Part shown: positions 1 to 64,000 of the stretch, piece by piece
Layout of the letters: every line of letters starts with the position of its first letter
How positions within the stretch are numbered: the first letter of the stretch is position 1
Assembly: GCF_010093445.1 (NCBI RefSeq)
Contig: NZ_PDWW01000012.1
Coordinates: 42,721 to 106,720 of the forward strand
Origin: Pseudoxanthomonas japonensis
GTDB lineage: Bacteria > Pseudomonadota > Gammaproteobacteria > Xanthomonadales > Xanthomonadaceae
Direction of reading: 5' to 3'
Length of the DNA: 64,000 nucleotides
Position numbers and translations under genes: made by a program
Notes under the pieces: generated by a model
Databases searched by the model: none
Seen by the model: only the letters and a program-made list of their open reading frames with translations
What the model was told of the DNA's origin: nothing

Positions 1-1
1 T

Positions 2-652
2 GAAGCGCGCCGCGATGCGATTTCGCAGGAGAAGGCACGCCAGGAGCAGGAGGCCAAGCGGCGCCAGGAACAGATCGACCTGACCGAACGCAAGCGCCAG
101 GAGCAGGCCGAGCAGCAGCGACGGCTGGCCGCCCAGCAGGAAGAGGACCGGCAGAAGCGCATCGCTGCCGAAGCCGCGCAGAAGGCCGAGGCCGACAAGA
201 AGCGACTGGAGGAAATCCGTCGCCAGCGCGCCCAGGCGCAGCGGGAGCAGCAATTGGCCGAGCAGAAGCTGCGGCAACTGGCGGACGCACGTGCCCGGCA
301 GGCGGCCAGCGCGGCGGCTTCCACATCGGCGCCCGCGACCGGCCCGGTCGGCAATGGCGGCACCGATGAAGACCTGCGCGGCCGCTATGCCGCCGCCATC
401 CAGGAAGCGGTGCTGCGCCAGTGGACCCGCCCCGAATCGGTCGCCGTAGGTACCCGTTGCCGGGTGGTGATCCGCCAGTTGCCCGGTGGCGACGTGGTCA
501 GCGCCGAAGTCCAGCCCGGCTGCGCCATGGACGCGGCGGGCCAGGATTCCATCGAGCGCGCGGTACTCAAGGCGCGGCCGCTGCCGTACCGCGGCTTCGA
601 GTCGGTTTTCGCGCGGACCCTGACCCTCAATTTCGAGGCCAGGGACCGTTGA
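2..652 (+). CDS. tolA: TolA, C-terminal part (cut by the left window edge)
   Basis: This is the 3' part of the inner-membrane-anchored, periplasm-spanning TolA of the Tol-Pal system, which couples the TolQR proton motor to TolB and Pal at the outer membrane. The frame is open from base 2. Residues 1 to about 100 are an almost uninterrupted charged helix rich in Q, E, K, R and A (runs such as QEQEAKRRQEQ), typical of TolA domain II. The last ~95 residues form the globular domain III: an RYAAAIQEAVLRQW helix, then strands with two cysteines (RCRVV and PGCAMD) that probably form the conserved disulfide. The N-terminal membrane anchor lies upstream of the window. tolB follows after 101 bp on the same strand, the usual tolQRAB order. 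The identity rests on composition, the C-terminal domain and the neighbours. Confidence 0.93.
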   Translation, partial: EARRDAISQEKARQEQEAKRRQEQIDLTERKRQEQAEQQRRLAAQQEEDRQKRIAAEAAQKAEADKKRLEEIRRQRAQAQREQQLAEQKLRQLADARARQAASAAASTSAPATGPVGNGGTDEDLRGRYAAAIQEAVLRQWTRPESVAVGTRCRVVIRQLPGGDVVSAEVQPGCAMDAAGQDSIERAVLKARPLPYRGFESVFARTLTLNFEARDR

Positions 653-753
653 CTTCACGCGGCGTTTCGCTCCATTCCGTTCACAATTGTTAAAACGTTC
701 ACGCGGGGACTGGTATCCCTTTGCCGCCCCGCACAACCGCAGAGTCGTTGCCC

Positions 754-2073
754 ATGAAGAAACCGCTGCGCTGGTTCGCATTGCTCCTGTTCACCCTCGT
801 TCCGGCGCTGGCCTCCGCCCAGCAGCAGGGTCTGGAGATCGACATCATCGGCGGCAACGCCTCCGCCCTGCCGATCACGGTGGTGCCCATGCCCTACCAG
901 GGCAGCGCCGCCGCGCCGCCGACCGACGTATCGGCCGTGGTGCGTGCCGATCTGGAGCGCTCGGGTGCTTTCCGTACGCTGCCGGAGGCCCGCATCACCG
1001 AACGTCCCACCCGCGGGGGCGAGATCCAGTACCCGACCTGGCAGGCCCTGCGCCAGGACTACATCGTGGTCGGCCGCGTGGTCGATGCTGGTGATGGCGG
1101 CTATCGCGTCGAGTACGAACTGTTCGACGTGGCGAAGCAGGAGCGCTTGCTCGGCCTGGCCATGACCGCACGCTCCAATGCGCTGCGTGACGTCGCCCAC
1201 CAGATGGCCGACGCCATCTACGAGAAGATCCTCGGCGTACGCGGCGCTTTCTGGACCCGCATCGCGTACATCACTGCCGCCGGCACCGGCAAGGCGACGC
1301 GCTACGCGCTGATGGTGGCCGACTCCGATGGCTTCAACCCGCAGACCGTGGTGCGCTCGGCCGAGCCGCTGCTGTCGCCGTCGTGGAGCCCGGATGGTCG
1401 CAAGCTGGCCTACGTGAGCTTCGAAAGTGGCAATTCGGCGATCTACATCCAGGACATCTCCACCGGTGCACGCGAGAAGATCGCCAGCTTCCGTGGCATC
1501 AATGGCGCGCCCTCGTTCTCGCCCGACGGTCGCCAGCTGGCGCTGACCCTGTCGCGCAGCGGCAACCCGGAGATCTACGTGATGGACCTGGGCAGCCGTT
1601 CGCTGCGCCAGCTGACCACCACGTCCGCCATCGACACCGAGCCGGTGTGGAGCCCGGACGGTGGCAGCATCTACTTCACCTCGGATCGTGGCGGTCGCCC
1701 GCAGATCTACCGCGTGCCGGCCAGCGGGGGCAGCGCCAGCCGGGTGACCTTCGAAGGCAACTACAACGCCACTGCCAGCATCGGCTTTGACGGCAAGAAG
1801 ATCGCGGTGGTGCAGGGCAGCGGCAACAACTACCGGATCGCGCTGATGGACACCAGCCTGGGCGGCGCACGCTGGACCTCGTTGTCGCCGGGCTCGCTGG
1901 ACGAGTCCCCCAGCTTCGCGCCGAACGCCAGCATGGTGCTGTATGCCGCGCGGGAAGGCGGAAGGGGCGTGCTGTACGCCATTTCCGCAGACGCGCGCGT
2001 GCGCCAGCGCCTGGTCGTGGCCAATGCGGACGTGCGCGAGCCGGCGTGGTCGCCCTACCGCACCCAGCGTTAA
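754..2073 (+). CDS. tolB: TolB, periplasmic beta-propeller protein of the Tol-Pal system
   Basis: Soluble periplasmic Tol-Pal protein that binds Pal and the TolA C-terminus during outer-membrane constriction at division. It is 439 aa, normal for the family. The start is placed at the ATG giving MKKPLRWFALLLF because it yields a classical signal peptide (positive N-terminus, hydrophobic core, ASA cleavage site before QQQG); an in-frame TTG 33 bp upstream would spoil it. Residues ~25-165 form the N-terminal alpha/beta domain. After that come repeated propeller-blade motifs (SWSPDGRKLAYVS, SFSPDGRQLALTL, VWSPDGGSIYFTSD). pal follows after 65 bp, so the pair is probably cotranscribed; an isolated TACAAT at 2083-2088 could give pal an extra promoter, but no convincing -35 accompanies it. 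Confidence 0.97.
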   Translation: MKKPLRWFALLLFTLVPALASAQQQGLEIDIIGGNASALPITVVPMPYQGSAAAPPTDVSAVVRADLERSGAFRTLPEARITERPTRGGEIQYPTWQALRQDYIVVGRVVDAGDGGYRVEYELFDVAKQERLLGLAMTARSNALRDVAHQMADAIYEKILGVRGAFWTRIAYITAAGTGKATRYALMVADSDGFNPQTVVRSAEPLLSPSWSPDGRKLAYVSFESGNSAIYIQDISTGAREKIASFRGINGAPSFSPDGRQLALTLSRSGNPEIYVMDLGSRSLRQLTTTSAIDTEPVWSPDGGSIYFTSDRGGRPQIYRVPASGGSASRVTFEGNYNATASIGFDGKKIAVVQGSGNNYRIALMDTSLGGARWTSLSPGSLDESPSFAPNASMVLYAAREGGRGVLYAISADARVRQRLVVANADVREPAWSPYRTQR

Positions 2074-2138
2074 TTTTGTGTCTACAATGTGACTCCCGGT
2101 TCCACCGATCCCCCGTTCAAACGACGCAAGGAATGACC

Positions 2139-2654
2139 ATGAACAACACCACCCGTGTTCTGCTGCTCTCCATGATGTCCGTGGCCGTGCTGGCTGGCTG
2201 CAAAAAGGCCGTCAAGCCCGAAGCTCCGGCCGACACCACGACGACCACCCCGACCACCCCGACGGGCCCGACCACGTCCGGCGTGTACGGTCCGAACGAT
2301 CTGGACACCGATGCCTGCCTGCGCCAGCGCGTGGTGTACTTCGACCTGGACCAGGACGCCCTGAAGCCGGAGTTCCAGGCCATCATGGGATGCCACGCCA
2401 AGTACCTGCGTGACCGTCCGTCCTCGCGCATCACGCTGGAAGGCCACGCAGACGAGCGCGGCAGCCGCGAGTACAACCTGGGCCTGGGCGAGCGCCGCGG
2501 CAACGCCGTGAATTCGGCCCTGCAGGCCAGCGGTGGTTCGGCCAGCCAGCTGACCGTGGTCAGCTACGGCGAAGAGCGTCCGGTCTGCACCGATTCCAGC
2601 GAGTCCTGCTGGTCGCAGAACCGTCGCGTCGAGATCGTCTACACGGCCAAGTAA
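2139..2654 (+). CDS. pal: Pal, peptidoglycan-associated outer-membrane lipoprotein
   Basis: Outer-membrane lipoprotein that binds peptidoglycan non-covalently and is the outer anchor of the Tol-Pal complex. It is 171 aa. The signal sequence MNNTTRVLLLSMMSVAVLAGC ends in a lipobox LAGC, with the lipidated Cys at position 21. A Thr/Pro-rich linker is followed by an OmpA-like domain with YFDLDQDALKP and the peptidoglycan-binding signature GHADERGSREYNLGLGERR. Two in-frame ATGs lie 6 bp apart (2133 and 2139). The second is chosen because an AAGGA Shine-Dalgarno at 2128-2132 stands 6 nt before it but abuts the first. Two further cysteines in the C-terminal part (PVCTD, ESCWS) may form a disulfide. 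Confidence 0.97.
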   Translation: MNNTTRVLLLSMMSVAVLAGCKKAVKPEAPADTTTTTPTTPTGPTTSGVYGPNDLDTDACLRQRVVYFDLDQDALKPEFQAIMGCHAKYLRDRPSSRITLEGHADERGSREYNLGLGERRGNAVNSALQASGGSASQLTVVSYGEERPVCTDSSESCWSQNRRVEIVYTAK

Positions 2655-2666
2655 GCCGTCGTCACG

Positions 2667-3488
2667 ATGATCGCGAAGAAGACGTACCTGCTGGTCCTGG
2701 CGGCGGCCCTCGTGGCCGCCGCTCCCGCGCATGCGCAACGCGTCAGCCTGGCCGATCGCGTGGCCGCGCTGGAGGCGAAGGCCAACAACCCGCAGCAGAA
2801 CCTGGATCTGCTCAACCGCGTCACTCAACAGGAAGCCGAACTGCGCAACCTGCGTGCGCAGGTCGAGCAACTGCAGCACGAGAACGAGCAGCTCAAGCAG
2901 CGCGGTCGCGACCAGTACCTCGATCTGGACGGTCGCCTCAACCGTCTGGAAGGCGGTGCCGTACCGGCCCCGGCCGGCACGCCGGCCACTGCTCCCCCGC
3001 TGGGCAATGCGCCGGCCACTGCACCGGCGCCAGTCGACGCCGCGATGGCTGAGGCAGCGCCCAGCGTCCATGGCGACATGGGCGCGCTGTCCGCCGCCGG
3101 CGACGAACGCACCGCCTACAACGTCGCCTTCGACCGGCTGAAGGCCGGCGAATACGCCGATGCGGCACAGCTGTTCACCAGCTTCCTGCAGCTCTATCCC
3201 GGCGGCGTGTATGCGCCCAACGCGCTGTATTGGCTGGGCGAGAGCTATTACGTCACCCAGAATTACGCGCTGGCCGCGGACCAGTTCCGCGCATTGCTGG
3301 CGCAGTACCCGACCCACGACAAGGCGTCCGGCGCCCTGCTGAAGATCGGCCTGTGCGACTACGGACTGGGCAAGCTGCCCGAGGCCGAGCGCACCCTGGG
3401 CGAAGTCATTGCCAAGTACCCGGGCACCGACGTTGCCCGCACGGCCGACGACCGCCTGCGCGCCATCCAGCTCGGCCGCCTGCGCTGA
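2667..3488 (+). CDS. cpoB: CpoB (YbgF), periplasmic Tol-associated TPR protein
   Basis: Periplasmic protein that coordinates outer-membrane constriction with septal peptidoglycan synthesis by linking Tol to PBP1b. It is 273 aa. There is a signal peptide ending APAHAQ at about residue 24, then a coiled-coil trimerisation segment (residues ~26-90, heptads around LADRVAALEAKAN and ELRNLRAQVEQL). A low-complexity Ala/Pro linker (~100-140) follows, and then three C-terminal TPR-like repeats (FDRLKAGEYADAAQLF, YVTQNYALAADQF, YGLGKLPEAERTL). It lies 12 bp after pal and is surely cotranscribed with it. Its proposed partner PBP1b is encoded at 27034-29448 in this window. Confidence 0.95.
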   Translation: MIAKKTYLLVLAAALVAAAPAHAQRVSLADRVAALEAKANNPQQNLDLLNRVTQQEAELRNLRAQVEQLQHENEQLKQRGRDQYLDLDGRLNRLEGGAVPAPAGTPATAPPLGNAPATAPAPVDAAMAEAAPSVHGDMGALSAAGDERTAYNVAFDRLKAGEYADAAQLFTSFLQLYPGGVYAPNALYWLGESYYVTQNYALAADQFRALLAQYPTHDKASGALLKIGLCDYGLGKLPEAERTLGEVIAKYPGTDVARTADDRLRAIQLGRLR

Positions 3489-3550
3489 GCCGCCTTCGTC
3501 CGGCCCCCATGGCCGGATGACGGGTCGCCAGGGCGTATCATGCGCACCCC

Positions 3551-4234
3551 ATGAATGACGCCGCCCGCCCCAGCGAAATCGTCCAGTCCCCGCTGGAACG
3601 TCTCAAGATCACCGAGATCTTCCTGTCCTTGCAGGGCGAGGCGAATGCGGTCGGCTGGCCCACGGTCTTCGTCCGCCTGACCGGCTGCCCGCTGCGCTGC
3701 CAGTACTGCGACACCGCCTACGCCTTCCATGGCGGCGAGTGGCGCGAGATCGACGACCTCGTGGCCGAGGTCGTCGCCTACGGCGTCCGCCACGTCTGCG
3801 TCACCGGTGGCGAACCGCTGTCGCAGAAGCGTTGCCTGCTGCTGCTGCGAAAGCTGTGCGATGCCGGCCTCGATGTGTCGCTGGAGACCTCGGGCGCGAT
3901 CGACATCGCCGATGTCGATCCGCGCGTGTCGCGCGTGGTCGACCTGAAGACACCGGGCTCCAACGAGATGGCGCGCAACCGGCTGGAGAACCTGCCCCTG
4001 CTCACCGCGCGCGACCAGGTGAAGTTCGTGCTGTGTGGGCGCGCCGACTACGAATGGGCACGCGACATGCTCGCCGAGCATAGGTTGGCCGAGCGTTGCG
4101 ACGTGCTGTTCTCGCCCAGCAAGTCCGAACTGTCGCCACGCGAGCTGGCCGACTGGATCGTCGAGGACCGCCTGCCGGTGCGCTTCCAGATGCAGTTGCA
4201 CAAGCTGTTGTGGAACGACGAGCCGGGGAGGTGA
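3551..4234 (+). CDS. queE: QueE, 7-carboxy-7-deazaguanine synthase (radical SAM)
   Basis: Converts 6-carboxytetrahydropterin to 7-carboxy-7-deazaguanine in queuosine synthesis, using a [4Fe-4S] cluster and S-adenosylmethionine. It is 227 aa. The cluster-binding cysteines are visible as CPLRCQYC (C46, C50, C53), preceded by the substrate-side motif FLSLQGEANAVGWPTVFVRL. The glycine-rich SAM motif VTGGEPL lies near residue 88. It lies 62 bp after cpoB and upstream of queC, the arrangement known from pseudomonads and xanthomonads. The heptanucleotide repeat at 4239-4339 begins 4 bp after its stop codon. Confidence 0.95.
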   Translation: MNDAARPSEIVQSPLERLKITEIFLSLQGEANAVGWPTVFVRLTGCPLRCQYCDTAYAFHGGEWREIDDLVAEVVAYGVRHVCVTGGEPLSQKRCLLLLRKLCDAGLDVSLETSGAIDIADVDPRVSRVVDLKTPGSNEMARNRLENLPLLTARDQVKFVLCGRADYEWARDMLAEHRLAERCDVLFSPSKSELSPRELADWIVEDRLPVRFQMQLHKLLWNDEPGR

Positions 4235-4238
4235 GGCA

Positions 4239-4339
4239 GTGATTGGTCATTGGTGATTCGTGATTCGGAGAATCGGTCTTCATTGGCCGAATCACGAATC
4301 ACGAATCACGAATCACGAATCACGAATCACGAATCACGA
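4239..4339. repeat. Heptanucleotide inverted-repeat element between queE and queC
   Basis: Left arm: four heptads of the form GTGATTS or GTCATTG (4239-4266). Right arm: seven perfect tandem copies of CGAATCA (4288-4336) plus a partial unit. The two arms are complementary (CGAATCA is the reverse complement of TGATTCG), so the element can fold into a long hairpin in the queE-queC transcript. It occupies nearly all of the 112-bp gap between the queE stop codon and the queC ATG. A second element of the same family lies at 56815-56944. Confidence 0.9.
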
Positions 4340-4346
4340 CTATCCA

Positions 4347-5012
4347 ATGAAAAACGCTGTCGTCCTCCTGTCCGGAGGCATGGACTCCGCCGTCGTCGTC
4401 GCCATCGCCCGCGAGCAGGGCTTCGCCGTGCATGCGCTCAGCGTGCGCTACGGCCAGCGGCACACCTCCGAGCTCGATGCCGCCGCGCGCGTCGCCACCA
4501 CGCTGGGTGCTGCCGCGCACAAGACCGTGCACGTGGACCTGCGCAGCATCGGCGGCTCCGCGCTGACCGACGACATCGACGTGCCGGAAGCCGGTGGGCC
4601 GGGCATCCCGGTGACCTACGTGCCGGCGCGCAACACCATCATGCTGTCGGTGGCGCTCGGCTGGGCCGAGGTGCTGGGCGCGAACGACATCTTCTGCGGC
4701 GTCAACGCGGTGGACTACTCGGGGTATCCGGATTGCCGGCCCGAGTTCATCGAAGCGTTCGAGAAACTCGCCAACGTGGCGACCAAGGCCGGCGTGGAAG
4801 GCGCGGGCCTGCGCATCCAGGCGCCGCTGCTGCACATGAGCAAGGCCGACATCGTGCGTGAGGGCGTGCGCCTGGGCGTCGATTTCGCGCAGACCGTCTC
4901 CTGCTACCAGGCCGACGCGGAAGGCCGCGCCTGCGGCCACTGCGATGCCTGCCGCCTGCGCGCGGCCGGCTTCGCCGACGCCGGCGTGCCGGACCCCACG
5001 CACTACGTGTGA
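4347..5012 (+). CDS. queC: QueC, 7-cyano-7-deazaguanine (preQ0) synthase
   Basis: ATP-dependent conversion of 7-carboxy-7-deazaguanine to preQ0 in queuosine synthesis. It is 221 aa, close to family length. The N-terminal PP-loop [10 protein letters not shown] starts at about residue 7, and the C-terminal zinc-binding cysteines stand in [17 protein letters not shown]. The start is the ATG giving [11 protein letters not shown], immediately before the PP-loop and directly after the tandem repeat; an upstream extension of the frame would only translate the repeat. It completes a queE-queC pair. queD and queF are not in this window. Confidence 0.96.
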
Positions 5013-5086
5013 GCCGGTCGGATTTCGCCCCTTTGCGGACGATGCGCTAGAATGCGCGTCCCGGTGCAAGGCCGGGATGCGTTTCC

Positions 5087-5162
5087 GGGCCGTTAGCTCA
5101 GTCGGTAGAGCAGAAGACTTTTAATCTTTTGGTCGAAGGTTCGAATCCTTCACGGCCCACCA
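5087..5162 (+). tRNA. tRNA-Lys (anticodon UUU)
   Basis: Complete 76-nt cloverleaf with an encoded CCA. Acceptor stem 5087-5093 pairs with 5152-5158. D stem 5096-5099/5108-5111. Anticodon stem 5113-5117/5125-5129 with loop CTTTTAA, anticodon TTT at 5120-5122. Variable loop 5130-5134. T stem 5135-5139/5147-5151 with loop TTCGAAT. Discriminator A5159 is followed by CCA. A likely -10 box TAGAAT lies at 5048-5053 with no clear -35. The position directly after queC matches the tRNA-Lys site of pseudomonads, which is a known integration site for mobile islands; here no island is present. Confidence 0.98.
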
Positions 5163-5229
5163 CGCACATCCCGCCGACGCGCCATGACTGCGCTGCGTTC
5201 GCGTCGGCGCCCGGCAGGGAATCCCACGA

Positions 5230-6342
5230 GTGACCACGGCAGCGCGTGACTGGACGGCGCAGGCGATCCAGCGCATCGAGGCGGACTACAACCGGTCCGC
5301 CGACACCCACCTGATCCCGCTGCCGCTGCCCGGCTTTCCCGGCATCGACGTCTATCTGAAGGACGAATCCAGCCACCCGACCGGCAGCCTGAAGCACCGG
5401 CTGGCGCGCTCGCTGTTCCTGTATTCGCTGGCCAACGGCTGGCTGCGCGAGGGTGCGCCGGTGATCGAGGCGTCCAGTGGTTCGACGGCGGTGTCCGAAG
5501 CCTACTTCGCGCGTCTGCTCGGCCTGCCCTTCATCGCCGTGATGCCGTCGTCGACGTCGCCCGACAAGATCGCCGCGATCCAGTTCCAGGGTGGGCGCTG
5601 CCATCTCGTCGAGCAGGCGGCCGAGATCAACGAAGTTTCCCGGCGACTGGCGCAGGAGAGCGGGGGCCATTTCATGGACCAGTTCACCTACGCCGAGCGC
5701 GCCACCGACTGGCGGGCGAACAACAACATCGCCGAGTCCATCTTCAAGCAGATGGAGGCCGAGCCGCATCCGGTGCCGGCGTGGATCGTCTGCAGTCCGG
5801 GGACCGGCGGCACCAGCGCCACGCTGGGGCGCTATGTGCGTTACCGCCGGCATCCGACGCGCGTGCTGTGCGCGGATCCAGAGCATTCGGTGTTCTTCGA
5901 CCAGTATCGCGGCGCCTGCGCCGGTGGCGACGATACGACGCTGACCTGTGCGCGCGGTTCCGGCATCGAGGGCATCGGCCGCCCGCACTGCGAGCCCAGT
6001 TTCATCCCCGCCTGCATCGACGCCATGGTGAAGGTGCCGGATGCCCTCAGCCTGGCGGGCATGCGCCACGTCAGCGCGGTGCTGGGGCGGCGTGTCGGCG
6101 GGTCGACCGGCACCAATTTCGTCGGCATCCTGGCAGCCGCGGCGCGCATGCGCGAGGCGTGCGAAGCCGGCTCCATCGTCAGCATCCTGTGCGACAGCGG
6201 CGAGCGCTACGCGCACAGCTACTACAACCGGGACTGGTATCTCGAGCGCGGCATCCCCATCGTGGACAGCGACGATGCGATCGCCACCGCCGTGGCCGGG
6301 CGCGGGCTGCCTTCGCTTGCGCAGGCCGACTGGCCGGACTGA
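5230..6342 (+). CDS. PLP-dependent cysteine-synthase-family enzyme
   Basis: Fold-type II pyridoxal-phosphate enzyme related to O-acetylserine sulfhydrylase and cystathionine beta-synthase. It is 370 aa, longer than CysK or CysM (~300-325). The PLP lysine is probably K55 in [18 protein letters not shown] near residue 82 is the substrate-carboxylate loop, and [13 protein letters not shown] near 182 is the phosphate-binding glycine loop. The start is a GTG with AGGGA about 9 nt upstream. A cysteine-rich stretch in the C-terminal half (RGACAGG, TLTCARG) is unusual for CysK. True substrate unknown: cysteine synthesis or desulfhydration are both possible. It lies 67 bp after the tRNA and 27 bp before prlC, so it may share a transcript with the peptidase. 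Confidence 0.8.
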
Positions 6343-6369
6343 ATCCCTTTTGTTGAACGAGGCATCCCC

Positions 6370-8397
6370 ATGACCAACCCGTTGCTCGACTTCTCCGGCC
6401 TGCCGCATTTCGACGCGATCCGTCCCGAGCACATCGCACCGGCCATCGACCAGTTGCTGGCCGAGGCCGAGGCGGCGGTGAAAGCGGCGGAAGCCGTCGC
6501 CCCGGTGACCTGGGACGCGTTCGTCGTGCCGCTGGATGACGCCACCGAACGTCTGGCGCGGGGCTGGAACCAGGTCACTCACCTGGAAGCCGTGGTGAAC
6601 ACACCGGCGCTGCGCGCCGCCTACAACGCGCAACTGCCTAAGGTGACGCGCTTCTGGAGCGCGCTGGGGCAGAACCTCGCGCTGTACCGCCAGTACCGCA
6701 CGCTGGCCGATGCACCCGAAACGGCGCAGTACGACGACGCGCGCCGCAAGGTGCTGGACAACGCGCTGCGTGATTTCCGCCTTGGCGGCGCCGAGCTGCC
6801 GGACGAACAGAAGGCGCGCTTCGCCGCGGTGAAGGAGGAACTCGCCGGCCTGTCGGCGAAGTTCTCGCAGAACGTGCTCGATGCGACCGACGAGTACGAG
6901 TTCTGGATCAAGGACAAGCAGCACCTCGGTGGCCTGCCGCCCGACGTGGTGTCGGCGGCACGCGCCGCGGCCAAGGCCGACGACGAGCCGGGCTGGAAAT
7001 TCACCCTGCAGATGCCGTGCTACCTGCCGGTGCAAACGTATGCGGACGATCGCGCGCTGCGCGAGACGCTGTACCACGCGAATGCGGTGCGCGCGTCGGA
7101 ACTGGCCGACAACGAGGCGCTGGACAACTCCGCGCTGATTGATCGCATCCTCGCACTGCGCACCGAACTCGCTGCACTGCTCGGCTTCGCCAGCTACGCG
7201 GAGTATTCGCTGGCCACCAAGATGGCCGACACGCCGGATGACGTGCTGGCGTTCCTGCGCGATCTCGCCGCGCGCGCCAGGCCGCATGCGCAGCGCGACC
7301 GCGAGGAACTGGACACCTTCGCCCGAGAGCAGCTCGGCCTGGACACACTCGAAGCCTGGGATCTGGCCTATGCAAGCGAGAAGCTGAAGCAGGCGCGCTA
7401 CAGCTTCTCCGCGCTGGAGGTGAAGCAGTACTTCACCGAGCCCGCGGTGCTGGCCGGGCTGTTCGGCGTGATCAGCGATCTCTACGGCCTACGCGTGGAG
7501 CAGGACGAAGCGCCCACCTGGCATCCCGACGTCCGCTTCTACCGGCTGGTGGATGGCGACGGCGCGCTGGTCGGCCAGTTCTACCTCGACCTATACGCGC
7601 GCGAAGGCAAGCGCGGCGGTGCGTGGATGGACGACTGCCGCAACCGCCGCGACACCGCGCGCGGTGCGCAAACGCCCCTGGTCTATCTGGTGTGCAACTT
7701 CGGCAAGGGCATGGACGGCACGCCGGCCACCTTCAGCCACAACGACGTGACCACGCTGTTCCACGAAATGGGCCACGGCCTGCACCAGCTGCTGACACAG
7801 GTCGGCGAACTGGGCGTGGCCGGGATCAACGGCGTCGAGTGGGACGCGGTGGAACTGCCCAGCCAGTTCATGGAGAACTTCTGCTGGGAATGGGAGCGCG
7901 TGCAGGCGATGACCGCGCACGTGGACACCAGCGAACCGCTGCCGCGCGCCCTGTTCGACCGGATGGTCGCGGCGAAGAACTACCAGAGCGGCATGGCCAC
8001 CGTGCGCCAGCTCGAATTCGGCCTGTTCGACATGCAGCTGCACAGCGGCTTCGATCCCGCCGACGACAGCGTGCTTGCGTTGCTGGATCGCGTGCGCGCC
8101 GAGGTGGCGGTGAACCTCCCGCCGGACTGGAACCGCTTCCCGCACCAGTTCAGCCATATCTTCGCTGGCGGCTACGGGGCGGGGTACTACAGCTACAAGT
8201 GGGCCGAGGTGCTCAGTGCCGACGCCTACGCCGCCTTCGAGGAGGCGCCGGCGCAGGTCGCCGACACCGGCGCGCGCTTCCGCCGCGAGGTGCTGGCGCG
8301 TGGTGGCAGCCGGTCCGCCGCCGACAATTTCCGCGCTTTCCGCGGCCGCGCGCCCCGGATCGATGCGCTGCTGCGGCATTCCGGCATGGCCGGCTGA
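6370..8397 (+). CDS. prlC: Oligopeptidase A (M3 family zinc metallopeptidase)
   Basis: Cytosolic peptidase that degrades signal peptides and other short peptides. It is 675 aa, matching E. coli PrlC (about 680). The N-terminus MTNPLLDFSGLPHFDAIRPE follows the PrlC pattern. The zinc motif HEMGH is at residues 465-469 (TLFHEMGHGLHQL), with the third ligand Glu expected in the ELPSQFMENFCWEW helix. No signal peptide. The C-terminal SHIFAGGYGAGYYSYKW motif is typical of M3 peptidases. It ends 119 bp before bglX, in a gap that carries the bglX promoter and operator. Confidence 0.95.
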   Translation: MTNPLLDFSGLPHFDAIRPEHIAPAIDQLLAEAEAAVKAAEAVAPVTWDAFVVPLDDATERLARGWNQVTHLEAVVNTPALRAAYNAQLPKVTRFWSALGQNLALYRQYRTLADAPETAQYDDARRKVLDNALRDFRLGGAELPDEQKARFAAVKEELAGLSAKFSQNVLDATDEYEFWIKDKQHLGGLPPDVVSAARAAAKADDEPGWKFTLQMPCYLPVQTYADDRALRETLYHANAVRASELADNEALDNSALIDRILALRTELAALLGFASYAEYSLATKMADTPDDVLAFLRDLAARARPHAQRDREELDTFAREQLGLDTLEAWDLAYASEKLKQARYSFSALEVKQYFTEPAVLAGLFGVISDLYGLRVEQDEAPTWHPDVRFYRLVDGDGALVGQFYLDLYAREGKRGGAWMDDCRNRRDTARGAQTPLVYLVCNFGKGMDGTPATFSHNDVTTLFHEMGHGLHQLLTQVGELGVAGINGVEWDAVELPSQFMENFCWEWERVQAMTAHVDTSEPLPRALFDRMVAAKNYQSGMATVRQLEFGLFDMQLHSGFDPADDSVLALLDRVRAEVAVNLPPDWNRFPHQFSHIFAGGYGAGYYSYKWAEVLSADAYAAFEEAPAQVADTGARFRREVLARGGSRSAADNFRAFRGRAPRIDALLRHSGMAG

Positions 8398-8446
8398 GCG
8401 TCGCGGCGGATCCCGGAGGGTAGGGCGGACCCCGTTTCCAGCCGGT

Positions 8447-8475
8447 TTGACCCCGCCTGTAAACGTTTTCATAAT
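8447..8475 (+). promoter_or_regulatory. Sigma70-type promoter of bglX
   Basis: TTGACC (8447-8452), a 17-bp spacer and CATAAT (8470-8475) make a near-consensus sigma70 promoter. Transcription would start at about 8482, giving a short leader with a GGGAGG Shine-Dalgarno at 8502-8507 before the bglX ATG at 8517. The LacI-type operator overlaps the spacer and the -10 box. Confidence 0.7.
8458..8471. promoter_or_regulatory. LacI/GalR-type operator upstream of bglX
   Basis: TGTAAACGTTTTCA is a 14-bp palindrome with one mismatch and the central CG typical of LacI-family operators. It overlaps the -10 region of the bglX promoter, so a bound regulator would block RNA polymerase. No lacI-type regulator gene is in this window, so the repressor must be encoded elsewhere. 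The effector is probably a glucoside or glucose derivative, by inference from the gene it controls. Confidence 0.72.
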
Positions 8476-8516
8476 GGCTCCCCCGTTACACCGGCGTTCC
8501 CGGGAGGACCGCTTAC

Positions 8517-10697
8517 ATGCCGCATCAGCGAAGGATCGAAGGCCTGATCGCCGGGATGACGCTGGAGGAGAAGATCGGCCAGCTCGGCGCCTTCGCCGAT
8601 GCGCTGCGGCCGTTCGCCTTCGAGGTCAATCCGGAGACCTTCGCGCGCGATGCCGAGCAGGTACGCGAGCAGATACGCAACGGCCGTGTCGGTGCGCTGT
8701 TCAACGGCGTGGGCGCGGCGGAAGGCCGCGAGGCACAACGCATCGCGGTGGAGGAGAGCCGGCTCGGCATTCCGCTGCTGCTGGGCGCCGATGTCATCCA
8801 CGGCATGCGCACGGTATTCCCGATCCCGCTGGGCGAAGCGGCCAGCTTCGAACCCTACCTCGCCGAACGCACCGCGCGCGCTACGGCCAAGGAAGCCACC
8901 GCCGCGGGCATCCACTGGACCTTCGCGCCGATGGTCGATGTCGCACGCGACCAGCGCTGGGGCCGCGTGGCGGAAACCTCGGGCGAGGACGTGTACCTGT
9001 CCTGCGAGTTCGCCACCGCCCGCGTGCGCGGCTTCCAGGGCGATGATCTGACCGCTCCCGATTCGCTGCTGACCACGCCGAAGCACTTCGCCGCCTATGG
9101 CGCGATCTCGGCGGGCCTGGACTACAACTTCGTCGACATGGCGCCGCAGACGCTGCGCGACGTGCACCTGCCGCCGTTCAAGGCCGCGATCGACGCCGGC
9201 GCGCTGACGCTGATGAGTTCTTTCAACGACATCAACGGCGTGCCGGCCTCGGCCAACCGCGAACTGCTGACCGACATCCTGCGCGGCGAGTGGAAGTTCG
9301 AGGGTTTCGTCGTTTCCGACTACACCTCCGACCTCGAACTGATCGCGCACGGCTACGCCAGCGACGAGGCCGACGCGGCACAGAAGGCGCTGTCGGCCGG
9401 TCTGGACATGAGCCTGCAGAGCGGCATCTACGCCGGCCACGTCGCCACGCTGGTGGCCGAAGGTCGGCTGAGCATGGACGAGGTCGATGAGGCCGTGCGC
9501 CGCGTGCTGCACGTGAAGGCCGCCGTCGGCCTGTTCGACGATCCCTACCGCTGCCTCGATGCCGAGCGCGAAGCCGACCAGTCGCACATCGCCGCGCACG
9601 ACGCGCTGGCGCGCGACTGCGCGCGCCGCTCGATCGTGCTGCTGAAGAACGACGGCGACCTGCTGCCGCTGAAGAAGACCGGCCAGCGCATTGCGCTGAT
9701 CGGACCGTTCGCGCAGGACACCGCCAACCTCGGTGGGTGCTGGAACATCTTCGGCGACGCCTCGCGCATGGTGGACGTGGAAACCGGCGTGCGCGCCGCG
9801 CTGGACGATCCGTCCGCGCTGGTCGTGGTGCCGGGCAGTGGCATCGAAGACGCGCTCGACGGCGGCCTCGACGCCGCGGTCGCCGCCGCGCGCGATGCCG
9901 ACGTCGTGCTGCTGGCCGTGGGCGAGCCGCACGAGTTCTCCGGCGAAGCGCAGTCGCGCACGCAGATCGTGCTGCCCGCCGCGCAGCAGGCGCTGGCCGA
10001 GGCGGTCGCCGCCACCGGCACGCAGCTAGTCATAGTGCTGCGCAATGGGCGCGCGCTGGCGCTGGAGGGCGCGGTGCGCGATGCGCAGGCGATCCTGGTG
10101 GGCTGGTTCCTCGGTACGCAGACCGGTCCGGCCATCGCCGACGTCGTGTTCGGCGACTACAGCCCGTCCGCGCGCCTGCCGGTGAGTTTCCCGCAGGACG
10201 CCGGCCAGCAGCCGTACTTCTACAACCACCCCGCCACCGGTCGGCCCAACGTGCCTGGCACGCCGCGCTTCTTCCAGACGCGCTGGCGCGAAGTTACCCA
10301 CGCCGCGCTGTATCCGTTCGGCCATGGCCTCTCGTACACCCGCTTCGACTACGGCGTGCCGCAGCTCGATACGCAGACGCTGGGCTGGGATGACACGCTG
10401 ACCATCCGCACGCGCATCGCCAATAGCGGTACCCGCGACGGTGAAGAAGTCGTTCAGCTGTACCTGCGCGACCGCACCGCCAGCCGCGTGCGGCCGGTGC
10501 GCGAGCTGAAGCGCTTCCGCAAGATCGCGCTGGCTGCGGGCGAGTCGCAGGACGTCGAATTCACGCTGACGCGCGCTGATCTGGAGTTCCATGGCGTCGA
10601 CAATCGCCCTGTCGCCGAGCCCGGCCTGTTCGACCTGTGGGTCGCGCCGTCCAGCGCGGTCGGCGAAGCGGTGCCGTTCGAACTGCTGGCGCCCTGA
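8517..10697 (+). CDS. bglX: Glycoside hydrolase family 3 beta-glucosidase
   Basis: GH3 enzyme releasing terminal beta-linked glucose, or possibly xylose, from oligosaccharides. It is 726 aa. Residues ~5-320 form the N-terminal barrel with the nucleophile D268 in FEGFVVSDYTSD. KHFAAYG (~190) and the ILRGEWKFEGF segment are family hallmarks. The second alpha/beta sandwich domain starts near SIVLLKNDGDLLPLKK, and a fibronectin-III-like domain ends the protein. Unlike the E. coli BglX precursor it starts directly at MPHQRRIEGLIAGM with no signal peptide, so it is predicted to be cytoplasmic, consistent with a sugar permease 5 bp downstream. The start is well supported by GGGAGG at 8502-8507. Exact substrate not decidable from sequence. 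Confidence 0.93.
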   Translation: MPHQRRIEGLIAGMTLEEKIGQLGAFADALRPFAFEVNPETFARDAEQVREQIRNGRVGALFNGVGAAEGREAQRIAVEESRLGIPLLLGADVIHGMRTVFPIPLGEAASFEPYLAERTARATAKEATAAGIHWTFAPMVDVARDQRWGRVAETSGEDVYLSCEFATARVRGFQGDDLTAPDSLLTTPKHFAAYGAISAGLDYNFVDMAPQTLRDVHLPPFKAAIDAGALTLMSSFNDINGVPASANRELLTDILRGEWKFEGFVVSDYTSDLELIAHGYASDEADAAQKALSAGLDMSLQSGIYAGHVATLVAEGRLSMDEVDEAVRRVLHVKAAVGLFDDPYRCLDAEREADQSHIAAHDALARDCARRSIVLLKNDGDLLPLKKTGQRIALIGPFAQDTANLGGCWNIFGDASRMVDVETGVRAALDDPSALVVVPGSGIEDALDGGLDAAVAAARDADVVLLAVGEPHEFSGEAQSRTQIVLPAAQQALAEAVAATGTQLVIVLRNGRALALEGAVRDAQAILVGWFLGTQTGPAIADVVFGDYSPSARLPVSFPQDAGQQPYFYNHPATGRPNVPGTPRFFQTRWREVTHAALYPFGHGLSYTRFDYGVPQLDTQTLGWDDTLTIRTRIANSGTRDGEEVVQLYLRDRTASRVRPVRELKRFRKIALAAGESQDVEFTLTRADLEFHGVDNRPVAEPGLFDLWVAPSSAVGEAVPFELLAP

Positions 10698-10702
10698 GCC
10701 GC

Positions 10703-11854
10703 ATGTCCGTGGGTGACGCCGCGATGCCGGCCCCCGGCGCGCGCGAACGCATCGCCACCCGCATCGTCTTCTTCATCGGCGGCTTCGCCATCTCGACGTG
10801 GGCGCCGCTGATCCCGTTCGCCAAGCACAAGCTGGCGCTGGACGACGGCCAGCTCGGCCTGATGCTGCTGTGCCTGGGCGTGGGCTCGGTATTGATGATG
10901 CCGCTGGCGGGCGGGTTGGCCGCGCGCTTCGGCTGCCGCCGCTCGATTCTCGCCGCAGGTGCGATGATCTGCCTGTGCATGCCGGCGCTGATGCTGGCGC
11001 CCAGCATTCCCATGCTCGCGCTGGTGCTGGCCGTGTTCGGCGCCAGCATGGGCGTGCTCGACGTGGTGATGAACGTGCAGGCGGTGATCGTCGAACGCGC
11101 CAGCGGGCGCGCGATGATGTCCGGCTTCCACGGCATGTACAGCGTCGGCGGCATCGCCGGCGCCGGTGGCGTGGCCGGCACGCTGGCACTGGGCGCGTCG
11201 CCGCTGCTGGCGATCGGCGGCATGGCGGTGATCGCCGCGGTGTTGCTGGCCAGCGCACGGCGTGGCCTGCTCGTCGACGGTGGCGACGGCGATCATCCGG
11301 CCTTTGTGCTGCCGCGCGGGCGCGTGCTGCTGGTCGGCGCGGTGTGCTTCGCGATGTTCCTGTCGGAAGGCGCGGTGCTGGACTGGAGCGCGGTCTTCCT
11401 CACCTCCGTGCGCAACGCCGATCCGGCCACGGCAGGTTTCGGCTACGTGGCCTTCGCGGTGACGATGACGATAGGCCGCCTGACCGGCGACCGCATCGTG
11501 CAGGCGCTGGGCGCGTTCCGTGTGGTGCTGTGCGGTGCGCTGGTCGCGGCGGCGGGCTTCACGCTGGCGATCCTGGCGCCGTCGCCGCTGGCCGGGCTGG
11601 CGGGCTTTGCGCTGGTCGGTGCCGGTGCGGCAAACGTGGTGCCGGTGATGTTCTCCGCCGCCGGGCGCCAGCGCAGCATGCCCACGCACCTTGCGGTCGC
11701 TGCGGTCACCACGATGGGCTATGCGGGCGTGCTGCTGGGACCGGCCGCGCTCGGCTTCATCGCCAAGCTCACCTCGCTGGCGGCAGCGCTGGGCCTGCTG
11801 GTCGTGCTGCTGGTCGCGGTGGCGTCGGTCGCGCGCTTCGCCACGCGCGACTGA
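10703..11854 (+). CDS. MFS transporter, YbjJ-like
   Basis: Twelve-helix major facilitator superfamily permease, 383 aa from the ATG giving MSVGDAAMPAPG; a second ATG 21 bp further is possible. Hydrophobic helices start at IVFFIGGFAISTWAPL. The segment FGASMGVLDVVMNVQAVIVE and the following GFHGMYSVGGIAGAG resemble the E. coli YbjJ family, whose natural substrate is uncertain. It begins 5 bp after the bglX stop codon, so it is almost certainly cotranscribed under the LacI-type operator. Import of a glucoside for the cytoplasmic GH3 enzyme is a reasonable inference. It converges with the minus-strand gene at 11860, with only 5 bp between the stop codons. Confidence 0.85.
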   Translation: MSVGDAAMPAPGARERIATRIVFFIGGFAISTWAPLIPFAKHKLALDDGQLGLMLLCLGVGSVLMMPLAGGLAARFGCRRSILAAGAMICLCMPALMLAPSIPMLALVLAVFGASMGVLDVVMNVQAVIVERASGRAMMSGFHGMYSVGGIAGAGGVAGTLALGASPLLAIGGMAVIAAVLLASARRGLLVDGGDGDHPAFVLPRGRVLLVGAVCFAMFLSEGAVLDWSAVFLTSVRNADPATAGFGYVAFAVTMTIGRLTGDRIVQALGAFRVVLCGALVAAAGFTLAILAPSPLAGLAGFALVGAGAANVVPVMFSAAGRQRSMPTHLAVAAVTTMGYAGVLLGPAALGFIAKLTSLAAALGLLVVLLVAVASVARFATRD

Positions 11855-11859
11855 GCGGT

Positions 11860-12315
11860 TTACGGGCGCGGTGCGCCGCGCATCATCGGGCCGCCGGGGT
11901 AGCCGCCATACGGGCCGCCGTAATAGCCGCCGGGACCGTCGTAGCGGTCCACGTTGATGTTGAGGTTGAACGTACGAGGCTTGCCTTCGTCGTCGTACGT
12001 GGTCTTGCAGAGGTTGAGGTTGGCCGCGTTGTAGGTGCTGCGGCCATGGCCCTTGCTGTAGCCGATGCCGGTGGTGACGCTGCCCGACACGCCATCGCCG
12101 TCGTCGTCGCCGTAGTAGACGCAGGGATCGACCGGGGTCGTGGACGCGGCCTTCTTCGGACGTGCTGGCTGCGTGTCGCCGTACCAGGTCCCGGGCGGGT
12201 CCTTTGCGTAGGTCGCCTCCCGGGGCACGCTCAGGTCGAGTGCTTCCGCCGTCGGCTGCGCGAGCGCAGGCCCGGTGGTCAGCAAGGCCAGCAATGCGAT
12301 GGGCAAGGTCTTCAT
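11860..12315 (-). CDS. Small exported protein with Gly/Tyr/Pro-rich tail, unknown function
   Basis: 151-aa protein I do not recognise. The start MKTLPIALLALLTTGPALAQ gives a clear Sec signal peptide with an ALAQ cleavage site at about residue 20. The mature part has a basic patch (RPKKAAS), a DGDG-type acidic loop (YYGDDDGDGVSG) and two cysteines (DPCVYY, NLCKTT) that could form a disulfide. It ends in a glycine-, tyrosine- and proline-rich tail (PGGYYGGPYGGYPGG). Location is periplasmic or surface. It lies downstream of recQ on the same strand, 103 bp away, and converges with the MFS gene. Confidence 0.75.
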   Translation of the reverse strand: MKTLPIALLALLTTGPALAQPTAEALDLSVPREATYAKDPPGTWYGDTQPARPKKAASTTPVDPCVYYGDDDGDGVSGSVTTGIGYSKGHGRSTYNAANLNLCKTTYDDEGKPRTFNLNINVDRYDGPGGYYGGPYGGYPGGPMMRGAPRP

Positions 12316-12418
12316 GGGACATCCCGGAAGGAGGGCGCGCCGGCTGGCGGACCTGAAAGGCAACCTAACAGCCGGGAATTGAACGTCGGCTGAGATCGAC
12401 GTCCGGATGCCGGGAACT

Positions 12419-14212
<1,794 letters not shown>

Positions 14213-14328
14213 GGGTGCAAGGATAGCGCGATGACGCGTGTCGGCCTGCTTGGTGGACACCGGGGGCTATCGGAAATCCCTCTGGCTAGAGGTAGGAGTT
14301 CATCCTGGTGCGAGCGTAGCGGCTGAAG

Positions 14329-14361
14329 CCCCTCTCCCCGCGGGAGAGGGGTTGGGGTGAG
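14329..14361. repeat. Hairpin repeat of the CCCCTCTCCC...GGGAGAGGGG type
   Basis: A 10-bp perfect stem (14329-14338 with 14342-14351) with a CGC loop is followed by TTGGGGTGAG. This form of dispersed intergenic repeat is familiar from xanthomonads and other proteobacteria; that is family knowledge, not tested here. It lies about 117 bp upstream of the recQ start and could form a hairpin in transcripts from either strand. Confidence 0.75.
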
Positions 14362-14486
14362 GGGCAACGGAGTCCGTGTCTTCGTCTCGAGTTGGTAGTG
14401 GCCACATCCGCGATGGGCTCTGCTCTTGATGGCCTGCCGGGAGGCACTTCCCATTTCTTAAATATGGCGCCGCTGACCGCGGAGGC

Positions 14487-14692
14487 CCTACTTTTCTTTG
14501 CTTGTGCAAAGAAAAGTAGGCAAAAGAAACACACCCCGGCGGTCCGCCCGCCGCTGTGCGGCGGGTTCGCAGTCCCGGCGGGAATTTTCGTACGGGGCAT
14601 CCTGCCCCGGCCGAAAACGGCGCACATCCCTGTGCGCCGCCCTGCGGGTTTTACCCGTCGTGACTGCCGGACCTCAGGGGGCCCAAGAGCCA
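14487..14692 (+). repeat. Multi-hairpin intergenic element, copy A
   Basis: Ordered parts: a 14-bp perfect stem with loop CTTGTG (14487-14520); conserved AAAGAAACACACCCC (14523-14537); a G+C hairpin with 8-bp stem and TGT loop (14547-14565); GGGAATTTT (14580-14588) opening a composite hairpin TTTTCG...CGAAAA around CGGGGCA/TGCCCCG; a 9-bp stem with TCCC loop (14618-14639); CCCTGCGGGTTTTACCC (14640-14656); and a CCTCAGGGGG segment. The same parts recur in the same order and almost the same spacing in copy B on the other strand. Could be a structured RNA or a non-autonomous mobile element. Confidence 0.85.
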
Positions 14693-14740
14693 CGCCTGAT
14701 ACATCCGAGGCTGCAGCTTTGCTTTTGCTTGCCTTCGGGT

Positions 14741-14923
14741 CCCCATGAGGCACGGCGAGTGGGCTGGGTACAACCCGAAGGGCGCCGTCATGGATGACGG
14801 CGTTTCCGTATGGCGCATGGATGTGCCTTACGGAAATTCCCGGACCGCTCGCGGACCCTGCGCGCAGCGCAGGGCGTGCCGCCTGGGGTGTGTTTCTTTG
14901 ATTCTTTCTTTGCACAAGCAAAG
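14741..14923 (-). repeat. Multi-hairpin intergenic element, copy B (inverted)
   Basis: Read on the minus strand from 14923 it repeats copy A. CTTTGCTTGTGCAAAG (14908-14923); AAAGAAACACACCCC (14885-14899); a hairpin with 8-bp stem and TGC loop (14856-14874) whose stem sequence differs from copy A; GGGAATTTCCGTA opening a hairpin closed by TACGGAAA; a 9-bp stem with CC loop (14782-14801); CCCTTCGGGTTGTACCC (14766-14782); and CCTCATGGGG. Exactly 102 nt separate CACACCCC from CCCT in both copies. Stems are kept while their sequences differ. Confidence 0.85.
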
Positions 14924-15136
14924 AAGTGCTCTTCAACAGCCGGATGGCTGGTCAAGAATGCCCCCCGCGGCGAGCGGCACCATGCCTCCATAGAGGCGAT
15001 CCATCCGCACGTCCACAAACAAAAAGCGCCCGCTTTCCTTTCACAAGCAAAGAAGCGCTCATCAACAGCCGAATGGCTGGTCAAGCAAGGCCCCGCGGCG
15101 AGATCCATCCGCACGTCCAGAAACGAAAACGCCCGG
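14913..15136. repeat. Imperfect tandem duplication next to dps
   Basis: CACAAGCAAAGAAG followed by GCTC, TCAACAGCCG and ATGGCTGGTCAAG occurs at 14913-14956 and again at 15042-15085 with few changes. Both copies continue with a CCCCGCGGCGAG block and ATCCATCCGCACGTCCA. Copy 1 (14913-15041, 129 bp) has extra sequence in the middle. Copy 2 (15042-15136, about 95 bp) runs into the functional dps terminator, while copy 1 ends in a decayed version of it (AAAAAGCGCCCG). This looks like duplication of the segment downstream of dps. Confidence 0.8.
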
Positions 15137-15152
15137 ACCAGGCCGGGCGTTT
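15121..15152 (-). terminator. Rho-independent terminator of dps
   Basis: A 10-bp perfect stem AAACGCCCGG (15127-15136) pairs with CCGGGCGTTT (15143-15152) around a 6-nt loop. Read on the minus strand it is followed by a T-rich tail (TTTTCGTTT). It lies 24 bp after the dps stop codon. Confidence 0.85.
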
Positions 15153-15175
15153 CCAGGAAGCCGAGAACGACGCGA

Positions 15176-15730
15176 TTACTGCAACAGCGAGCGCAGCATC
15201 CACGCGTACTTCTCGTGCGTCTGCAGACGCTGCGTCAGCAGGTCCTCCGTCGGCGCATCGTCCGCATCATCCGCGATGTCCAGCACCTTGCGGGCCGTCC
15301 GGCAGACCGCCTCGTTGCCGATCACCAGCTGGCGTACCATTTCCCGCCAGTCGGCGCTGTCGGTCAGGCCCGGCTCCTCGGGGATCGAGGTCAGGCTGAC
15401 GAACTCGCGGTACGAGCCGGGTGCATTGAAGCCCAGCGCGCGGATGCGCTCGGCGATCTCGTCCAGCGCCGTCCACTGCTCCGTGTACTGCGTCTCGAAC
15501 ATCGTATGCAGCGAATTGAACATCGCGCCGGTGATGTTCCAGTGGAAGTTGTGGGTCTTCAGGTAGAGCGTGTAGCTGTCGGCCAGGAAGCGCGACAGGC
15601 CGTCGGCGATCTTCTTGCGTTCGCCGCTGCTGATCCCGATATCGATGTTGGGTGCCGACGGGGCGGCCGCGAGCGGCGCGGCCACGGAGGCGGGCTTGGT
15701 CTTGGCGGGCTTGGTCTTCGGCTTGGCCAT
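15176..15730 (-). CDS. dps: Dps, DNA-protecting ferritin-like protein
   Basis: Dodecameric iron-storage and DNA-binding protein of stationary phase and oxidative stress. It is 184 aa. The ferroxidase residues are H63, H75, D90 and E94, with the exact spacing of E. coli-type Dps (12, 15 and 4 residues); the surrounding motif is THNFHWNITGAMFNSLHTMFE. The N-terminal ~28 residues are a Lys/Pro/Ala-rich tail (MAKPKTKPAKTKPAS) suited to DNA binding. Start at the ATG giving MAKPKTK; an upstream extension of the frame is only the complement of hrpA. It is divergent from hrpA with an 88-bp gap and ends in a strong terminator. Confidence 0.96.
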   Translation of the reverse strand: MAKPKTKPAKTKPASVAAPLAAAPSAPNIDIGISSGERKKIADGLSRFLADSYTLYLKTHNFHWNITGAMFNSLHTMFETQYTEQWTALDEIAERIRALGFNAPGSYREFVSLTSIPEEPGLTDSADWREMVRQLVIGNEAVCRTARKVLDIADDADDAPTEDLLTQRLQTHEKYAWMLRSLLQ

Positions 15731-15751
15731 GCGGATGCTCCTGTAGGTGGG

Positions 15752-15780
15752 TTGAGACGGCACAATGGACACACTAGAAC
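15752..15780 (+). promoter_or_regulatory. Candidate promoter of hrpA
   Basis: TTGAGA (15752-15757), a 17-bp spacer and TAGAAC (15775-15780) form a plausible sigma70 promoter in the dps-hrpA gap, 38 bp before the hrpA ATG. No equally good promoter for dps is seen on the opposite strand, so dps may use an alternative sigma factor or a weaker site. Confidence 0.5.
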
Positions 15781-15818
15781 ATGTGGCGTGAGCAAAAAGT
15801 TTCAAGCGCGTGCTGAAG

Positions 15819-18800
15819 ATGAGTACTCCCCGTAACCCTTCCCCCCGTCCCGACCGCGCCGCCCTCGACCAGGGCCGGCAGTCGCTCGACCGCGCGCTAA
15901 GCCGCGACCGCGGCCGCCTGCACGGGCTGTGGTCGCGCTGGCAGGGCAAGCCGGCCGATGCCGGTGCGCGCCAGGCCTTCGAACAGGCATTGACCGCCTC
16001 TATCGCCACCCGCGAACGGCGTCTGGCGACCGTGCCGGTGGTGACGCTGGACGAGGCGCTGCCGATCGCCCGGGAGGGCGAGCGCATCGTCGAGCTGATC
16101 CGGAACCACCAGGTCGTCGTGATCGCCGGCGAGACCGGCTCCGGCAAGACCACCCAGCTGCCCAAGCTGTGCCTGGCCGCCGGCCGCGGCGTGGCCGGCA
16201 TGATCGGCTGCACGCAGCCACGCCGCATCGCCGCGCGCGCGGTCGCACGCCGCGTGGCCGACGAACTGAAGACCGAACTCGGCCGCGGCGTCGGCTTCCA
16301 GGTGCGCTTCAACGACCAGGTCGGCGAAGACACCCACATCAAGTTCATGACCGACGGCATCCTGCTGGCGGAGATCGCCAGCGACCGCTGGCTGTCGGCC
16401 TACGACACGATCGTCGTCGACGAGGCGCACGAACGCAGCCTCAACATCGACTTCCTGCTCGGCTACCTGAAGCAGCTGCTGCGCAAGCGCCGCGACCTGA
16501 AGGTCATCGTCACTTCGGCCACCATCGACACCGCGCGTTTCGCCAGACACTTCGACGACGCGCCGGTGATCAGCGTGGAAGGCCGCACCTACCCGGTCGA
16601 GGTGCGCTACCGCGCGCCCGAAAGCGAGAGAGACGGCGAGGGCGAGCAGGAAGGCGACCGCACCGTCAACGACGCCATCGTGGCGGCGGTGGACGAGATC
16701 ACCCGGCTGGACGCGCGCGGCGACGTGCTGATCTTCCTGCCCGGCGAGCGCGAGATCCGCGACGCGCACCAGTCGCTGGAGCGCCGCAAGTACCGCAACA
16801 CCGAGGTATTGCCGCTGTATGCGCGGCTGTCCAACCAGGACCAGGACCGGGTGTTCAACCCCGGCCCGAACCGGCGCATCGTGCTGGCCACCAACGTGGC
16901 CGAGACCTCGCTGACGGTGCCGCGCATCCGCTACGTGGTCGATCCCGGGTTCGCGCGCGTCAAGCGCTACAGCCCGCGCAGCAAGCTCGACCGTCTGCAC
17001 ATCGAACCGGTGTCGCAGGCCAGCGCCAACCAGCGCAAGGGCCGCTGCGGACGCATCGCCGAAGGCATCTGCTACCGGCTGTACTCGGAAGCGGATTTCC
17101 AGGCGCGCGCGGAATTCACCGATCCCGAGATCCGCCGTTCCAGCCTGGCCGGCGTGATCCTGCGCATGCTGCAACTGGGCCTGGGCCGGATCGAAGACTT
17201 CCCGTTCCTGGAAGCGCCGGACGAGCGGGCCGTCGCCGACGGCTGGCAGCAGCTGACCGAGCTCGGCGCCATCGACGGCGAGCGCCGCATGACCGCGATC
17301 GGCCGGCAGATGGCACGCCTGCCGGTGGACGTGAAGCTGGCGCGGATGCTGGTGGCCGCGCAGGCGGCGGGCTGCCTGCGGCCGATGCTGGTGATCGCCT
17401 CGTTCCTCGGTATCCAGGATCCGCGCGAACGCCCGGCCGACGCGCGCGGCGCGGCGGACACCGCGCATGCGCAGTTCGCCGACGCCCGCTCCGAGTTCGT
17501 CGGCGTGCTGCGGCTGTGGGATGCCTACCGCCAGGCGCATGAGGACCTGACCCAGTCGAAGCTGCGCGACTGGTGCGGCCGCCATTTCCTTGGCTTCCTG
17601 CGCATGCGCGAATGGCGCGAGCTGCATCGCCAACTGCGCCTGCTGTGCGAGGAACTGGGCTGGAAGGAAGAAGCCAGCGAAGCGTCGCTGGCGCCGCTGC
17701 TCGCCGGCAGCAGCGCACCGCCGGCCGCGCGCGAGGACAGCGCCGCGGCGGTGAAGGCCACGCGTGGCCAGCTGCATCGCGCCGCACGCCTGGCGCGCGA
17801 AGGCAAGGCCGAGCCCGCGCCGGCACCGGTGGCCGTGCGTGCGCAGCAGGACCAGGCGCCTGCCGGTGGTGGCTTCAGTGAGCGCGTGCGCGCCAGCGCC
17901 TACCAGACGCTGCATCGCGCGCTGGTGGCCGGCCTGCCCACGCAGATCGGCCATCGCACCGACAAGGGCGACTACCAGGCGCCGCGCCAGCGCCGCTTCC
18001 TGCCATTCCCGGGGTCGCCGCTGTCCAAGCGGCCGCCGCCGTGGCTGCTGGCGGCCAACCTGCTGGACACGCAGAAGGTGTGGGGCATGACCCTGGCCAC
18101 GATCGAGCCGGACTGGGTGATCGCCGAACTGCCGCACCTGCTGCTGCGCAAACATTTCGATCCGCACTGGTCGCGCGCGCAGGGCCAGGTGCTGGCGTCG
18201 GAGCAGATCAGCCTGTTCGGGCTGGTGCTGGCGCCGAAGAAGCCGGTGCACTACGGCCGCATCGCCCCGGGCGAAGCGCACGACCTGTTCGTGCGCCAGG
18301 GCCTGGTGACCGGCGAGATCAACACGCGCGCGTCCTTCGTCGCCGACAACCTGAAGACGCTGGAGCAGGCGCGCGAAGAAGAAGCCAAGCTGCGCCGCGC
18401 CGGCCTGGTCGCCGACGAGGACTGGCAGGCACGCTGGTACCTGGACCGCATCCCGTCCGAGATTCATTCCGCCGCCAGCCTGGATACGTGGTGGAAGGCG
18501 CTTCCGCCGGACAAGCGTCGTGCGCTGCACTGGTCGCTGGCCGACCTGTTGCCGGGCGAAGGCAGCGAGGAAGACCGCTATCCGAAGTACTTCGCGCTCG
18601 GCGATGCGCGGTTGCCGCTGCACTACCGGTTCGAGCCGGGTTCGGTTGACGATGGCGTGACGCTGGAGGTGCCGCTGCACCTGCTCAACGCGCTGGATCC
18701 CGCACGCCTGTCGTGGTTGGCGCCGGGGTTCGTCGCCGACAAGGCGGCCGGGCTGATCCGCAGCCTGCCCAAGGCGATGCGGCGCAACTATGTGCCGGCA

Positions 18801-19940
18801 CCGGATTTCGGTCGCGCGTTCTTCGAAGCGTTCGCGAAACCGACCGCCGACGACATCCGGGGCGAACTGGCGCGGTTCCTGTCGCGTGCGACCGGCGTGG
18901 CGGTCAGCGCGCTCGACTTCGACGACGCGGCGCTGGAGCCGCACCTGCGCATGAACCTGCGGCTGCGCGAGGATCCGCGCGGTGGCGGCGAAGGAAAAGT
19001 GCTGGCCGAGTCACGCGATCTCGATGCACTGCGTGCGCGCTTCGGTGCGAAGGCGGGACAGGCGTTCGCGGCGCGTGCCGGTCGCGAGATGGCGGCGACG
19101 GGATTGCGCGAGTTCCCTGCGCAGCCGATCCCGCGCGAGGTGCCCGGCGAGGCCGGCGTGCCGGCCTATCCGGCGTTGCGCGACGAGGGCGAGACGGTGG
19201 CATTGCAGGTATTCGCCGACCGTGCCGAAGCCGATGCCGCGCATCCGCGCGGCGTGCGCCGCCTGCTGGAGATCGCGCTGGCCGACAAGGTGAAGCAAGC
19301 ACGCAAGCAGCTGCCCGTGTCGCCGAAGACTGGCCTGCTGTATGCGGCGATCGAATCGCAGGAGCGCCTGCGGGGCGACATCGTCGATGCGGCGATGAAT
19401 GCCGTGCTGGCGGGCGGGCTGGACGCGATCCGCGACCGTGCCGCATTCGAGCACCGGCGCGACGACGCCGGCAAGCGCCTGTTCGGCGAAGCGATGGAGC
19501 GGCTGAAACTCGCCGAGGCGATCCTGTCCGCGGTGGCGGAGCTGAAGCCGCAACTCGACGCACCGCTGATGGGCTGGGCGCGCGGCAACCTCGACGACCT
19601 TCGCGCGCAACTGGCGGCGCTGGTGCATCCCGGCTTCCTGCGCGACACGCCCGCCGACGCGCTGGCGCAGTTGCCGCGCTACCTGAAGGCGATGACGCTG
19701 CGCGCCGAGCGCGCCAAGCGCGATCCGGCGAAGGACCAGGCGCGCATGCTGGAACTCAAGCCGTTCGCCGACGCACTGGCGCAGGCGAACGAGGACGGCA
19801 TCGCGCAGGCGGCGGACTGGCAGGCGCTGCGCTGGGACCTGGAGGAACTGCGGGTATCGGTGTTCGCGCAGGAACTGGGCGCGAAGAGCGGCGTGTCGCC
19901 GAAGAAACTCGCGCAGCGCCTGCAGGCGCTGCGCGGGTGA
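15819..19940 (+). CDS. hrpA: HrpA, DEAH-box ATP-dependent RNA helicase
   Basis: Large DEAH/RHA-type helicase, known in E. coli to act on mRNA processing and on stalled or collided ribosomes. It is 1373 aa, close to the ~1300 of E. coli HrpA. Walker A GETGSGKTTQLPK begins at residue 104, the DEAH box is at 201-204 (VDEAHERS) and SAT follows (VTSATID). Helicase C, winged-helix and OB-fold regions follow to about residue 750, then the long HrpA-specific C-terminal half. A short Arg/Glu/Gly-rich insertion (SERDGEGEQEGDR) lies after the first helicase lobe. The ATG giving MSTPRNPS is preferred over a GTG 9 bp upstream. It converges with the gene at 19947. Confidence 0.95.
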   Translation: MSTPRNPSPRPDRAALDQGRQSLDRALSRDRGRLHGLWSRWQGKPADAGARQAFEQALTASIATRERRLATVPVVTLDEALPIAREGERIVELIRNHQVVVIAGETGSGKTTQLPKLCLAAGRGVAGMIGCTQPRRIAARAVARRVADELKTELGRGVGFQVRFNDQVGEDTHIKFMTDGILLAEIASDRWLSAYDTIVVDEAHERSLNIDFLLGYLKQLLRKRRDLKVIVTSATIDTARFARHFDDAPVISVEGRTYPVEVRYRAPESERDGEGEQEGDRTVNDAIVAAVDEITRLDARGDVLIFLPGEREIRDAHQSLERRKYRNTEVLPLYARLSNQDQDRVFNPGPNRRIVLATNVAETSLTVPRIRYVVDPGFARVKRYSPRSKLDRLHIEPVSQASANQRKGRCGRIAEGICYRLYSEADFQARAEFTDPEIRRSSLAGVILRMLQLGLGRIEDFPFLEAPDERAVADGWQQLTELGAIDGERRMTAIGRQMARLPVDVKLARMLVAAQAAGCLRPMLVIASFLGIQDPRERPADARGAADTAHAQFADARSEFVGVLRLWDAYRQAHEDLTQSKLRDWCGRHFLGFLRMREWRELHRQLRLLCEELGWKEEASEASLAPLLAGSSAPPAAREDSAAAVKATRGQLHRAARLAREGKAEPAPAPVAVRAQQDQAPAGGGFSERVRASAYQTLHRALVAGLPTQIGHRTDKGDYQAPRQRRFLPFPGSPLSKRPPPWLLAANLLDTQKVWGMTLATIEPDWVIAELPHLLLRKHFDPHWSRAQGQVLASEQISLFGLVLAPKKPVHYGRIAPGEAHDLFVRQGLVTGEINTRASFVADNLKTLEQAREEEAKLRRAGLVADEDWQARWYLDRIPSEIHSAASLDTWWKALPPDKRRALHWSLADLLPGEGSEEDRYPKYFALGDARLPLHYRFEPGSVDDGVTLEVPLHLLNALDPARLSWLAPGFVADKAAGLIRSLPKAMRRNYVPAPDFGRAFFEAFAKPTADDIRGELARFLSRATGVAVSALDFDDAALEPHLRMNLRLREDPRGGGEGKVLAESRDLDALRARFGAKAGQAFAARAGREMAATGLREFPAQPIPREVPGEAGVPAYPALRDEGETVALQVFADRAEADAAHPRGVRRLLEIALADKVKQARKQLPVSPKTGLLYAAIESQERLRGDIVDAAMNAVLAGGLDAIRDRAAFEHRRDDAGKRLFGEAMERLKLAEAILSAVAELKPQLDAPLMGWARGNLDDLRAQLAALVHPGFLRDTPADALAQLPRYLKAMTLRAERAKRDPAKDQARMLELKPFADALAQANEDGIAQAADWQALRWDLEELRVSVFAQELGAKSGVSPKKLAQRLQALRG

Positions 19941-19946
19941 GGCGGC

Positions 19947-20495
19947 TTACTTGATGCGACGGACCTTGGCGGGCGTGTTGTAGCCGTCGATGCGCAGGAA
20001 CCAGTTGTTGAACAAGCCCGGCTTGATGGTGACGGCAGGGTTCGTCTTGCGCACGCCGTTGAGGCTTGCAGCCTCGATCTGTTCCCAGACCTGGCCGTTG
20101 GCAAGCGTATAGCGGTTGCCCTTGGAGAAGCCCTTGAATTCGCCGGCCAGCGTGCTCTTGATGGGCTCATCCGAGCCGAAATCGAAGAACCCGCGGTTCT
20201 CCTGCTCGACCTGCTTTCGCGTGTCATCCTTGGCTTGCGTGATGGCGGTCTGCGTTTCCTGGCGCACTTGTTCCACTGCGCGCGCGGTCTCCGCGCCGAC
20301 CTTGCGGGTGAGCCAGCCACTCAGAGCGGCGAGTTCAGCATCGCTGAGCTTGTCGAGGCCGGCGGCCTTGAACTCGTCGGCGGTCATCGACTCGCGCAGG
20401 TTGGCGAAGCGCGCGTCGTTGGCGTTGTCCTGTGCGAAGGCGAGCACCGGTGCGGTCGCCAATGCGATGGATAGAAACAAGCGGCTCATCTTCAT
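19947..20495 (-). CDS. Small exported protein with NGQVW motif, unknown function
   Basis: 182-aa protein with a clear signal peptide (MKMSRLFLSIALATAPVLAFAQ, cleavage near residue 22). A predicted helical, possibly coiled-coil stretch follows (residues ~80-110, ARAVEQVRQETQTAITQAKDD). The C-terminal part is beta-rich, with GFSKGNRYTLANGQVWEQI and IDGYNTPAKVRRIK. Proteins with an LxNGQVW signature occur in xanthomonads as uncharacterised secreted proteins, by recollection. AGGAA stands about 4 nt before the start. Only 71 bp separate its start from relA, which is divergent. Confidence 0.75.
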   Translation of the reverse strand: MKMSRLFLSIALATAPVLAFAQDNANDARFANLRESMTADEFKAAGLDKLSDAELAALSGWLTRKVGAETARAVEQVRQETQTAITQAKDDTRKQVEQENRGFFDFGSDEPIKSTLAGEFKGFSKGNRYTLANGQVWEQIEAASLNGVRKTNPAVTIKPGLFNNWFLRIDGYNTPAKVRRIK

Positions 20496-20566
20496 GGGTG
20501 TTCCTATGGTCGGCTGGCCGGTAGTGTAGTCATTCCTGCGGCCCTTGGTCGCACGTCCACATTGCC

Positions 20567-22726
20567 ATGAATCCCCCCGTTCACGACATCGCCACCCTGC
20601 TGCAGCGGCCCGCCCTTGGGGTGGTGCCGGACCCTGCGCGGCGAGCGCTGACCGAAGCCGCGACGGCAACGGACGCGCGGATCGGCATGCCCGATGCGGC
20701 CGAGGTGCTGGCCGATACGCTGGACACGCTGGTGACGCTGGGTGCGGACGCCGACGTCATCCTGGCCGCCCTCCTGCATGGGCTGCCGGCGCTTCAACCC
20801 GCCCTGGGACGCATCATGGCAGGCAAGCAGGTGCCCGGACTGGCGGATCTGCTGGAGGGCCAGGTCGCGGCCGCGCAGGTCTGGGCGCTGCACGCGGAGC
20901 AGGCGCGCAGCGGCAACACGGAAGGCCTGCGCCGGCTGCTGCTGGCGATCGTGCGCGACCTGCGCGTGGTCACCATCCTGCTGGCCCGACAGCTCGCGCG
21001 CATGCGCGCCGCGGGCGCCTTGCCGGAATCGGAGCGCCAGGCGTTGGCGCGCCTCACCCGCGACATCCATGCGCCGCTGGCCAACCGGCTGGGCATCTGG
21101 CAGCTGAAATGGGAACTGGAAGACCTCGCGTTCCGCTACCTGCAGCCGCAGGTGTACAAGCAGATCGCCACGCAACTCGATGAAAAGCGCCTCGGTCGCG
21201 AGCGCTACATCGGCGAGGTCATCGACGCGCTGCGGGCGGCACTGGCCGAGAACGGGATCCACGCGGACGTCAGTGGTCGGCCGAAGCACATCTACAGCAT
21301 CTGGCGGAAGATGCAGCGCAAGCAGGTCGGCTTCGACGAGCTGTACGACCTGCGTGCGGTGCGTATCGCGGTGGACGACGTCGCCGCGTGCTATGCCGCG
21401 CTGGGCATCGTGCACGCACTGTGGGTGCCGATCCCCAGCGAGTTCGACGACTACATCGCTCGCCCGAAGGCCAACGACTACCGCTCGCTGCATACGGCCG
21501 TGGTCGGCCCGGAAGGTCGCACGGTGGAGGTGCAGATCCGCACGCACGAGATGCACGCGCAGGCCGAACTGGGCGTGGCGGCGCACTGGAAATACAAGGA
21601 AGGCAAGGGCGGCGGCGATGCCTTCGATCGCAAGATCGCGTGGATGCGCCGGCTGCTGGATGGCGCGGGCGACGGCTCCGTGGGCGAAGGCAGCCTGGCG
21701 GGTGAACTCGATGCGGAACTGGTCGAGGATCGCATCTATGCGCTGACGCCAAAGGGCGAGGTGGTCGACCTGCCGCGCGGCGGCACCGTGCTCGACTTCG
21801 CGTACCACGTGCACACGATGGTCGGGCACCGCACGCGCGGCGCCAAGGTCAACGGCCGCATCGTGCCGCTCAACCACGTGCTGCGCAGCGGCGACCGCGT
21901 CGAGATCATGACGTCGAAAGAGCCGGAGCCGCGTCGCGACTGGTTGCTGCAGGCCAACGGCTTCCTCGCCAGCGGGCGCTCGCGCGACAAGGTGCGGGCG
22001 TGGTTCCACAAGCTCGACCGCGCGCGCAACTTGCAGGCCGGGCGCGAGCTGCTGGACAAGGAACTGAAGCGGCTCGGACTGCACCACGCCGACCTGACGG
22101 GCGCGGCGAAGAAGTTCCATGCCGACAGCGTCGAGGAGCTGTACATCCAGGTCGCGCTGGGCGATGTCGGCCCGCACCAGGTCGGGCGTGCGCTGCACGA
22201 AGAGCAACGTGCGGCGGCCGAGCCGGATGCGGTGTCGCTGCCGGTACTGCGGCCACCGCGCAGGGTCGCCAAGCCTGGCAAGTCGAAGTTCACCGTGCAG
22301 GGCGTGGGCAACCTGCTGGTGCAGCTGGCCAAGTGCTGCCAGCCGGTGCCCGGCGAACCCATCGCCGGTTACCTGACGCGGGTGCGTGGCGTGACCGTGC
22401 ATCGCGCGGACTGCGCGGCGTTCGCGCGCCTGGCGGCCACCAGCCCGCAACGCGTGCTGCCGGTGGAATGGGGGCAGGCCGGCGGCGGCTATGAAGTCGA
22501 CGTGCAGGTCACCGCGCTCGACCGCAAGTGGCTGCTCAAGGACATCACCACGCTGATCGCGCAGGAAGAAGCCAACGTGCTGGACATCAACAGCCAGAGC
22601 AACCGCACCAGTGGCCGCGTGCACCTGCGCCTGCGGCTGAAGGTGGCCGACTTCGGCCAGCTCTCCACGCTGCTGGGCAAGCTCGATGCATTGCCCGGGG
22701 TCGAAGACGCGCGACGTTCAGGCTGA
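20567..22726 (+). CDS. relA: RelA, (p)ppGpp synthetase I
   Basis: Ribosome-associated synthetase of the alarmone (p)ppGpp, activated by uncharged tRNA. It is 719 aa. The N-terminal hydrolase-like domain is degenerate: the catalytic HD pair is replaced (ALLHGLPALQP), so hydrolysis is not expected. The synthetase domain (~190-330) has RPKHIYSIWRKM and the EFDD signature at 292-295, which marks monofunctional RelA rather than the RxKD form of bifunctional SpoT/Rel. TGS domain ~385-450 (ALTPKGEVVDLPRGGT), a conserved-cysteine region (LAKCCQPVPGEPI ... RADC) and a C-terminal ACT/RRM domain follow. spoT would be elsewhere in the genome. Confidence 0.95.
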   Translation: MNPPVHDIATLLQRPALGVVPDPARRALTEAATATDARIGMPDAAEVLADTLDTLVTLGADADVILAALLHGLPALQPALGRIMAGKQVPGLADLLEGQVAAAQVWALHAEQARSGNTEGLRRLLLAIVRDLRVVTILLARQLARMRAAGALPESERQALARLTRDIHAPLANRLGIWQLKWELEDLAFRYLQPQVYKQIATQLDEKRLGRERYIGEVIDALRAALAENGIHADVSGRPKHIYSIWRKMQRKQVGFDELYDLRAVRIAVDDVAACYAALGIVHALWVPIPSEFDDYIARPKANDYRSLHTAVVGPEGRTVEVQIRTHEMHAQAELGVAAHWKYKEGKGGGDAFDRKIAWMRRLLDGAGDGSVGEGSLAGELDAELVEDRIYALTPKGEVVDLPRGGTVLDFAYHVHTMVGHRTRGAKVNGRIVPLNHVLRSGDRVEIMTSKEPEPRRDWLLQANGFLASGRSRDKVRAWFHKLDRARNLQAGRELLDKELKRLGLHHADLTGAAKKFHADSVEELYIQVALGDVGPHQVGRALHEEQRAAAEPDAVSLPVLRPPRRVAKPGKSKFTVQGVGNLLVQLAKCCQPVPGEPIAGYLTRVRGVTVHRADCAAFARLAATSPQRVLPVEWGQAGGGYEVDVQVTALDRKWLLKDITTLIAQEEANVLDINSQSNRTSGRVHLRLRLKVADFGQLSTLLGKLDALPGVEDARRSG

Positions 22727-22743
22727 GTGGGTATGCTGCGGGC

Positions 22744-24339
22744 GTGACCCGCGAAGACCACCAGGGCGCCGGACGGGGCCGACGCATCGAACCGCGCATC
22801 GACTGGACGCGCGGCGCGGCGGGCGATCCCGCGGCGCCCCGCGTGGCGGCGGTCCCTGCCTGGCGCGATCGCCGGCATTGGCGCTGGGTCGCCGGTCTCG
22901 CCATCCTCTTCATCGTGCTCGTCATCGCGTTCCGCCAGCCGCTGGCAGACGTGCTGTGGCCGCAGACCCGTATCCAGTCGCTGCTCGACCAGGCGGACCA
23001 GGCGCTGCGTGCCGGCCATCTGGATGCGACCGATGGCAGCGGCGCGCGCCAGCTCTACGAAGCCGCGCAGGCGCTGGACAACGACCGCACCGAGGCTGCC
23101 GACGGCCTTGGCCGCGTCGCGCAGGCCGCGTTGCGTGCGGCGGACGTCGCGCTCGGACAGGGCCGTTTCGACGAGGCCCGCGCGCACCTCGCGCTCGCCC
23201 GCGACCTGCAGGTGCCGCGACCGCAGGCGGATGCGCTGGCGCTGCGTTTGCGCACGCGCGAAGCCGAGCATGCCGGTGTCGATGGCCTGCTCGCCGCCGC
23301 GGCGCGCGCGCAGGCGGACGAGCGCCTGTGGGGCGGCGACGACACGGCCCTGCCGCTGTACCAGCGCGTGCTGGCGCTGCAGCCGACGCGCATCGAGGCG
23401 CTGGAGGGCAGGGAAGACGCGCTGTCCGACCTGCTGCAGGAGGCCGGATCGCATCTCCGCCGCGGCGAGATCGGCGAAGCCGCCGCCAGGATCACCTCGG
23501 CGCGCACGTTCGACGCCGGCCATGTCGACCTGCCGCAGGCGGAAGCGGCGCTGGCCGCGGCCGTCGACGCGCGACGTCGCGCCGGTGCGCGCGATCTGGC
23601 GCGCGGCAGGCTGGCGTCCGCACGCGCGGCCTACGAAGCGGTCCTGTCTGCCGCGCCCGACGACGGCGGTGCGCGGCAGGGCCTGGAGCAGATCGGCATC
23701 GCACACGCGCGGCAGGCGGAGCGCGAGGCGGGCGATTTCGATTTCGTGCAGGCACGACACGAGTTGGGCCTCGCCCGCGAACTGGCGCCGCAGTCGGGTC
23801 GTCTGGCGCAGGCGGAGCAGGCCGTCGCGCGGGCACGCGAGGTACAGCAACGTCAGGGCGCGACCGCGTCCCTCGGTGCGCGTGAACGCGAGCGCCGCGT
23901 CGTCGCGCTGCTCGCGCGGATGGCGCAGGCCGAGGCGCAGGGCCAATGGCTGACGCCGCCCGGCGAAAGCGCCTACGACACCTTGCGCGCGGCGCAGGCG
24001 CTCTCGCCTGACAGCCCAGCGGTGAAGCAGGCCGCGACCCGCCTGCTGCCCGCCGTCCGCAACTGCTACGAGGAAGAACTGCGCGCCAATCGCATCCGTC
24101 GCGCGCAGGCCTGCCAGCAAGCCTGGCAGACCCTGCAGCCGCGCGATCCAGCGCTGGTGGACGCACGACGGAGGCTGGCGGAAAAATGGATCGCCGTCGG
24201 CACAGAGCGGCTCGGGGCGGGCGACTTGGCGTTCGCGACCGAGGCACGGGACCAGGCACATGCGCTCGATGCGCAGGCCGGCGGCTTCGCAGAGTTCGAG
24301 CAGCGCGTGCAATCCGCGACGACCGGTCGCAGCCCCTAG
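22744..24339 (+). CDS. Membrane-anchored TPR-like helical protein, unknown function
   Basis: 531 aa from a GTG (VTREDHQGAGRG), 17 bp after relA. A basic cytoplasmic N-terminus (~45 residues) precedes a single transmembrane helix at about 47-63 (WRWVAGLAILFIVLVIAF). The rest, predicted periplasmic, is a long all-helical Ala/Arg/Leu-rich solenoid with degenerate TPR-like units (GRFDEARAHLALARDL, LPLYQRVLALQPTRIEALEG, GRLASARAAYEAVLSAAPDD). Two cysteines sit near residues 440-460 (RNCYEE, AQACQQ). I do not recognise a specific family; a scaffold role is only a guess. Probably cotranscribed with relA. Its stop codon overlaps the convergent glycosyltransferase stop. Confidence 0.72.
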   Translation: MTREDHQGAGRGRRIEPRIDWTRGAAGDPAAPRVAAVPAWRDRRHWRWVAGLAILFIVLVIAFRQPLADVLWPQTRIQSLLDQADQALRAGHLDATDGSGARQLYEAAQALDNDRTEAADGLGRVAQAALRAADVALGQGRFDEARAHLALARDLQVPRPQADALALRLRTREAEHAGVDGLLAAAARAQADERLWGGDDTALPLYQRVLALQPTRIEALEGREDALSDLLQEAGSHLRRGEIGEAAARITSARTFDAGHVDLPQAEAALAAAVDARRRAGARDLARGRLASARAAYEAVLSAAPDDGGARQGLEQIGIAHARQAEREAGDFDFVQARHELGLARELAPQSGRLAQAEQAVARAREVQQRQGATASLGARERERRVVALLARMAQAEAQGQWLTPPGESAYDTLRAAQALSPDSPAVKQAATRLLPAVRNCYEEELRANRIRRAQACQQAWQTLQPRDPALVDARRRLAEKWIAVGTERLGAGDLAFATEARDQAHALDAQAGGFAEFEQRVQSATTGRSP

Positions 24340-25643
24340 GCCTTCCGTACCAGAGACCGCGCCAGCGCATCGATCGTGGCGGCCGACGCGCGCCAGTGCC
24401 AGGGTGCGACCGACGCCGGCCCGAGATCCAGTCCGTCCGCGAAACGGCCGGCCCGCTTGTCCGCGATCAGGCTGCGCACGCGCTCCGCGATGGGGCCTTC
24501 GCGGTTCTCGCATGACCAGCCACGGCGGAGGCCGGCGACGAACGTCGCGATCGCATCGTCCGCGTCGCCCAGATGGAGGATCGGACGGCAGGCGCCGAGG
24601 TACTCGTAGATCTTGCCCGGTACCTGGCTGGGGTCGGCGTTGCCGATGTTGACCAGCACGTCCGCGCGCCGCTGCAGGTCTAGCGCCTGCGCATGCGGAA
24701 GAAAGCCGAGGACCCGCACCTGGTCCGGCAGCTCGCGGGCGAACTCGATCACGCTCGCCGGCAGGGCGACCGACGCGATGTTGAGCCGGGCTTCGGGCAG
24801 CTCACGCAGCGCTTCCAGCAACGCGTCCGGCCGGCGGAAGCGGTAGAAGCTGCCCGTGTACAGCAGCTCAAGCCGATACGGCGCGAACAGGCCATCATCG
24901 CCCGGCGGCACGGGATGATCGCCCGCATGGCCTTGGGTCACCACGGTGACGCCGGCATCACGGTGATGGCGTTCGGCCAGCAGGGCGGCGGCGGCCGGTG
25001 TCGTGACCAGGATGTGGTCCGCCGTCTCGGCCACCTTCCGTTCAAGCATCCACGCGCGCCTCCGCCAGCGGGCCGGAGTGTAGGGTGCGAGCACGGGATC
25101 GCCGAGATCGGCGATCCACGGCAGTCCGCGCCGCTTCGCACGCAGCCCCAACTGCAGCGATGTCGCCGGTTCGTGCGAGCTGATGACCAGGTCGGGAGGA
25201 TCCGTCTCGAGCATCCGGTCGAGCCGGCGACGCGCCCAAGGCAGCCATTCCCCGCGTACGTCGGGGAAGATAACCCTTGCCGCCGCGCCCTGCAGCAGAT
25301 CGGACAGGGCCTGCTTCCAGCCCTGCCGACTGGCCGAATTGGTTGGCGCGAGGGCGGGCACGCCGCCAATATCCGCAACGTCCGCGCGGTCGCGCCGAAG
25401 TCCGCGGCGATGGCGTCGTTCGCGGAGCGTCGCCAGGCAGCCGCGGACCGGTCCCGCGAACGTGCGGGTCACGACGATGTCCGCGGGCAGCGCCGGCAAT
25501 CCCGTCGATGTGCCACCCAGGTTGATCGTGAGCACGCTGATGCGATGGCCGCGCTCTGCCAGGTAGCGGGCCAGGTAGGTCCAGCGCAGCGACTGCGGCG
25601 ACGGGCTGGGCGGAAACTCGTAGGCGATCAGCAGGATGTGCAT
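24336..25643 (-). CDS. Glycosyltransferase, GT4-like
   Basis: 435-aa GT-B-fold glycosyltransferase. The N-terminal half starts with MHILLIAYEFPPSPSPQSLR, the glycine-poor acceptor-side loop of GT4 enzymes. The C-terminal half carries LLYTGSFYRFRRPDALLEAL and the nucleotide-sugar site VPGKIYEYLGACRPIL, with the family's glutamates in the EYL segment. No signal peptide or membrane helix, so cytoplasmic. Its ATG directly abuts the stop codon of the upstream glycosyltransferase (TGA then ATG), indicating translational coupling. Likely role in a surface polysaccharide or LPS sugar; the acceptor is unknown. The 3' end overlaps the convergent TPR gene by 4 bp. Confidence 0.83.
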   Translation of the reverse strand: MHILLIAYEFPPSPSPQSLRWTYLARYLAERGHRISVLTINLGGTSTGLPALPADIVVTRTFAGPVRGCLATLRERRHRRGLRRDRADVADIGGVPALAPTNSASRQGWKQALSDLLQGAAARVIFPDVRGEWLPWARRRLDRMLETDPPDLVISSHEPATSLQLGLRAKRRGLPWIADLGDPVLAPYTPARWRRRAWMLERKVAETADHILVTTPAAAALLAERHHRDAGVTVVTQGHAGDHPVPPGDDGLFAPYRLELLYTGSFYRFRRPDALLEALRELPEARLNIASVALPASVIEFARELPDQVRVLGFLPHAQALDLQRRADVLVNIGNADPSQVPGKIYEYLGACRPILHLGDADDAIATFVAGLRRGWSCENREGPIAERVRSLIADKRAGRFADGLDLGPASVAPWHWRASAATIDALARSLVRKA

Positions 25644-27020
25644 TCAGGTGTCGCGACCGTGGCAACGGATATCGAGCGAGGCTTCGATCCCCGGGATCGC
25701 TGAGGCGATCGAGAAATGGCGCCGCACGTTCTCGCGGCCTTGTTGCGACAGCGATACCCACAGCGCACCCTCGTCCAGCAATCGCTGCACGGCGTCCGCG
25801 AAGCCGTCGGCATCGCCGGCGACCAGTACGTCGTGGCCGTGCCGCAGATGCATGCCCTCGACGGCGCTCGGGGACGCGACGGTGGGGAGGCCAAAGGCCA
25901 TGTAATGGTTGATCTTGCCTTTCACGCCAGCTCCGAACCTGAGCGGAGCAAGACCGACATGGCAAGTCTCGAAGAGTGCTTGGACGTCGTCGAGTTGGCC
26001 GTGGAAGACGACGTTGTGCGGAACGACCAAGTCGTGTGCAGCCGCCTCCAGGCCGCGTCCCACCAGGTGAAGTTCGCATTCCGGCCGGCGACGCAGGATC
26101 AGCGGAAGGATGTCGGTCAGCAGCCAGCGCACGCCGTCCAGGTTGGGCGGATGCTGGGCGCCTCCCACGAAGACCAGTCTTGCACCGGTTGGCCTGCTCG
26201 GTGCGGTCGCAGGAAGCAGGTGGATGTTGGAGACGATTTCGACGCGCGCATCCGGCGCGATGTCGCGGAGCAGGTCGCGCTCCGCCTCGCTGACCACCCA
26301 GGTTACGTCGGCGTCCCGGATGGCACGCAACTCATGGCGACGGGTAGCGCGTGCGGCGGACCGCAACAGGCGGCGCGAGCGGAGGTTCGCTTCACCGAGT
26401 TCCCTGACGTGATGGAGGTCGACGGTGTCGACGATCTTCAGCGCGCGCGGATGGGCGCGGCGCAGGAACGGAAGCCACGACCATGCCAGGTGGTAGCGGC
26501 TGACGATGACGGCGTCGTAATGCATGCCTTCGCGTGCGAACCATGATTCGGGCCGCTGCGCGCCGATGTCTGGGCAGTGCACGCCGATATCCTGCAAGCG
26601 TTGTTGTCCCGTGGTGTTGCCGATGCGGGACAGAGGCAGCACGTCGATGCGGTGCCCCATCGCCACCAGCAGCCGCAGCAGATTGAACATCCTCAGCGAA
26701 CCCGAATCGCGCGAGGGCTCGGGCAGTTGCTCGTCCACCCATAGCACGGACAAGGGTCGATCCGTTTGCGGCACGTCGAGCATGTCGGCGTGCGCGACGG
26801 CCGCCGGTGGGATGGCCGCAGCGGGGACAGCGGCCGCGGCGCGTGAAAGAAGCGCCTTCCATCCCCTGGCGTGCAGCAGGACCCTGGCGCGATGCAGGCG
26901 GGACAACGCGTTGTCGAGCTGGTAACGGAGCAGGGGCGGCACGGGTCTCAGTCTGAATCGATGGATGTCGGCCGGCCGGCCATCCCTGGGGGACTGCGCT
27001 AGACTCGCCCGACTTCCCAT
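25644..27020 (-). CDS. Glycosyltransferase, GT4-like
   Basis: 458 aa from the ATG at 27020. The conserved part starts with PLSVLWVDEQLPEPSRDSGSLR. The donor domain has LVFVGGAQHPPNLDGVRWL, HGQLDDVQALFETCHVGLAPL and the binding-site motif GVKGKINHYMAFGLPTVA. The N-terminal ~85 residues form an Arg/Ala-rich amphipathic helix (LSRLHRARVLLHARGWKALL), seen in some polysaccharide glycosyltransferases. The start is uncertain: GTG at 26942 and ATG at 26783 are also possible. With the 27020 start only 13 bp separate it from divergent mrcB. Forms a two-gene unit with the downstream glycosyltransferase. Acceptor unknown. Confidence 0.8.
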   Translation of the reverse strand: MGSRASLAQSPRDGRPADIHRFRLRPVPPLLRYQLDNALSRLHRARVLLHARGWKALLSRAAAAVPAAAIPPAAVAHADMLDVPQTDRPLSVLWVDEQLPEPSRDSGSLRMFNLLRLLVAMGHRIDVLPLSRIGNTTGQQRLQDIGVHCPDIGAQRPESWFAREGMHYDAVIVSRYHLAWSWLPFLRRAHPRALKIVDTVDLHHVRELGEANLRSRRLLRSAARATRRHELRAIRDADVTWVVSEAERDLLRDIAPDARVEIVSNIHLLPATAPSRPTGARLVFVGGAQHPPNLDGVRWLLTDILPLILRRRPECELHLVGRGLEAAAHDLVVPHNVVFHGQLDDVQALFETCHVGLAPLRFGAGVKGKINHYMAFGLPTVASPSAVEGMHLRHGHDVLVAGDADGFADAVQRLLDEGALWVSLSQQGRENVRRHFSIASAIPGIEASLDIRCHGRDT

Positions 27021-27033
27021 TGTCGCATCCCCT

Positions 27034-29448
27034 GTGGCCCGCAACGACTACGACGACGAAGCACTGGACGAAGACGACATCGACGACGGCGACGGCCCCG
27101 GCTGGCGGCAGCGCCTGCTGACGTGGGGCCTGGCCGCGGTGGGCCTGGGCCTGGGGTTCCTGATCCCCTACACGATGTACCTGAACCATCAGGTCACCGA
27201 GCGTTTCGGCGAGTTGCGCTGGCAGATCCCAACCCGCGTCTATGCGCGGCCGTTGCAGGTCGCGCCGGGGCTGGCGATGGACGCGCAGACGCTGAAGACC
27301 GAACTCGATGCGGCGGCCTACCGCGACGATGGTGCCGGCGAGCGCCCCGGGACCTACGCGCGCGACGGCGGTCGCTTCACCATTTCCAGCCGCGGCTTCA
27401 TCGACGTGGACGGGCGCGTGGCGCCGCGCCGGCTGCAGGTCAGCCTGTCCGACGGCCGCGTCGCCGCGGTGCGCGACCTTGGCCGCAAGCAGAACCTCAA
27501 GGCGGCGCGGCTGGATCCGGCGCGCATCGCCACGCTGTACGGGCAGAAGCAGGAAGAGCGCCGGCTGGTGCGGCTGGAGGAAGTGCCGGAACTGCTGGTG
27601 ACCGGCCTGCAGGCGGTCGAGGACCGCGACTTCAAGGACCACCACGGCATCGACCTGTCGGGCATGGTGCGCGCGGCATGGCTGCTGGTGCGTTCCGGTG
27701 GCGATACGAAGCAGGGCGCCAGCACGCTGACCCAGCAGCTGGCGCGCAGCGGCCTGCTGGGGATCGGCAAGGAACAGACGCCGACACGCAAGTTCAACGA
27801 GATCCTTTATGCGCTGATCCTGGAAGCGCGCTACGACAAGCGCACCATCCTCGAGGCGTATTTCAACCAGGTCGATCTGGGCCAGCGTGGCAGCCAGGCG
27901 ATCCATGGCGTCGCCGCCGGTGCGGAATTCTGGTTCGGCCGCGACCTGGACAGCCTGACCACCGAACAGGTCGCGCTGCTGATCGGACTGGTCAAGGGTC
28001 CGTCCTGGTACAACCCGCGACGCAATCCGGAGCGCGCCACCGAACGGCGCGACTATGTGCTCTCCAAGCTGCACGAAACAGGCCTCATCGATGATGCCGA
28101 ATACGCGCGCGCGCGCGCCGCACCGCTGGGCGTGACCAAGACGCCGGGCATGGCCGCGGCCAATCGCTTCCCCGCCTACGTGGATCTGGTCCGCCGCCAG
28201 CTGGCGCGCGACTATCCCGAGAGCGCCCTGCAGGGCGCGGGCCTGAGCGTGCTGACCGGCATGTCGCCGTCGGCGCAGGCGTATGCGGAAGCGTCGGTGA
28301 CGCGCACGATCAAGGCGCTGGAGAACAAGCGCCGTCCGCCGCTGCAGGCCGGCATGGTGGTGACCGACGTGCACGACGGCGACGTGCTGGCCGTGGTCGG
28401 TAGCCGCAACGTGGCGGAAGTCGGCTTCAACCGCGCCGTCGAGGCCCAGCGGCCGGTCGGTTCGCTGCTAAAGCCCTTCGTCTACCTGCTCGCACTGGCC
28501 CAGCCGGACCAGTATTCGCTCGCAACCTGGGTCGACGACTCCCCGGTGACCGTGCAGTTGGGCAAGAACCGGCGCTGGACGCCGGACAACGCCGACCGCC
28601 GCAGCCACGGCACCGTGCGGCTGGTCGATGCGCTGGCGCGTTCGTACAACCAGGCCACCGTGCGCGTGGGCATGAAGGTCGAACCGGACCGCCTGGCGCA
28701 GCTCATCCGCGTGCTGGCCGGCATCCAGGCCGAACCCAACCCGGCCTTGATCCTGGGTTCCACGGACCAGAGCCCGTACGCGATGGCGCAGCTGTACCAG
28801 TTCCTCGCCTCCGGCGGCGAGATCCAGCCGCTGCACGCGGTGCGCGGCGTGCTCGATCCCGACGGCAAGCTGCTCAAGCGCTACGACAAGACGCCGGCGC
28901 CCGCGCAGGAAGGCGATTCCATCGCCGCCAACCTCATCACGGTGGCCTTGCAGCAGGTCGTGTCGAACGGCACCGGCCGCCAGCTGATCGGCGATGGCCT
29001 GGGCAGGTTGCAGTCGGCCGGCAAGACCGGCACCAGCAACGACAGCCGCGACAGCTGGTATGCGGGCTATACCGGCGACCACCTCGCGGTGGTGTGGATG
29101 GGCAACGACCAGAACGAGCAGACCGGCCTGTACGGTGGCACCGGTGCCATGCGCGTGTGGTCGGGCCTGTTCGCGCGGTTGCCCAGTGCACCGCTGAAGG
29201 TGTCGGGCAAGGGCCTGGACTGGCAGTGGGTAGTCGGGTCCAACAGTACCGACGCCAGCTGTCCGGAAGCCCGGCAGCTGCCGTTCGTCTCCGGCTTCGC
29301 GCCGGCCTACGCGCCGTGCGTCATCGAGCAGGTGCCGGTCGAAGGCGAAGAGCAGGACGGTGGCGGCTGGCGCAGCTGGTTCGGCCTGGACCGCAAGAAG
29401 GAAGAACCCGCACCGCCTCCCCAGGACCCGCCCGCGCAACAACCATGA
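27034..29448 (+). CDS. mrcB: PBP1b, bifunctional peptidoglycan synthase
   Basis: Class A penicillin-binding protein that polymerises and cross-links peptidoglycan. It is 804 aa from a GTG; the family usually has about 800-850. A short acidic cytoplasmic tail (DDEALDEDDIDDGDG) precedes one membrane helix at about 28-46. A UB2H-type domain follows (~60-150, FTISSRGFIDVDG). The GT51 domain has the catalytic glutamate E196 in EDRDFKDHHGID and QGASTLTQQLARS. The transpeptidase has S477 with K480 (GSLLKPF), and KTGTS at 664-668. A UB2H domain is diagnostic of PBP1b rather than PBP1a. It overlaps the downstream lipoprotein gene by ATGA. Confidence 0.95.
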   Translation: MARNDYDDEALDEDDIDDGDGPGWRQRLLTWGLAAVGLGLGFLIPYTMYLNHQVTERFGELRWQIPTRVYARPLQVAPGLAMDAQTLKTELDAAAYRDDGAGERPGTYARDGGRFTISSRGFIDVDGRVAPRRLQVSLSDGRVAAVRDLGRKQNLKAARLDPARIATLYGQKQEERRLVRLEEVPELLVTGLQAVEDRDFKDHHGIDLSGMVRAAWLLVRSGGDTKQGASTLTQQLARSGLLGIGKEQTPTRKFNEILYALILEARYDKRTILEAYFNQVDLGQRGSQAIHGVAAGAEFWFGRDLDSLTTEQVALLIGLVKGPSWYNPRRNPERATERRDYVLSKLHETGLIDDAEYARARAAPLGVTKTPGMAAANRFPAYVDLVRRQLARDYPESALQGAGLSVLTGMSPSAQAYAEASVTRTIKALENKRRPPLQAGMVVTDVHDGDVLAVVGSRNVAEVGFNRAVEAQRPVGSLLKPFVYLLALAQPDQYSLATWVDDSPVTVQLGKNRRWTPDNADRRSHGTVRLVDALARSYNQATVRVGMKVEPDRLAQLIRVLAGIQAEPNPALILGSTDQSPYAMAQLYQFLASGGEIQPLHAVRGVLDPDGKLLKRYDKTPAPAQEGDSIAANLITVALQQVVSNGTGRQLIGDGLGRLQSAGKTGTSNDSRDSWYAGYTGDHLAVVWMGNDQNEQTGLYGGTGAMRVWSGLFARLPSAPLKVSGKGLDWQWVVGSNSTDASCPEARQLPFVSGFAPAYAPCVIEQVPVEGEEQDGGGWRSWFGLDRKKEEPAPPPQDPPAQQP

Positions 29449-30032
29449 AGATGAAGTACGCCTTCCCCCTCCTGCTGATCCTGCTGGCCGGTTGCGTCTC
29501 CGCACCGGTGCCCGAGGCACCGGTCGTACGCGATCCGGTGACGCCGGACCAGCGTGTCGCCGCGATCCATGCCGCCGCGGGCGCCGACGACCGCGAGCTC
29601 GCCGTGCAGCCGTTGCGCGATCCACAGGTCGAGGACCTGCGTGAGACGGCGCAGCAGGCACGCGCGTCGCGCGATGTCGCCAGGGCGGCGGACGCATTGA
29701 ACCAGGCCTTGCTGCTGGTGCCGGACGATCCTGCCGTGCTGCAGGAACGGGCCGAAGTGGCGATGCTGCAGGGCGACTACGCACGCGCCGACACGCTGGC
29801 GCAGCGCGCCTTCCAGCTGGGTTCGCAGGTGGGTCCGCTGTGCCGCCAGCACTGGGAAACCGTGCGCCAGGTGCGCCAGCACGAACTCGCGGTGCATCAA
29901 CCGTTGCCCGCACGCCACACGCCGGAGGATGCCGCCGCCCATGCCGCGCGCGCTGCGGCCCTGCAAGCGGCGATCGCCGAGGCGGAGAGCAAGCGCGATG
30001 CGTGCACCGTGCCGGTGATCGAGCGGATGTGA
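29445..30032 (+). CDS. TPR lipoprotein coupled to PBP1b (LpoP-like candidate activator)
   Basis: 195-aa lipoprotein. Signal MKMKYAFPLLLILLAGC with lipobox LAGC (Cys17); the residues after Cys are not Asp, so outer-membrane sorting is expected. The mature part has a Pro-rich linker (APVPEAPVV) and a helical TPR-like region (RDVARAADALNQALLLVPDDPAVLQ, GDYARADTLAQRAFQLG). A Cys near residue 127 (GPLCRQHW) and one near the C-terminus (DACTVP) may pair. The ATG overlaps the mrcB stop codon, so translation is coupled to PBP1b. In Pseudomonas aeruginosa a TPR lipoprotein, LpoP, encoded beside ponB activates PBP1b; architecture and position suggest the same role here. That is inference. Confidence 0.8.
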   Translation: MKMKYAFPLLLILLAGCVSAPVPEAPVVRDPVTPDQRVAAIHAAAGADDRELAVQPLRDPQVEDLRETAQQARASRDVARAADALNQALLLVPDDPAVLQERAEVAMLQGDYARADTLAQRAFQLGSQVGPLCRQHWETVRQVRQHELAVHQPLPARHTPEDAAAHAARAAALQAAIAEAESKRDACTVPVIERM

Positions 30033-30093
30033 GGCGCATGCCGCGTCCGTGACGCGGTACCCTTGCCGCTGCACGCCGCCCTCCGTTTTCCCG

Positions 30094-32139
30094 ATGTCCC
30101 AGCTAGCCCAGGCCAGCCGCGACGCCCTCAGCGAGGGCGGTGCGCTGGCGGAACGACTCGATGCCTTCGCGCCCCGCGATGCACAGCAGCGCCTGACGGC
30201 GGCGATCGCCGACGCCTTCGATGCGCGCGACGTGCTGCTCGCCGAGGCCGGCACGGGCACCGGCAAGACCTTCGCCTATCTGGTGCCTGCGCTGCTGTCG
30301 GGGCTGAAGACCATCGTCTCCACCGGCACGCGCGCGCTGCAGGACCAGCTCTACCACCGCGACCTGCCGCGCGTGCGCGATGCGCTCGGCGTGGCCGGAC
30401 TGAAGTCCGCGCTGCTGAAGGGGCGCAGCAATTACCTGTGCCGCTACCGCCTGAACCAGGCCAAGGGCGACCCGCAGGCGCTGCGCACCACGTTCACCAG
30501 TCGCGAGCAGGTCGACCAATTCCAGCGCATCGTCGCCTGGGGCGGACGCACCAAATTCGGCGACATGGCGGAGCTGGCCGCGTTGCCGGACGACTCGCCG
30601 CTGCTGCCGCTGGTCACGTCCACCATCGACAACTGCCTGGGCAGCGAGTGCCCGTTCTGGGAAGACTGCTTCGTGGTGCAGGCACGCCAGCGCGCGCAGT
30701 CCGCGGACATCGTGGTGGTCAACCACCACCTGCTCCTCGCCGACCTGGCGCTGAAGCAGGAAGGCTTCGGCGAGATCCTGCCGGGCGCGCAGGCGTTCGT
30801 CATCGACGAAGCGCACCAGCTGCCCGAACTGGCCGCGAACTTCTTCGGTGAAGGCTTCGGCATGCGCCCGTTGCAGGAACTGGCGCGCGACTGCCTGACC
30901 GAGTCGAAGGACGCGGCCGGCGCGCTGTCGGCGCTGCAGCCGCCCGTGCGCGCGCTGGAGCAGGCACTGCGCGAACTGCGCGCGGCGATGGAAGGGTTGC
31001 CCGCACGGGGCACGCGCGAGCGCCTGCTCGCCAAGCCCGGCGTCGCGGCCGGCTTCGATGCGCTCGCTGGTGCGCTGGATGAGCTCACCGCCGCGCTCGC
31101 GCCGCTGGTCGAGGCCTCGCTGGGACTGGAAGCGTGCGCGGCACGCGCGAAGGAGTTCGCCACCCGGCTGACGCGCTGGTACGCGGCGCCGACCACGGAT
31201 GCCTTCGACGATGACGCCGCGCCAGCCGACGACGCCAGCGACGTCCTCTGGTACGAACTGACGCCGCGCGCGTTCCGCTGCCAGCGCACGCCGCTCGATG
31301 TTTCCGGCCCGTTGCGCCAGCACCGCGAGCAGTCGCGCGCGGCGTGGGTGTTCACCTCGGCCACGCTGGCGGTCGGTGGGCGCTTCGACCACCTCGCCGT
31401 GCGGCTGGGCCTGGACGATCCGCCGACGCTGTTGCAGCCGAGTCCGTTCGACTGGCCGCAGCAGGCGCTGTGCTACCTGCCGACCGGGTTGCCCGATCCG
31501 AATGCGCCGGGCTACGGCCAGGGGCTGATCGCGACCTTGCGGCCCGTGCTGGAGGCGTCGAAGGGGCGCGCGTTCCTGCTGTTCGCGTCGCACCGTGCGT
31601 TGCGCGAGGCCGCGGAGGCGCTGCGTGGCGGCCCGTGGCCGTTGTTCGTGCAGGGCGAGGCGCCACGCGGCACGTTGCTGGAGCGGTTCCGCGAATCCGG
31701 CAACGGCGTGCTGCTGGGCGCGGCGAGTTTCCGCGAAGGCGTCGACGTGGTCGGCGATGCGCTGAGCGTGGTGATGGTCGACAAGCTGCCGTTCGCCGCG
31801 CCGGACGATCCGGTGTTCGAGGCGCGGCTGGAGGCGGTGCGCCGTTCCGGCGGCAATCCGTTCCGTGACGAGCAACTGCCGCAGGCGGTGATCGCGCTGA
31901 AGCAGGCGGTCGGCCGGCTGATCCGCAGCGAGACCGACCGCGGCGTGCTGGTGCTGTGCGATCCGCGCCTGACCGGCAAGCCGTACGGGCGCGTGTTCCT
32001 CGACTCGCTGCCGCCGTTCCGCCGCACGCAGCGTGTGCAGGACGTGCAACGCTTCTTCGGCGCTGAGGTCGAGGAAGACATCGTGGCGCCGACCCGCGCC
32101 AGGGATTCGGACGACTGGTTCGCCGATGCGCGCTTCTGA
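30094..32139 (+). CDS. yoaA: YoaA-type ATP-dependent DNA helicase (DinG/XPD family)
   Basis: Superfamily 2 iron-sulfur helicase; E. coli YoaA works with HolC at damaged replication forks. It is 681 aa. Walker A GTGTGKT at 53-59, then an Fe-S region with cysteines in SNYLCRYRL and NCLGSECPFWEDC, the DEAH box VIDEAHQLPEL, and C-terminal motifs TSATLAVGG and KQAVGRLIRSETDRG. The aligned motif string (LLKGRSNYLC, VTSTIDNCLGSECP, DKLPFAAPDDP) follows YoaA rather than DinG. Start at the ATG giving MSQLAQASR. 61 bp after the lipoprotein and 56 bp before tsaB. Confidence 0.92.
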   Translation: MSQLAQASRDALSEGGALAERLDAFAPRDAQQRLTAAIADAFDARDVLLAEAGTGTGKTFAYLVPALLSGLKTIVSTGTRALQDQLYHRDLPRVRDALGVAGLKSALLKGRSNYLCRYRLNQAKGDPQALRTTFTSREQVDQFQRIVAWGGRTKFGDMAELAALPDDSPLLPLVTSTIDNCLGSECPFWEDCFVVQARQRAQSADIVVVNHHLLLADLALKQEGFGEILPGAQAFVIDEAHQLPELAANFFGEGFGMRPLQELARDCLTESKDAAGALSALQPPVRALEQALRELRAAMEGLPARGTRERLLAKPGVAAGFDALAGALDELTAALAPLVEASLGLEACAARAKEFATRLTRWYAAPTTDAFDDDAAPADDASDVLWYELTPRAFRCQRTPLDVSGPLRQHREQSRAAWVFTSATLAVGGRFDHLAVRLGLDDPPTLLQPSPFDWPQQALCYLPTGLPDPNAPGYGQGLIATLRPVLEASKGRAFLLFASHRALREAAEALRGGPWPLFVQGEAPRGTLLERFRESGNGVLLGAASFREGVDVVGDALSVVMVDKLPFAAPDDPVFEARLEAVRRSGGNPFRDEQLPQAVIALKQAVGRLIRSETDRGVLVLCDPRLTGKPYGRVFLDSLPPFRRTQRVQDVQRFFGAEVEEDIVAPTRARDSDDWFADARF

Positions 32140-32195
32140 CCGCCGCCTTCGTGCCCAACGTTTAAGCTAGGCGCCTCACGACTTTCCCGCTGCCC

Positions 32196-32939
32196 ATGAA
32201 GCTGCTCGCCTTCGAAACCGCCACCGAAGCCTGTTCCGTCGCCGTCCATGTCGATGGCGAGGTGCGCGAGCGCTTCGAGATCGCGCCGCGGCGGCATGCC
32301 GAACTCGCGCTGCCGTGGGCGGAGCAGTTGCTGGCCGATGCGGGCCTCGCGCGCAGCCAGCTCGACGCCATCGCGCTGAGCCGTGGTCCGGGTGCTTTCA
32401 CCGGCGTGCGCCTGGCCATCGCGCTCGCGCAGGGCATCGCGCTGGCGCTGGACCGCCCGCTGGTGCCGGTGTCCACGCTCGCCGTGCTGGCCGCGCAGGT
32501 GCCGCCACCGCCGGTGACCGCAGGCGAGGGCGGCTGCGATGTCGGTATTCCGCATCCCATCCTGGCCGCCATCGATGCGCGCATGGGCGAGATCTACACC
32601 GGCACCTTCGTGCATCGCGGCGACCGCCTCGAGGCGACGTCGGGGGAAGCCGTGATCGCACCGGCCGACTACGCGCTGGCCGGCGACGATGGTGGCTGGA
32701 TCGGCGTAGGCACCGGTTTTGCGGCTGGCGACGGTGCGCTCGCCACGCGCCTGCAGGCCCGTTTCGCCCGCGTCGATGCGCAGGCGTTGCCGCACGCGGC
32801 GGATCTCGCGCGGCTGGCGGCGGACGCTTTCCGCCGGGGCGAGGTGGTCGCGCCGGAACTTGTCGAACCGGCCTACCTGCGCAACAACGTCGCGCTGACC
32901 TTGGCAGAACAGAAAGCCCTGCGCGCCTCGCGCGCCTGA
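32196..32939 (+). CDS. tsaB: TsaB, tRNA threonylcarbamoyladenosine complex subunit
   Basis: Subunit of the TsaBDE complex that makes t6A37 in ANN-decoding tRNAs. It is 247 aa with an ASKHA fold. MKLLAFETATEACSVAV at the N-terminus, the diagnostic LSRGPGAFTGVRLAIALAQG at about residues 60-79, and LAAIDARMGEIY near 125. Catalytically inactive by itself; it is the scaffold for TsaD, which is not in this window. The C-terminal VEPAYLRNNVA is also family-typical. It converges with tonB3 with 12 bp between stop codons. Confidence 0.96.
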   Translation: MKLLAFETATEACSVAVHVDGEVRERFEIAPRRHAELALPWAEQLLADAGLARSQLDAIALSRGPGAFTGVRLAIALAQGIALALDRPLVPVSTLAVLAAQVPPPPVTAGEGGCDVGIPHPILAAIDARMGEIYTGTFVHRGDRLEATSGEAVIAPADYALAGDDGGWIGVGTGFAAGDGALATRLQARFARVDAQALPHAADLARLAADAFRRGEVVAPELVEPAYLRNNVALTLAEQKALRASRA

Positions 32940-32951
32940 CCGCGTCGCGCG

Positions 32952-33827
32952 CTACTCGTCGCGCACTTCACCGCCCGGCAGGAAGCGCCAGGTGCGGGTG
33001 ACGTGCAGGATGTCGACGTTCTCGGCCGTCTCCGGCAGCGGTGGGAACGGCGAGGACAACTGCACGATGCGCTGCGCGGTGGAGTCCAGCAGCGGGATGC
33101 CGCTGGACTGGATGATGCGCGTCTGCTCGACGCTGCCGTCGCGGCGCACGGCCACGCTGATCACCAGCGTGCCGGCCAGGCGCCGGCGGCGCGCTTCGTC
33201 GGGATAGTTGAGGTTGCCGACGCGCTCGGCGCGGTCCACCCAGGCGCGCAGGTAATTCGCGTAGACGTATTCCTTGGTGCTGGCCGAGACGAACTTGCGC
33301 TTCGGCCGCTTGGCGTACAGCTCCGAGCGCAGGTGGTACTCCGCTGCCAGTCGCGCCATCTCGGCATCGCGCTGCACCTTCTGTTCGCCCTGCGGCAGCT
33401 CGGGCCGGTCCGGCTGCGGGCGCGCTTCCGCGGCCGGCGCGCGGGTGTCGCTGTCGCGCGTGGTCACCACGCGGCTTTCCGGCGGCGGCACCGGTGCGGT
33501 GGTCTGCGCACGCAGCGGTTGCGGCGCCAGGCCGGTGTCGGGTTGCGGAATCCAGCCGGCCTGGCTGTCGCGCGGACGCTTGGCCTGCTCGCTCTCGCCG
33601 CCGCCCTGCTGGCTGGCCGCAGCGAGGAAGTCGGCTTCCTTCGGTGTCAGCGGCGTGCTGGTCTGGCTGAGGATCACGTCCAGCGTCGGCATCACCGGCG
33701 CGGCGTCATCCAGGGCGAAGCCCACGCCGAGCACCAGCAGGCCGTGCACGATCAGCGACAGCGCCAGGGTGGCGCCGAGGCGTTCGTTCGCGCCGATCTT
33801 CGGCGGGCTTGCCGGTACGGCGGACAT
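32952..33827 (-). CDS. tonB3: TonB-family energy transducer, TonB3-like
   Basis: 291-aa TonB-like protein. A cytoplasmic N-terminus is followed by one membrane helix (~17-39, LGATLALSLIVHGLLVLGVGFAL), a long Pro/Gln/Arg-rich periplasmic spacer (~50-200), and a C-terminal TonB domain (LNYPDEARRRRLAGTLVISVAVRRDGSV, with the YP motif) at about 215-290. The position next to gshB and divergent from pilG matches Pseudomonas aeruginosa tonB3, which is needed for twitching motility and pilus assembly. This links it functionally to the Pil-Chp genes across the divergent promoter region. The symbol rests on synteny and architecture. Confidence 0.85.
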   Translation of the reverse strand: MSAVPASPPKIGANERLGATLALSLIVHGLLVLGVGFALDDAAPVMPTLDVILSQTSTPLTPKEADFLAAASQQGGGESEQAKRPRDSQAGWIPQPDTGLAPQPLRAQTTAPVPPPESRVVTTRDSDTRAPAAEARPQPDRPELPQGEQKVQRDAEMARLAAEYHLRSELYAKRPKRKFVSASTKEYVYANYLRAWVDRAERVGNLNYPDEARRRRLAGTLVISVAVRRDGSVEQTRIIQSSGIPLLDSTAQRIVQLSSPFPPLPETAENVDILHVTRTWRFLPGGEVRDE

Positions 33828-33828
33828 C

Positions 33829-34776
33829 TCAGGCCGCCAGCTTCTTCTCGATGGCGTCGAACAGCTGGCCGGCGATGTTCAGTCCGTACTGGCCGTCCAG
33901 CTCGCGCACGCAGGTGGGGCTGGTCACGTTGACCTCGGTCAGGTAGTCGCCGATCACGTCCAGGCCGACGAACAGCATGCCGCGCCGCTTCATCTCCGGC
34001 CCGACCTGCGCCGCGATCCAGCGGTCGCGCTCGCTCAGCGGACGGCCTTCGCCGCGGCCGCCGGCGGCCAGGTTGCCGCGGAACTCGTCACCCTGCGGGA
34101 TGCGCGCCAGCGCGTAGTCCACCGGCTCGCCGTCGACCAGCAGCACGCGCTTGTCGCCGTCCTTGATGCCGGGGATGAAGCGCTGGGCCAGGGTCAGGCT
34201 GCCATCGCCGATCAAGGTTTCCAGGATGACGTTGGTGTTGGGGTCGCCGGCCTTCACGCGGAAGATCGAGCGGCCGCCCATGCCGTCCAGCGGTTTCAGC
34301 ACCGCCTCGCCGTGCTCGGCCACGAAGGCCTTCAGCGCGGCCGGGTCGCGGCTCACCAGGGTCGGCGGGCAGCACTGCGGGAAGAGCAGCGCCGCCAGCT
34401 TCTCGTTGAAATCGCGCAGGCCCTGCGGGTCGTTGACGATCAGCGCGCCGGCCTGCTGCGCGATGCCCAGCACGTGGGTGTCGTAGAGGTACTGCTCGTC
34501 GACCGGCGGGTCCTTGCGCATCAGTACGACCTGGCCAGGGCCGAAGGTCAGCGTGCGCGTGTCGCCGAGGGTCGACCAGCCGGCCTTGTCGTCCTTCACC
34601 GTCAACGCCGCGACCTGGGCCTGGGCCACGCCCTCGCGCAGCGACAGCCGGCCGGGGATGACGTAATGGAGGCGGTGACCGCGCCGCTGGGCTTCCAGCA
34701 GCATGGCGAAGGTGGTGTCCTTGGCGATCTTGATGGACCCGATCGGGTCCATGACGACGATGACGTCCAGCGGCAT
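33829..34776 (-). CDS. gshB: Glutathione synthetase
   Basis: Cytosolic ATP-grasp enzyme joining gamma-glutamylcysteine and glycine. It is 315 aa, the usual length. MPLDVIVVMDPIGSIKIAKDTT at the N-terminus, DPPVDEQYLYDTHVL (substrate site), AVLKPLDGMGGRSIFRV (flexible loop) and the metal-binding LFVGLDVIGDYLTEVNVTSP near the end are all canonical. One base separates its stop codon from the tonB3 ATG, so the two are coupled. Its start is 243 bp from pilG on the other strand. Confidence 0.97.
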   Translation of the reverse strand: MPLDVIVVMDPIGSIKIAKDTTFAMLLEAQRRGHRLHYVIPGRLSLREGVAQAQVAALTVKDDKAGWSTLGDTRTLTFGPGQVVLMRKDPPVDEQYLYDTHVLGIAQQAGALIVNDPQGLRDFNEKLAALLFPQCCPPTLVSRDPAALKAFVAEHGEAVLKPLDGMGGRSIFRVKAGDPNTNVILETLIGDGSLTLAQRFIPGIKDGDKRVLLVDGEPVDYALARIPQGDEFRGNLAAGGRGEGRPLSERDRWIAAQVGPEMKRRGMLFVGLDVIGDYLTEVNVTSPTCVRELDGQYGLNIAGQLFDAIEKKLAA

Positions 34777-34928
34777 GGGGAGCGGTTCTGCGGGAGACGC
34801 CGCATGGTATCAGGGCGGGCGTCGGCGCCGCCCCGGACGCCGGCGGAACACCGCGTTCGCGCGGCGGCGGAAAATTGAGACGTGGATCGCATGATGCCGT
34901 TCAGCGACGCGGACCGGAAAGGCGTGGC

Positions 34929-34958
34929 TTGACAGTGCGCGCCGGGATGGGGGATATA
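34929..34958 (+). promoter_or_regulatory. Promoter of the pilG operon
   Basis: TTGACA (34929-34934), an 18-bp spacer and GATATA (34953-34958) form a strong sigma70-type promoter in the 243-bp gshB-pilG gap. The start point would be near 34965, leaving a leader of about 55 nt. No comparable promoter exists between pilG and chpC, so this may drive the whole 11-kb operon. Confidence 0.65.
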
Positions 34959-35019
34959 GGCAGCAACGCAGCGTGGCCGGTTCGTCAATGAAGCCACGCG
35001 CGCATGGGGAAATCAGGTA

Positions 35020-35421
35020 ATGACGCAGAACGAAGGCCAGGCCGGTGGACTCCACGGCCTACGGGTCATGGTGATCGATGACTCGAAAACCATCCGCCGC
35101 ACCGCAGAAACCCTGCTCAAGCGCGAGGGTTGCGAAGTCGTGACCGCGACGGACGGGTTCGAGGCCTTGGCCAAGATCGCCGACCAGCAGCCGCAGATCA
35201 TCTTCGTGGACATCATGATGCCGCGCCTGGACGGTTACCAGACCTGTGCGCTGATCAAGAACAACCAGGTGTTCAAGTCCACGCCGGTCATCATGCTGTC
35301 GTCCAAGGACAGCCTGTTCGACAAGGCGCGCGGGCGCATCGTCGGCTCGGAGCAGTATTTGACCAAGCCGTTCACGCGCGAGGAGCTCCTCGACGCCATC
35401 CGCGCCCACGTCAGCACCTGA
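35020..35421 (+). CDS. pilG: PilG, type IV pilus response regulator
   Basis: Single-domain CheY-like receiver of the Pil-Chp system that promotes pilus extension. It is 133 aa. Acidic pair in VMVIDDSKTIRR (D20-D21), phospho-acceptor D64 in FVDIMMPRLDGYQ, conserved Ser/Thr in VIMLSSKDS and Lys in YLTKPFTREEL. The first gene of the operon, 50 bp before pilI. Phosphorylated by PilL by analogy with the Pseudomonas system. PilH, the second CheY-like protein in Pseudomonas, is not encoded between pilG and pilI. Confidence 0.95.
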   Translation: MTQNEGQAGGLHGLRVMVIDDSKTIRRTAETLLKREGCEVVTATDGFEALAKIADQQPQIIFVDIMMPRLDGYQTCALIKNNQVFKSTPVIMLSSKDSLFDKARGRIVGSEQYLTKPFTREELLDAIRAHVST

Positions 35422-35471
35422 GGGGCTGGCGCCATGACGATCATTCGCACTGAAGGCACAGGGGGCGGGCG

Positions 35472-36005
35472 ATGATCCGCACACCGTTCGATACGCTGGC
35501 CGAATACGAGCGCCGCAGCCTGGCGCACGCCGTGGTGCAGCCGGCGCGCGAGATCGCGCAGGACCAGTACCGCGGCGTCGGCTACCGCGTCGGCAAGCGC
35601 AGGCTGATTTCCAACTTCGGGGAAGTGGTGGAAATCGTGCAGATGCCGCCGGTCACACCGGTGCCGGGCGCGCAGCCTTGGCTGCTGGGGATCGGCAACC
35701 TGCGCGGCAACCTGTTTCCGGTCGTGGACCTGAAGCAGTTCCTCGAAGGCGAGCGCACCGTGCTGCACGAGGGCCAGCGCGTGCTGGTCATGCGCCAGGC
35801 CGGCGGCGACGTCGCGCTGACCATCGACGAGTTGTACGGCCAGCGCAGCTTCCACGAATCGCAGCAGGTCGAGCCGGGGGAACTGGCGGACGGCCGCTAC
35901 GGGCATTTCATCGATCGTGCTTTCGCCAGCGACGATCAGCGGTGGGGCGTCTTCGCGCTGGGTTTGCTGGCGCGCACGCCCGAATTCCGCCAGACCGCGC
36001 TCTGA
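35472..36005 (+). CDS. pilI: PilI, CheW-like coupling protein
   Basis: 177-aa CheW-domain adaptor connecting the receptor PilJ with the kinase PilL. The CheW core is recognisable from GVGYRVGKRRLISNFGEVVEIVQMP through WLLGIGNLRGNLFPVVDLKQFL to VLVMRQAGGDVALTIDELYGQR. No membrane segment. It lies 33 bp before pilJ. A distinct second CheW-like protein, ChpC, ends the operon. Confidence 0.93.
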   Translation: MIRTPFDTLAEYERRSLAHAVVQPAREIAQDQYRGVGYRVGKRRLISNFGEVVEIVQMPPVTPVPGAQPWLLGIGNLRGNLFPVVDLKQFLEGERTVLHEGQRVLVMRQAGGDVALTIDELYGQRSFHESQQVEPGELADGRYGHFIDRAFASDDQRWGVFALGLLARTPEFRQTAL

Positions 36006-36038
36006 GCGCGGACGACAAGAACAATCAGGGGTTGAACG

Positions 36039-38075
36039 ATGAGCACTGCGACGGATTCTCCTAGCGCCGGCAAGGTCGGCAGTTTCGGCAACAATTTCTG
36101 GCTGCTGCTGCTGGCGTTGTCGGTGCTGGTCTTCGGTGCCAACACCGGCGTGGCTACCTACCAGGGCAGTCGCCTGTCCGGCGCCAGCACCGGCGCTTCG
36201 GACATGCGCGTGCTGTCGCAGCAGCTGGCCAACCAGGGCAGGGAGGCGGTCGCCGGCAACGCCGAGGCGTTCAAGGCGTTCAAGGAAACCAAGCAGTCGG
36301 TCGAATCCACCGTGTCCGACCTGCAGGCGCGCTTCGGCAACGAAGGCGCCATCTCCGGCCCGCTGGCCAAGCTGAGCGCCACCTGGGCGCCGCTGGGCAA
36401 GAACGCCGACCAGATCGTCACGTCCGAGGCCGCGGTGCTGGCGCTCGCCGGCAACGCCGACCGTTTCGCCACGCAGGTGCCGCAGCTGCAGGCGCAGCTC
36501 AACGAAGTCGTGCGTGCCATGTCCGCCGGCGGCGCACCGTCGTCGCAGATCTACAGCGCGCTGCAGCAGGTCGTGCTGGCCGGCACCATGGCCCGCCGCG
36601 TGACCGAAATCCGCGCCGGTGGCGCGGGCGCCGCGACCGCCGGCGACGCGCTGGGCCGCGACGCCGTGCTGTTCGGCCAGGTGCTGGACGGCCTGCGCGA
36701 CGGCAATCCGGACCTGGGCATCGCGCCGGTCCGCAACGCCGCGGCGCTGTCGGCGCTGCAGAACTCGCAGACCCTGTGGACGGCGATGAAGAAGGACCTG
36801 GACGCGATCCTGGCCAGCTCGCGCAACCTGTTCGCCGCGCAGTCGGCGGCGGCCGCGCTGACCAACGGCTCCGGCCAGATGCTCCAGGACAGCACCAACC
36901 TGTTCCAGGCGTTCTCGGCCTTCGGCTCGGTGCGCGACACGCGCCTGTTCCCGAACTTCTGGCTCGGCATCGCCTCGGGTATCGCGGCGCTGGTGTCCAT
37001 CATCGGCCTGTTGTGGTCGCTGTACCGCACCCGCCAGCGCGAGCAGGAAATGCGCTACCAGACGCAGGTGGAATACAACAGCCGCAACCAGCAGGCGATC
37101 ATGCGGCTGCTGGACGAAATCAGTTCGCTGGGTGAAGGCGACCTGACGGTGAAGGCGTCGGTGACCGAGGACATGACCGGCGCCATCGCGGACGCCATCA
37201 ACTACGCCGTGGACGAACTGCGCAACCTGGTGACGACGATCAACGACACCTCGGTGCAGGTGGCGGCCTCGACCCAGGAAACCCAGGCCACCGCGCTGCA
37301 ACTGGCGGAAGCCGCCGGCCACCAGGCCGACCAGATCACCACCGCGTCCGACCGCATCAGCGAGATCGCGACCAGCATCGACCAGGTGTCGAAGAACTCC
37401 ACCGAGTCCGCCGAAGTGGCGCAACGCTCGGTGCAGATCGCGACCGAGGGTGCCGGCGTGGTGCGCGAGACGATCCGCGGCATGGACCAGATCCGCGACC
37501 AGATCCAGGAAACCTCCAAGCGCATCAAGCGACTGGGCGAGTCCTCGCAGGAAATCGGCTCGGTCGTGGAACTGATCAACGACATTTCCGAACAGACCAA
37601 CATCCTGGCGCTCAACGCGGCCGTGCAGGCGGCCTCGGCCGGTGAGGCGGGCCGCGGTTTCGCGGTCGTGGCCGACGAAGTGCAGCGCCTCGCCGAACGC
37701 ACCTCGGGCGCGACGCGCCGCATCGAATCGCTGGTGCAGACCATCCAGGCCGATACCAACGAAGCGGTCAGCTCGATGGAGCAGACCACCGCCGAAGTGG
37801 TGTCCGGTGCGCGACTGGCCGAGGACGCGGGTACCGCGCTGGGCGAGATCGAGCGCGTGTCGAACGACCTGAACAACCTCATCAAGGGCATCTCCAGCGC
37901 CGCGCAGCAGCAGTCGTCGGCCGCCCTCGACATCACCCAGACGATGGGCGTGATCCGCCAGATCACCTCGCAGACCTCGCTGGGCGCCGGGCAGACCGCC
38001 GAATCCATCGGACACTTGGCGCAGTTGGCCGCGGACCTGCGCCGTTCGGTCGCCGACTTCAAGCTGCCGGGCTGA
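36039..38075 (+). CDS. pilJ: PilJ, methyl-accepting chemotaxis receptor for twitching motility
   Basis: 678-aa inner-membrane chemoreceptor. First membrane helix ~18-40 (WLLLLALSVLVFGANTG), a ~260-residue periplasmic domain, and a second helix near 307-330 (WLGIASGIAALVSIIGLLWSLY). Then a HAMP-like region, and the signalling hairpin with tip region INDISEQTNILALNAAVQAASAGEAGRGFAVVADEVQRLAERT. In Pseudomonas PilJ reports on pilus-surface contact. Classical methylation segments are not decidable by eye. The operon has no pilK-type methyltransferase, and its ChpB lacks the catalytic Ser. Confidence 0.94.
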   Translation: MSTATDSPSAGKVGSFGNNFWLLLLALSVLVFGANTGVATYQGSRLSGASTGASDMRVLSQQLANQGREAVAGNAEAFKAFKETKQSVESTVSDLQARFGNEGAISGPLAKLSATWAPLGKNADQIVTSEAAVLALAGNADRFATQVPQLQAQLNEVVRAMSAGGAPSSQIYSALQQVVLAGTMARRVTEIRAGGAGAATAGDALGRDAVLFGQVLDGLRDGNPDLGIAPVRNAAALSALQNSQTLWTAMKKDLDAILASSRNLFAAQSAAAALTNGSGQMLQDSTNLFQAFSAFGSVRDTRLFPNFWLGIASGIAALVSIIGLLWSLYRTRQREQEMRYQTQVEYNSRNQQAIMRLLDEISSLGEGDLTVKASVTEDMTGAIADAINYAVDELRNLVTTINDTSVQVAASTQETQATALQLAEAAGHQADQITTASDRISEIATSIDQVSKNSTESAEVAQRSVQIATEGAGVVRETIRGMDQIRDQIQETSKRIKRLGESSQEIGSVVELINDISEQTNILALNAAVQAASAGEAGRGFAVVADEVQRLAERTSGATRRIESLVQTIQADTNEAVSSMEQTTAEVVSGARLAEDAGTALGEIERVSNDLNNLIKGISSAAQQQSSAALDITQTMGVIRQITSQTSLGAGQTAESIGHLAQLAADLRRSVADFKLPG

Positions 38076-38091
38076 GGACGGGACGCACTGC

Positions 38092-38169
38092 ATGAACTTC
38101 CTACGCCTTCCCGCCTGCCAGCAGCGCGAGGCTGACGGTTCCGCCGTCGCCGCGGGAGCACGCCGATGA
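38092..38169 (+). CDS. Possible 25-residue leader ORF overlapping the pilL start
   Basis: ATG at 38092 opens a frame of 25 codons (begins MNFLRLPACQQREADG, ends AAGARR) whose TGA overlaps the pilL ATG in an ATGA. It fills the gap between pilJ and pilL, where pilK stands in Pseudomonas. The Shine-Dalgarno is weak (GGACG). It could couple translation into the very long pilL, or be chance: a stop-free frame of this length is unremarkable at this G+C. Confidence 0.3.
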   Translation: MNFLRLPACQQREADGSAVAAGARR

Positions 38170-41100
38170 GTGCGCTCCGCGAAGCCATGAGCCACGCCGT
38201 GCTCGGCTGGGTGAAACCCGAGCTGGACGAAACCTTGCGCCTGGTCCGCCAGGAGATCGAAGCGTTCGTCGAAACGCCGTCGGACACCAGCCGCATGCGC
38301 TTCTGCGCCGGCTACCTGCACCAGGTGCAGGGCACCCTGCGCATGGTGGAACTGTATGCGCCGGCGATGGTGGCCGAAGAACTCGAACTGCTCGCCAAGG
38401 CGCTGCAGGACGGCGGCGTGGGCGACCGCGACGAAGCCTGCGCCACGCTGATGCGCGGTGCGGTGCTGCTGCCGGATTACCTGGAGCGCCTGCAGGAAGG
38501 CCACCGCGACATTCCGATCGTGCTGCTGCCGCTGCTCAACGAGATACGCGCCTCGCGTGGCGCGCCGGGCCTCAACGAGAGCATGCTGTTCCCGGCCGGC
38601 GCCCGCGATGAGGCGGCACCCAGCGAAGCCGAGATCGACCACGCGCGCAGCAGCCTCAGCGGCCGCAACCGCGAGCTGCTCGACACCGTCGGCAATGCGG
38701 TGAAGGAAGAACTGCTGCGGGTGAAGGACGCGCTGGATCTGCACCTGCGCACGGGCAGCGACGCGAACGAACTCGACTCGCAGGTCACCGAACTGGGCAA
38801 CGTCGCCGATACGCTCGGCATGATGGGCCTGGGCGTGGCACGGGACGTGGTGCTGCAGCAGCGCGACACGCTGCGCGAGGTGGCCTCCGGGTCGCGTCCG
38901 GCCGACGAGGGCACGCTGCTCGATGTCGCCGGTGCGCTGCTGTACGTCGATGCGTCGCTGGACGACCAGGTCGCGCGTCTGGGCAGCGGCGATGCCGTGC
39001 AGGACCCGAGCGCCGCCGAATCGCAGCGCACGGTCGAGATCCTCGCGCAGGAAGCCATCATCAACTTCGCCGGCGCGCGCGAGCGCTTCGTCGCCTTCAT
39101 CGAAACCAACTGGGACCACGCCGAACTGGCGGACGTCCCGCGCCTGCTGGACGAAGTGGCGGGCGCGCTGCGCATGCTCGAACTCGGCCAGGCCGGCGAC
39201 TACGTGGTCGGCGTGAAGCGCTACGTCAGCGGTGAGCTGATCGGCAAGAAGCGCGTGCCCGGTGGCCAGCAGCTGGACACGCTGGCCGATGCGATGGCCA
39301 GCCTGGAGTACTACCTGGAAGCGCTGCGCGAGCGGCGCCCCAACCGCGAGGACATCCTCGAGATCACCCGCGGCAGCCTGGAAGCCCTGCGCTACTGGCC
39401 GCTGCCGGCGGACGCCGTCGCGCCCGTAGAGACGCCCGCTGTCGAAGCGCCGGCCGCCACGGCGGCACCGGTCGCCGATGCGCCCTCCGTGGCGCACGTC
39501 GAGCCCGTCGTCGAACCCGCGCCGGCATCGTTCGGTGCGCTCTCGCTTGAGCCCCTCGATGCCATGCCGCCGTCCAACGCCGGCGCGAACCCGTTCGATC
39601 CGGTCGGCTTCGAGGAAGACAGCGCACCATCGCCGTCGCCGGCCGAGGAGCAGACGCCTGCGTTCGACCTGCCGGTCGATGCGGGTGACATCGCCGTGGC
39701 CGATGCGCCAGCCGATGCCGACGACAGCGCCGCGCTCGACGTGCCGGTCGAAACCTCCGCCGCGGACGTGTCCGCGCCGGTGGTCGAATCCGATGCGCTG
39801 CCCGACCTGCGGCACGAGATCGCCGCCGCCGCGGCCGCCGTGCCGTCCGCCGTCGTCGGCGGCTTCGATGGCGACAGCACCGACATCGACGACGACATCC
39901 GCGAGGTCTTCCTCGAGGAGTTCGACGAAGAGATCGTCAACCTGCGGCAGCTGCTGCCGGCCTGGCGCAGCAATACCGAAGACCTGGAACGCCTGCGGCC
40001 GATCCGCCGCGTGTTCCACACGCTGAAGGGCAGTGGCCGCCTGGTCGGCGCCAAGACCCTCGGCGAGTTCAGCTGGAAAGTCGAGAACATGCTCAACCGC
40101 GTGCTCGACCGCACGCGCGCACCGAGCCATGCCGTCGAAGTGCTGCTGGAGCAGGCCTGCGACACGCTGCCGCAGCTCAACGCCGCGCTGCGCGGCCAGG
40201 GCAGCGTCACCGCCGACCTGGCCGGCCTGCAGGACGTGGCCGACCGCCTCGCCGCGGGCGAGGACGCGTACTACAGCGCCGAGCCGACCGTGCTGGAAGA
40301 GGACGTCGAACTGGATGTCGTGGAGCCGGCCGCCGTGGCGCCCGTTTCCTTCGTCGACGAGGCGCCGGCCGTGTTCGAGCCGGAAGCCGAAGGCACGCCG
40401 GCCTCGGTCGATGCCGTGCTGCGCGAGATCCTCGAGGCGGAAGTCGACAACCACCTCGACACCGTCGATCACTGGCTGCAGAAGGCGCAGGTCGAGCCTG
40501 TGCCGGTCAGCGAGGAACTGCTGCGCGCGATCCACACGATGAACGGTGCGCTGGCGATGGCCGACGTGCCGGAAATCATCCACGTCACCTCGGCGGCTGA
40601 GCAGTACACCAAGCGCCTGCTGGCGGCCGGCGAAACGCCGACGCCGGAGGGCGTGGCTGCCTTCGCGGACACCGCGCAGGCGATCCGTCGCAGCGTCGCG
40701 GCGCTGCAGGCACCGTCGCCGCGCATCCCGGCGTTCGCCGCACTGGCGGGCCAGCTGCGCGCACTCGCCGACCGCCTCCCCGACCTGCGCCAGGGTGCGC
40801 AGATCGTGGACGACACCCGGCAGGGCACCTACGTCGGCCAGACGCCGATCGCGCCGCCGGTCGGCCCCTCGGATGTCGAGCTGCTGGCGATGGACCTGTC
40901 GGCGTATCTCGATGCCGAAGCGGCCAGCGGGGCTGGCGGATTCGACGCCACCCGTTCCGTCGAGGGCGCCACCGTCGGCGACGTCGCGACCCCGTCGACC
41001 GACGAGATCGCCAGCGACGCCACCGAAGCCGTGTCGTCGATCGACGCATCCACGGTTCCGGAAACACCGGCGCCGGTGGACCAGAGCGTCACCTTCTACG

Positions 41101-44100
41101 ACATCGACTACCGCATCCTGCCGCGCACGCACGCGCCGGATGCCGAGCCTGCGGTCCAGGCGGGCAGCGACGCCCACGAGGACGAAGCGTTCGCCGAGGT
41201 GGAGGAGATCGTCGTTGCCGAAGCCGAAGCAGATGCCGGCCAGGCCGATGTGGCCGGGGATGCGTCGACGCCGATCGAAGAGCCCGTAGTTGTCTCCGGC
41301 GAGGACGTCATCGAGCAGGCATCCGACGAAGCGGTCCCCAGCGTCGAAGACGATGCCCTGGTGGTCGATGGCGACCTGCCCGCCTTCCTCGTCGAGGCGG
41401 ACGACGCATCGCCGGCCGAGGCTGGCGATGGCGACGTAGTGGCAGAAGCGGATCTGTCCGTCGCGGACGATGGCGTCGCTGCGCAGGACGAAGCCGTTCC
41501 CACCGAACTTTCCGACACCGCGACGACCGCCGACGCGGAGACTGCCGCCTGGACGGCAGACGTCACCGACGCGGTCGAAGGGATCACCGTCGCAGGCGAT
41601 GCCGACGAAGGTCCTGATGCCGCGACGGTCGCGGTGGAAGACGACGCAGTGGCGGTGGAAGCGCTGTCCGTTGCCCAGCAAGACGACGCGTCCGCCATCG
41701 ATACCGCGTCCACGGATGACGCCGACGCCGCGCTTTCCATCGAGGATGCCCTCGTCGAGGAAACCGCGCCGGCACCGGCCGTTGACGAAACCGTCGAGAT
41801 CCAGGACGTCGTGGATGTCGCGGACGTCGAAGACGCACCCGATGCGGAAGCACCCGCATCGCAGGACATCGAAGTCGAAGCCGTTGCCTCCGTCGAAGTC
41901 GAGGAGTCTGCCGTGACTGCACCCGCCGACATGCCGGAGCCGGAAGACGCGCTCGACCTGACCGGGCTCGACCTGGACCTGGTCGAGATCTTCATCGAGG
42001 AAGGCAACGACCTGCTGGACCACTCCGACGACCTCATCGCCAAGCTGCGCGAGACGCCGGAAGACCGCACGCTGCTCACCGGCCTGCAGCGCGATCTGCA
42101 CACGCTGAAGGGCGGCGCCCGCATGGCGGGTATCCACGCCGTCGGCGACCTGGGCCACGCGATCGAGTCGATGCTGGAATCGATCGCGGGCCAGCGCACC
42201 GAGCTGGACCGCCGTGGCATCCAGTTGCTGGAACGCGGTTTCGACACCCTGCACGCCCAGCTCGCCCGTGTCACCGCGCGGCGCGCCGTCTCCATCCCGG
42301 ACGGCATGATCGCGGAGTTCACGGCCCGCGCCCGCGGCATCGAACTGCCGGATGCGCCGGTGTCGGCGGAAACGCCGGCCGCACCGGTCGAACTGGCGCC
42401 GCTGTCGGCACCGATCGATACCGACGCCGCCGCACCGGTCGAGGAAGAGTTCTTCCCGGTCGGGCAACAGGAGCAGGTCCGCGTCCGCGCCGATCTGCTG
42501 GACCGCCTGGTCAACAACGCCGGCGAAGTCGCGATCTACCGCGCGCGCCTGGAGCAGCAGCTGGGCGCGTTCCGCGGCGCGATGGCGGAACTCGACCGCA
42601 CCAACATCCGCATGCACGACCAGCTGCGCCGCCTCGATCTGGAAACGGAGGCGCAGATCGTCGCCCGCTACCAGCGCGAGCACGACAAGCAGGATCCGAC
42701 CTTCGATCCGCTGGAACTGGACCGCTTCTCCACGCTGCAGCAGCTGAGCCGCGCGCTGGCCGAATCGGCCGCCGACATCAGCGGCCTGCAGGGCGTGCTG
42801 GACGACCTCGCGCGCCAGTACGACAGCCTGCTGCAGCAGCAGTCGCGCGTCAGCTCGGAGCTGCAGGACGGCCTGATGCGTGCGCGCATGCTGCCGTTCG
42901 AAGGCATCGTGCCGCGCCTGCGCCGCGTGCTGCGCCAGGCCGCGACCGAAACGCACAAGCAGGTCAGCCTGCAGTTCTCCGGCACGCACGGCGAAATGGA
43001 CCGCAACGTGCTGGACCGCATGACCGCGCCGCTGGAACACCTGCTGCGCAACTCGGTCGCGCACGGCCTGGAAACGCCGAAGGAACGCCGCAAGGCCGGC
43101 AAGCCGGAAGAGGGCACCGTGCACGTGGCGCTGCGCCGCGAAGGCTCGGAAATGGTGCTGGAGGTGTCCGACGACGGCGCCGGCCTGAACCGCGACGCCA
43201 TCCGCAAGCGCGCCGAACAGCGCGGCCTGCTGCAGCCGGGCGCCGTGCTCCCCGACACCGCGCTGGACCGCCTGATCCTGGAGCCCGGCTTCAGCACCGC
43301 CGACAAGGTCAGCCAGCTGGCCGGCCGTGGCGTGGGCATGGACGTGGTCTACAACGAAGTCCGCCAGCTGGGCGGTTCGCTGGAAATCAGCTCGGTGCCG
43401 GGCAAGGGGGCGACCTTCACCCTGCGCCTGCCGCAGACGCTGGCGGTCAGCCAGGCCGTGTTCGTGCAGATCGGCGAAACCCAGTTCGCGGTGCCGGTGG
43501 CGGCGGTCAGCGGTATCGGCCGCATCAGCCACGCCCGCTTCAGCGCCGGCGCGGGCAGCTACCACTACGCCGGCGAAGACTATCCGCTGTACAACCTCGG
43601 CCATCTGGTCGGCCAGGGCGCGGCCAAGGCCGAAGGCCAGCCGCAGGTGCCGTTGCTGCTCGTCCGTTCGGGCGACCTGCGTGCCGCCGTGGCGGTCGAC
43701 CAGGTGCTCGGCAACCGCGAGATCGTGGTCAAGCCGGTCGGCCCGCAGATCGCCTCGATCCCCGGCATCTACGGCGCCACGATCACCGGCGACGGCAGCG
43801 TGGTGGTGATCCTGGACGCCGCACCGCTGGTGCGCCGCCACCTGGCGCAGCCGCAGGAGCCCGCGCAGCAGGCGCCCGCGGTGGAACAGCGCCGCGTGCC
43901 GCTGGTGATGGTGGTCGACGACTCGCTGACCATGCGCAAGGTGACCAGCCGCGTGCTGGAGCGCCACAACTTCGAGGTCAACGCCGCGCGCGATGGCGTC
44001 GAGGCGCTGGAGAAGCTGGAAGAGCGCGTGCCCGACCTGATGCTGCTCGACATCGAAATGCCGCGCATGGACGGGTACGAGCTGGCCACCGCGATGAAGG

Positions 44101-44276
44101 CCGATCCACGCTTCAAGGACGTGCCCATCGTCATGATCACCTCGCGTACCGGCGACAAGCATCGCCAGCGCGCCTTCGACATCGGCGTGCAACGCTACCT
44201 GGGCAAGCCGTACCAGGAGCTCGACCTGATGCGCAACGTGTACGACCTGCTGGGAATCGCCCGTGTCCGTGAGTGA
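38166..44276 (+). CDS. pilL: PilL (ChpA-like) hybrid histidine kinase of the Pil-Chp system
   Basis: 2036-aa CheA-type kinase. HPt-like motifs are at H52 (GYLHQVQGTLRM), H618 (VFHTLKGSGRLVGA), H790 (AIHTMNGALAMADV) and H1312 (DLHTLKGGARMAGI). Pro/Ala-rich and strongly acidic linkers lie between them, the longest at about 985-1255. Then come a dimerisation helix region, an ATPase domain (N-box HLLRNSVAHGLETPKERR, G-boxes DDGAGLN and GRGVGMDVV), a CheW domain and a C-terminal receiver with D1962 (MLLDIEMPRMDGYE). It phosphorylates PilG. Fewer recognisable phosphotransfer domains than the eight described in Pseudomonas ChpA, though divergent ones may hide. It overlaps chpB by 14 bp. Confidence 0.95.
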   Translation: MSALREAMSHAVLGWVKPELDETLRLVRQEIEAFVETPSDTSRMRFCAGYLHQVQGTLRMVELYAPAMVAEELELLAKALQDGGVGDRDEACATLMRGAVLLPDYLERLQEGHRDIPIVLLPLLNEIRASRGAPGLNESMLFPAGARDEAAPSEAEIDHARSSLSGRNRELLDTVGNAVKEELLRVKDALDLHLRTGSDANELDSQVTELGNVADTLGMMGLGVARDVVLQQRDTLREVASGSRPADEGTLLDVAGALLYVDASLDDQVARLGSGDAVQDPSAAESQRTVEILAQEAIINFAGARERFVAFIETNWDHAELADVPRLLDEVAGALRMLELGQAGDYVVGVKRYVSGELIGKKRVPGGQQLDTLADAMASLEYYLEALRERRPNREDILEITRGSLEALRYWPLPADAVAPVETPAVEAPAATAAPVADAPSVAHVEPVVEPAPASFGALSLEPLDAMPPSNAGANPFDPVGFEEDSAPSPSPAEEQTPAFDLPVDAGDIAVADAPADADDSAALDVPVETSAADVSAPVVESDALPDLRHEIAAAAAAVPSAVVGGFDGDSTDIDDDIREVFLEEFDEEIVNLRQLLPAWRSNTEDLERLRPIRRVFHTLKGSGRLVGAKTLGEFSWKVENMLNRVLDRTRAPSHAVEVLLEQACDTLPQLNAALRGQGSVTADLAGLQDVADRLAAGEDAYYSAEPTVLEEDVELDVVEPAAVAPVSFVDEAPAVFEPEAEGTPASVDAVLREILEAEVDNHLDTVDHWLQKAQVEPVPVSEELLRAIHTMNGALAMADVPEIIHVTSAAEQYTKRLLAAGETPTPEGVAAFADTAQAIRRSVAALQAPSPRIPAFAALAGQLRALADRLPDLRQGAQIVDDTRQGTYVGQTPIAPPVGPSDVELLAMDLSAYLDAEAASGAGGFDATRSVEGATVGDVATPSTDEIASDATEAVSSIDASTVPETPAPVDQSVTFYDIDYRILPRTHAPDAEPAVQAGSDAHEDEAFAEVEEIVVAEAEADAGQADVAGDASTPIEEPVVVSGEDVIEQASDEAVPSVEDDALVVDGDLPAFLVEADDASPAEAGDGDVVAEADLSVADDGVAAQDEAVPTELSDTATTADAETAAWTADVTDAVEGITVAGDADEGPDAATVAVEDDAVAVEALSVAQQDDASAIDTASTDDADAALSIEDALVEETAPAPAVDETVEIQDVVDVADVEDAPDAEAPASQDIEVEAVASVEVEESAVTAPADMPEPEDALDLTGLDLDLVEIFIEEGNDLLDHSDDLIAKLRETPEDRTLLTGLQRDLHTLKGGARMAGIHAVGDLGHAIESMLESIAGQRTELDRRGIQLLERGFDTLHAQLARVTARRAVSIPDGMIAEFTARARGIELPDAPVSAETPAAPVELAPLSAPIDTDAAAPVEEEFFPVGQQEQVRVRADLLDRLVNNAGEVAIYRARLEQQLGAFRGAMAELDRTNIRMHDQLRRLDLETEAQIVARYQREHDKQDPTFDPLELDRFSTLQQLSRALAESAADISGLQGVLDDLARQYDSLLQQQSRVSSELQDGLMRARMLPFEGIVPRLRRVLRQAATETHKQVSLQFSGTHGEMDRNVLDRMTAPLEHLLRNSVAHGLETPKERRKAGKPEEGTVHVALRREGSEMVLEVSDDGAGLNRDAIRKRAEQRGLLQPGAVLPDTALDRLILEPGFSTADKVSQLAGRGVGMDVVYNEVRQLGGSLEISSVPGKGATFTLRLPQTLAVSQAVFVQIGETQFAVPVAAVSGIGRISHARFSAGAGSYHYAGEDYPLYNLGHLVGQGAAKAEGQPQVPLLLVRSGDLRAAVAVDQVLGNREIVVKPVGPQIASIPGIYGATITGDGSVVVILDAAPLVRRHLAQPQEPAQQAPAVEQRRVPLVMVVDDSLTMRKVTSRVLERHNFEVNAARDGVEALEKLEERVPDLMLLDIEMPRMDGYELATAMKADPRFKDVPIVMITSRTGDKHRQRAFDIGVQRYLGKPYQELDLMRNVYDLLGIARVRE

Positions 44277-45504
44277 AGCCAAACGCGTCGCCCTGCTGGC
44301 GCGCCCGGGCGAGGCGCGTGAGCGCCTGCGCGTGGCGCTGCACGAGGCCGGTGCCGAGATCGTGCTGGAAGACGACCCCAATGCACTCGATGCCGAGGCA
44401 CTGGGCAACAGCGCGCCGCAGGTGGTGCTGGTGGCGCTGGAACCGGCCATCGAGGACAGCCTGGAGCGCTTCGACAGCGTGCTGCACGATCCCGCGGTCG
44501 CGGTGATCTTCGACGAAGCCGAATTGGCCGCGCGCCGCCAGGGCTGGGATGCCCAGCGCTGGGCGCGCCACCTGGCCGCCAAGCTGCACGGCCACCGCGA
44601 CGTGCTGCCGCCTGGCCGCGAGGAAGACGTCGGCCTGCAACTCGAGCCTGGCTTGCCCGTCACGCCTGCGCAGTTGCACGAAGGCGACAACGTGTCCGAT
44701 TACCTGGCGTCGGTCGCCGGCATGGCGCTGGAGCTGCCCAGCGACGATTTCGCCTACACCGGCAGTTTCCAGGCGCGCGAAACGGACGAGCAGGTGATCG
44801 ACGCGGATGCCTGGCTGCGGTCGGCCTCCGCGCCGGCGGAAACCCCGTCCGCGCCGCCGCTGCCGGAAACGCCATCGGCCGTACCGCCGCCCCTGCCCCC
44901 TGCAGCGCCCGCAGCCTCCGGCTTCGACCTGTCCCGACTCGAGCTGGAGCCGCTGGAAGGCGGTGGTCTGGCGTCCGCGCGCATCCAGGGCGCCGTGCTG
45001 GTGTTCGCCGGCATCGGTGGACCCGACGCCGTGCGCAAGCTGCTGGCCGACCTGCCCACGGGCTTTCCCAAGCCGGTGATGGTGCACCTGCGCCTGGATG
45101 GCGGCCGCTACGACAACCTGGTCCGGCAGATGGAGCGCGTGTCGCACATGCCGGTCCTGCTCGCCGAAGCCGGCAAGAACGCCGATGCCGGACACGTCTA
45201 CGTGCTGCCGGGCGACGTGGTGCCGTTCGTCGACGCGGGCGCAGTGGGCTTCCGTCCCGGCGCGGTGATCCACACGGTGATCCCGCAACTGCCGCCGACC
45301 GACAGCGCCGTGCTGCTGCTGAGCGGCAGCGACACCGCGCTGGTCGATGCCGCCGCCGCGCTGGGCAGCGAGGGTGCGCTGGTCATGGGCCAGTCGCAGG
45401 AAGGCTGCTACGACCCCGCCGCGCCCAAGGCGCTCGCGGCGCTCGGCGCCGACCTGGGATCGCCCGCGCAGATCGCGCAGCGCCTGACCGACCGCTGGTT
45501 CTGA
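44263..45504 (+). CDS. chpB: ChpB-like protein, probable inactive CheB-type methylesterase
   Basis: 413 aa from a GTG inside the pilL end. N-terminal ~110 residues resemble a receiver that lost its phospho-acceptor: QVVLVALEP stands where CheB has DVVLLDIEMP, giving A58 for Asp. A Pro-rich linker (~188-218) follows. The C-terminal ~170 residues match the CheB methylesterase fold: FAGIGGPDAVRKLL, then VMVHLRLDG, the GHVYVLPGD motif, LLSGSDTAL. The catalytic Ser-Thr is replaced by G250-I251, while H275 and D357 appear retained. Its position equals chpB of Xylella and Pseudomonas. Enzymatic activity is doubtful; a structural role is possible. Confidence 0.82.
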   Translation: MSVSEAKRVALLARPGEARERLRVALHEAGAEIVLEDDPNALDAEALGNSAPQVVLVALEPAIEDSLERFDSVLHDPAVAVIFDEAELAARRQGWDAQRWARHLAAKLHGHRDVLPPGREEDVGLQLEPGLPVTPAQLHEGDNVSDYLASVAGMALELPSDDFAYTGSFQARETDEQVIDADAWLRSASAPAETPSAPPLPETPSAVPPPLPPAAPAASGFDLSRLELEPLEGGGLASARIQGAVLVFAGIGGPDAVRKLLADLPTGFPKPVMVHLRLDGGRYDNLVRQMERVSHMPVLLAEAGKNADAGHVYVLPGDVVPFVDAGAVGFRPGAVIHTVIPQLPPTDSAVLLLSGSDTALVDAAAALGSEGALVMGQSQEGCYDPAAPKALAALGADLGSPAQIAQRLTDRWF

Positions 45505-45514
45505 GGAACATACG

Positions 45515-45985
45515 ATGGCCCATTCCAACGACGAAATCCGCGGCGTCCTGATCCAGGCCGGCGAGTACCGCCTGCTGCTGCCCAACGCCACCGTCGCCGA
45601 AGTACTGACGCGCGCACCGGTCGAGCCGGTCGCGGACATGCCCGACTGGCTGCCGGGGCGCATCGACTGGCACGGCTGGCCGGTGCCGCTGGTCGCCTTC
45701 GGCCGCCTGACCGGCAATGCCGGCGAACCGGTGGCGCTGAACAGCAAGATCGTCGTGCTGAAGGCGCTGAGCGGCGACAAGGATCGTCCTTACTTCGCCC
45801 TGCTGACGCCGTCGTTCCCGCGCCTGGTATCGGTGCCGCGCGACGGCCTGCTCGCCGACGCGACCGAGGAGGTCCTGCCGGTGGGCGTGAAGGTCCGCGT
45901 GCTGCTGGGCGACGAAGCCGCGGTACTGCCCGATCTGGAACTCGTCGAGACGATGATCGACGAGGCGCTGGCCAACGCGGCCTGA
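45515..45985 (+). CDS. chpC: ChpC, CheW-like protein
   Basis: 156-aa CheW-domain protein, last gene of the Pil-Chp operon. GVLIQAGEYRLLLPNATVAEVL and the WLPGRIDWHGWPVPLVAFGRL strand pattern are CheW-like. The second half includes FALLTPSFPRLVSVPRDGL. It probably links additional receptors to PilL. It begins 10 bp after chpB. Its stop is followed within 15 bp by a strong hairpin repeat (45996-46013) that may end the operon transcript. Confidence 0.87.
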   Translation: MAHSNDEIRGVLIQAGEYRLLLPNATVAEVLTRAPVEPVADMPDWLPGRIDWHGWPVPLVAFGRLTGNAGEPVALNSKIVVLKALSGDKDRPYFALLTPSFPRLVSVPRDGLLADATEEVLPVGVKVRVLLGDEAAVLPDLELVETMIDEALANAA

Positions 45986-45995
45986 CGTCCCGCAG

Positions 45996-46013
45996 GGTGG
46001 GCCTTGGCCCACC
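45996..46013. repeat. REP-like hairpin, 8-bp stem with TT loop
   Basis: GGTGGGCC-TT-GGCCCACC, a perfect palindrome-like hairpin just after chpC. It belongs to the same 8+2+8 architecture as the units at 46075, 50558 and 50747. Confidence 0.8.
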
Positions 46014-46074
46014 GTTTCGCAGTCTGTCACCGGGATGCTTCGGCACGTGGTCGGTACATCCGACGCCGTGCGAT

Positions 46075-46110
46075 GGCGGGCTTGAGCCCGCCCTACAGCC
46101 CGCCCTACAG
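46075..46110. repeat. REP-like hairpin plus duplicated half unit, overlapping the rsmE stop
   Basis: GGCGGGCT-TG-AGCCCGCC-CTACA (46075-46097) is followed directly by a second half unit GCCCGCCCTACAG (46098-46110). The rsmE stop codon (TAG on the minus strand) lies inside this half unit, so the repeat supplies the end of the gene. Confidence 0.8.
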
Positions 46111-46836
46111 GTCGCCGAATCTCGATTGCAGGGCGGCGATGGCGGCCAGGCCGGCGGTTTCGGTGCGCAGAATGCGTGGGCCGAGACGGAGTCCGGTGAA
46201 GCCCGCCGCCGACAGCGTGTCGCGATCGCGCGGCGACCAGCCGCCTTCCGGTCCGATCGCGACCACCACCGCGCCTGATGCGATCTCGACGGTCGCCAGC
46301 GCTACGTCGCCGGTCGGGTCGAGCGTGAGTTTCGTCGCGCCGGTGCCGACATCACGCGCCGCATCGGCAAGCGACGCCGGCGCCGACAGGCTCGGCAGGC
46401 GTGCACGGCCGCTCTGCTCGCATGCAGAGGCGATCACGCTGCGCCAGTGCGCCACGCGCTTCTCGGTGCGTTCGGCATCGAGCTTCACCTCGGTGCGCTC
46501 CGCCATCACTGGAATGATCGCCGCGACGCCGAGTTCGGTCGCCTTCTGCAGGATCAGGTCCATCTTCTCGCCGCGGGCGATGCCCTGCAGCAGGATCACG
46601 CGCAGCGGCGATTCGTTGTCGATCGCGCGCGCACCGACGATGTCGGCCACCACGCCGCGCTTGCTGATCGCGGTGATACGCGCATCGAAGTCGCGCCCGT
46701 CGCCGTTGAACAGCACGCAGCCGTCGCCCTCGCGCAGCCGCAGCACGCGGGCCAAGTGGTTGGCGGCGGTTTCGGGAAGGGCAAGGGACGTGCCCACGCT
46801 CAGGGGGGCGTCGACATGGCAGCGGGTCAGGCGCAT
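46105..46836 (-). CDS. rsmE: RsmE, 16S rRNA m3U1498 methyltransferase
   Basis: SPOUT-fold methyltransferase modifying U1498 of 16S rRNA. It is 243 aa. N-terminal PUA-like part MRLTRCHVDAPLSVG ... NHLARVLRLREGD; the LLQGIARGEKMDLILQKATELGV segment; SAM-binding knot motifs VVAIGPEGGWSPRDRDTL and LRLGPRILRTETAGLAAIAAL. Start at the ATG giving MRLTR, inside the 3' end of bioA (10-bp overlap), implying translational coupling. Longer versions of this frame read into bioA antisense and are not real. Confidence 0.96.
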   Translation of the reverse strand: MRLTRCHVDAPLSVGTSLALPETAANHLARVLRLREGDGCVLFNGDGRDFDARITAISKRGVVADIVGARAIDNESPLRVILLQGIARGEKMDLILQKATELGVAAIIPVMAERTEVKLDAERTEKRVAHWRSVIASACEQSGRARLPSLSAPASLADAARDVGTGATKLTLDPTGDVALATVEIASGAVVVAIGPEGGWSPRDRDTLSAAGFTGLRLGPRILRTETAGLAAIAALQSRFGDL

Positions 46837-48227
46837 GACGTGGCCTCGTCGATGGCGTGGCGGGTGACGTCGGCGAGCAACTGCAGCGCGTCGTCGTCCA
46901 CGCAGTAGGGGGGCATCCAGTACAGCACGTCGCCCAGCGGACGCAGCACCACGCCGCGCGCCAGTGCCGCGCGGTAGGCCTTCAGGCCGATGCGCGCCGT
47001 GGCGGGGAAGGGCGTGGCCTTGTCGCCGTCCTGCGTCAGTTCGAAGGCCAGCATCATGCCGGCCTGGCGCACGTCGGCCACGTGGCGATGCGCGGCCAGC
47101 GGTTCGGCGAGCGTCGCCATCGACCGTGCCGTGGCCCGGTTGCGCGCCAGCACGTCGTCGGCGCGGAAGATGTCCAGCGACGCCAGCGCCGCCGCGCAGG
47201 CCAGCGGATTGCCGGTGTAGCTGTGCGAATGCAGGAAGGCGCGCTCGCGCGAGTCGTCGAGGAAGCCATCGTAGATCGCCTGCGTGGCCAGCACCGCCGC
47301 CAGCGGCAGGAAGCCGCCGGTCAGGCCTTTCGACAGGCACAGCAGATCGGGCATCACACCGCTCTGTTCGCTGGCGAATAGCGTGCCGGTGCGGCCGAAA
47401 CCCACCGCGATCTCGTCGGCGATCAGGAACGCGCCGCTGGCGTCGCACAGTTCGCGCACGCGGGCCAGGTAGTCGGGGTGGTGCATGCGCATGCCGCCGG
47501 CGCACTGCACGCGCGGCTCGACGATGACGGCGCAGACCTCACCCGCATGGTCCTCCAGCAGCGTCGCCAATGCATCGGCGGCGCGCCGCGCACAGTCGGC
47601 CGGCGACTCGCCGGGCTGCGCCAGGTAGGCATCGGGCGAGGGCGCGAACAGCGCCTCGGTCAGCAGCGGCGCATAGACCCGCCGGTACAGCGGGATGTCG
47701 CCCACCGCCAAGGCGCCCAGCGTTTCGCCGTGGTAGCCGTTCTCCAGCGCGATGAACTTCGTCCGCGTGTGTTCGCCACGGTTGTGGAACCAGTGGAAGG
47801 CCATCTTCAGCGCCACTTCCACGCCCGCCGAGCCGTTGTCGGCGTAGAACACCTTGGCCAGCGGTGCGCGGCCCATCTGGTGCGGCGCCACCGCCAGCAG
47901 CCGTTCGGCCAGCTCCACCGCCGGCGCGTGGGTGAAGCCGGCCAGCATCACCTGCTCCAGCGACTGCGCCTGTGCGGCAATGGCGGCACCGATGCGCGGT
48001 TCGGCATGGCCGAACAGGTTGGTCCACCAGCTGCTCACCGCATCCAGGTAGCGCGTGCCGTCGTGGCCGACCAGCCACGCACCCTCTCCATGGGCGATCG
48101 GGACGAGCGGCAAGGTGTGCGGGTGCTCACGCATCTGCGTGCAGGGATGCCACAGCACCGACAGATCACGGGCACGCCACGCGTCCGCCTCTGCTAGCAT
48201 TCCCGTCTGATGATCCCGTTGTCGCAT
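46827..48227 (-). CDS. bioA: BioA, adenosylmethionine-8-amino-7-oxononanoate aminotransferase
   Basis: PLP-dependent step of biotin synthesis: KAPA plus S-adenosylmethionine gives DAPA. 466 aa from the ATG at 48227. RDLSVLWHPCTQMREH near the N-terminus is typical of BioA, as are VSSWWTNLFGHAEPRIG and FYADNGSAGVEVALKMA. ADEIAVGFGRTG carries the PLP-binding Asp and K300 is the Schiff-base lysine in LCLSKGLTGG. An ATG at 48200 (MLAEADAWRARD) is an equally possible start; neither has a clear Shine-Dalgarno. Divergent from nudE with 74 bp between starts. Other bio genes are not in this window. Confidence 0.95.
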   Translation of the reverse strand: MRQRDHQTGMLAEADAWRARDLSVLWHPCTQMREHPHTLPLVPIAHGEGAWLVGHDGTRYLDAVSSWWTNLFGHAEPRIGAAIAAQAQSLEQVMLAGFTHAPAVELAERLLAVAPHQMGRAPLAKVFYADNGSAGVEVALKMAFHWFHNRGEHTRTKFIALENGYHGETLGALAVGDIPLYRRVYAPLLTEALFAPSPDAYLAQPGESPADCARRAADALATLLEDHAGEVCAVIVEPRVQCAGGMRMHHPDYLARVRELCDASGAFLIADEIAVGFGRTGTLFASEQSGVMPDLLCLSKGLTGGFLPLAAVLATQAIYDGFLDDSRERAFLHSHSYTGNPLACAAALASLDIFRADDVLARNRATARSMATLAEPLAAHRHVADVRQAGMMLAFELTQDGDKATPFPATARIGLKAYRAALARGVVLRPLGDVLYWMPPYCVDDDALQLLADVTRHAIDEATSCA

Positions 48228-48301
48228 CCCCTCATGATATCGGGCACCGCCCCTTGCCGTCGCCACGCCCTGCGTGGTGCGCGCGGACGCCGCGCCGTCG
48301 C

Positions 48302-48850
48302 ATGAGCCGCCTGCCGACCATCCACGGGATCACCCAGCGCACCGATGGGCCGGACCGCCATGTCGAGGAGCTGGACCTGGAATTCAGCAACGGCGAGCGC
48401 CGCCGGTATCACCGCCTGCGCTCGCAGGGGCATGGCGCGGTGGTCGTGGTGCCGATGCAGGACGACGAGACGGTACTGCTGGTGCGCGAGTACGCCGCCG
48501 GCATGCACCGCTACGAACTGGGCCTGGTGAAGGGCCGCATCGACGCCGGCGAGACGCCCGAGCAGGCCGCCGACCGCGAACTGAAGGAAGAAGCCGGCTT
48601 CGGCGCGCGCCGCCTCGACGTGCTGCGCGCCCTGACCCTGGCGCCCACCTACATGAGCCACCAGTCCTGGCTGGTGGTGGCAAGAGACCTGTACCCCGAG
48701 CGTCTGCCGGGGGATGAACCCGAGGAGTTGGAAGTAGTGCCCTGGAAGTTGCAAGACCTCGACCAGCTGATGCTGCGCGAGGATTTTTCGGAAGGTCGTT
48801 CGCTGGCGGCACTGTTCATCGCCCGCGAATGGTTGAACGCGCGGACATGA
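48302..48850 (+). CDS. nudE: NudE-like ADP-compound hydrolase (Nudix)
   Basis: Nudix hydrolase of ADP-ribose, NADH and related ADP compounds. It is 182 aa, close to E. coli NudE (186). The Nudix box reads GRIDAGETPEQAADRELKEEAGFG, matching GX5EX7REUXEEXGU, at about residues 80-102. VVVVPMQDDETVLLVREYAAGMHRYELGLVKG leads into it. The ATG overlap with cysQ and the nudE-cysQ order, also known in pseudomonads, support the name. Confidence 0.9.
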   Translation: MSRLPTIHGITQRTDGPDRHVEELDLEFSNGERRRYHRLRSQGHGAVVVVPMQDDETVLLVREYAAGMHRYELGLVKGRIDAGETPEQAADRELKEEAGFGARRLDVLRALTLAPTYMSHQSWLVVARDLYPERLPGDEPEELEVVPWKLQDLDQLMLREDFSEGRSLAALFIAREWLNART

Positions 48851-49683
48851 CCAAGATGACCGCCGACCTGCACGAAGCCGTCATCGTCATCGCCCGCGAA
48901 GCGGGCCAGGCCATCATGGCCGTGTACGAGGGCGCCTTCGACGTGCAGCGCAAGAACGACGACAGCCCGCTCACCGCCGCCGACATGGCCGCCCACCAGG
49001 TGATCATCGATGGCCTGCGCCGGTTGACCCCCCAGTGGCCGGTGCTGTCCGAGGAAGCCGCCGACATCCCGTGGTCCGAGCGCAGCCAGTGGCCGACCTA
49101 CTGGCTGGTGGATCCGCTGGACGGTACCCGCGAATTCATCAAGCGCAACGGCGAATTCACCGTCAACATCGCGCTGATCGAGCAGAACGAATCCGTCTTC
49201 GGCGTGGTCCACGCGCCGGTGACCGGCGAGACCTGGCACGCGCGCCAGGGCCGCAACGCCTACCGCCGCGTCGGCGACGTGGATGCGCAGATCCGTACGC
49301 GTGCGCCGGCCACCGGCACGCTGAAGGTTGCCGCCAGCCGTTCGCACCGCGACGCGCGCACGCAGGCCTTCCTCGACGGCATGGGCGACATCGAGGAGGT
49401 CTCGCTCGGCTCGTCGTTGAAGTTCTGCCGCATCGCCGAGGGCACGCTGGACGTCTATCCGCGCTTCGGTCCCACCAGCGAGTGGGACACCGCTGCCGCG
49501 CAGTGCGTGCTGGAAGCCGCTGGCGGCGCGCTGCTGGCGCCGGACGGCCGCGCGTTCCGCTACAACCGCCGCGAGACGCTGCTCAACGGCGATTTCGTGG
49601 CGCTGGGCGACATGACGTTGCCGTGGCGTACGTGGCTTGCGAATGCCGAGGACGGTGCGAATGGACATGCCCGCATCGCCTGA
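48847..49683 (+). CDS. cysQ: CysQ, 3'(2'),5'-bisphosphate nucleotidase
   Basis: Inositol-monophosphatase-family enzyme hydrolysing PAP, the by-product of sulfate assimilation, to AMP. It is 278 aa. Metal-binding sites: DDSPLTAADMAAH, LSEEAADIPW, the hallmark DPLDGTREFIKRNGEFTVNIAL (~96-117), and GPTSEWDTAAAQCVLEAAGG. The ATG at 48847 overlaps the nudE stop codon (ATGA). An upstream in-frame start at 48829 would overlap nudE more deeply and adds no conserved sequence. The 3' end overlaps mazG by 23 bp. Confidence 0.94.
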   Translation: MTKMTADLHEAVIVIAREAGQAIMAVYEGAFDVQRKNDDSPLTAADMAAHQVIIDGLRRLTPQWPVLSEEAADIPWSERSQWPTYWLVDPLDGTREFIKRNGEFTVNIALIEQNESVFGVVHAPVTGETWHARQGRNAYRRVGDVDAQIRTRAPATGTLKVAASRSHRDARTQAFLDGMGDIEEVSLGSSLKFCRIAEGTLDVYPRFGPTSEWDTAAAQCVLEAAGGALLAPDGRAFRYNRRETLLNGDFVALGDMTLPWRTWLANAEDGANGHARIA

Positions 49684-50503
49684 CGGCGGCATCGCGCGGC
49701 TGCTGGCCATCATGGCCCGCCTGCGCGACCCCGACGGCGGTTGTCCGTGGGACCTGGAGCAGGATTTCTCGACCATCGCGCCGTACACGGTGGAAGAGGC
49801 CTACGAGGTCGCCGATGCGATCGACCGGCATGACCTGCCCGCGCTGAAGGACGAACTGGGCGATCTGCTGCTGCAGGTCGTCTTCCATGCGCAGATGGCG
49901 CAGGAGCAGGGCGCCTTCGCCTTCGGCGATGTCGTCGAGGCGATCTGCGACAAGATGGTGCGGCGCCATCCGCACGTGTTCGGTCGTTCTACGGGCTCAG
50001 GACAGGCTGCCTCGTTCGCGGATGCGGAAGCGCAGACGGTGAACTGGGAAGCGATCAAGGCCGCCGAGCGCAAGGCCGCGGGCGAAGAAGACACGTCCGC
50101 GCTGGCCGGCGTCTCGCGCGGCCTGCCCGAATGGCAGCGTGCGGTGAAGCTGCAGTCGCGCGCGGCGCGGGTCGGCTTCGACTGGCCAGACACCGCGCCG
50201 GTGATCGACAAGCTGCGCGAGGAGATCGACGAGGTGCGCGTCGAACTCGCCGCGGCGCCTTCGCCCGAACGCGACGCGCGACTCGAGGACGAGATCGGCG
50301 ACCTGCTGTTCGTCGCCGCCAACCTCGCGCGCCATGCCAAGGTCGACGTGGGCGGCGCGCTGCGCCGCGCCAACCTGAAGTTCGAGCGCCGCTTCCGTGC
50401 GATGGAAGCGATCGCCGCCGCCGAGGGCACGACGATGTCTGCGCTGTCGCTGGAGCAGCAGGAAGCGCTGTGGGGACGCGTCAAGCAAGGCGAAGGCATG
50501 TAG
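49661..50503 (+). CDS. mazG: MazG, nucleoside triphosphate pyrophosphohydrolase
   Basis: Hydrolyses NTPs to NMP and PPi; in E. coli it lowers (p)ppGpp under starvation. It is 280 aa with two tandem MazG helical domains: [30 protein letters not shown] then [15 protein letters not shown], and [10 protein letters not shown] with [17 protein letters not shown]. The start [10 protein letters not shown] overlaps cysQ. Odd: between HVFG and the conserved continuation is an extra ~10-residue stretch ([10 protein letters not shown], residues 109-118), encoded by DNA resembling an intergenic repeat. The inserted stretch lies in the linker between domains, so function is probably kept. Confidence 0.94.
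49983..50012. repeat. Repeat-like insertion inside mazG
   Basis: The stretch contains GGCTCAGGACAGGC, close to a dispersed GCTCAGGAC-type repeat common in proteobacterial intergenic DNA (from memory). It is in frame, adds about 10 residues to MazG, and lies in the interdomain linker. Confidence 0.5.
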
Positions 50504-50557
50504 CGTCAGCCTTCTCGGCCTCGCCGTCGCGGCGTTCCTGGCAGGGAGGGCACACGC

Positions 50558-50589
50558 AGCGGAGCAAGCTCCGCTCTACGGGGGGGGGG
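50558..50589. repeat. REP-like hairpin followed by a 10-G run
   Basis: AGCGGAGC-AA-GCTCCGCT-CTAC (50558-50579), same 8+2+8-CTAC layout as other units here, directly followed by ten consecutive Gs (50580-50589). It lies 54 bp after mazG. The 274-bp mazG-YnfA gap contains only repeats and no gene. Confidence 0.8.
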
Positions 50590-50618
50590 CGGTTGTCCTG
50601 CCCGACCACCGTTGGACC

Positions 50619-50651
50619 GTCATTCTCGCGAAGGCGGGAACCCAGCGACTT
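50619..50651. repeat. GTCATTCTCGCGAAGGCGGGAA-type repeat
   Basis: TTCTCGC pairs with GCGGGAA around GAAG, followed by CCCAGCGACTT. It resembles the widespread proteobacterial repeat with core ATTCCCGCGAA...GCGGGAAT (family knowledge). It is a different repeat class from its neighbours at 50558 and 50747. Confidence 0.7.
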
Positions 50652-50746
50652 GCAACATCGCACCGAACCGGCGCGGTGATTCGCGTGCGAAGACGGCAGC
50701 GGTCGCATCGCCGGACGCGTTGCGTTGCCGGGATCCCTGGGCTGGC

Positions 50747-50768
50747 GGCGGGCCAGGGCCCGCCCTAC
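50747..50768. repeat. REP-like hairpin upstream of the YnfA gene
   Basis: GGCGGGCC-AG-GGCCCGCC-CTAC ends 10 bp before the ATG at 50778, so the hairpin would stand at the ribosome-binding site of that gene; no Shine-Dalgarno is visible between them. Confidence 0.8.
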
Positions 50769-50777
50769 GCTGTCGGC

Positions 50778-51101
50778 ATGAAAACCCTGCTGCTGTTCCT
50801 CGTCACCGCGTTGGCCGAAATCGTCGGCTGCTATCTGCCGTACCTCTGGTTGCGCAAGGACGGCAGCGCGTGGCTGTTGCTGCCCGCGGCCGCCAGCCTG
50901 GCGCTGTTCGCGTGGCTGCTCACGCTGCATCCCACCGCGTCCGGACGCGTGTACGCCGCCTACGGCGGCGTCTACGTCACCATGGCGATCGGCTGGCTGT
51001 GGGCGGTGGACGCGGTGAAGCCGACGCGCTGGGACCTGCTGGGCGCCGGCTTGTGCCTGGCCGGCATGGCGGTGATCATGTTCGCGCCACGCGCCGCCTG
51101 A
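50778..51101 (+). CDS. YnfA-family small membrane protein
   Basis: 107 aa, four predicted transmembrane helices: [61 protein letters not shown] and [32 protein letters not shown] and [11 protein letters not shown] are the UPF0060/YnfA signature. Function unproven; it resembles a half-size drug/metabolite transporter. The start ATG follows a REP hairpin and lacks a visible Shine-Dalgarno, so expression may be low. Confidence 0.9.
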
Positions 51102-51117
51102 CCCTGTGGGAGGGGAC

Positions 51118-51420
51118 ATGAGCCGCTTCGCCAGCTTCCGCGAGTTCTATCCGTTCTACCTCGACGAGCACAGCAACCGCACCTCGCGCCGCCTGCACTT
51201 CATCGGCAGCTGCGGCGTGCTCGCCCTGCTGGTGCTGGCCATCGTCGAACGCAACGCGTGGTGGCTGCTCGCCGCGCTGTTCTGCGGCTACGGCTTCGCC
51301 TGGGTAGGTCACTTCTTCTTCGAGAAGAACCGCCCCGCGACCTTCAAGCACCCGTTCTATTCGTTCGCCGGCGACTGGGTGATGTTCAAGGACATCCTCA
51401 CCGGGAAGATCCGGTTCTGA
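51118..51420 (+). CDS. Mpo1-like (DUF962) small membrane protein
   Basis: 100 aa. FREFYPFYLDEHSNRTSRRLHFIGS carries the family's conserved histidines, and a second block reads WVGHFFFEKNRPATFKHPFYSFAGDW. Two hydrophobic helices lie between them (CGVLALLVLAIVER, WWLLAALFCGYGFAWV). Yeast Mpo1 is an iron-dependent dioxygenase of alpha-oxidation of 2-hydroxy fatty acids; bacterial homologues are uncharacterised. A strong GGGAGGGG Shine-Dalgarno decides the ATG at 51118 over a GTG at 51106. Confidence 0.85.
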   Translation: MSRFASFREFYPFYLDEHSNRTSRRLHFIGSCGVLALLVLAIVERNAWWLLAALFCGYGFAWVGHFFFEKNRPATFKHPFYSFAGDWVMFKDILTGKIRF

Positions 51421-51427
51421 GCGACGC

Positions 51428-51967
51428 ATGAGCCGTGTCGTCCGGCACGCCGTCCGCGCGGTCGCGCTGCTGATCGGTGCACCGTTGACCGGGCTTTTCG
51501 CCTACGACCTGGTGGCGGTCAGGCCGCATGTGGCCGGCATGGAGGCGATCCTCGCGCAGGCTGATAGCCAGGATGCATCGCCGCCACTCCTGATCCGCCG
51601 TCTGATAGACGCGAGCGTGGGATCACCGGCGCCGTCGGTGGCCAGCATGGCAGTCCGCCAGTTCTATCATTCTCGGTCCGCCATGGACTGGCATGCGAGA
51701 ACTGCGCTCTGGCAGATCCTGCTGCCCATGCATTTCAGCGATGAAGAAATGTATGGGCTCTACGCATCCCAGGCTTACAACGGTGTCGACAAGGGCCTGG
51801 ATCGTCTTGCACGACGCGAGCACGGCAAGTCCCTTGATGCGCTGGCGCCCATCGAGGCGGCGCGCATCGTTGCGATCGTACAGGGACCGTCTTACATGCT
51901 GCGGGACAGGCAGCGGCTGGAGACACATGCCGAGCGGCTGATGGCTCGAGCCGGATATGCCCCATGA
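51428..51967 (+). CDS. Small protein resembling the distal half of a GT51 transglycosylase domain
   Basis: 179 aa. An N-terminal hydrophobic segment (~8-28, AVRAVALLIGAPLTGLFAY) is a signal anchor. Residues ~103-172 (FSDEEMYGLYASQAYNG ... GKSLDALAPIEAARIVAIVQGPS) parallel the C-terminal half of peptidoglycan glycosyltransferases. Compare PBP1b in this window: TILEAYFNQVDLG ... GRDLDSLTTEQVALLIGLVKGPS. The upstream part should carry the catalytic EDxxFxxHxG motif, but shows no such residues (LIRRLIDASVGS). So probably a non-catalytic relative with a binding or regulatory role. 7 bp after the DUF962 gene. Identification by motif comparison only. Confidence 0.65.
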   Translation: MSRVVRHAVRAVALLIGAPLTGLFAYDLVAVRPHVAGMEAILAQADSQDASPPLLIRRLIDASVGSPAPSVASMAVRQFYHSRSAMDWHARTALWQILLPMHFSDEEMYGLYASQAYNGVDKGLDRLARREHGKSLDALAPIEAARIVAIVQGPSYMLRDRQRLETHAERLMARAGYAP

Positions 51968-51983
51968 GCGGCCTCGCGACCCC

Positions 51984-52322
51984 TCACTCGTAGAACATCA
52001 GGAACGCCGCGCCCACGATCAGGGCGAACGCCGCGTAGTGGTTCCATTTCAGCGGCTGGCCCAGGTACCAGGTGCTGAAGCCGGCGAAGACCACCAGGGT
52101 GAGGATTTCCTGGATCGTCTTCAGTTGCACGACCGAGTACACCGCGCTGCCCATCCTGTTGGCCGGCACCATCAGGGTGTACTCGAAAAAGGCGATGCCC
52201 CAGCTGGCCAGGATGGCGACGAACAGGGGGGTGGCCTTGTACTTCAGGTGCCCGTACCAGGCGAACGTCATGAAGATGTTGGACGCCAGCAACAGGAACA
52301 GGGGCAGGATGCGGTCGATCAT
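51984..52322 (-). CDS. DUF486-family small membrane protein
   Basis: 112 aa with four predicted membrane helices, related to the drug/metabolite transporter superfamily. MIDRILPLFLLLASNIFMTFAWYGHLK, ILASWGIAFFEYTLMVPANRMG, QLKTIQEILTLVVFAGFSTWYLG and WNHYAAFALIVGAAFLMFYE are typical. Start at the ATG at 52322; an in-frame TTG 27 bp upstream is less likely. Substrate unknown. Convergent with the GT51-like gene, with 16 bp between stop codons. Confidence 0.88.
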   Translation of the reverse strand: MIDRILPLFLLLASNIFMTFAWYGHLKYKATPLFVAILASWGIAFFEYTLMVPANRMGSAVYSVVQLKTIQEILTLVVFAGFSTWYLGQPLKWNHYAAFALIVGAAFLMFYE

Positions 52323-52399
52323 GGCGGGGCCGTCGGGGAAAGGACGCAAAGCGTAATCCCAACTGCCAGCTGAATGCAGAGGGCGTCTTCACGCGGTGT

Positions 52400-52417
52400 C
52401 TACCGGTCGACCGGTAG
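52400..52417. promoter_or_regulatory. Perfect 18-bp palindrome upstream of the response regulator
   Basis: CTACCGGTCGACCGGTAG is a perfect palindrome, 33 bp before the ATG at 52451. It is flanked by a direct repeat CTTCAC at 52387-52392 and 52418-52423, 31 bp apart (about three helical turns). Candidate operator for autoregulation or for another regulator. There is no T-run, so it is not a terminator. Confidence 0.5.
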
Positions 52418-52450
52418 CTTCACAAACCTGAAGCCTCTCAAGGAGCCGGT

Positions 52451-53152
52451 ATGCGACACAGTCAGGAAACCGCGGGTCTGGTGCTGGTCGTGGAAGACAA
52501 CCGCAATATTTCCGAGATGATCGGCGAGTATCTCGAAGGGCGGGGATTCGAAGTCGACTACGCCACCGACGGCCTCGACGGCTACCGCCTGGCGGTGGAG
52601 AACAGCTACGACGTGCTGGTCCTGGACCTGATGCTGCCACGGCTGGACGGCATGGAAGTGTGCAAGCGCCTGAGGAACGAGGCCCGCAAGTCAACGCCCG
52701 TCCTGATGCTGACCGCGCGCGACACGCTGGACGACAAGCTGACCGGCCTCAGTTCCGGCGCCGACGACTACCTGACCAAGCCGTTCGCCATCCAGGAACT
52801 GGAAGCACGCCTGCGCGCCCTGATCCGCCGGGAACGCCGCCAGGTGGGTGCCGAGGTGCTCAAGGTCGCCGACCTGGTGCTGGATCCCGTCAGCATGCGC
52901 GCGACCCGCGGCGGTACCGAGCTGATGCTGTCGCCGATCGGCCTGCGCCTTCTGACCATCCTGATGCGCGAGTCGCCCCGCGTGGTGACCCGGCAGGAGA
53001 TCGAGCGCGAGATCTGGGGCAATGGCCTGCCGGATTCCGACACGCTGCGCAGCCATCTCTACAACCTGCGCAAGGTGATCGACAAACCCTTCGACAAGCC
53101 GTTGCTGCACACCGTGCAGAGCGCGGGCTACCGTATCGCCGATATCGGCTGA
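52451..53152 (+). CDS. OmpR/PhoB-type response regulator
   Basis: 233 aa. Receiver domain 1-125 with acidic pair in VVEDNRNISEM, phospho-acceptor D59 in VLDLMLPRLDGM, T in MLTARDT and K in YLTKPFAIQEL. Winged-helix DNA-binding domain ~135-230 (LMLSPIGLRLLTILMRESPRVVTRQEIEREIWG; recognition helix DSDTLRSHLYNLRKVI). CAAGGAG stands 6-7 nt upstream of the start. Partner of the histidine kinase 23 bp downstream. Target genes unknown; the adjacent efflux system is a candidate, as is self-regulation through the palindrome. I do not assign a gene name. Confidence 0.92.
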   Translation: MRHSQETAGLVLVVEDNRNISEMIGEYLEGRGFEVDYATDGLDGYRLAVENSYDVLVLDLMLPRLDGMEVCKRLRNEARKSTPVLMLTARDTLDDKLTGLSSGADDYLTKPFAIQELEARLRALIRRERRQVGAEVLKVADLVLDPVSMRATRGGTELMLSPIGLRLLTILMRESPRVVTRQEIEREIWGNGLPDSDTLRSHLYNLRKVIDKPFDKPLLHTVQSAGYRIADIG

Positions 53153-53175
53153 CCTGAGCGTCGGCGCGCGGCATC

Positions 53176-54477
53176 ATGGCCACTCCGCCGGACGATACGC
53201 CGATGCGCCACCACGGCCTGCCCCGCAAACTCAGGATCGCCTTCATCCTGCAGGCCGTGATGGTAAGCCTGGCCATCGTGCTGGGCGTCTACCTGATCTC
53301 CGCCGTCATCAAGCACAGCCTGATGAACACGGCGCTGCAGGAGGAGGCCGCCCACTTCTGGCAGCTCTACAGCGCCAGCACCGCGCAGCCGCCACCGAAC
53401 ACGTACAACCTGCGCGGCTATCTGGTGCTCAAGGGGCATTCCAACCTGGTGCTGCCGGAGAACCTGCGCGACCTCCGTCCCGGGTTCCACGAACTGAAGA
53501 ACGACGACCTGCTGGTGCTCGTCGACGAGCAGTCCGAGGGCCGACTCTACCTGGTGTTCCTGCGCTCGCAGGCCGAACGCCTGGCGTTCTATTTCGGCAC
53601 CGTGCCGATCATCATGACCCTGGTCGCGATCTACCTAGTGTCCTGGCTGACCTACCGGGCGTCGAAGCGGCTGGTGTCGCCGGTCAGCTGGCTGGCGCGG
53701 CAGGTCGCGGAGTGGGATCCGCGCCGCCCCGACGTCAGTGCGCTGGCCGCCGATCGCCTGCCGAACGATGTGCAGGGCGAAGCCCGTCAACTGGCCGCGG
53801 CGCTGCACGGGCTGGCGCAGCGTGTGAGCGCGCACGTGGCGCGCGAGCGCGACTTCACCCGCGATGCCAGCCATGAACTGCGCACACCACTGACGGTCAT
53901 CCGCGTGGCCACCGACATGGGCATGGCCGAGGATTCGCCGCCGCGCGTGGCGCGCGCATTGCAGCGCATCCAGCGCGCCGGCCGCGACATGGAAGCGGTG
54001 ATCGATGCCTTCCTGATCCTGGCCCGCGAGGCCGAGGTCGAGCCGCAGAGCGAGGACTTCGACGTCGCCGACATCGTCATGGACGAAGCCGAGAACGCGC
54101 GCACGCTGCTGCTCAACAAGCCGGTCGACCTGGAAGTCACGCTGCACGCGCGCCCGCGCCTGCATGCACCGCCACGCGTGTTCCAGGTGGTCGTCAGCAA
54201 CCTGTTGCGCAACGCCTGCGCCTATACCGACCGTGGCCGCATCGATGTGCTGCTGGAGCCGGACCGCGTGGTCGTGCGGGACACCGGCATCGGCATGTCC
54301 GTCGAATCGATGCAGCGCGTGTTCGAGCCGTTCTACCGCGCCGACCCCACGCGCCCGCATGGCAGTGGCCTGGGCCTGTCGATCGTCAGCCGGCTGTGCG
54401 ACCGCTTCGGCTGGAAGATCGAGCTCGACAGCGAGCTCGGTCGCGGGACCACGGCGACGATCCGCTTCGTTCCGTAA
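53176..54477 (+). CDS. Sensor histidine kinase
   Basis: 433 aa. Two membrane helices (~20-42, IAFILQAVMVSLAIVLGVYLIS; ~138-157, FGTVPIIMTLVAIYLVSWLTY) enclose a ~95-residue periplasmic sensor domain. A HAMP region follows (RASKRLVSPVSWLARQVAEWD). H-box with H233 in RDASHELRTPLTVIR, N-box VVSNLLRNACAYT, G-boxes VRDTGIGMS and HGSGLGLSIVSR. Canonical and complete. Signal unknown. An alternative ATG at 53203 would remove nine cytoplasmic residues. Confidence 0.92.
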   Translation: MATPPDDTPMRHHGLPRKLRIAFILQAVMVSLAIVLGVYLISAVIKHSLMNTALQEEAAHFWQLYSASTAQPPPNTYNLRGYLVLKGHSNLVLPENLRDLRPGFHELKNDDLLVLVDEQSEGRLYLVFLRSQAERLAFYFGTVPIIMTLVAIYLVSWLTYRASKRLVSPVSWLARQVAEWDPRRPDVSALAADRLPNDVQGEARQLAAALHGLAQRVSAHVARERDFTRDASHELRTPLTVIRVATDMGMAEDSPPRVARALQRIQRAGRDMEAVIDAFLILAREAEVEPQSEDFDVADIVMDEAENARTLLLNKPVDLEVTLHARPRLHAPPRVFQVVVSNLLRNACAYTDRGRIDVLLEPDRVVVRDTGIGMSVESMQRVFEPFYRADPTRPHGSGLGLSIVSRLCDRFGWKIELDSELGRGTTATIRFVP

Positions 54478-54574
54478 TCCATAATGGGAACTGACCGGTG
54501 CTCCGGGCTGTCAACGCGGCAGCCTCCGGCGCGTTCCCGTTCCCGACTCCCCACTTTCCGAGCCGACTCACTGC

Positions 54575-56110
54575 ATGAGCCAGCCAGCACGCATTGCCCC
54601 CCGCAAGACATCTCCCCTGCCCAGGATCCTGCTCGGGGTCGCCGTCGTCGCCATCCTCGGTGCGGGCGCATGGTACTGGACCTCGCGCAAGGCCGACGGC
54701 GCCGAGAGCGCGTATCGCACCACGACCGTGGAGCGCGGCGACATCCGCGTGGCCATCTCGGCCACCGGCACGCTCAGCGCGATCTCCACCGTGACCGTCG
54801 GCAGCCAGATCTCCGGCCAGGTCACCGACGTGCTGGTGGACTACAATAGCGAGGTGAAGAAGGGTGAGGTGCTGGCGCGCATCGACCCGAGCACCTACGA
54901 AGCCCAGATCGAACAGGGCAATGCGCAGATCGCGAACGCACAGGCCAGCCTGAAGCAGGCGCAGGCCACGCTGGCGAACGCCGAACTGGACTACACCCGC
55001 AAGGCCGACCTCGGCACGCAGAAGCTGGTCGCGCAGAGCGACGTCGACCTGGCCCGCGCGGCGCGCGACCAGGCGCGTGCGCAGGTCAACGCCGCGCAGG
55101 CGTCGATCCGCCAGCAGACCGCGTCCACCCAGACCACCCGCGTCAACCTCGACCGTACCGTCATCCGCTCGCCGGTGGACGGCGTGGTGCTGACCCGCAG
55201 CATCGAACCCGGCCAGACCGTGGCGGCCAGCCTGCAGGCGCCGGAGCTGTTCACCATCGCCGAAGACCTGTCGAAGATGAAGATCGAACTGGCCGTCGAC
55301 GAAGCCGACATCGGCCAGGTCAAGGTCGGGCAGGCGGTCTCGTTCACCGTCGATGCCTTCGCCGACCGCCAGTTCCGCGGCGAGGTGCAGCAGGTGCGCC
55401 TGTCCGCCACCACCACCAGCAACGTGGTGACCTATCCGGTGGTGGTCAGTGTGGACAACAGCGACGGCACGCTGCTGCCGGGACTGACAGTCAATGCCGA
55501 GATCGAGGTCAGCAAGCGGGACGACATTCTCAAGATTTCCAACGCCGCGCTGCGCTACAAGCCGACCGGCGAGGAGGCCAACGCCACGGCCGCCGCACAG
55601 GCGCCGCAGGGTGGCCAGAACCGCGGCAGCGGCGTCAGCGACGACTTGGTGCGCGTCGCCGGCACCCTGCAGCTGAAGCCGGAACAGCAGTCCGCATTCG
55701 ACGCGGCACTGGCCGCGTTGCGTGAGCGCCAGGCCGCGCGTGCGGCGCAGGCGCAGCAGCGAGGCGGTGCGAGCATGTTCGGTGGGCCGGGCGGCGGCCC
55801 GCGTTCCGGCGGCAACAGCAGCAGTGGCGGAGGCGCAATGCAGGCGCAGATCCGCCAACGCATGGCCGAACGCATGCAGCAGGACTTTGCGCCGTTCCGC
55901 GCCACTCTGGACGAGCAGCAGAGACAGCGCTGGGATGGCGAACTGCGCACGTTGCTCGGCGCCAAGCGCGCGCCGGTCTACAAGCTGGTCAACGGCAAGC
56001 CGGACATGGTGCAGGTGCGCGTGGGCGCCAGCGACGGCACCAGCACCGAGGTGTCCGGTGCGGTGAAGGAAGGCGACGTGGTGGTCGTGGGCGAGCGCGC
56101 GAAGGAATGA
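54575..56110 (+). CDS. macA: MacA-like periplasmic adaptor with a large C-terminal insertion
   Basis: 511 aa. Membrane anchor ~17-36 (RILLGVAVVAILGAGAWYW), lipoyl and hairpin domains ~58-200 (GTLSAISTVTVGSQISGQV; coiled coil around IANAQASLKQAQATLANAELDYTRK), a beta-barrel to about 315, and a membrane-proximal part ~467-511. Residues ~333-466 are an insertion absent from standard MacA (~370 aa): a Gly/Ser/Gln-rich linker plus two helix blocks with LKPEQQSAFDAALAALRERQ and LDEQQRQRWDGELRTLLG. Links an inner-membrane ABC transporter to an outer-membrane channel such as TolC. ATGA overlap with the ATPase gene. Confidence 0.87.
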   Translation: MSQPARIAPRKTSPLPRILLGVAVVAILGAGAWYWTSRKADGAESAYRTTTVERGDIRVAISATGTLSAISTVTVGSQISGQVTDVLVDYNSEVKKGEVLARIDPSTYEAQIEQGNAQIANAQASLKQAQATLANAELDYTRKADLGTQKLVAQSDVDLARAARDQARAQVNAAQASIRQQTASTQTTRVNLDRTVIRSPVDGVVLTRSIEPGQTVAASLQAPELFTIAEDLSKMKIELAVDEADIGQVKVGQAVSFTVDAFADRQFRGEVQQVRLSATTTSNVVTYPVVVSVDNSDGTLLPGLTVNAEIEVSKRDDILKISNAALRYKPTGEEANATAAAQAPQGGQNRGSGVSDDLVRVAGTLQLKPEQQSAFDAALAALRERQAARAAQAQQRGGASMFGGPGGGPRSGGNSSSGGGAMQAQIRQRMAERMQQDFAPFRATLDEQQRQRWDGELRTLLGAKRAPVYKLVNGKPDMVQVRVGASDGTSTEVSGAVKEGDVVVVGERAKE

Positions 56111-56832
56111 GCACGCCGTCCGCGAACGCCGGCGACCGCGTGCCGGTCATCCAGACGCATGCGCTGGGCAAGGTCTATTCCGCCGGCACCGAGGCGGAAG
56201 TGGTCGCGCTGCGCGGTGTCGACATGCGCGTGGACCGCGGCGATTTCGTCGCCATCATGGGGCCGTCCGGCTCGGGCAAGTCCACGCTGATGAACCTGAT
56301 CGGCTGCCTGGACACGCCGACCGACGGCAGCTACCTGTGCGACGGCATCGACGTGGCCACGCTGGACGCCGAGCAGCTGGCGATCCTGCGCCGCGAGAAG
56401 ATCGGCTTCGTGTTCCAGGGCTTCCACCTGTTGCCGCGCATGACCGCACTGGACAACGTGGCGATGCCGCTGGGCTACGCGCAGGTGCCGCCGGGCGAGC
56501 GCGCCGAACGCGCGCGCCAGGCACTGGCCGCGGTCGGTCTGGCCGAGCGCGCCGGCCACCGGCCCAATGAACTGTCCGGTGGCCAGCAGCAGCGCGTGGC
56601 CATCGCGCGCGCGCTGATCAACCAGCCGCCGATCCTGCTGGCCGATGAACCGACCGGTGCGCTCGACAGCAAGACCGGTGAGGAGATCCTGGCGCTGTTC
56701 AAGCGCCTGCGCGACGACGGTCATACCGTCATCCTGATCACCCACGACGCCGAAGTCGCCGCGCATGCCGACCGCATCCTGGTGATGCGCGACGGCGAGC
56801 TGCATGAGGAGGAGGTGATTCGTGATTCGTGA
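56107..56832 (+). CDS. ABC transporter ATP-binding protein, MacB/LolD-like
   Basis: 241 aa. Walker [10 protein letters not shown] (~51-59), Q-loop FQGFHLLPR, signature LSGGQQQR, Walker [18 protein letters not shown]-loop ITHD. In E. coli MacB this domain is fused to the permease; here it is a separate gene, as in YknY-type systems. The last residues (EEVIRDS) and the stop codon are encoded by the heptanucleotide repeat at 56815-56835, so the original C-terminus may have been different. Overlaps macA by 4 bp. Confidence 0.93.
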
Positions 56833-56944
56833 TTGGAAGGGAGGCGCCATGAGGCCGATTCCCCAACGAGCTTGCGATATTTCGGTGCAGCGTGGCTGCG
56901 GTTGCTTTGCTCTTGCGAATTCCCTATCACCAATCACCAATCAC
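56815..56944. repeat. Heptanucleotide inverted-repeat element between the ABC ATPase and permease genes
   Basis: Left arm: GTGATTC, GTGATTC, GTGATTG (56815-56835). Right arm: ATCA then two CCAATCA heptads plus CACGG (56926-56946), separated by about 90 bp. The arms are complementary and match the element at 4239-4339. It begins inside the ATPase gene, supplies its stop codon, and ends just before the permease ATG. Confidence 0.85.
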
Positions 56945-56955
56945 GGCTTCCAACC

Positions 56956-58197
56956 ATGAAGTTCTCCGACATCCTGCGCACCGCGCTGCACGCGCTGCGT
57001 GGCAACTGGATGCGCAGCGCGCTGACCTCGCTGGGCGTGATCATCGGCATCGCCGCCGTCATCGTCATGGTGTCGGTGGGCCAGGGCACGCAGGCCGAGA
57101 TCGACAAGCTGGTATCCGGGCTGGGCTCGCAGCGGCTGGACATCAGCCCGGGCGCCGGCCGTGGTCCCGGCGGTGGCGGCGTGCGGATGAGTTCCAGCAG
57201 TTTCTACACGCTCAAGGAAGGCGACGTCGACGCGATCCGCAACGAGATCCCGGAAGTGCAGTACGTGGCCGGTGCGTTGCGCGGCAATACCCAGATCGTG
57301 TTCGCCGAGAACAATGCATCGACCAGCTGGCAGGGCGTGCAGGCCGATTTCTTCGACATCAACAGCTGGGTCATCGCCAACGGCGAGGGCTTCGACGCAC
57401 AGGACTACTCCAGTGCCGACAAGGTGGTGATCCTCGGCGAGACCGTGCGCCGCACGCTGTTCGGCGAGGACAGCGGCGTCGGCCAGACCGTGCGCCTGGG
57501 TCGCGTGCCGTTCACGGTGGTCGGCACGCTGGCGTCGAAGGGGCAGGGCGGCTTCGGGCAGGACCAGGACGACGTGATGATGGTGCCGCTGGAGACCGCG
57601 CGCCGTCGCCTGATGGGGTCGATGGGGTTGCCGCCGGGCGCCGTGCAGCAGATCGCGCTGACCGTGGCCGACGCCAAGGACCTGGGCTACGTGCAGGGCG
57701 AGGTGGAAGCGCTGCTGCGCCAGCGGCACAAGATCGGCCCGGGTGAGGACGACGACTTCAACGTCCGCAACATCTCCGAGATCGTCGCCACCCGTACCGC
57801 CACCACCCGGCTGATGTCGCTGCTGCTGGGCGCGGTGGCCACCATTTCGCTGATCGTCGGGGGCATCGGCATCATGAACATCATGCTGGTGTCGGTGACC
57901 GAACGCATCCGCGAGATCGGACTGCGCATGGCGGTGGGCGCCGGACCGGGCGACGTGCGCCGGCAGTTCCTCGCCGAGGCCATGCTGCTGTCGCTGGGCG
58001 GTGGCGTGCTGGGCATCGTCATCGGCGTGGCCGGGGCGCTGCTGGTCGGCAAGTTCAGTGACCTGCCGGTGGCGTTGAACGGGCAGGTCATCGGCCTGGC
58101 GGCGGGCTTCTCGATCGCCACCGGCCTGTTCTTCGGCTACTACCCGGCACGCAAAGCCTCGCAGCTCGACCCCATCGAGGCGCTGCGCTCCCAGTAA
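56956..58197 (+). CDS. ABC transporter permease, MacB periplasmic-core family
   Basis: 413 aa from the ATG giving MKFSDILRTALHALRGNWMRS. First helix ~22-42 (LTSLGVIIGIAAVIVMVSVG), a large periplasmic MacB core domain (~45-280), then three C-terminal helices: LMSLLLGAVATISLIVGGIGIMN, LLSLGGGVLGIVIGVAGALLVG and GLAAGFSIATGLFFGYYPA. ARKASQLDPIEALRSQ is the family C-terminus. An upstream extension of the frame reads through the repeat and is discarded. Mechanotransmission exporter of a hydrophobic compound, peptide or macrolide; substrate unknown. Confidence 0.92.
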   Translation: MKFSDILRTALHALRGNWMRSALTSLGVIIGIAAVIVMVSVGQGTQAEIDKLVSGLGSQRLDISPGAGRGPGGGGVRMSSSSFYTLKEGDVDAIRNEIPEVQYVAGALRGNTQIVFAENNASTSWQGVQADFFDINSWVIANGEGFDAQDYSSADKVVILGETVRRTLFGEDSGVGQTVRLGRVPFTVVGTLASKGQGGFGQDQDDVMMVPLETARRRLMGSMGLPPGAVQQIALTVADAKDLGYVQGEVEALLRQRHKIGPGEDDDFNVRNISEIVATRTATTRLMSLLLGAVATISLIVGGIGIMNIMLVSVTERIREIGLRMAVGAGPGDVRRQFLAEAMLLSLGGGVLGIVIGVAGALLVGKFSDLPVALNGQVIGLAAGFSIATGLFFGYYPARKASQLDPIEALRSQ

Positions 58198-58267
58198 TGC
58201 GCCAGGACTGGCGTGGCGCAGCGGCGGGAGTATGCTGAACGCCCGTTGTGCCCACCGGTCCTGCGCC

Positions 58268-59224
58268 ATGAGCCCGCATTCGTCCCGCCGGCCGCTTGCA
58301 CTCGCCATCCATGGAGGCGCTGGCGTGATCGAGCCGGGCAGCCTGGGGGCCGACGTGGAAACCGCGATCCACGCCGAACTCGCGCGTGCCCTCGATGTCG
58401 GCCACGCCATCCTCGCCACGGGCGGCACTGCGCTGGACGCGGTCGAAGCCGCGGTGACGATGCTCGAGGATTCGCCGCACTTCAACGCCGGGCGCGGCTC
58501 GGTGTTCACCGCCGAAGGGCGGCACGAACTGGATGCGTCGATCATGGACGGAAGGCATCGCCGTGCCGGTTCGGTCGCCGGCCTGATGACGGTGCGCCAT
58601 CCCGTGCGGTTGGCGCGACGCGTGCTGGAGGATTCGCCGCATGTGTTCCTGATCGGCGACGGCGCGGAGCAGTTCGCCGATACGCAGCCGGGCATCGAGC
58701 GCGTGCCGAACGGCTGGTTCTCGACCGAGGCGCGGCGCGTGCAGCTGCGCGATGCGCAACAGCGCGAGCAGCAGGCCTGGCAGGGCAGTGACGATCTGCG
58801 GGGCAAGTATTTCGGTACGGTCGGTGCGGTGGCGCTGGACAGCCGCGGGCACCTGGCGGCCGCCACGTCCACCGGCGGCATGACCAACAAGCGCTGGGGG
58901 CGTGTCGGCGATTCGCCGGTGATCGGTGCCGGCACCTGGGCCGACGCGCGTTGCGCGGTCTCGTGCAGCGGCTGGGGCGAGTTCTACATCCGCAACGCGG
59001 CGGCGCACGACATCGCCGCGCGTATCGCGTACCGGGGCGATCGCCTTCGCGATGCGGTGGAGGACGTGATCCTCGGCGAAGTGCCGCAGCATGGGGGCGA
59101 TGGCGGTGCGATCGCGGTGGACCGCGACGGCAACCTGGCGCTGGTCCTCAATACGCGCGGCATGTACCGCGGCTGGGTGCGGCCCGACGGCACGCGAGGC
59201 ACGGCCATATATCAGGACACCTGA
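58268..59224 (+). CDS. iaaA: Isoaspartyl peptidase / L-asparaginase (Ntn hydrolase)
   Basis: Plant-type asparaginase family that cleaves isoaspartyl dipeptides. 318 aa from the ATG giving MSPHSSRRPL. LAIHGGAGVIEP at the N-terminus, FNAGRGSVFTAEGRHELDASIMDG, and the autocleavage site with nucleophile T184 in YFGTVGAVALDSRG. Downstream SSGG-type loop STGGMTNKRWGRVGDSPVIGAGTWAD. The precursor should self-cleave before T184 into alpha and beta chains. An ATG 36 bp upstream (58232) is less likely. The sigma-factor GTG follows immediately after its stop codon. Confidence 0.93.
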   Translation: MSPHSSRRPLALAIHGGAGVIEPGSLGADVETAIHAELARALDVGHAILATGGTALDAVEAAVTMLEDSPHFNAGRGSVFTAEGRHELDASIMDGRHRRAGSVAGLMTVRHPVRLARRVLEDSPHVFLIGDGAEQFADTQPGIERVPNGWFSTEARRVQLRDAQQREQQAWQGSDDLRGKYFGTVGAVALDSRGHLAAATSTGGMTNKRWGRVGDSPVIGAGTWADARCAVSCSGWGEFYIRNAAAHDIAARIAYRGDRLRDAVEDVILGEVPQHGGDGGAIAVDRDGNLALVLNTRGMYRGWVRPDGTRGTAIYQDT

Positions 59225-59941
59225 GTGACGGTGCCGTCGGAGCGCAGCGCGGATGCGTTGACGCTGGCGATCTATCGCACTCTCCGCGCCCAGGCGCTGC
59301 GGTTGTGCCGTCGTACGGACGAAGCGGAAGACCTGGTGCAGGAGGCGCTGCTTGCCGGCATGGTCGCCGGACGCCATGACCTGCCCTGGCTCTCCGGCGT
59401 ACTCCGTCGCCAGGCGGCGATGGTGGTACGCACGGCGGTCCGGCGGCGTCGTCGCGAAGCGCTGGCCGAACTCCATCAAGACGACGTCGTCGCCGAGGCA
59501 TCGCACCCGGCATCCGGACCCGCCGCGACGCACCTCCCCTGGCTGGCGACGCTCCCGCCCTCGGCGCGTCGGCTGGCGGTCCTCGCGCTGCACGGCCTGT
59601 CCGCGGACGAGATCCGCTGGATCCTGCGCATCGAGCCGACCGCATTCCGCCAGCGCCTGACCCGCATCCGCCAGACGCTTGCTGCGCAGTCCCCGACGGT
59701 GCGCGCCGAAAGCATCGCGTTGTCGCAACTGCGCGACCCTGCACGCAGCGTCGATCTGGCCTTCGGCCTGGCCCGGCGTGCGCTGAAGGCCGCCATGCAG
59801 GCCGGCGAGGGCCTGGGAACGCACGATCCGGATGGGCACCTGCTCCTGATCGATGCCGGTGCTCACACATCGCCTTCCCGCGGCAACCAACAGAAGGGAA
59901 TCACACAGGAGGACATCCCATGCTCACGCACTGCAAGGTAG
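59225..59941 (+). CDS. Sigma-70 family (ECF-like) RNA polymerase sigma factor
   Basis: 238 aa from a GTG that abuts the iaaA stop codon. Region 2 residues ~12-75 (YRTLRAQALRLCRRTDEAEDLVQEALLAGM), region 4 ~105-155 (LPPSARRLAVLALHGLSADEIRWILRIEPTAFRQRLTRIRQTL). A C-terminal extension of ~75 residues follows, with helix SVDLAFGLARRALKAAMQAGEG and GTHDPDGHLLLIDAGAHTSP. No anti-sigma factor is adjacent; the extension may do that job. The last 22 bp overlap the VOC gene, whose Shine-Dalgarno lies inside this gene, so the two are coupled. Regulon unknown. Confidence 0.83.
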   Translation: MTVPSERSADALTLAIYRTLRAQALRLCRRTDEAEDLVQEALLAGMVAGRHDLPWLSGVLRRQAAMVVRTAVRRRRREALAELHQDDVVAEASHPASGPAATHLPWLATLPPSARRLAVLALHGLSADEIRWILRIEPTAFRQRLTRIRQTLAAQSPTVRAESIALSQLRDPARSVDLAFGLARRALKAAMQAGEGLGTHDPDGHLLLIDAGAHTSPSRGNQQKGITQEDIPCSRTAR

Positions 59942-60297
59942 GCGCCATCGTGTTCTTCGTCTCCGACCTGGCCCGGTCGGTGGCGTTCTATCGCGACACC
60001 CTGGGCCTGCCCATTGACGCCATGGACGGACATGACGGTCCGTTCGCGATGGGTGAGGTCGGTGAACTCGCGCTCGTCTTCATTCCACGGCCGGCGCGCG
60101 CGGGCGAATCGCCGGTCGTCGTCTTCAGTCTCGAGGGCGGCATCGACGACCATGCCGAAGCGCTGGCCGCGAAGGGCGTGGAGATCGTGGTGCCGGTCAG
60201 CGAGTCGCCCGACGGCGGACTGTCGCTGGATTTCCTCGATCCGGACGGCAACGTGCTGAGCCTGCACCAGAACGAGGGCGCGCCGCGCCGGCACTGA
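59920..60297 (+). CDS. VOC-superfamily (glyoxalase-like) protein
   Basis: 125 aa, two beta-alpha-beta-beta-beta modules. VGAIVFFVSDLARSVAFYRDTLGLPI is the classical first module, and SLDFLDPDGNVLSLHQNE the end of the second. Metal ligands of true glyoxalase I are not all evident, so the activity could be glyoxalase, dioxygenase or antibiotic binding. A perfect AGGAGG 7 nt upstream fixes the start. Coupled to the sigma factor upstream, which could mean a shared stress response. Confidence 0.87.
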   Translation: MLTHCKVGAIVFFVSDLARSVAFYRDTLGLPIDAMDGHDGPFAMGEVGELALVFIPRPARAGESPVVVFSLEGGIDDHAEALAAKGVEIVVPVSESPDGGLSLDFLDPDGNVLSLHQNEGAPRRH

Positions 60298-60316
60298 GCG
60301 CGGCGCGGCGACGGGA

Positions 60317-61054
60317 TCACTTCACGTACGGGGCAATCACGCGCTGCCAGATGTCGTAGCCCGCGGCATTCATGTGCAGCCGGTCTTCGATGAACAGGGC
60401 TTCATTGGGCTGGCCACCTGCATCCAGCATGGGCGTGAAGATGTCGATGTAATCCACGCCCAGGCGCGTGGCTTCTGCCTGCACCAGCGCATTCGCCTCG
60501 CGCTGGGCGGGCAGGAGTTGCGCGCGCGACGGGCTGGGCTTGGTGCTGATGTAGGCGATCTTCGCCTTCGGCAGGTCGCGGCGCACGCGGTCGACGAAGG
60601 CGATGAAGTCCGCGCGCACCTGCTGCGGCGTGCGGCCCGAGTGTAGATCGTTGTCGCCGGCGTAGATCAGGATCTGCCGCGGGGCGTAGGGAACAATGGT
60701 GCGGTCCGCGTACCACGTGCTGTCCCGCAGTTCGGACCCGCCGAAGCCGCGGTTGATCACCGGCACGCCGGGGAAATCCTGCGCCAGCGTGTCCCACAGG
60801 CGGATCGACGAGCTGCCGGTGAACACCACGCCTCCGCTCGGTGGCGGCGACTGCGCGTCTTCCGCCGCAAAACGCTGCATGTCGTTCTCCCACTCCGCGT
60901 TGGAGACCTGCTCCGGAATGCGCGGCGCGGTCTTCGCCGTTGTCGTGGCGGCAGGCGTGGCGGACGTCGCGGGCGGGCCGCCCGCGCAGGCGGCGAGCAC
61001 GGCGGCAAGCGCGAGGGCGCACAGGGGCAGGCGCAGGGAGTTCGGGAACGTCAC
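60317..61054 (-). CDS. SGNH/GDSL-type hydrolase lipoprotein
   Basis: 245 aa. Signal peptide with lipobox LAAC (Cys23). SGNH blocks: block I Ser in VVFTGSSSIRLWD, block II Gly in INRGFGGSELRD, block III Asn in IYAGDNDLHSGRT, block V Asp-His in EDRLHMNAAGYDIW. The catalytic set is complete. Envelope-anchored esterase, lipase or acyl hydrolase of polysaccharides or lipids; substrate unknown. Convergent with the VOC gene, 19 bp between stops. Confidence 0.88.
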   Translation of the reverse strand: MTFPNSLRLPLCALALAAVLAACAGGPPATSATPAATTTAKTAPRIPEQVSNAEWENDMQRFAAEDAQSPPPSGGVVFTGSSSIRLWDTLAQDFPGVPVINRGFGGSELRDSTWYADRTIVPYAPRQILIYAGDNDLHSGRTPQQVRADFIAFVDRVRRDLPKAKIAYISTKPSPSRAQLLPAQREANALVQAEATRLGVDYIDIFTPMLDAGGQPNEALFIEDRLHMNAAGYDIWQRVIAPYVK

Positions 61055-61257
61055 GGGGGAAGGGCTCCTCGGGGGCGGTCAGCCCCCAGTGGACCAGCCC
61101 GGGACCGGTGATGCAAACCGGCCGCGGGCTGCCTTGTGGCAAAATCGCGTCTTGGCGCGCTACCTGCGCCGGTTCCACCCGATCCGACCTCCCGCTGGTC
61201 CAGGCACCGCCTGGCCGGCCGGGGACGATGCGGGACCTCCTTCGCATCGACCTGCCC

Positions 61258-61638
61258 ATGGCTGACGAAACCGGACATCTCCCCCGCGGCCCGGGCCGCA
61301 TCCTCAAGGCGACCGTGTGGTCCATGCAGGGGCTGCGGGCGGCGTGGATCCACGAATCCTCGTTCCGCCTGGAGGTCTACCTGCTGGTCGTGCTGGCGCC
61401 ACTGGCACTGTGGCTGGGAGAGGGTGGGCTGGAGCGCGCGATGATGATCGGCAGCTGCCTGCTGGTGCTGGCGGCCGAGCTGCTGAACTCCGCGGTGGAA
61501 GCCGTCATCGAGCGCTACGGCCCCGAACACCACGAGCTCGCCGGTCGTGCGAAGGACATGGGTTCCGCCGCCGTCTTCGTGCTGATGATGAACGTGCTGC
61601 TGTGCTGGGGCCTGATCCTTGTGCCCCGCTATCTCTGA
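61258..61638 (+). CDS. dgkA: Diacylglycerol kinase
   Basis: Small trimeric inner-membrane kinase returning diacylglycerol to phosphatidic acid. 126 aa, near E. coli DgkA (122). GLRAAWIHESSFRLEVYLLV, the signature ELLNSAVEAVIERYG with HHELAGRAKDMGSAAVF, and three membrane helices. The start MADETGHLPRG agrees with family length; an ATG 30 bp upstream (61228) has a better placed GGGGA and may be used. Confidence 0.94.
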   Translation: MADETGHLPRGPGRILKATVWSMQGLRAAWIHESSFRLEVYLLVVLAPLALWLGEGGLERAMMIGSCLLVLAAELLNSAVEAVIERYGPEHHELAGRAKDMGSAAVFVLMMNVLLCWGLILVPRYL

Positions 61639-61666
61639 CTTTTGATCTGAACCAAGGTACTCCCCC

Positions 61667-62401
61667 ATGATGGAACTGCTTACCGATCCGCAGGTGTGGA
61701 TCACGCTGATCACGTTGAGCGCGATCGAGATCGTGCTGGGCATCGACAACCTGGTCTTCATCTCCATCGCGGTGAGCAAACTGCCGGCGCACCAGCGCGA
61801 AGTCGCGCGCAAATTCGGCATCGCGGTGGCATGCATCACCCGCATCATGCTGCTGCTGACGCTGGCCTGGCTGGCCGGCCTGACCACCGACCTGTTCACC
61901 CTGTTCGGCCAGGGCATCTCGGTGCGCGACCTGGTGCTGATCGTCGGCGGCCTGTTCCTGCTGGTGAAGGGCACCAAGGAGATCCTGGAACTGGTGAAGG
62001 GCGAACCGGATTCGGAGGACGTGCATACGCGTCCAGCCGTGTCGTTCGCCGGCGTCATCGCGCAGATCGCGGTGATCGACATCGTGTTCTCGCTGGACTC
62101 GGTGATCGCCGCGGTCGGCATGGCCAACCACACCCCGGTGATGGTGGCGGCGATCCTGCTGGCGGTGGCGGTGATGCTGCTGGCGGCCAAGCCGCTGGGC
62201 CAGTTCATCGACAACAACCCGACCATCAAGATGCTGGCGCTGGCCTTCATCGTGGCCGTCGGTGCCTACCTGCTGCTGGACGGCTTCGAGATGCATATCC
62301 CGAAGGGCTATCTGTACGGCGCGATGGGCTTCTCGGCGGTGGTCGAGTGCCTCAACCTGTGGGCGAAGAAGCGCGCCAGCCAGCGCATGCTGCGCGAGTA
62401 A
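61667..62401 (+). CDS. TerC-family integral membrane protein
   Basis: 244 aa, about seven transmembrane helices. The two conserved acidic motifs are present: EIVLGIDNLVFISI near 21-34 and IDIVFSLDSVIAAVG near 140-154. These are typical of TerC/YgaP-YoaE-type proteins linked to metal (manganese, calcium) export or tellurite resistance. No tellurite-resistance partners nearby, so metal homeostasis is the likelier role. Starts 28 bp after dgkA and ends with a strong terminator. Confidence 0.9.
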   Translation: MMELLTDPQVWITLITLSAIEIVLGIDNLVFISIAVSKLPAHQREVARKFGIAVACITRIMLLLTLAWLAGLTTDLFTLFGQGISVRDLVLIVGGLFLLVKGTKEILELVKGEPDSEDVHTRPAVSFAGVIAQIAVIDIVFSLDSVIAAVGMANHTPVMVAAILLAVAVMLLAAKPLGQFIDNNPTIKMLALAFIVAVGAYLLLDGFEMHIPKGYLYGAMGFSAVVECLNLWAKKRASQRMLRE

Positions 62402-62423
62402 GCGCACGCCGACGTCGCATCGC

Positions 62424-62452
62424 GAAGGGCTCCCTCGGGAGCCCTTCTTTTT
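62424..62452 (+). terminator. Rho-independent terminator after the TerC gene
   Basis: GAAGGGCTCCC pairs perfectly (11 bp) with GGGAGCCCTTC around a tight TC loop, followed by TTTTT. 22 bp after the stop codon. It separates the dgkA-terC unit from lemA. Confidence 0.93.
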
Positions 62453-62560
62453 CACGGACAGGTAACAAGTCCGTGGGCGTTGCCTCGCGCGCCGCATGAC
62501 GCTTGCGCCGTCACGGGCGAGGTGCTGCAATCGGCGCGTCCTTCAACGGAGTGTCGTGCC

Positions 62561-63208
62561 ATGCGCCAGGTGTCGCGTCTGTGGTTGATCGTCCTGCTCG
62601 TCGCGCTGCTGCCCGGCTGCGGCTACAACGCCATCCAGCAGAAGGACGAAGCGGTGAAGGCGGGCTGGTCCGAGGTGCTCAACCAGTACAAGCGGCGCGC
62701 CGACCTGATTCCCAACCTGGTCAAGACCGTGCAGGGCTACGCCCAGCAGGAGCGGCAGGTGCTGACTGACGTGACCAACGCGCGTGCGCGCGTCGGGCAG
62801 ATCCAGGTCAATGCCGACGACGCCGCCTCGCTGCAGCAGTTCCAGCAGGCGCAGGGCGAACTCTCCAGCGCGTTGTCGCGGCTGCTGGTGGTGACCGAGA
62901 ACTACCCGAACCTGAAGTCCGACCAGTCGTTCCGCGACCTGCAGGCGCAGCTGGAAGGCACCGAGAACCGCATCACCGTCGCGCGCGGCCGCTACATCCA
63001 GACCGTGCAGGACTACAACACGTATATCCGCCAGTTCCCGCAGGTGATCACCGCCAAGATCACCGGGGCGAAGGAGAAGCCCAACTTCACCGTCGAGAAC
63101 GAAGCTGCGATCTCGGAAGCGCCGGCGGTGGATTTCGGTACGCCTCCGCCCGCACCGGCCACGCCGCAAGCACCCACACCGCCGCCGGCACCGTCCCCGG
63201 ACAACTGA
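62561..63208 (+). CDS. lemA: LemA-family lipoprotein
   Basis: 215 aa. Signal MRQVSRLWLIVLLVALLPGC with lipobox-like LPGC (Cys20). LemA core: YNAIQQKDEAVKAGWSEVLNQYKRRADLIPNLVKTVQGYA, then LSRLLVVTENYPNLKSDQSFRDLQAQLEGTENRI and YIQTVQDYNTYIRQFP. A Pro/Ala-rich C-terminal tail (~192-215). Cellular role unproven. Followed after 19 bp by a TPM-domain gene, the common lemA pairing in proteobacteria. Confidence 0.93.
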   Translation: MRQVSRLWLIVLLVALLPGCGYNAIQQKDEAVKAGWSEVLNQYKRRADLIPNLVKTVQGYAQQERQVLTDVTNARARVGQIQVNADDAASLQQFQQAQGELSSALSRLLVVTENYPNLKSDQSFRDLQAQLEGTENRITVARGRYIQTVQDYNTYIRQFPQVITAKITGAKEKPNFTVENEAAISEAPAVDFGTPPPAPATPQAPTPPPAPSPDN

Positions 63209-63227
63209 GCGGCGACGCACCCCTGCC

Positions 63228-64000
63228 ATGCTCCGCGCGCTGGCGCTCTGTCTACTGCTGATGGCTGCGCCCGCCTGGGCGCAGTCGCTGGCGCCCATCC
63301 CCGCGCTCGATTCGCCGGTGGTGGACACCACCGGCACGCTGGATGCGACGCAGAAGCAGCAGCTTGAAGCGCAGTCCCTGGCATTGCAGCAGCGCAAGGG
63401 CAGCCAGTTGCAGGTGCTGATGGTGTCGACCACGCAGCCGGAAACCATCGAGCAATACACGCAGCGCGTCTTCGACCAGTGGAAGCTGGGCCGGCAGGGC
63501 GTGGACGACGGCGTGCTGCTGCTGGTCGCGAAGGACGACCGTCGCGTGCGCATCCAGCCGGGCTATGGACTGGAAGGCGCCATTCCCGATGCCATCGCCA
63601 ACCGCGTCATCCAGGAATACCTCGCGCCCAAGTTCCGCGCCGGCGATTTCGGCGGCGGCATCGTCGACGCCACCGCGACGCTGATGAAGCTGATCGACGG
63701 CGAAGCGCTGCCGGCGCCCGTCAGCACGCATCGCGAGCCTGCCCGGCGCGGGGGCGGCGACTGGTTCTTCGCGCTGTTCGCGGCCTTCATCGTGGCGACG
63801 GTCGTGCGCGGCGTGTTCGGACGTGCGCCGGCTGGGCTGCGCGGCGTGTTCACCGGCGGCGCGGCGGCGGGGGTCGCGCTGCTGCTGTCGTCGCTGATCC
63901 CGGCGGGGATCGCCGGCGTGTTCGGATTGCTTTACGGGCTTGCTTCGGTCTCCACGGGTGGTGGCTACGCGCGTCACCGCGATTGGGGTGGGTGGGGCGG
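63228..64000 (+). CDS. TPM-domain (YgcG-type) membrane protein, cut by the right window edge
   Basis: Open from the ATG at 63228 to the last base (257 codons read, no stop). Signal peptide MLRALALCLLLMAAPAWAQ. TPM domain ~25-165: VVDTTGTLDATQKQQLEAQ, GVDDGVLLLVAKDDRRVRIQPGYGLEG, IPDAIANRVIQEYLAPKFRAGDFGGGI. Then a membrane region (WFFALFAAFIVATVVRGVFG and a second helix), and the beginning of a Gly/Trp-rich tail. The glycine-rich C-terminus typical of the family lies beyond the window. A partner of lemA by position; function not established. Confidence 0.9.
   Translation, partial: MLRALALCLLLMAAPAWAQSLAPIPALDSPVVDTTGTLDATQKQQLEAQSLALQQRKGSQLQVLMVSTTQPETIEQYTQRVFDQWKLGRQGVDDGVLLLVAKDDRRVRIQPGYGLEGAIPDAIANRVIQEYLAPKFRAGDFGGGIVDATATLMKLIDGEALPAPVSTHREPARRGGGDWFFALFAAFIVATVVRGVFGRAPAGLRGVFTGGAAAGVALLLSSLIPAGIAGVFGLLYGLASVSTGGGYARHRDWGGWG

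Follow-up and report, generated by a model that had tools for sequence, protein, structure and literature searches.

Inverted pairs of a structured GGA-hairpin element in Pseudoxanthomonas japonensis and related genomes: candidate decoys for CsrA/RsmA

The element pair beside recQ

The window (the whole stretch of Pseudoxanthomonas japonensis DNA that was analysed, 64,000 nt) contains two inverted elements, arm A and arm B, in the gap between a RecQ-like gene and a Dps-like gene (Table 1). A first-pass annotation, made from the sequence alone, had described two inverted multi-hairpin copies here, and all the anchors that it named were found in both arms. Its spacings also held: the distance from CACACCCC to CCCT was 102 nt in arm A and arm B alike, and that from hairpin 2 to GGGAATTT was 14 nt in both. 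Exact inverted repeats were present at 14494-14514/14905-14925 and at 14523-14537/14885-14899, and the interior (14534-14602/14819-14887) was 71% complementary. An extra closing stem, read from the sequence as GGTCC/GGACC in arm A, had been overlooked; because of this stem, the arm A domain extends to about 14684 and the arm B domain begins at about 14738.

Table 1. Coordinates of the element pair, its parts and the flanking genes in the window
Feature	Position	Strand	Remark
RecQ-like gene	12419 to about 14212	-	recognised by eye
Left outer inverted end TGGCGCCGCTGACCGCGGAGGC	14465-14486		partner GCCCCCCGCGGCGAGCGGCACC at 14960-14981
Arm A head, perfect 15-bp palindrome CCTACTTTTCTTTGC-TTGT-GCAAAGAAAAGTAGG	14487-14520	+	3' of the RNA domain on the RNA strand
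Arm A anchor CTTTGCTTGTGCAAAG	14496	+	
Arm A conserved box AAAGAAACACACCCC	14523-14537	+	GGGGTGTGTTTCTTT on the RNA strand; anchor AAAGAAACACACCCC at 14523
Arm A RNA domain	14531-14684	-	full-length match of covariance model R1, 147.4 bits; arm in model alignment A2, match expected
Arm A anchor GGGAATTT	14580	+	
Arm A hairpin P3 tip GGGGCAGGATGCCCC	14594-14608	-	hairpin 3 of the first-pass annotation; loop with GGA
Arm A hairpin P4 GCACAGGGATGTGC	14622-14635	-	hairpin 4 of the first-pass annotation; loop with GGA
Spacer between the RNA domains	14685-14737		on their 5' sides
Arm B RNA domain	14738-14891	+	full-length R1 match, 137.4 bits; arm in A2, match expected
Arm B hairpin P4 GTCATGGATGAC	14787-14798	+	loop with GGA
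Arm B hairpin P3 tip GCGCATGGATGTGC	14813-14826	+	loop with GGA
Arm B anchor GGGAATTT	from 14841	-	
Arm B conserved box	14885-14899	-	anchor AAAGAAACACACCCC from 14899
Arm B head palindrome	14905-14925	-	small hairpin interrupts outer side; anchor CTTTGCTTGTGCAAAG from 14923
Dps-like gene	15176-15730	-	recognised by eye

Several smaller features were observed around the pair. Next to the element, at 14327-14375, lies a separate short repeat, the palindrome CCCCTCTCCC-N4-GGGAGAGGGG with TTGGGGTGAGGG after it, which is also found elsewhere in the same genome. A small hairpin (about GCTCTTCAACAGCCG-GAT-GGCTGGTCAAG) adjoins the head at 14924-14958 and recurs at about 15054-15087; a second, degenerate head with the same small hairpin lies at 15033-15094. 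Comparable small hairpins interrupt heads at Xanthomonas and Stenotrophomonas loci. The sole match in the window above an Rfam gathering score was a tRNA gene at 5087-5159.

Fold, strand and GGA loops

Alignment A2 comprised 50 arms, namely arms A and B of the window and 48 arms from xanthomonad loci, taken on the strand opposite to that of the first-pass annotation and chosen by a filter that demanded two ATCC-type loops. The predicted fold has a closing stem P1, a long stem P2 that encloses P4 and P3, and a further hairpin P5. Double-sided change was found in 33 of 43 consensus pairs, and 96.3% of cells showed standard pairing; when partners were slid by 1-3 columns, pairing was only 38-50%. 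The covariation score was 0.480, versus 0.156 ± 0.007 in shuffled alignments, and every measure exceeded all shuffles (0/500 reached the A2 values). Covariance model R1 was built from the xanthomonad arms of A2 only. The 129 arms found by R1 (A4, an alignment fitted to the model) had double-sided change in 35/43 pairs, 96.8% pairing and a score of 0.454 versus 0.145. Arms A and B differ from each other at 17 of the 43 pairs, 12 of them double-sided, and the two window arms keep standard pairs at 40/43 and 41/43 positions. These findings show that the structure is conserved through compensatory change. The claim of the first-pass annotation that stems compensate between the copies was thus borne out, and its proposal of a structured RNA under selection is well supported by covariation above all shuffles in A2. 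The outcome that it had named as refuting this, uncompensated decay of the stems, was not what emerged.

Open reading frames cross the element on both strands, as would be seen for a short protein gene or its remnant. However, none of six overlapping frames gave a Pfam or NCBIfam family over the cut-off, substitutions preserve base pairs, and in our gene calls all 91 element clusters were free of genes. The protein-coding reading is extremely improbable and was rejected.

The best reading of the conserved fold is obtained on the other strand, not on the one that the first-pass annotation used. Across the 38 pairs predicted from both strands, A2 contained 44 G-U and 7 A-C cells when read on the proposed RNA strand (p 1e-7, by a statistic that ignores relatedness). 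The corresponding count in A4 was 111 versus 20, and it leans toward the model's strand. The predicted energy was lower on the proposed RNA strand in 41/50 arms. When the pairs of the opposite-strand fold alone were counted, the result was 44 G-U and 64 A-C, because three pairs unique to that fold add 57 A-C cells; we gave more weight to the shared 38 pairs since they are independent of the strand folded. An excess of G-T over A-C could also be favoured by selection on single-stranded DNA. The RNA strand is most likely not the one first proposed, although these counts leave the call short of certain. In arm A the RNA would then correspond to the minus strand and in arm B to the plus strand, so that the two domains diverge from the middle of the pair.

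On the RNA strand, the tips of P4 and P3 read CA(N)GGA(U)G. GGA was present in P4 of 48/50 and in P3 of 49/50 arms of A2, a set filtered for such loops, and in 124/129 and 125/129 arms, respectively, of A4. Because of the A2 filter, we recounted the 84 arms outside the model set: GGA was present in P4 of 80/84 and in P3 of 81/84, these arms still having been retrieved by a GGA-loop model. The stems probably carry most of the R1 score. Start-to-start spacing of the two GGA was 26-28 nt in 47/50 A2 arms, and the other three arms lacked one GGA. Both arm B loops are ATGGAT, which is the AYGGAY consensus; the arm A loops, AGGGAT and AGGAT, retain GGA but not this consensus. The arm A P4 loop ACAGGGAUGU fits the CsrA consensus. 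ACANGGANGT occurs once in the window, both strands considered, at arm A P4, which is no more than chance predicts and by itself is no proof. Among 183 head-bearing arms, a loop pattern identified at least two GGA loops in 130, one in 33 and none in 20. A third GGA loop, in P5, was found in 10/21 copies of family f12 of the order (L238, L239, L241, L243, L248 and L249), of which 9 fit CA(N)GGA(N)G strictly; elsewhere P5 contained GGA in 0/50 arms of A2 and 1/129 of A4. A copied P4 hairpin could be an alternative source of the f12 P5 GGA.

Copies, dispersal and genomic context

The P. japonensis genome gave 9 DNA matches, short palindrome matches included. It has three inverted pairs and one degenerate solo copy, and the covariance model gave 7 matches in it. 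A DNA match was obtained in 40 of 61 genomes (60 relatives and P. japonensis itself), and a deeper search of five chosen genomes gave 7, 28, 25, 60 and 34 copies. The element pair is not a product of chance. A scan of the genome collection with a 20-mer of the head found at least 119 stretches; the matches listed included many from Xanthomonas, Stenotrophomonas, Pseudoxanthomonas, Pseudomonas and Nevskiales, some from Pasteurellaceae, and some in metagenome-assembled genomes labelled Chitinivibrionales, Clostridia and Ruminococcus, where contamination is possible. A downstream box near CAAAGAAA(G)CACACCC accompanied the head in nearly all matches listed, with exceptions such as L126 and one L169 copy.

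At the gap beside recQ, arms were present at 8 of 30 loci (L063, L064, L066, L067, L070, L073, L074 and L076, the L076 arm being damaged) and absent at 22; a 5.8-bit match inside the recQ side of L082 was not counted as an arm. In this comparison the dps marker, translated out of frame, did no more than mark position. In L065, one of the relatives with an empty site, one CCCCTCTCCC-GGGAGAGGGG hairpin is left; where the site is filled, hairpins of this type flank the insert. In L073, the spacer between the paired arms is filled by a long run of the CAACAG hexamer. The outer module is inverted on both flanks in two of the three pairs of the P. japonensis genome (C72 and C74); at the window locus it is present on the left only, and L064, the counterpart of that locus, shows portions of it at either end. 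As a query, the 169-bp left flank, which includes the short palindromic repeat of 14327-14375, gave 46 matches in the P. japonensis genome, mostly over its first 50 bases and this short repeat, and the composite is therefore a mosaic of repeats. One stretch of this genome (G000:C14:49810-49946) is 80% like the left outer flank and had no arms in the DNA search. No clean target-site duplication was seen by eye, the outer flanks being repeats themselves. The mobility suggested by the first-pass annotation is thus supported as regards copy number, scatter and the filled and empty site, but not by a target duplication. Phage origin was rejected, a search of a phage collection giving no match, and inspection by eye of 12 loci in distant taxa revealed no common partner ORF beside the element. 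A 16-mer of the element gave no match in the literature searched, which excludes most subscription journals, and shorter strings occurred only in papers unrelated by title.

The head also occurs without the GGA domain. Paraburkholderia caribensis chromid L277 has two inverted heads 513 bp apart (9445-9973) that enclose a different interior again; its third head is at 23854. Neither CA(N)GGA(N)G nor an R1 match was found in the interior of this pair, the one inverted head pair seen in Paraburkholderia (within the first 50 kb of the chromid). At least 38 to 40 matching places were found in seven Paraburkholderia records. Among eleven other loci, including Nevskiales and Pasteurellaceae loci with a different interior, a strong R1 match was obtained only in L140. 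Head and GGA domain are therefore separable modules. In L140, L147, L166, L171, L137, L120 and L151, the head is joined to a different interior, where a CTCAGACA-like motif takes the place of GGA loops; L140 has both kinds.

Gene contexts were determined with a home-made codon-usage gene caller. Clusters had to have a called gene on each side, and repeated arms were left out; a tandem +++ array in L100 was among those dropped. All 91 distinct clusters were intergenic, none overlapping a called gene. The flanking genes were co-directional at 67, convergent at 17 and divergent at 7. Divergent gaps were depleted (7/91 versus 39/191 background gaps of at least 60 bp, p 0.006). By geometry, the clusters comprised 36 '-+' pairs diverging from the centre, 13 '+-' converging pairs and 42 solo arms. 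Two complete genomes of the family were inspected for close neighbours (23 of 25 and 27 of 28 matches); these formed 13 pairs, every one inverted. Relative to both neighbouring genes, the solo arms were sense in 11/42, antisense in 20/42 and mixed in 11/42 (p 0.15); lacking a sense bias, they are therefore not mere passengers of 3' UTRs. Some pairs are separated by about 5.5 kb, and a reading in which they flank rRNA genes was rejected, no 16S or 23S motif being found in 20 stretches (L043-L062).

Terminator-like matches flanked each RNA domain on its 3' side, and the whole recQ-dps gap had seven, versus 1.0 ± 1.2 in shuffled sequence. A scan of the gap for sigma-70-like promoters gave 0 sites, a result of little information given that 0.1 were expected in shuffles. 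The terminator-like matches, together with the intergenic position of all clusters and the depletion of divergent gaps, would suit a transcription-end or mRNA 3'-end stability element of BIME type that acts in cis on the flanking genes. Against such a role, the solo arms show no orientation preference, the structure goes far beyond the needs of a terminator, and the GGA loops are left unexplained; we consider a 3'-end element clearly unlikely.

A non-autonomous inverted-repeat DNA element, similar in type to MITEs or REPINs, is the strongest rival; its hairpins would serve in recognising and moving single-stranded DNA, and any RNA from it would be without a function of its own. The scattered copies, the filled and empty sites beside recQ, the head and box common to elements of other interior (the inverted Paraburkholderia pair included), the consistently inverted close neighbours and the inverted outer flanks of C72 and C74, seen on the left only at the window locus, are all in its favour. 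On the other hand, a DNA element has no need for two GGA loops to persist while the stems change, nor does it call for a third loop with GGA, as seen in f12. Both solo arms and pairs of two geometries occur, and the strand asymmetry fits RNA more simply, the A-C count of the opposite fold notwithstanding. A purely DNA-level mobile element is quite possible, if less than probable; it would be compatible with decoy function if the RNA domain were its cargo.

Known RNA classes and CsrA/RsmA binding

The first-pass annotation knew of no assigned function for such sequences; a described RNA class, TwoAYGGAY, whose members are candidate CsrA binders, had been missed. In its first listing, TwoAYGGAY was rated a probable RNA and unlikely to be cis-regulatory (PMC2864571); Gardner and Eldai later proposed that it binds CsrA (PMC4333381). 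Its Rfam family, RF01731, belongs to clan CL00106, as does RsmV. Like TwoAYGGAY, the window element has a closing stem around two adjacent GGA-loop hairpins, the second longer. Unlike it, the window element adds P5, an outer closing stem, a conserved box and a palindromic head, is present in many copies, often as inverted pairs, and has arm A loops off the consensus.

The RF01731 model left the window arms unmatched, with no row over 14400-15020 at E<=10 (gathering score 43 bits), and gave 0 matches in the whole P. japonensis genome (G000). RsmV gave a row over the window arms at a chance-level 8.9 bits, versus a gathering score of 100. RF01731 exceeded its gathering score in relatives that have the same head (L122, 55.1 and 44.7 bits; L169, 48.5 and 44.5 bits) and stayed below it in L095 (41.8 and 38.3 bits); the matches at these three loci fall in or beside palindrome-headed elements. 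No RF01731 row at E<=0.1 was obtained for loci L093, L104, L109, L116 and L154. RF01731 and R1 overlapped on the same strand at 7 of 12 loci tried (L095, L122, L169, L213, L216, L222 and L225), which come from Pseudomonas, Solimonas, Sinimarinibacterium and other genomes of the order; the R1 E-values there ranged from 2.9e-22 to 0.048, some of them weak. L217, L219, L220 and L229 gave no R1 match at E<=0.05, and L212 was matched at another place. The clearest bridge was L225, where RF01731 (36.5 bits, below the cut-off) and R1 (133.7 bits) matched one place. In searches with stricter filters of 151 genomes of the order, RF01731 was found in 14 at E<=0.001, 8 of them over the cut-off and neither of the listed Pseudoxanthomonas among them, and R1 in 30. 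The partial two-way overlap of the models points to a relation between the window arms and TwoAYGGAY RNAs in relatives.

The sponge RNAs CsrB, RsmX, RsmY, RsmZ and RsmV are encoded by one or a few dedicated genes, whereas the window elements are dispersed repeats. Both have hairpins with exposed GGA, generally paired (PMC4383904). The window element also resembles RsmU of Xanthomonas campestris, likewise a xanthomonad RNA with GGA motifs, which binds RsmA (PMC7694677). RsmU is a 117-nt RNA from the comEA 3' UTR and is described in that report as found only in Xanthomonas; it is dispensable for virulence, the hypersensitive response and swarming (PMC7694677). Replacement of all four GGA of RsmU did not abolish RsmA binding (PMC7694677), and GGA alone is therefore a weak guide. 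Identity of the element with RsmU was considered and rejected, because nine comEA-family loci (L262-L270) gave 0 R1 matches at E<=0.05. The inverted doublets recall REPIN and BIME arrangements of intergenic palindromic repeats; unlike these, the arms are about 154 nt long and branched, versus REPs of 20-40 bp (PMC3733652).

CsrA (PF02599) is encoded in 123 of the 151 genomes. Every genome with an R1 match (30) or an RF01731 match (14) is among these (41/41 in the union; hypergeometric 4.7e-5). The association is confounded by descent, because 14 of the 20 csrA-less genomes listed belong to family f9. One f9 genome, G150, has six CsrA-like matches, and it alone among the f9 genomes listed gave a TwoAYGGAY match.

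We propose that the elements are dispersed RsmA/CsrA-binding decoys, a reading that we judge to be evenly balanced between right and wrong. Their RNA, with its paired GGA loops, would likely bind RsmA/CsrA and draw it off its mRNA targets. Transcription would come from a promoter of their own or by read-through, one RsmA dimer would bind per arm, and all copies together would produce a net titration of RsmA/CsrA. In the predicted fold of the pair, a backbone forms between the arms, and P3 and P4 of each arm protrude (102 inter-arm and 74 local pairs on the plus strand, 101 and 68 on the minus strand). A transcript of either strand of an inverted pair would expose the two GGA hairpins of its sense arm only.

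A broader form of this proposal is doubtful, though possible: that xanthomonads and many other proteobacteria have genome-wide mobile RNA elements that sponge CsrA/RsmA, arranged as inverted doublets that expose a GGA pair from either strand. Copy number would set the titration and supply the RsmA antagonists that seem to be absent from the group, and a widespread palindromic head, able to exchange one RNA interior for another, would carry the elements. A BLAST search reported in 2020 found no homologue of CsrB, CsrC, RsmV, RsmW, RsmX, RsmY or RsmZ in any Xanthomonas genome sequenced (PMC7694677). If the decoy reading is true, tens of dispersed paired-GGA RNAs could fill this gap in sponge RNAs of Xanthomonas. 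The elements would also be a case of repeats that act as decoys for a global regulator, and TwoAYGGAY, whose CsrA role is so far no more than a prediction, would gain a large set of natural variants.
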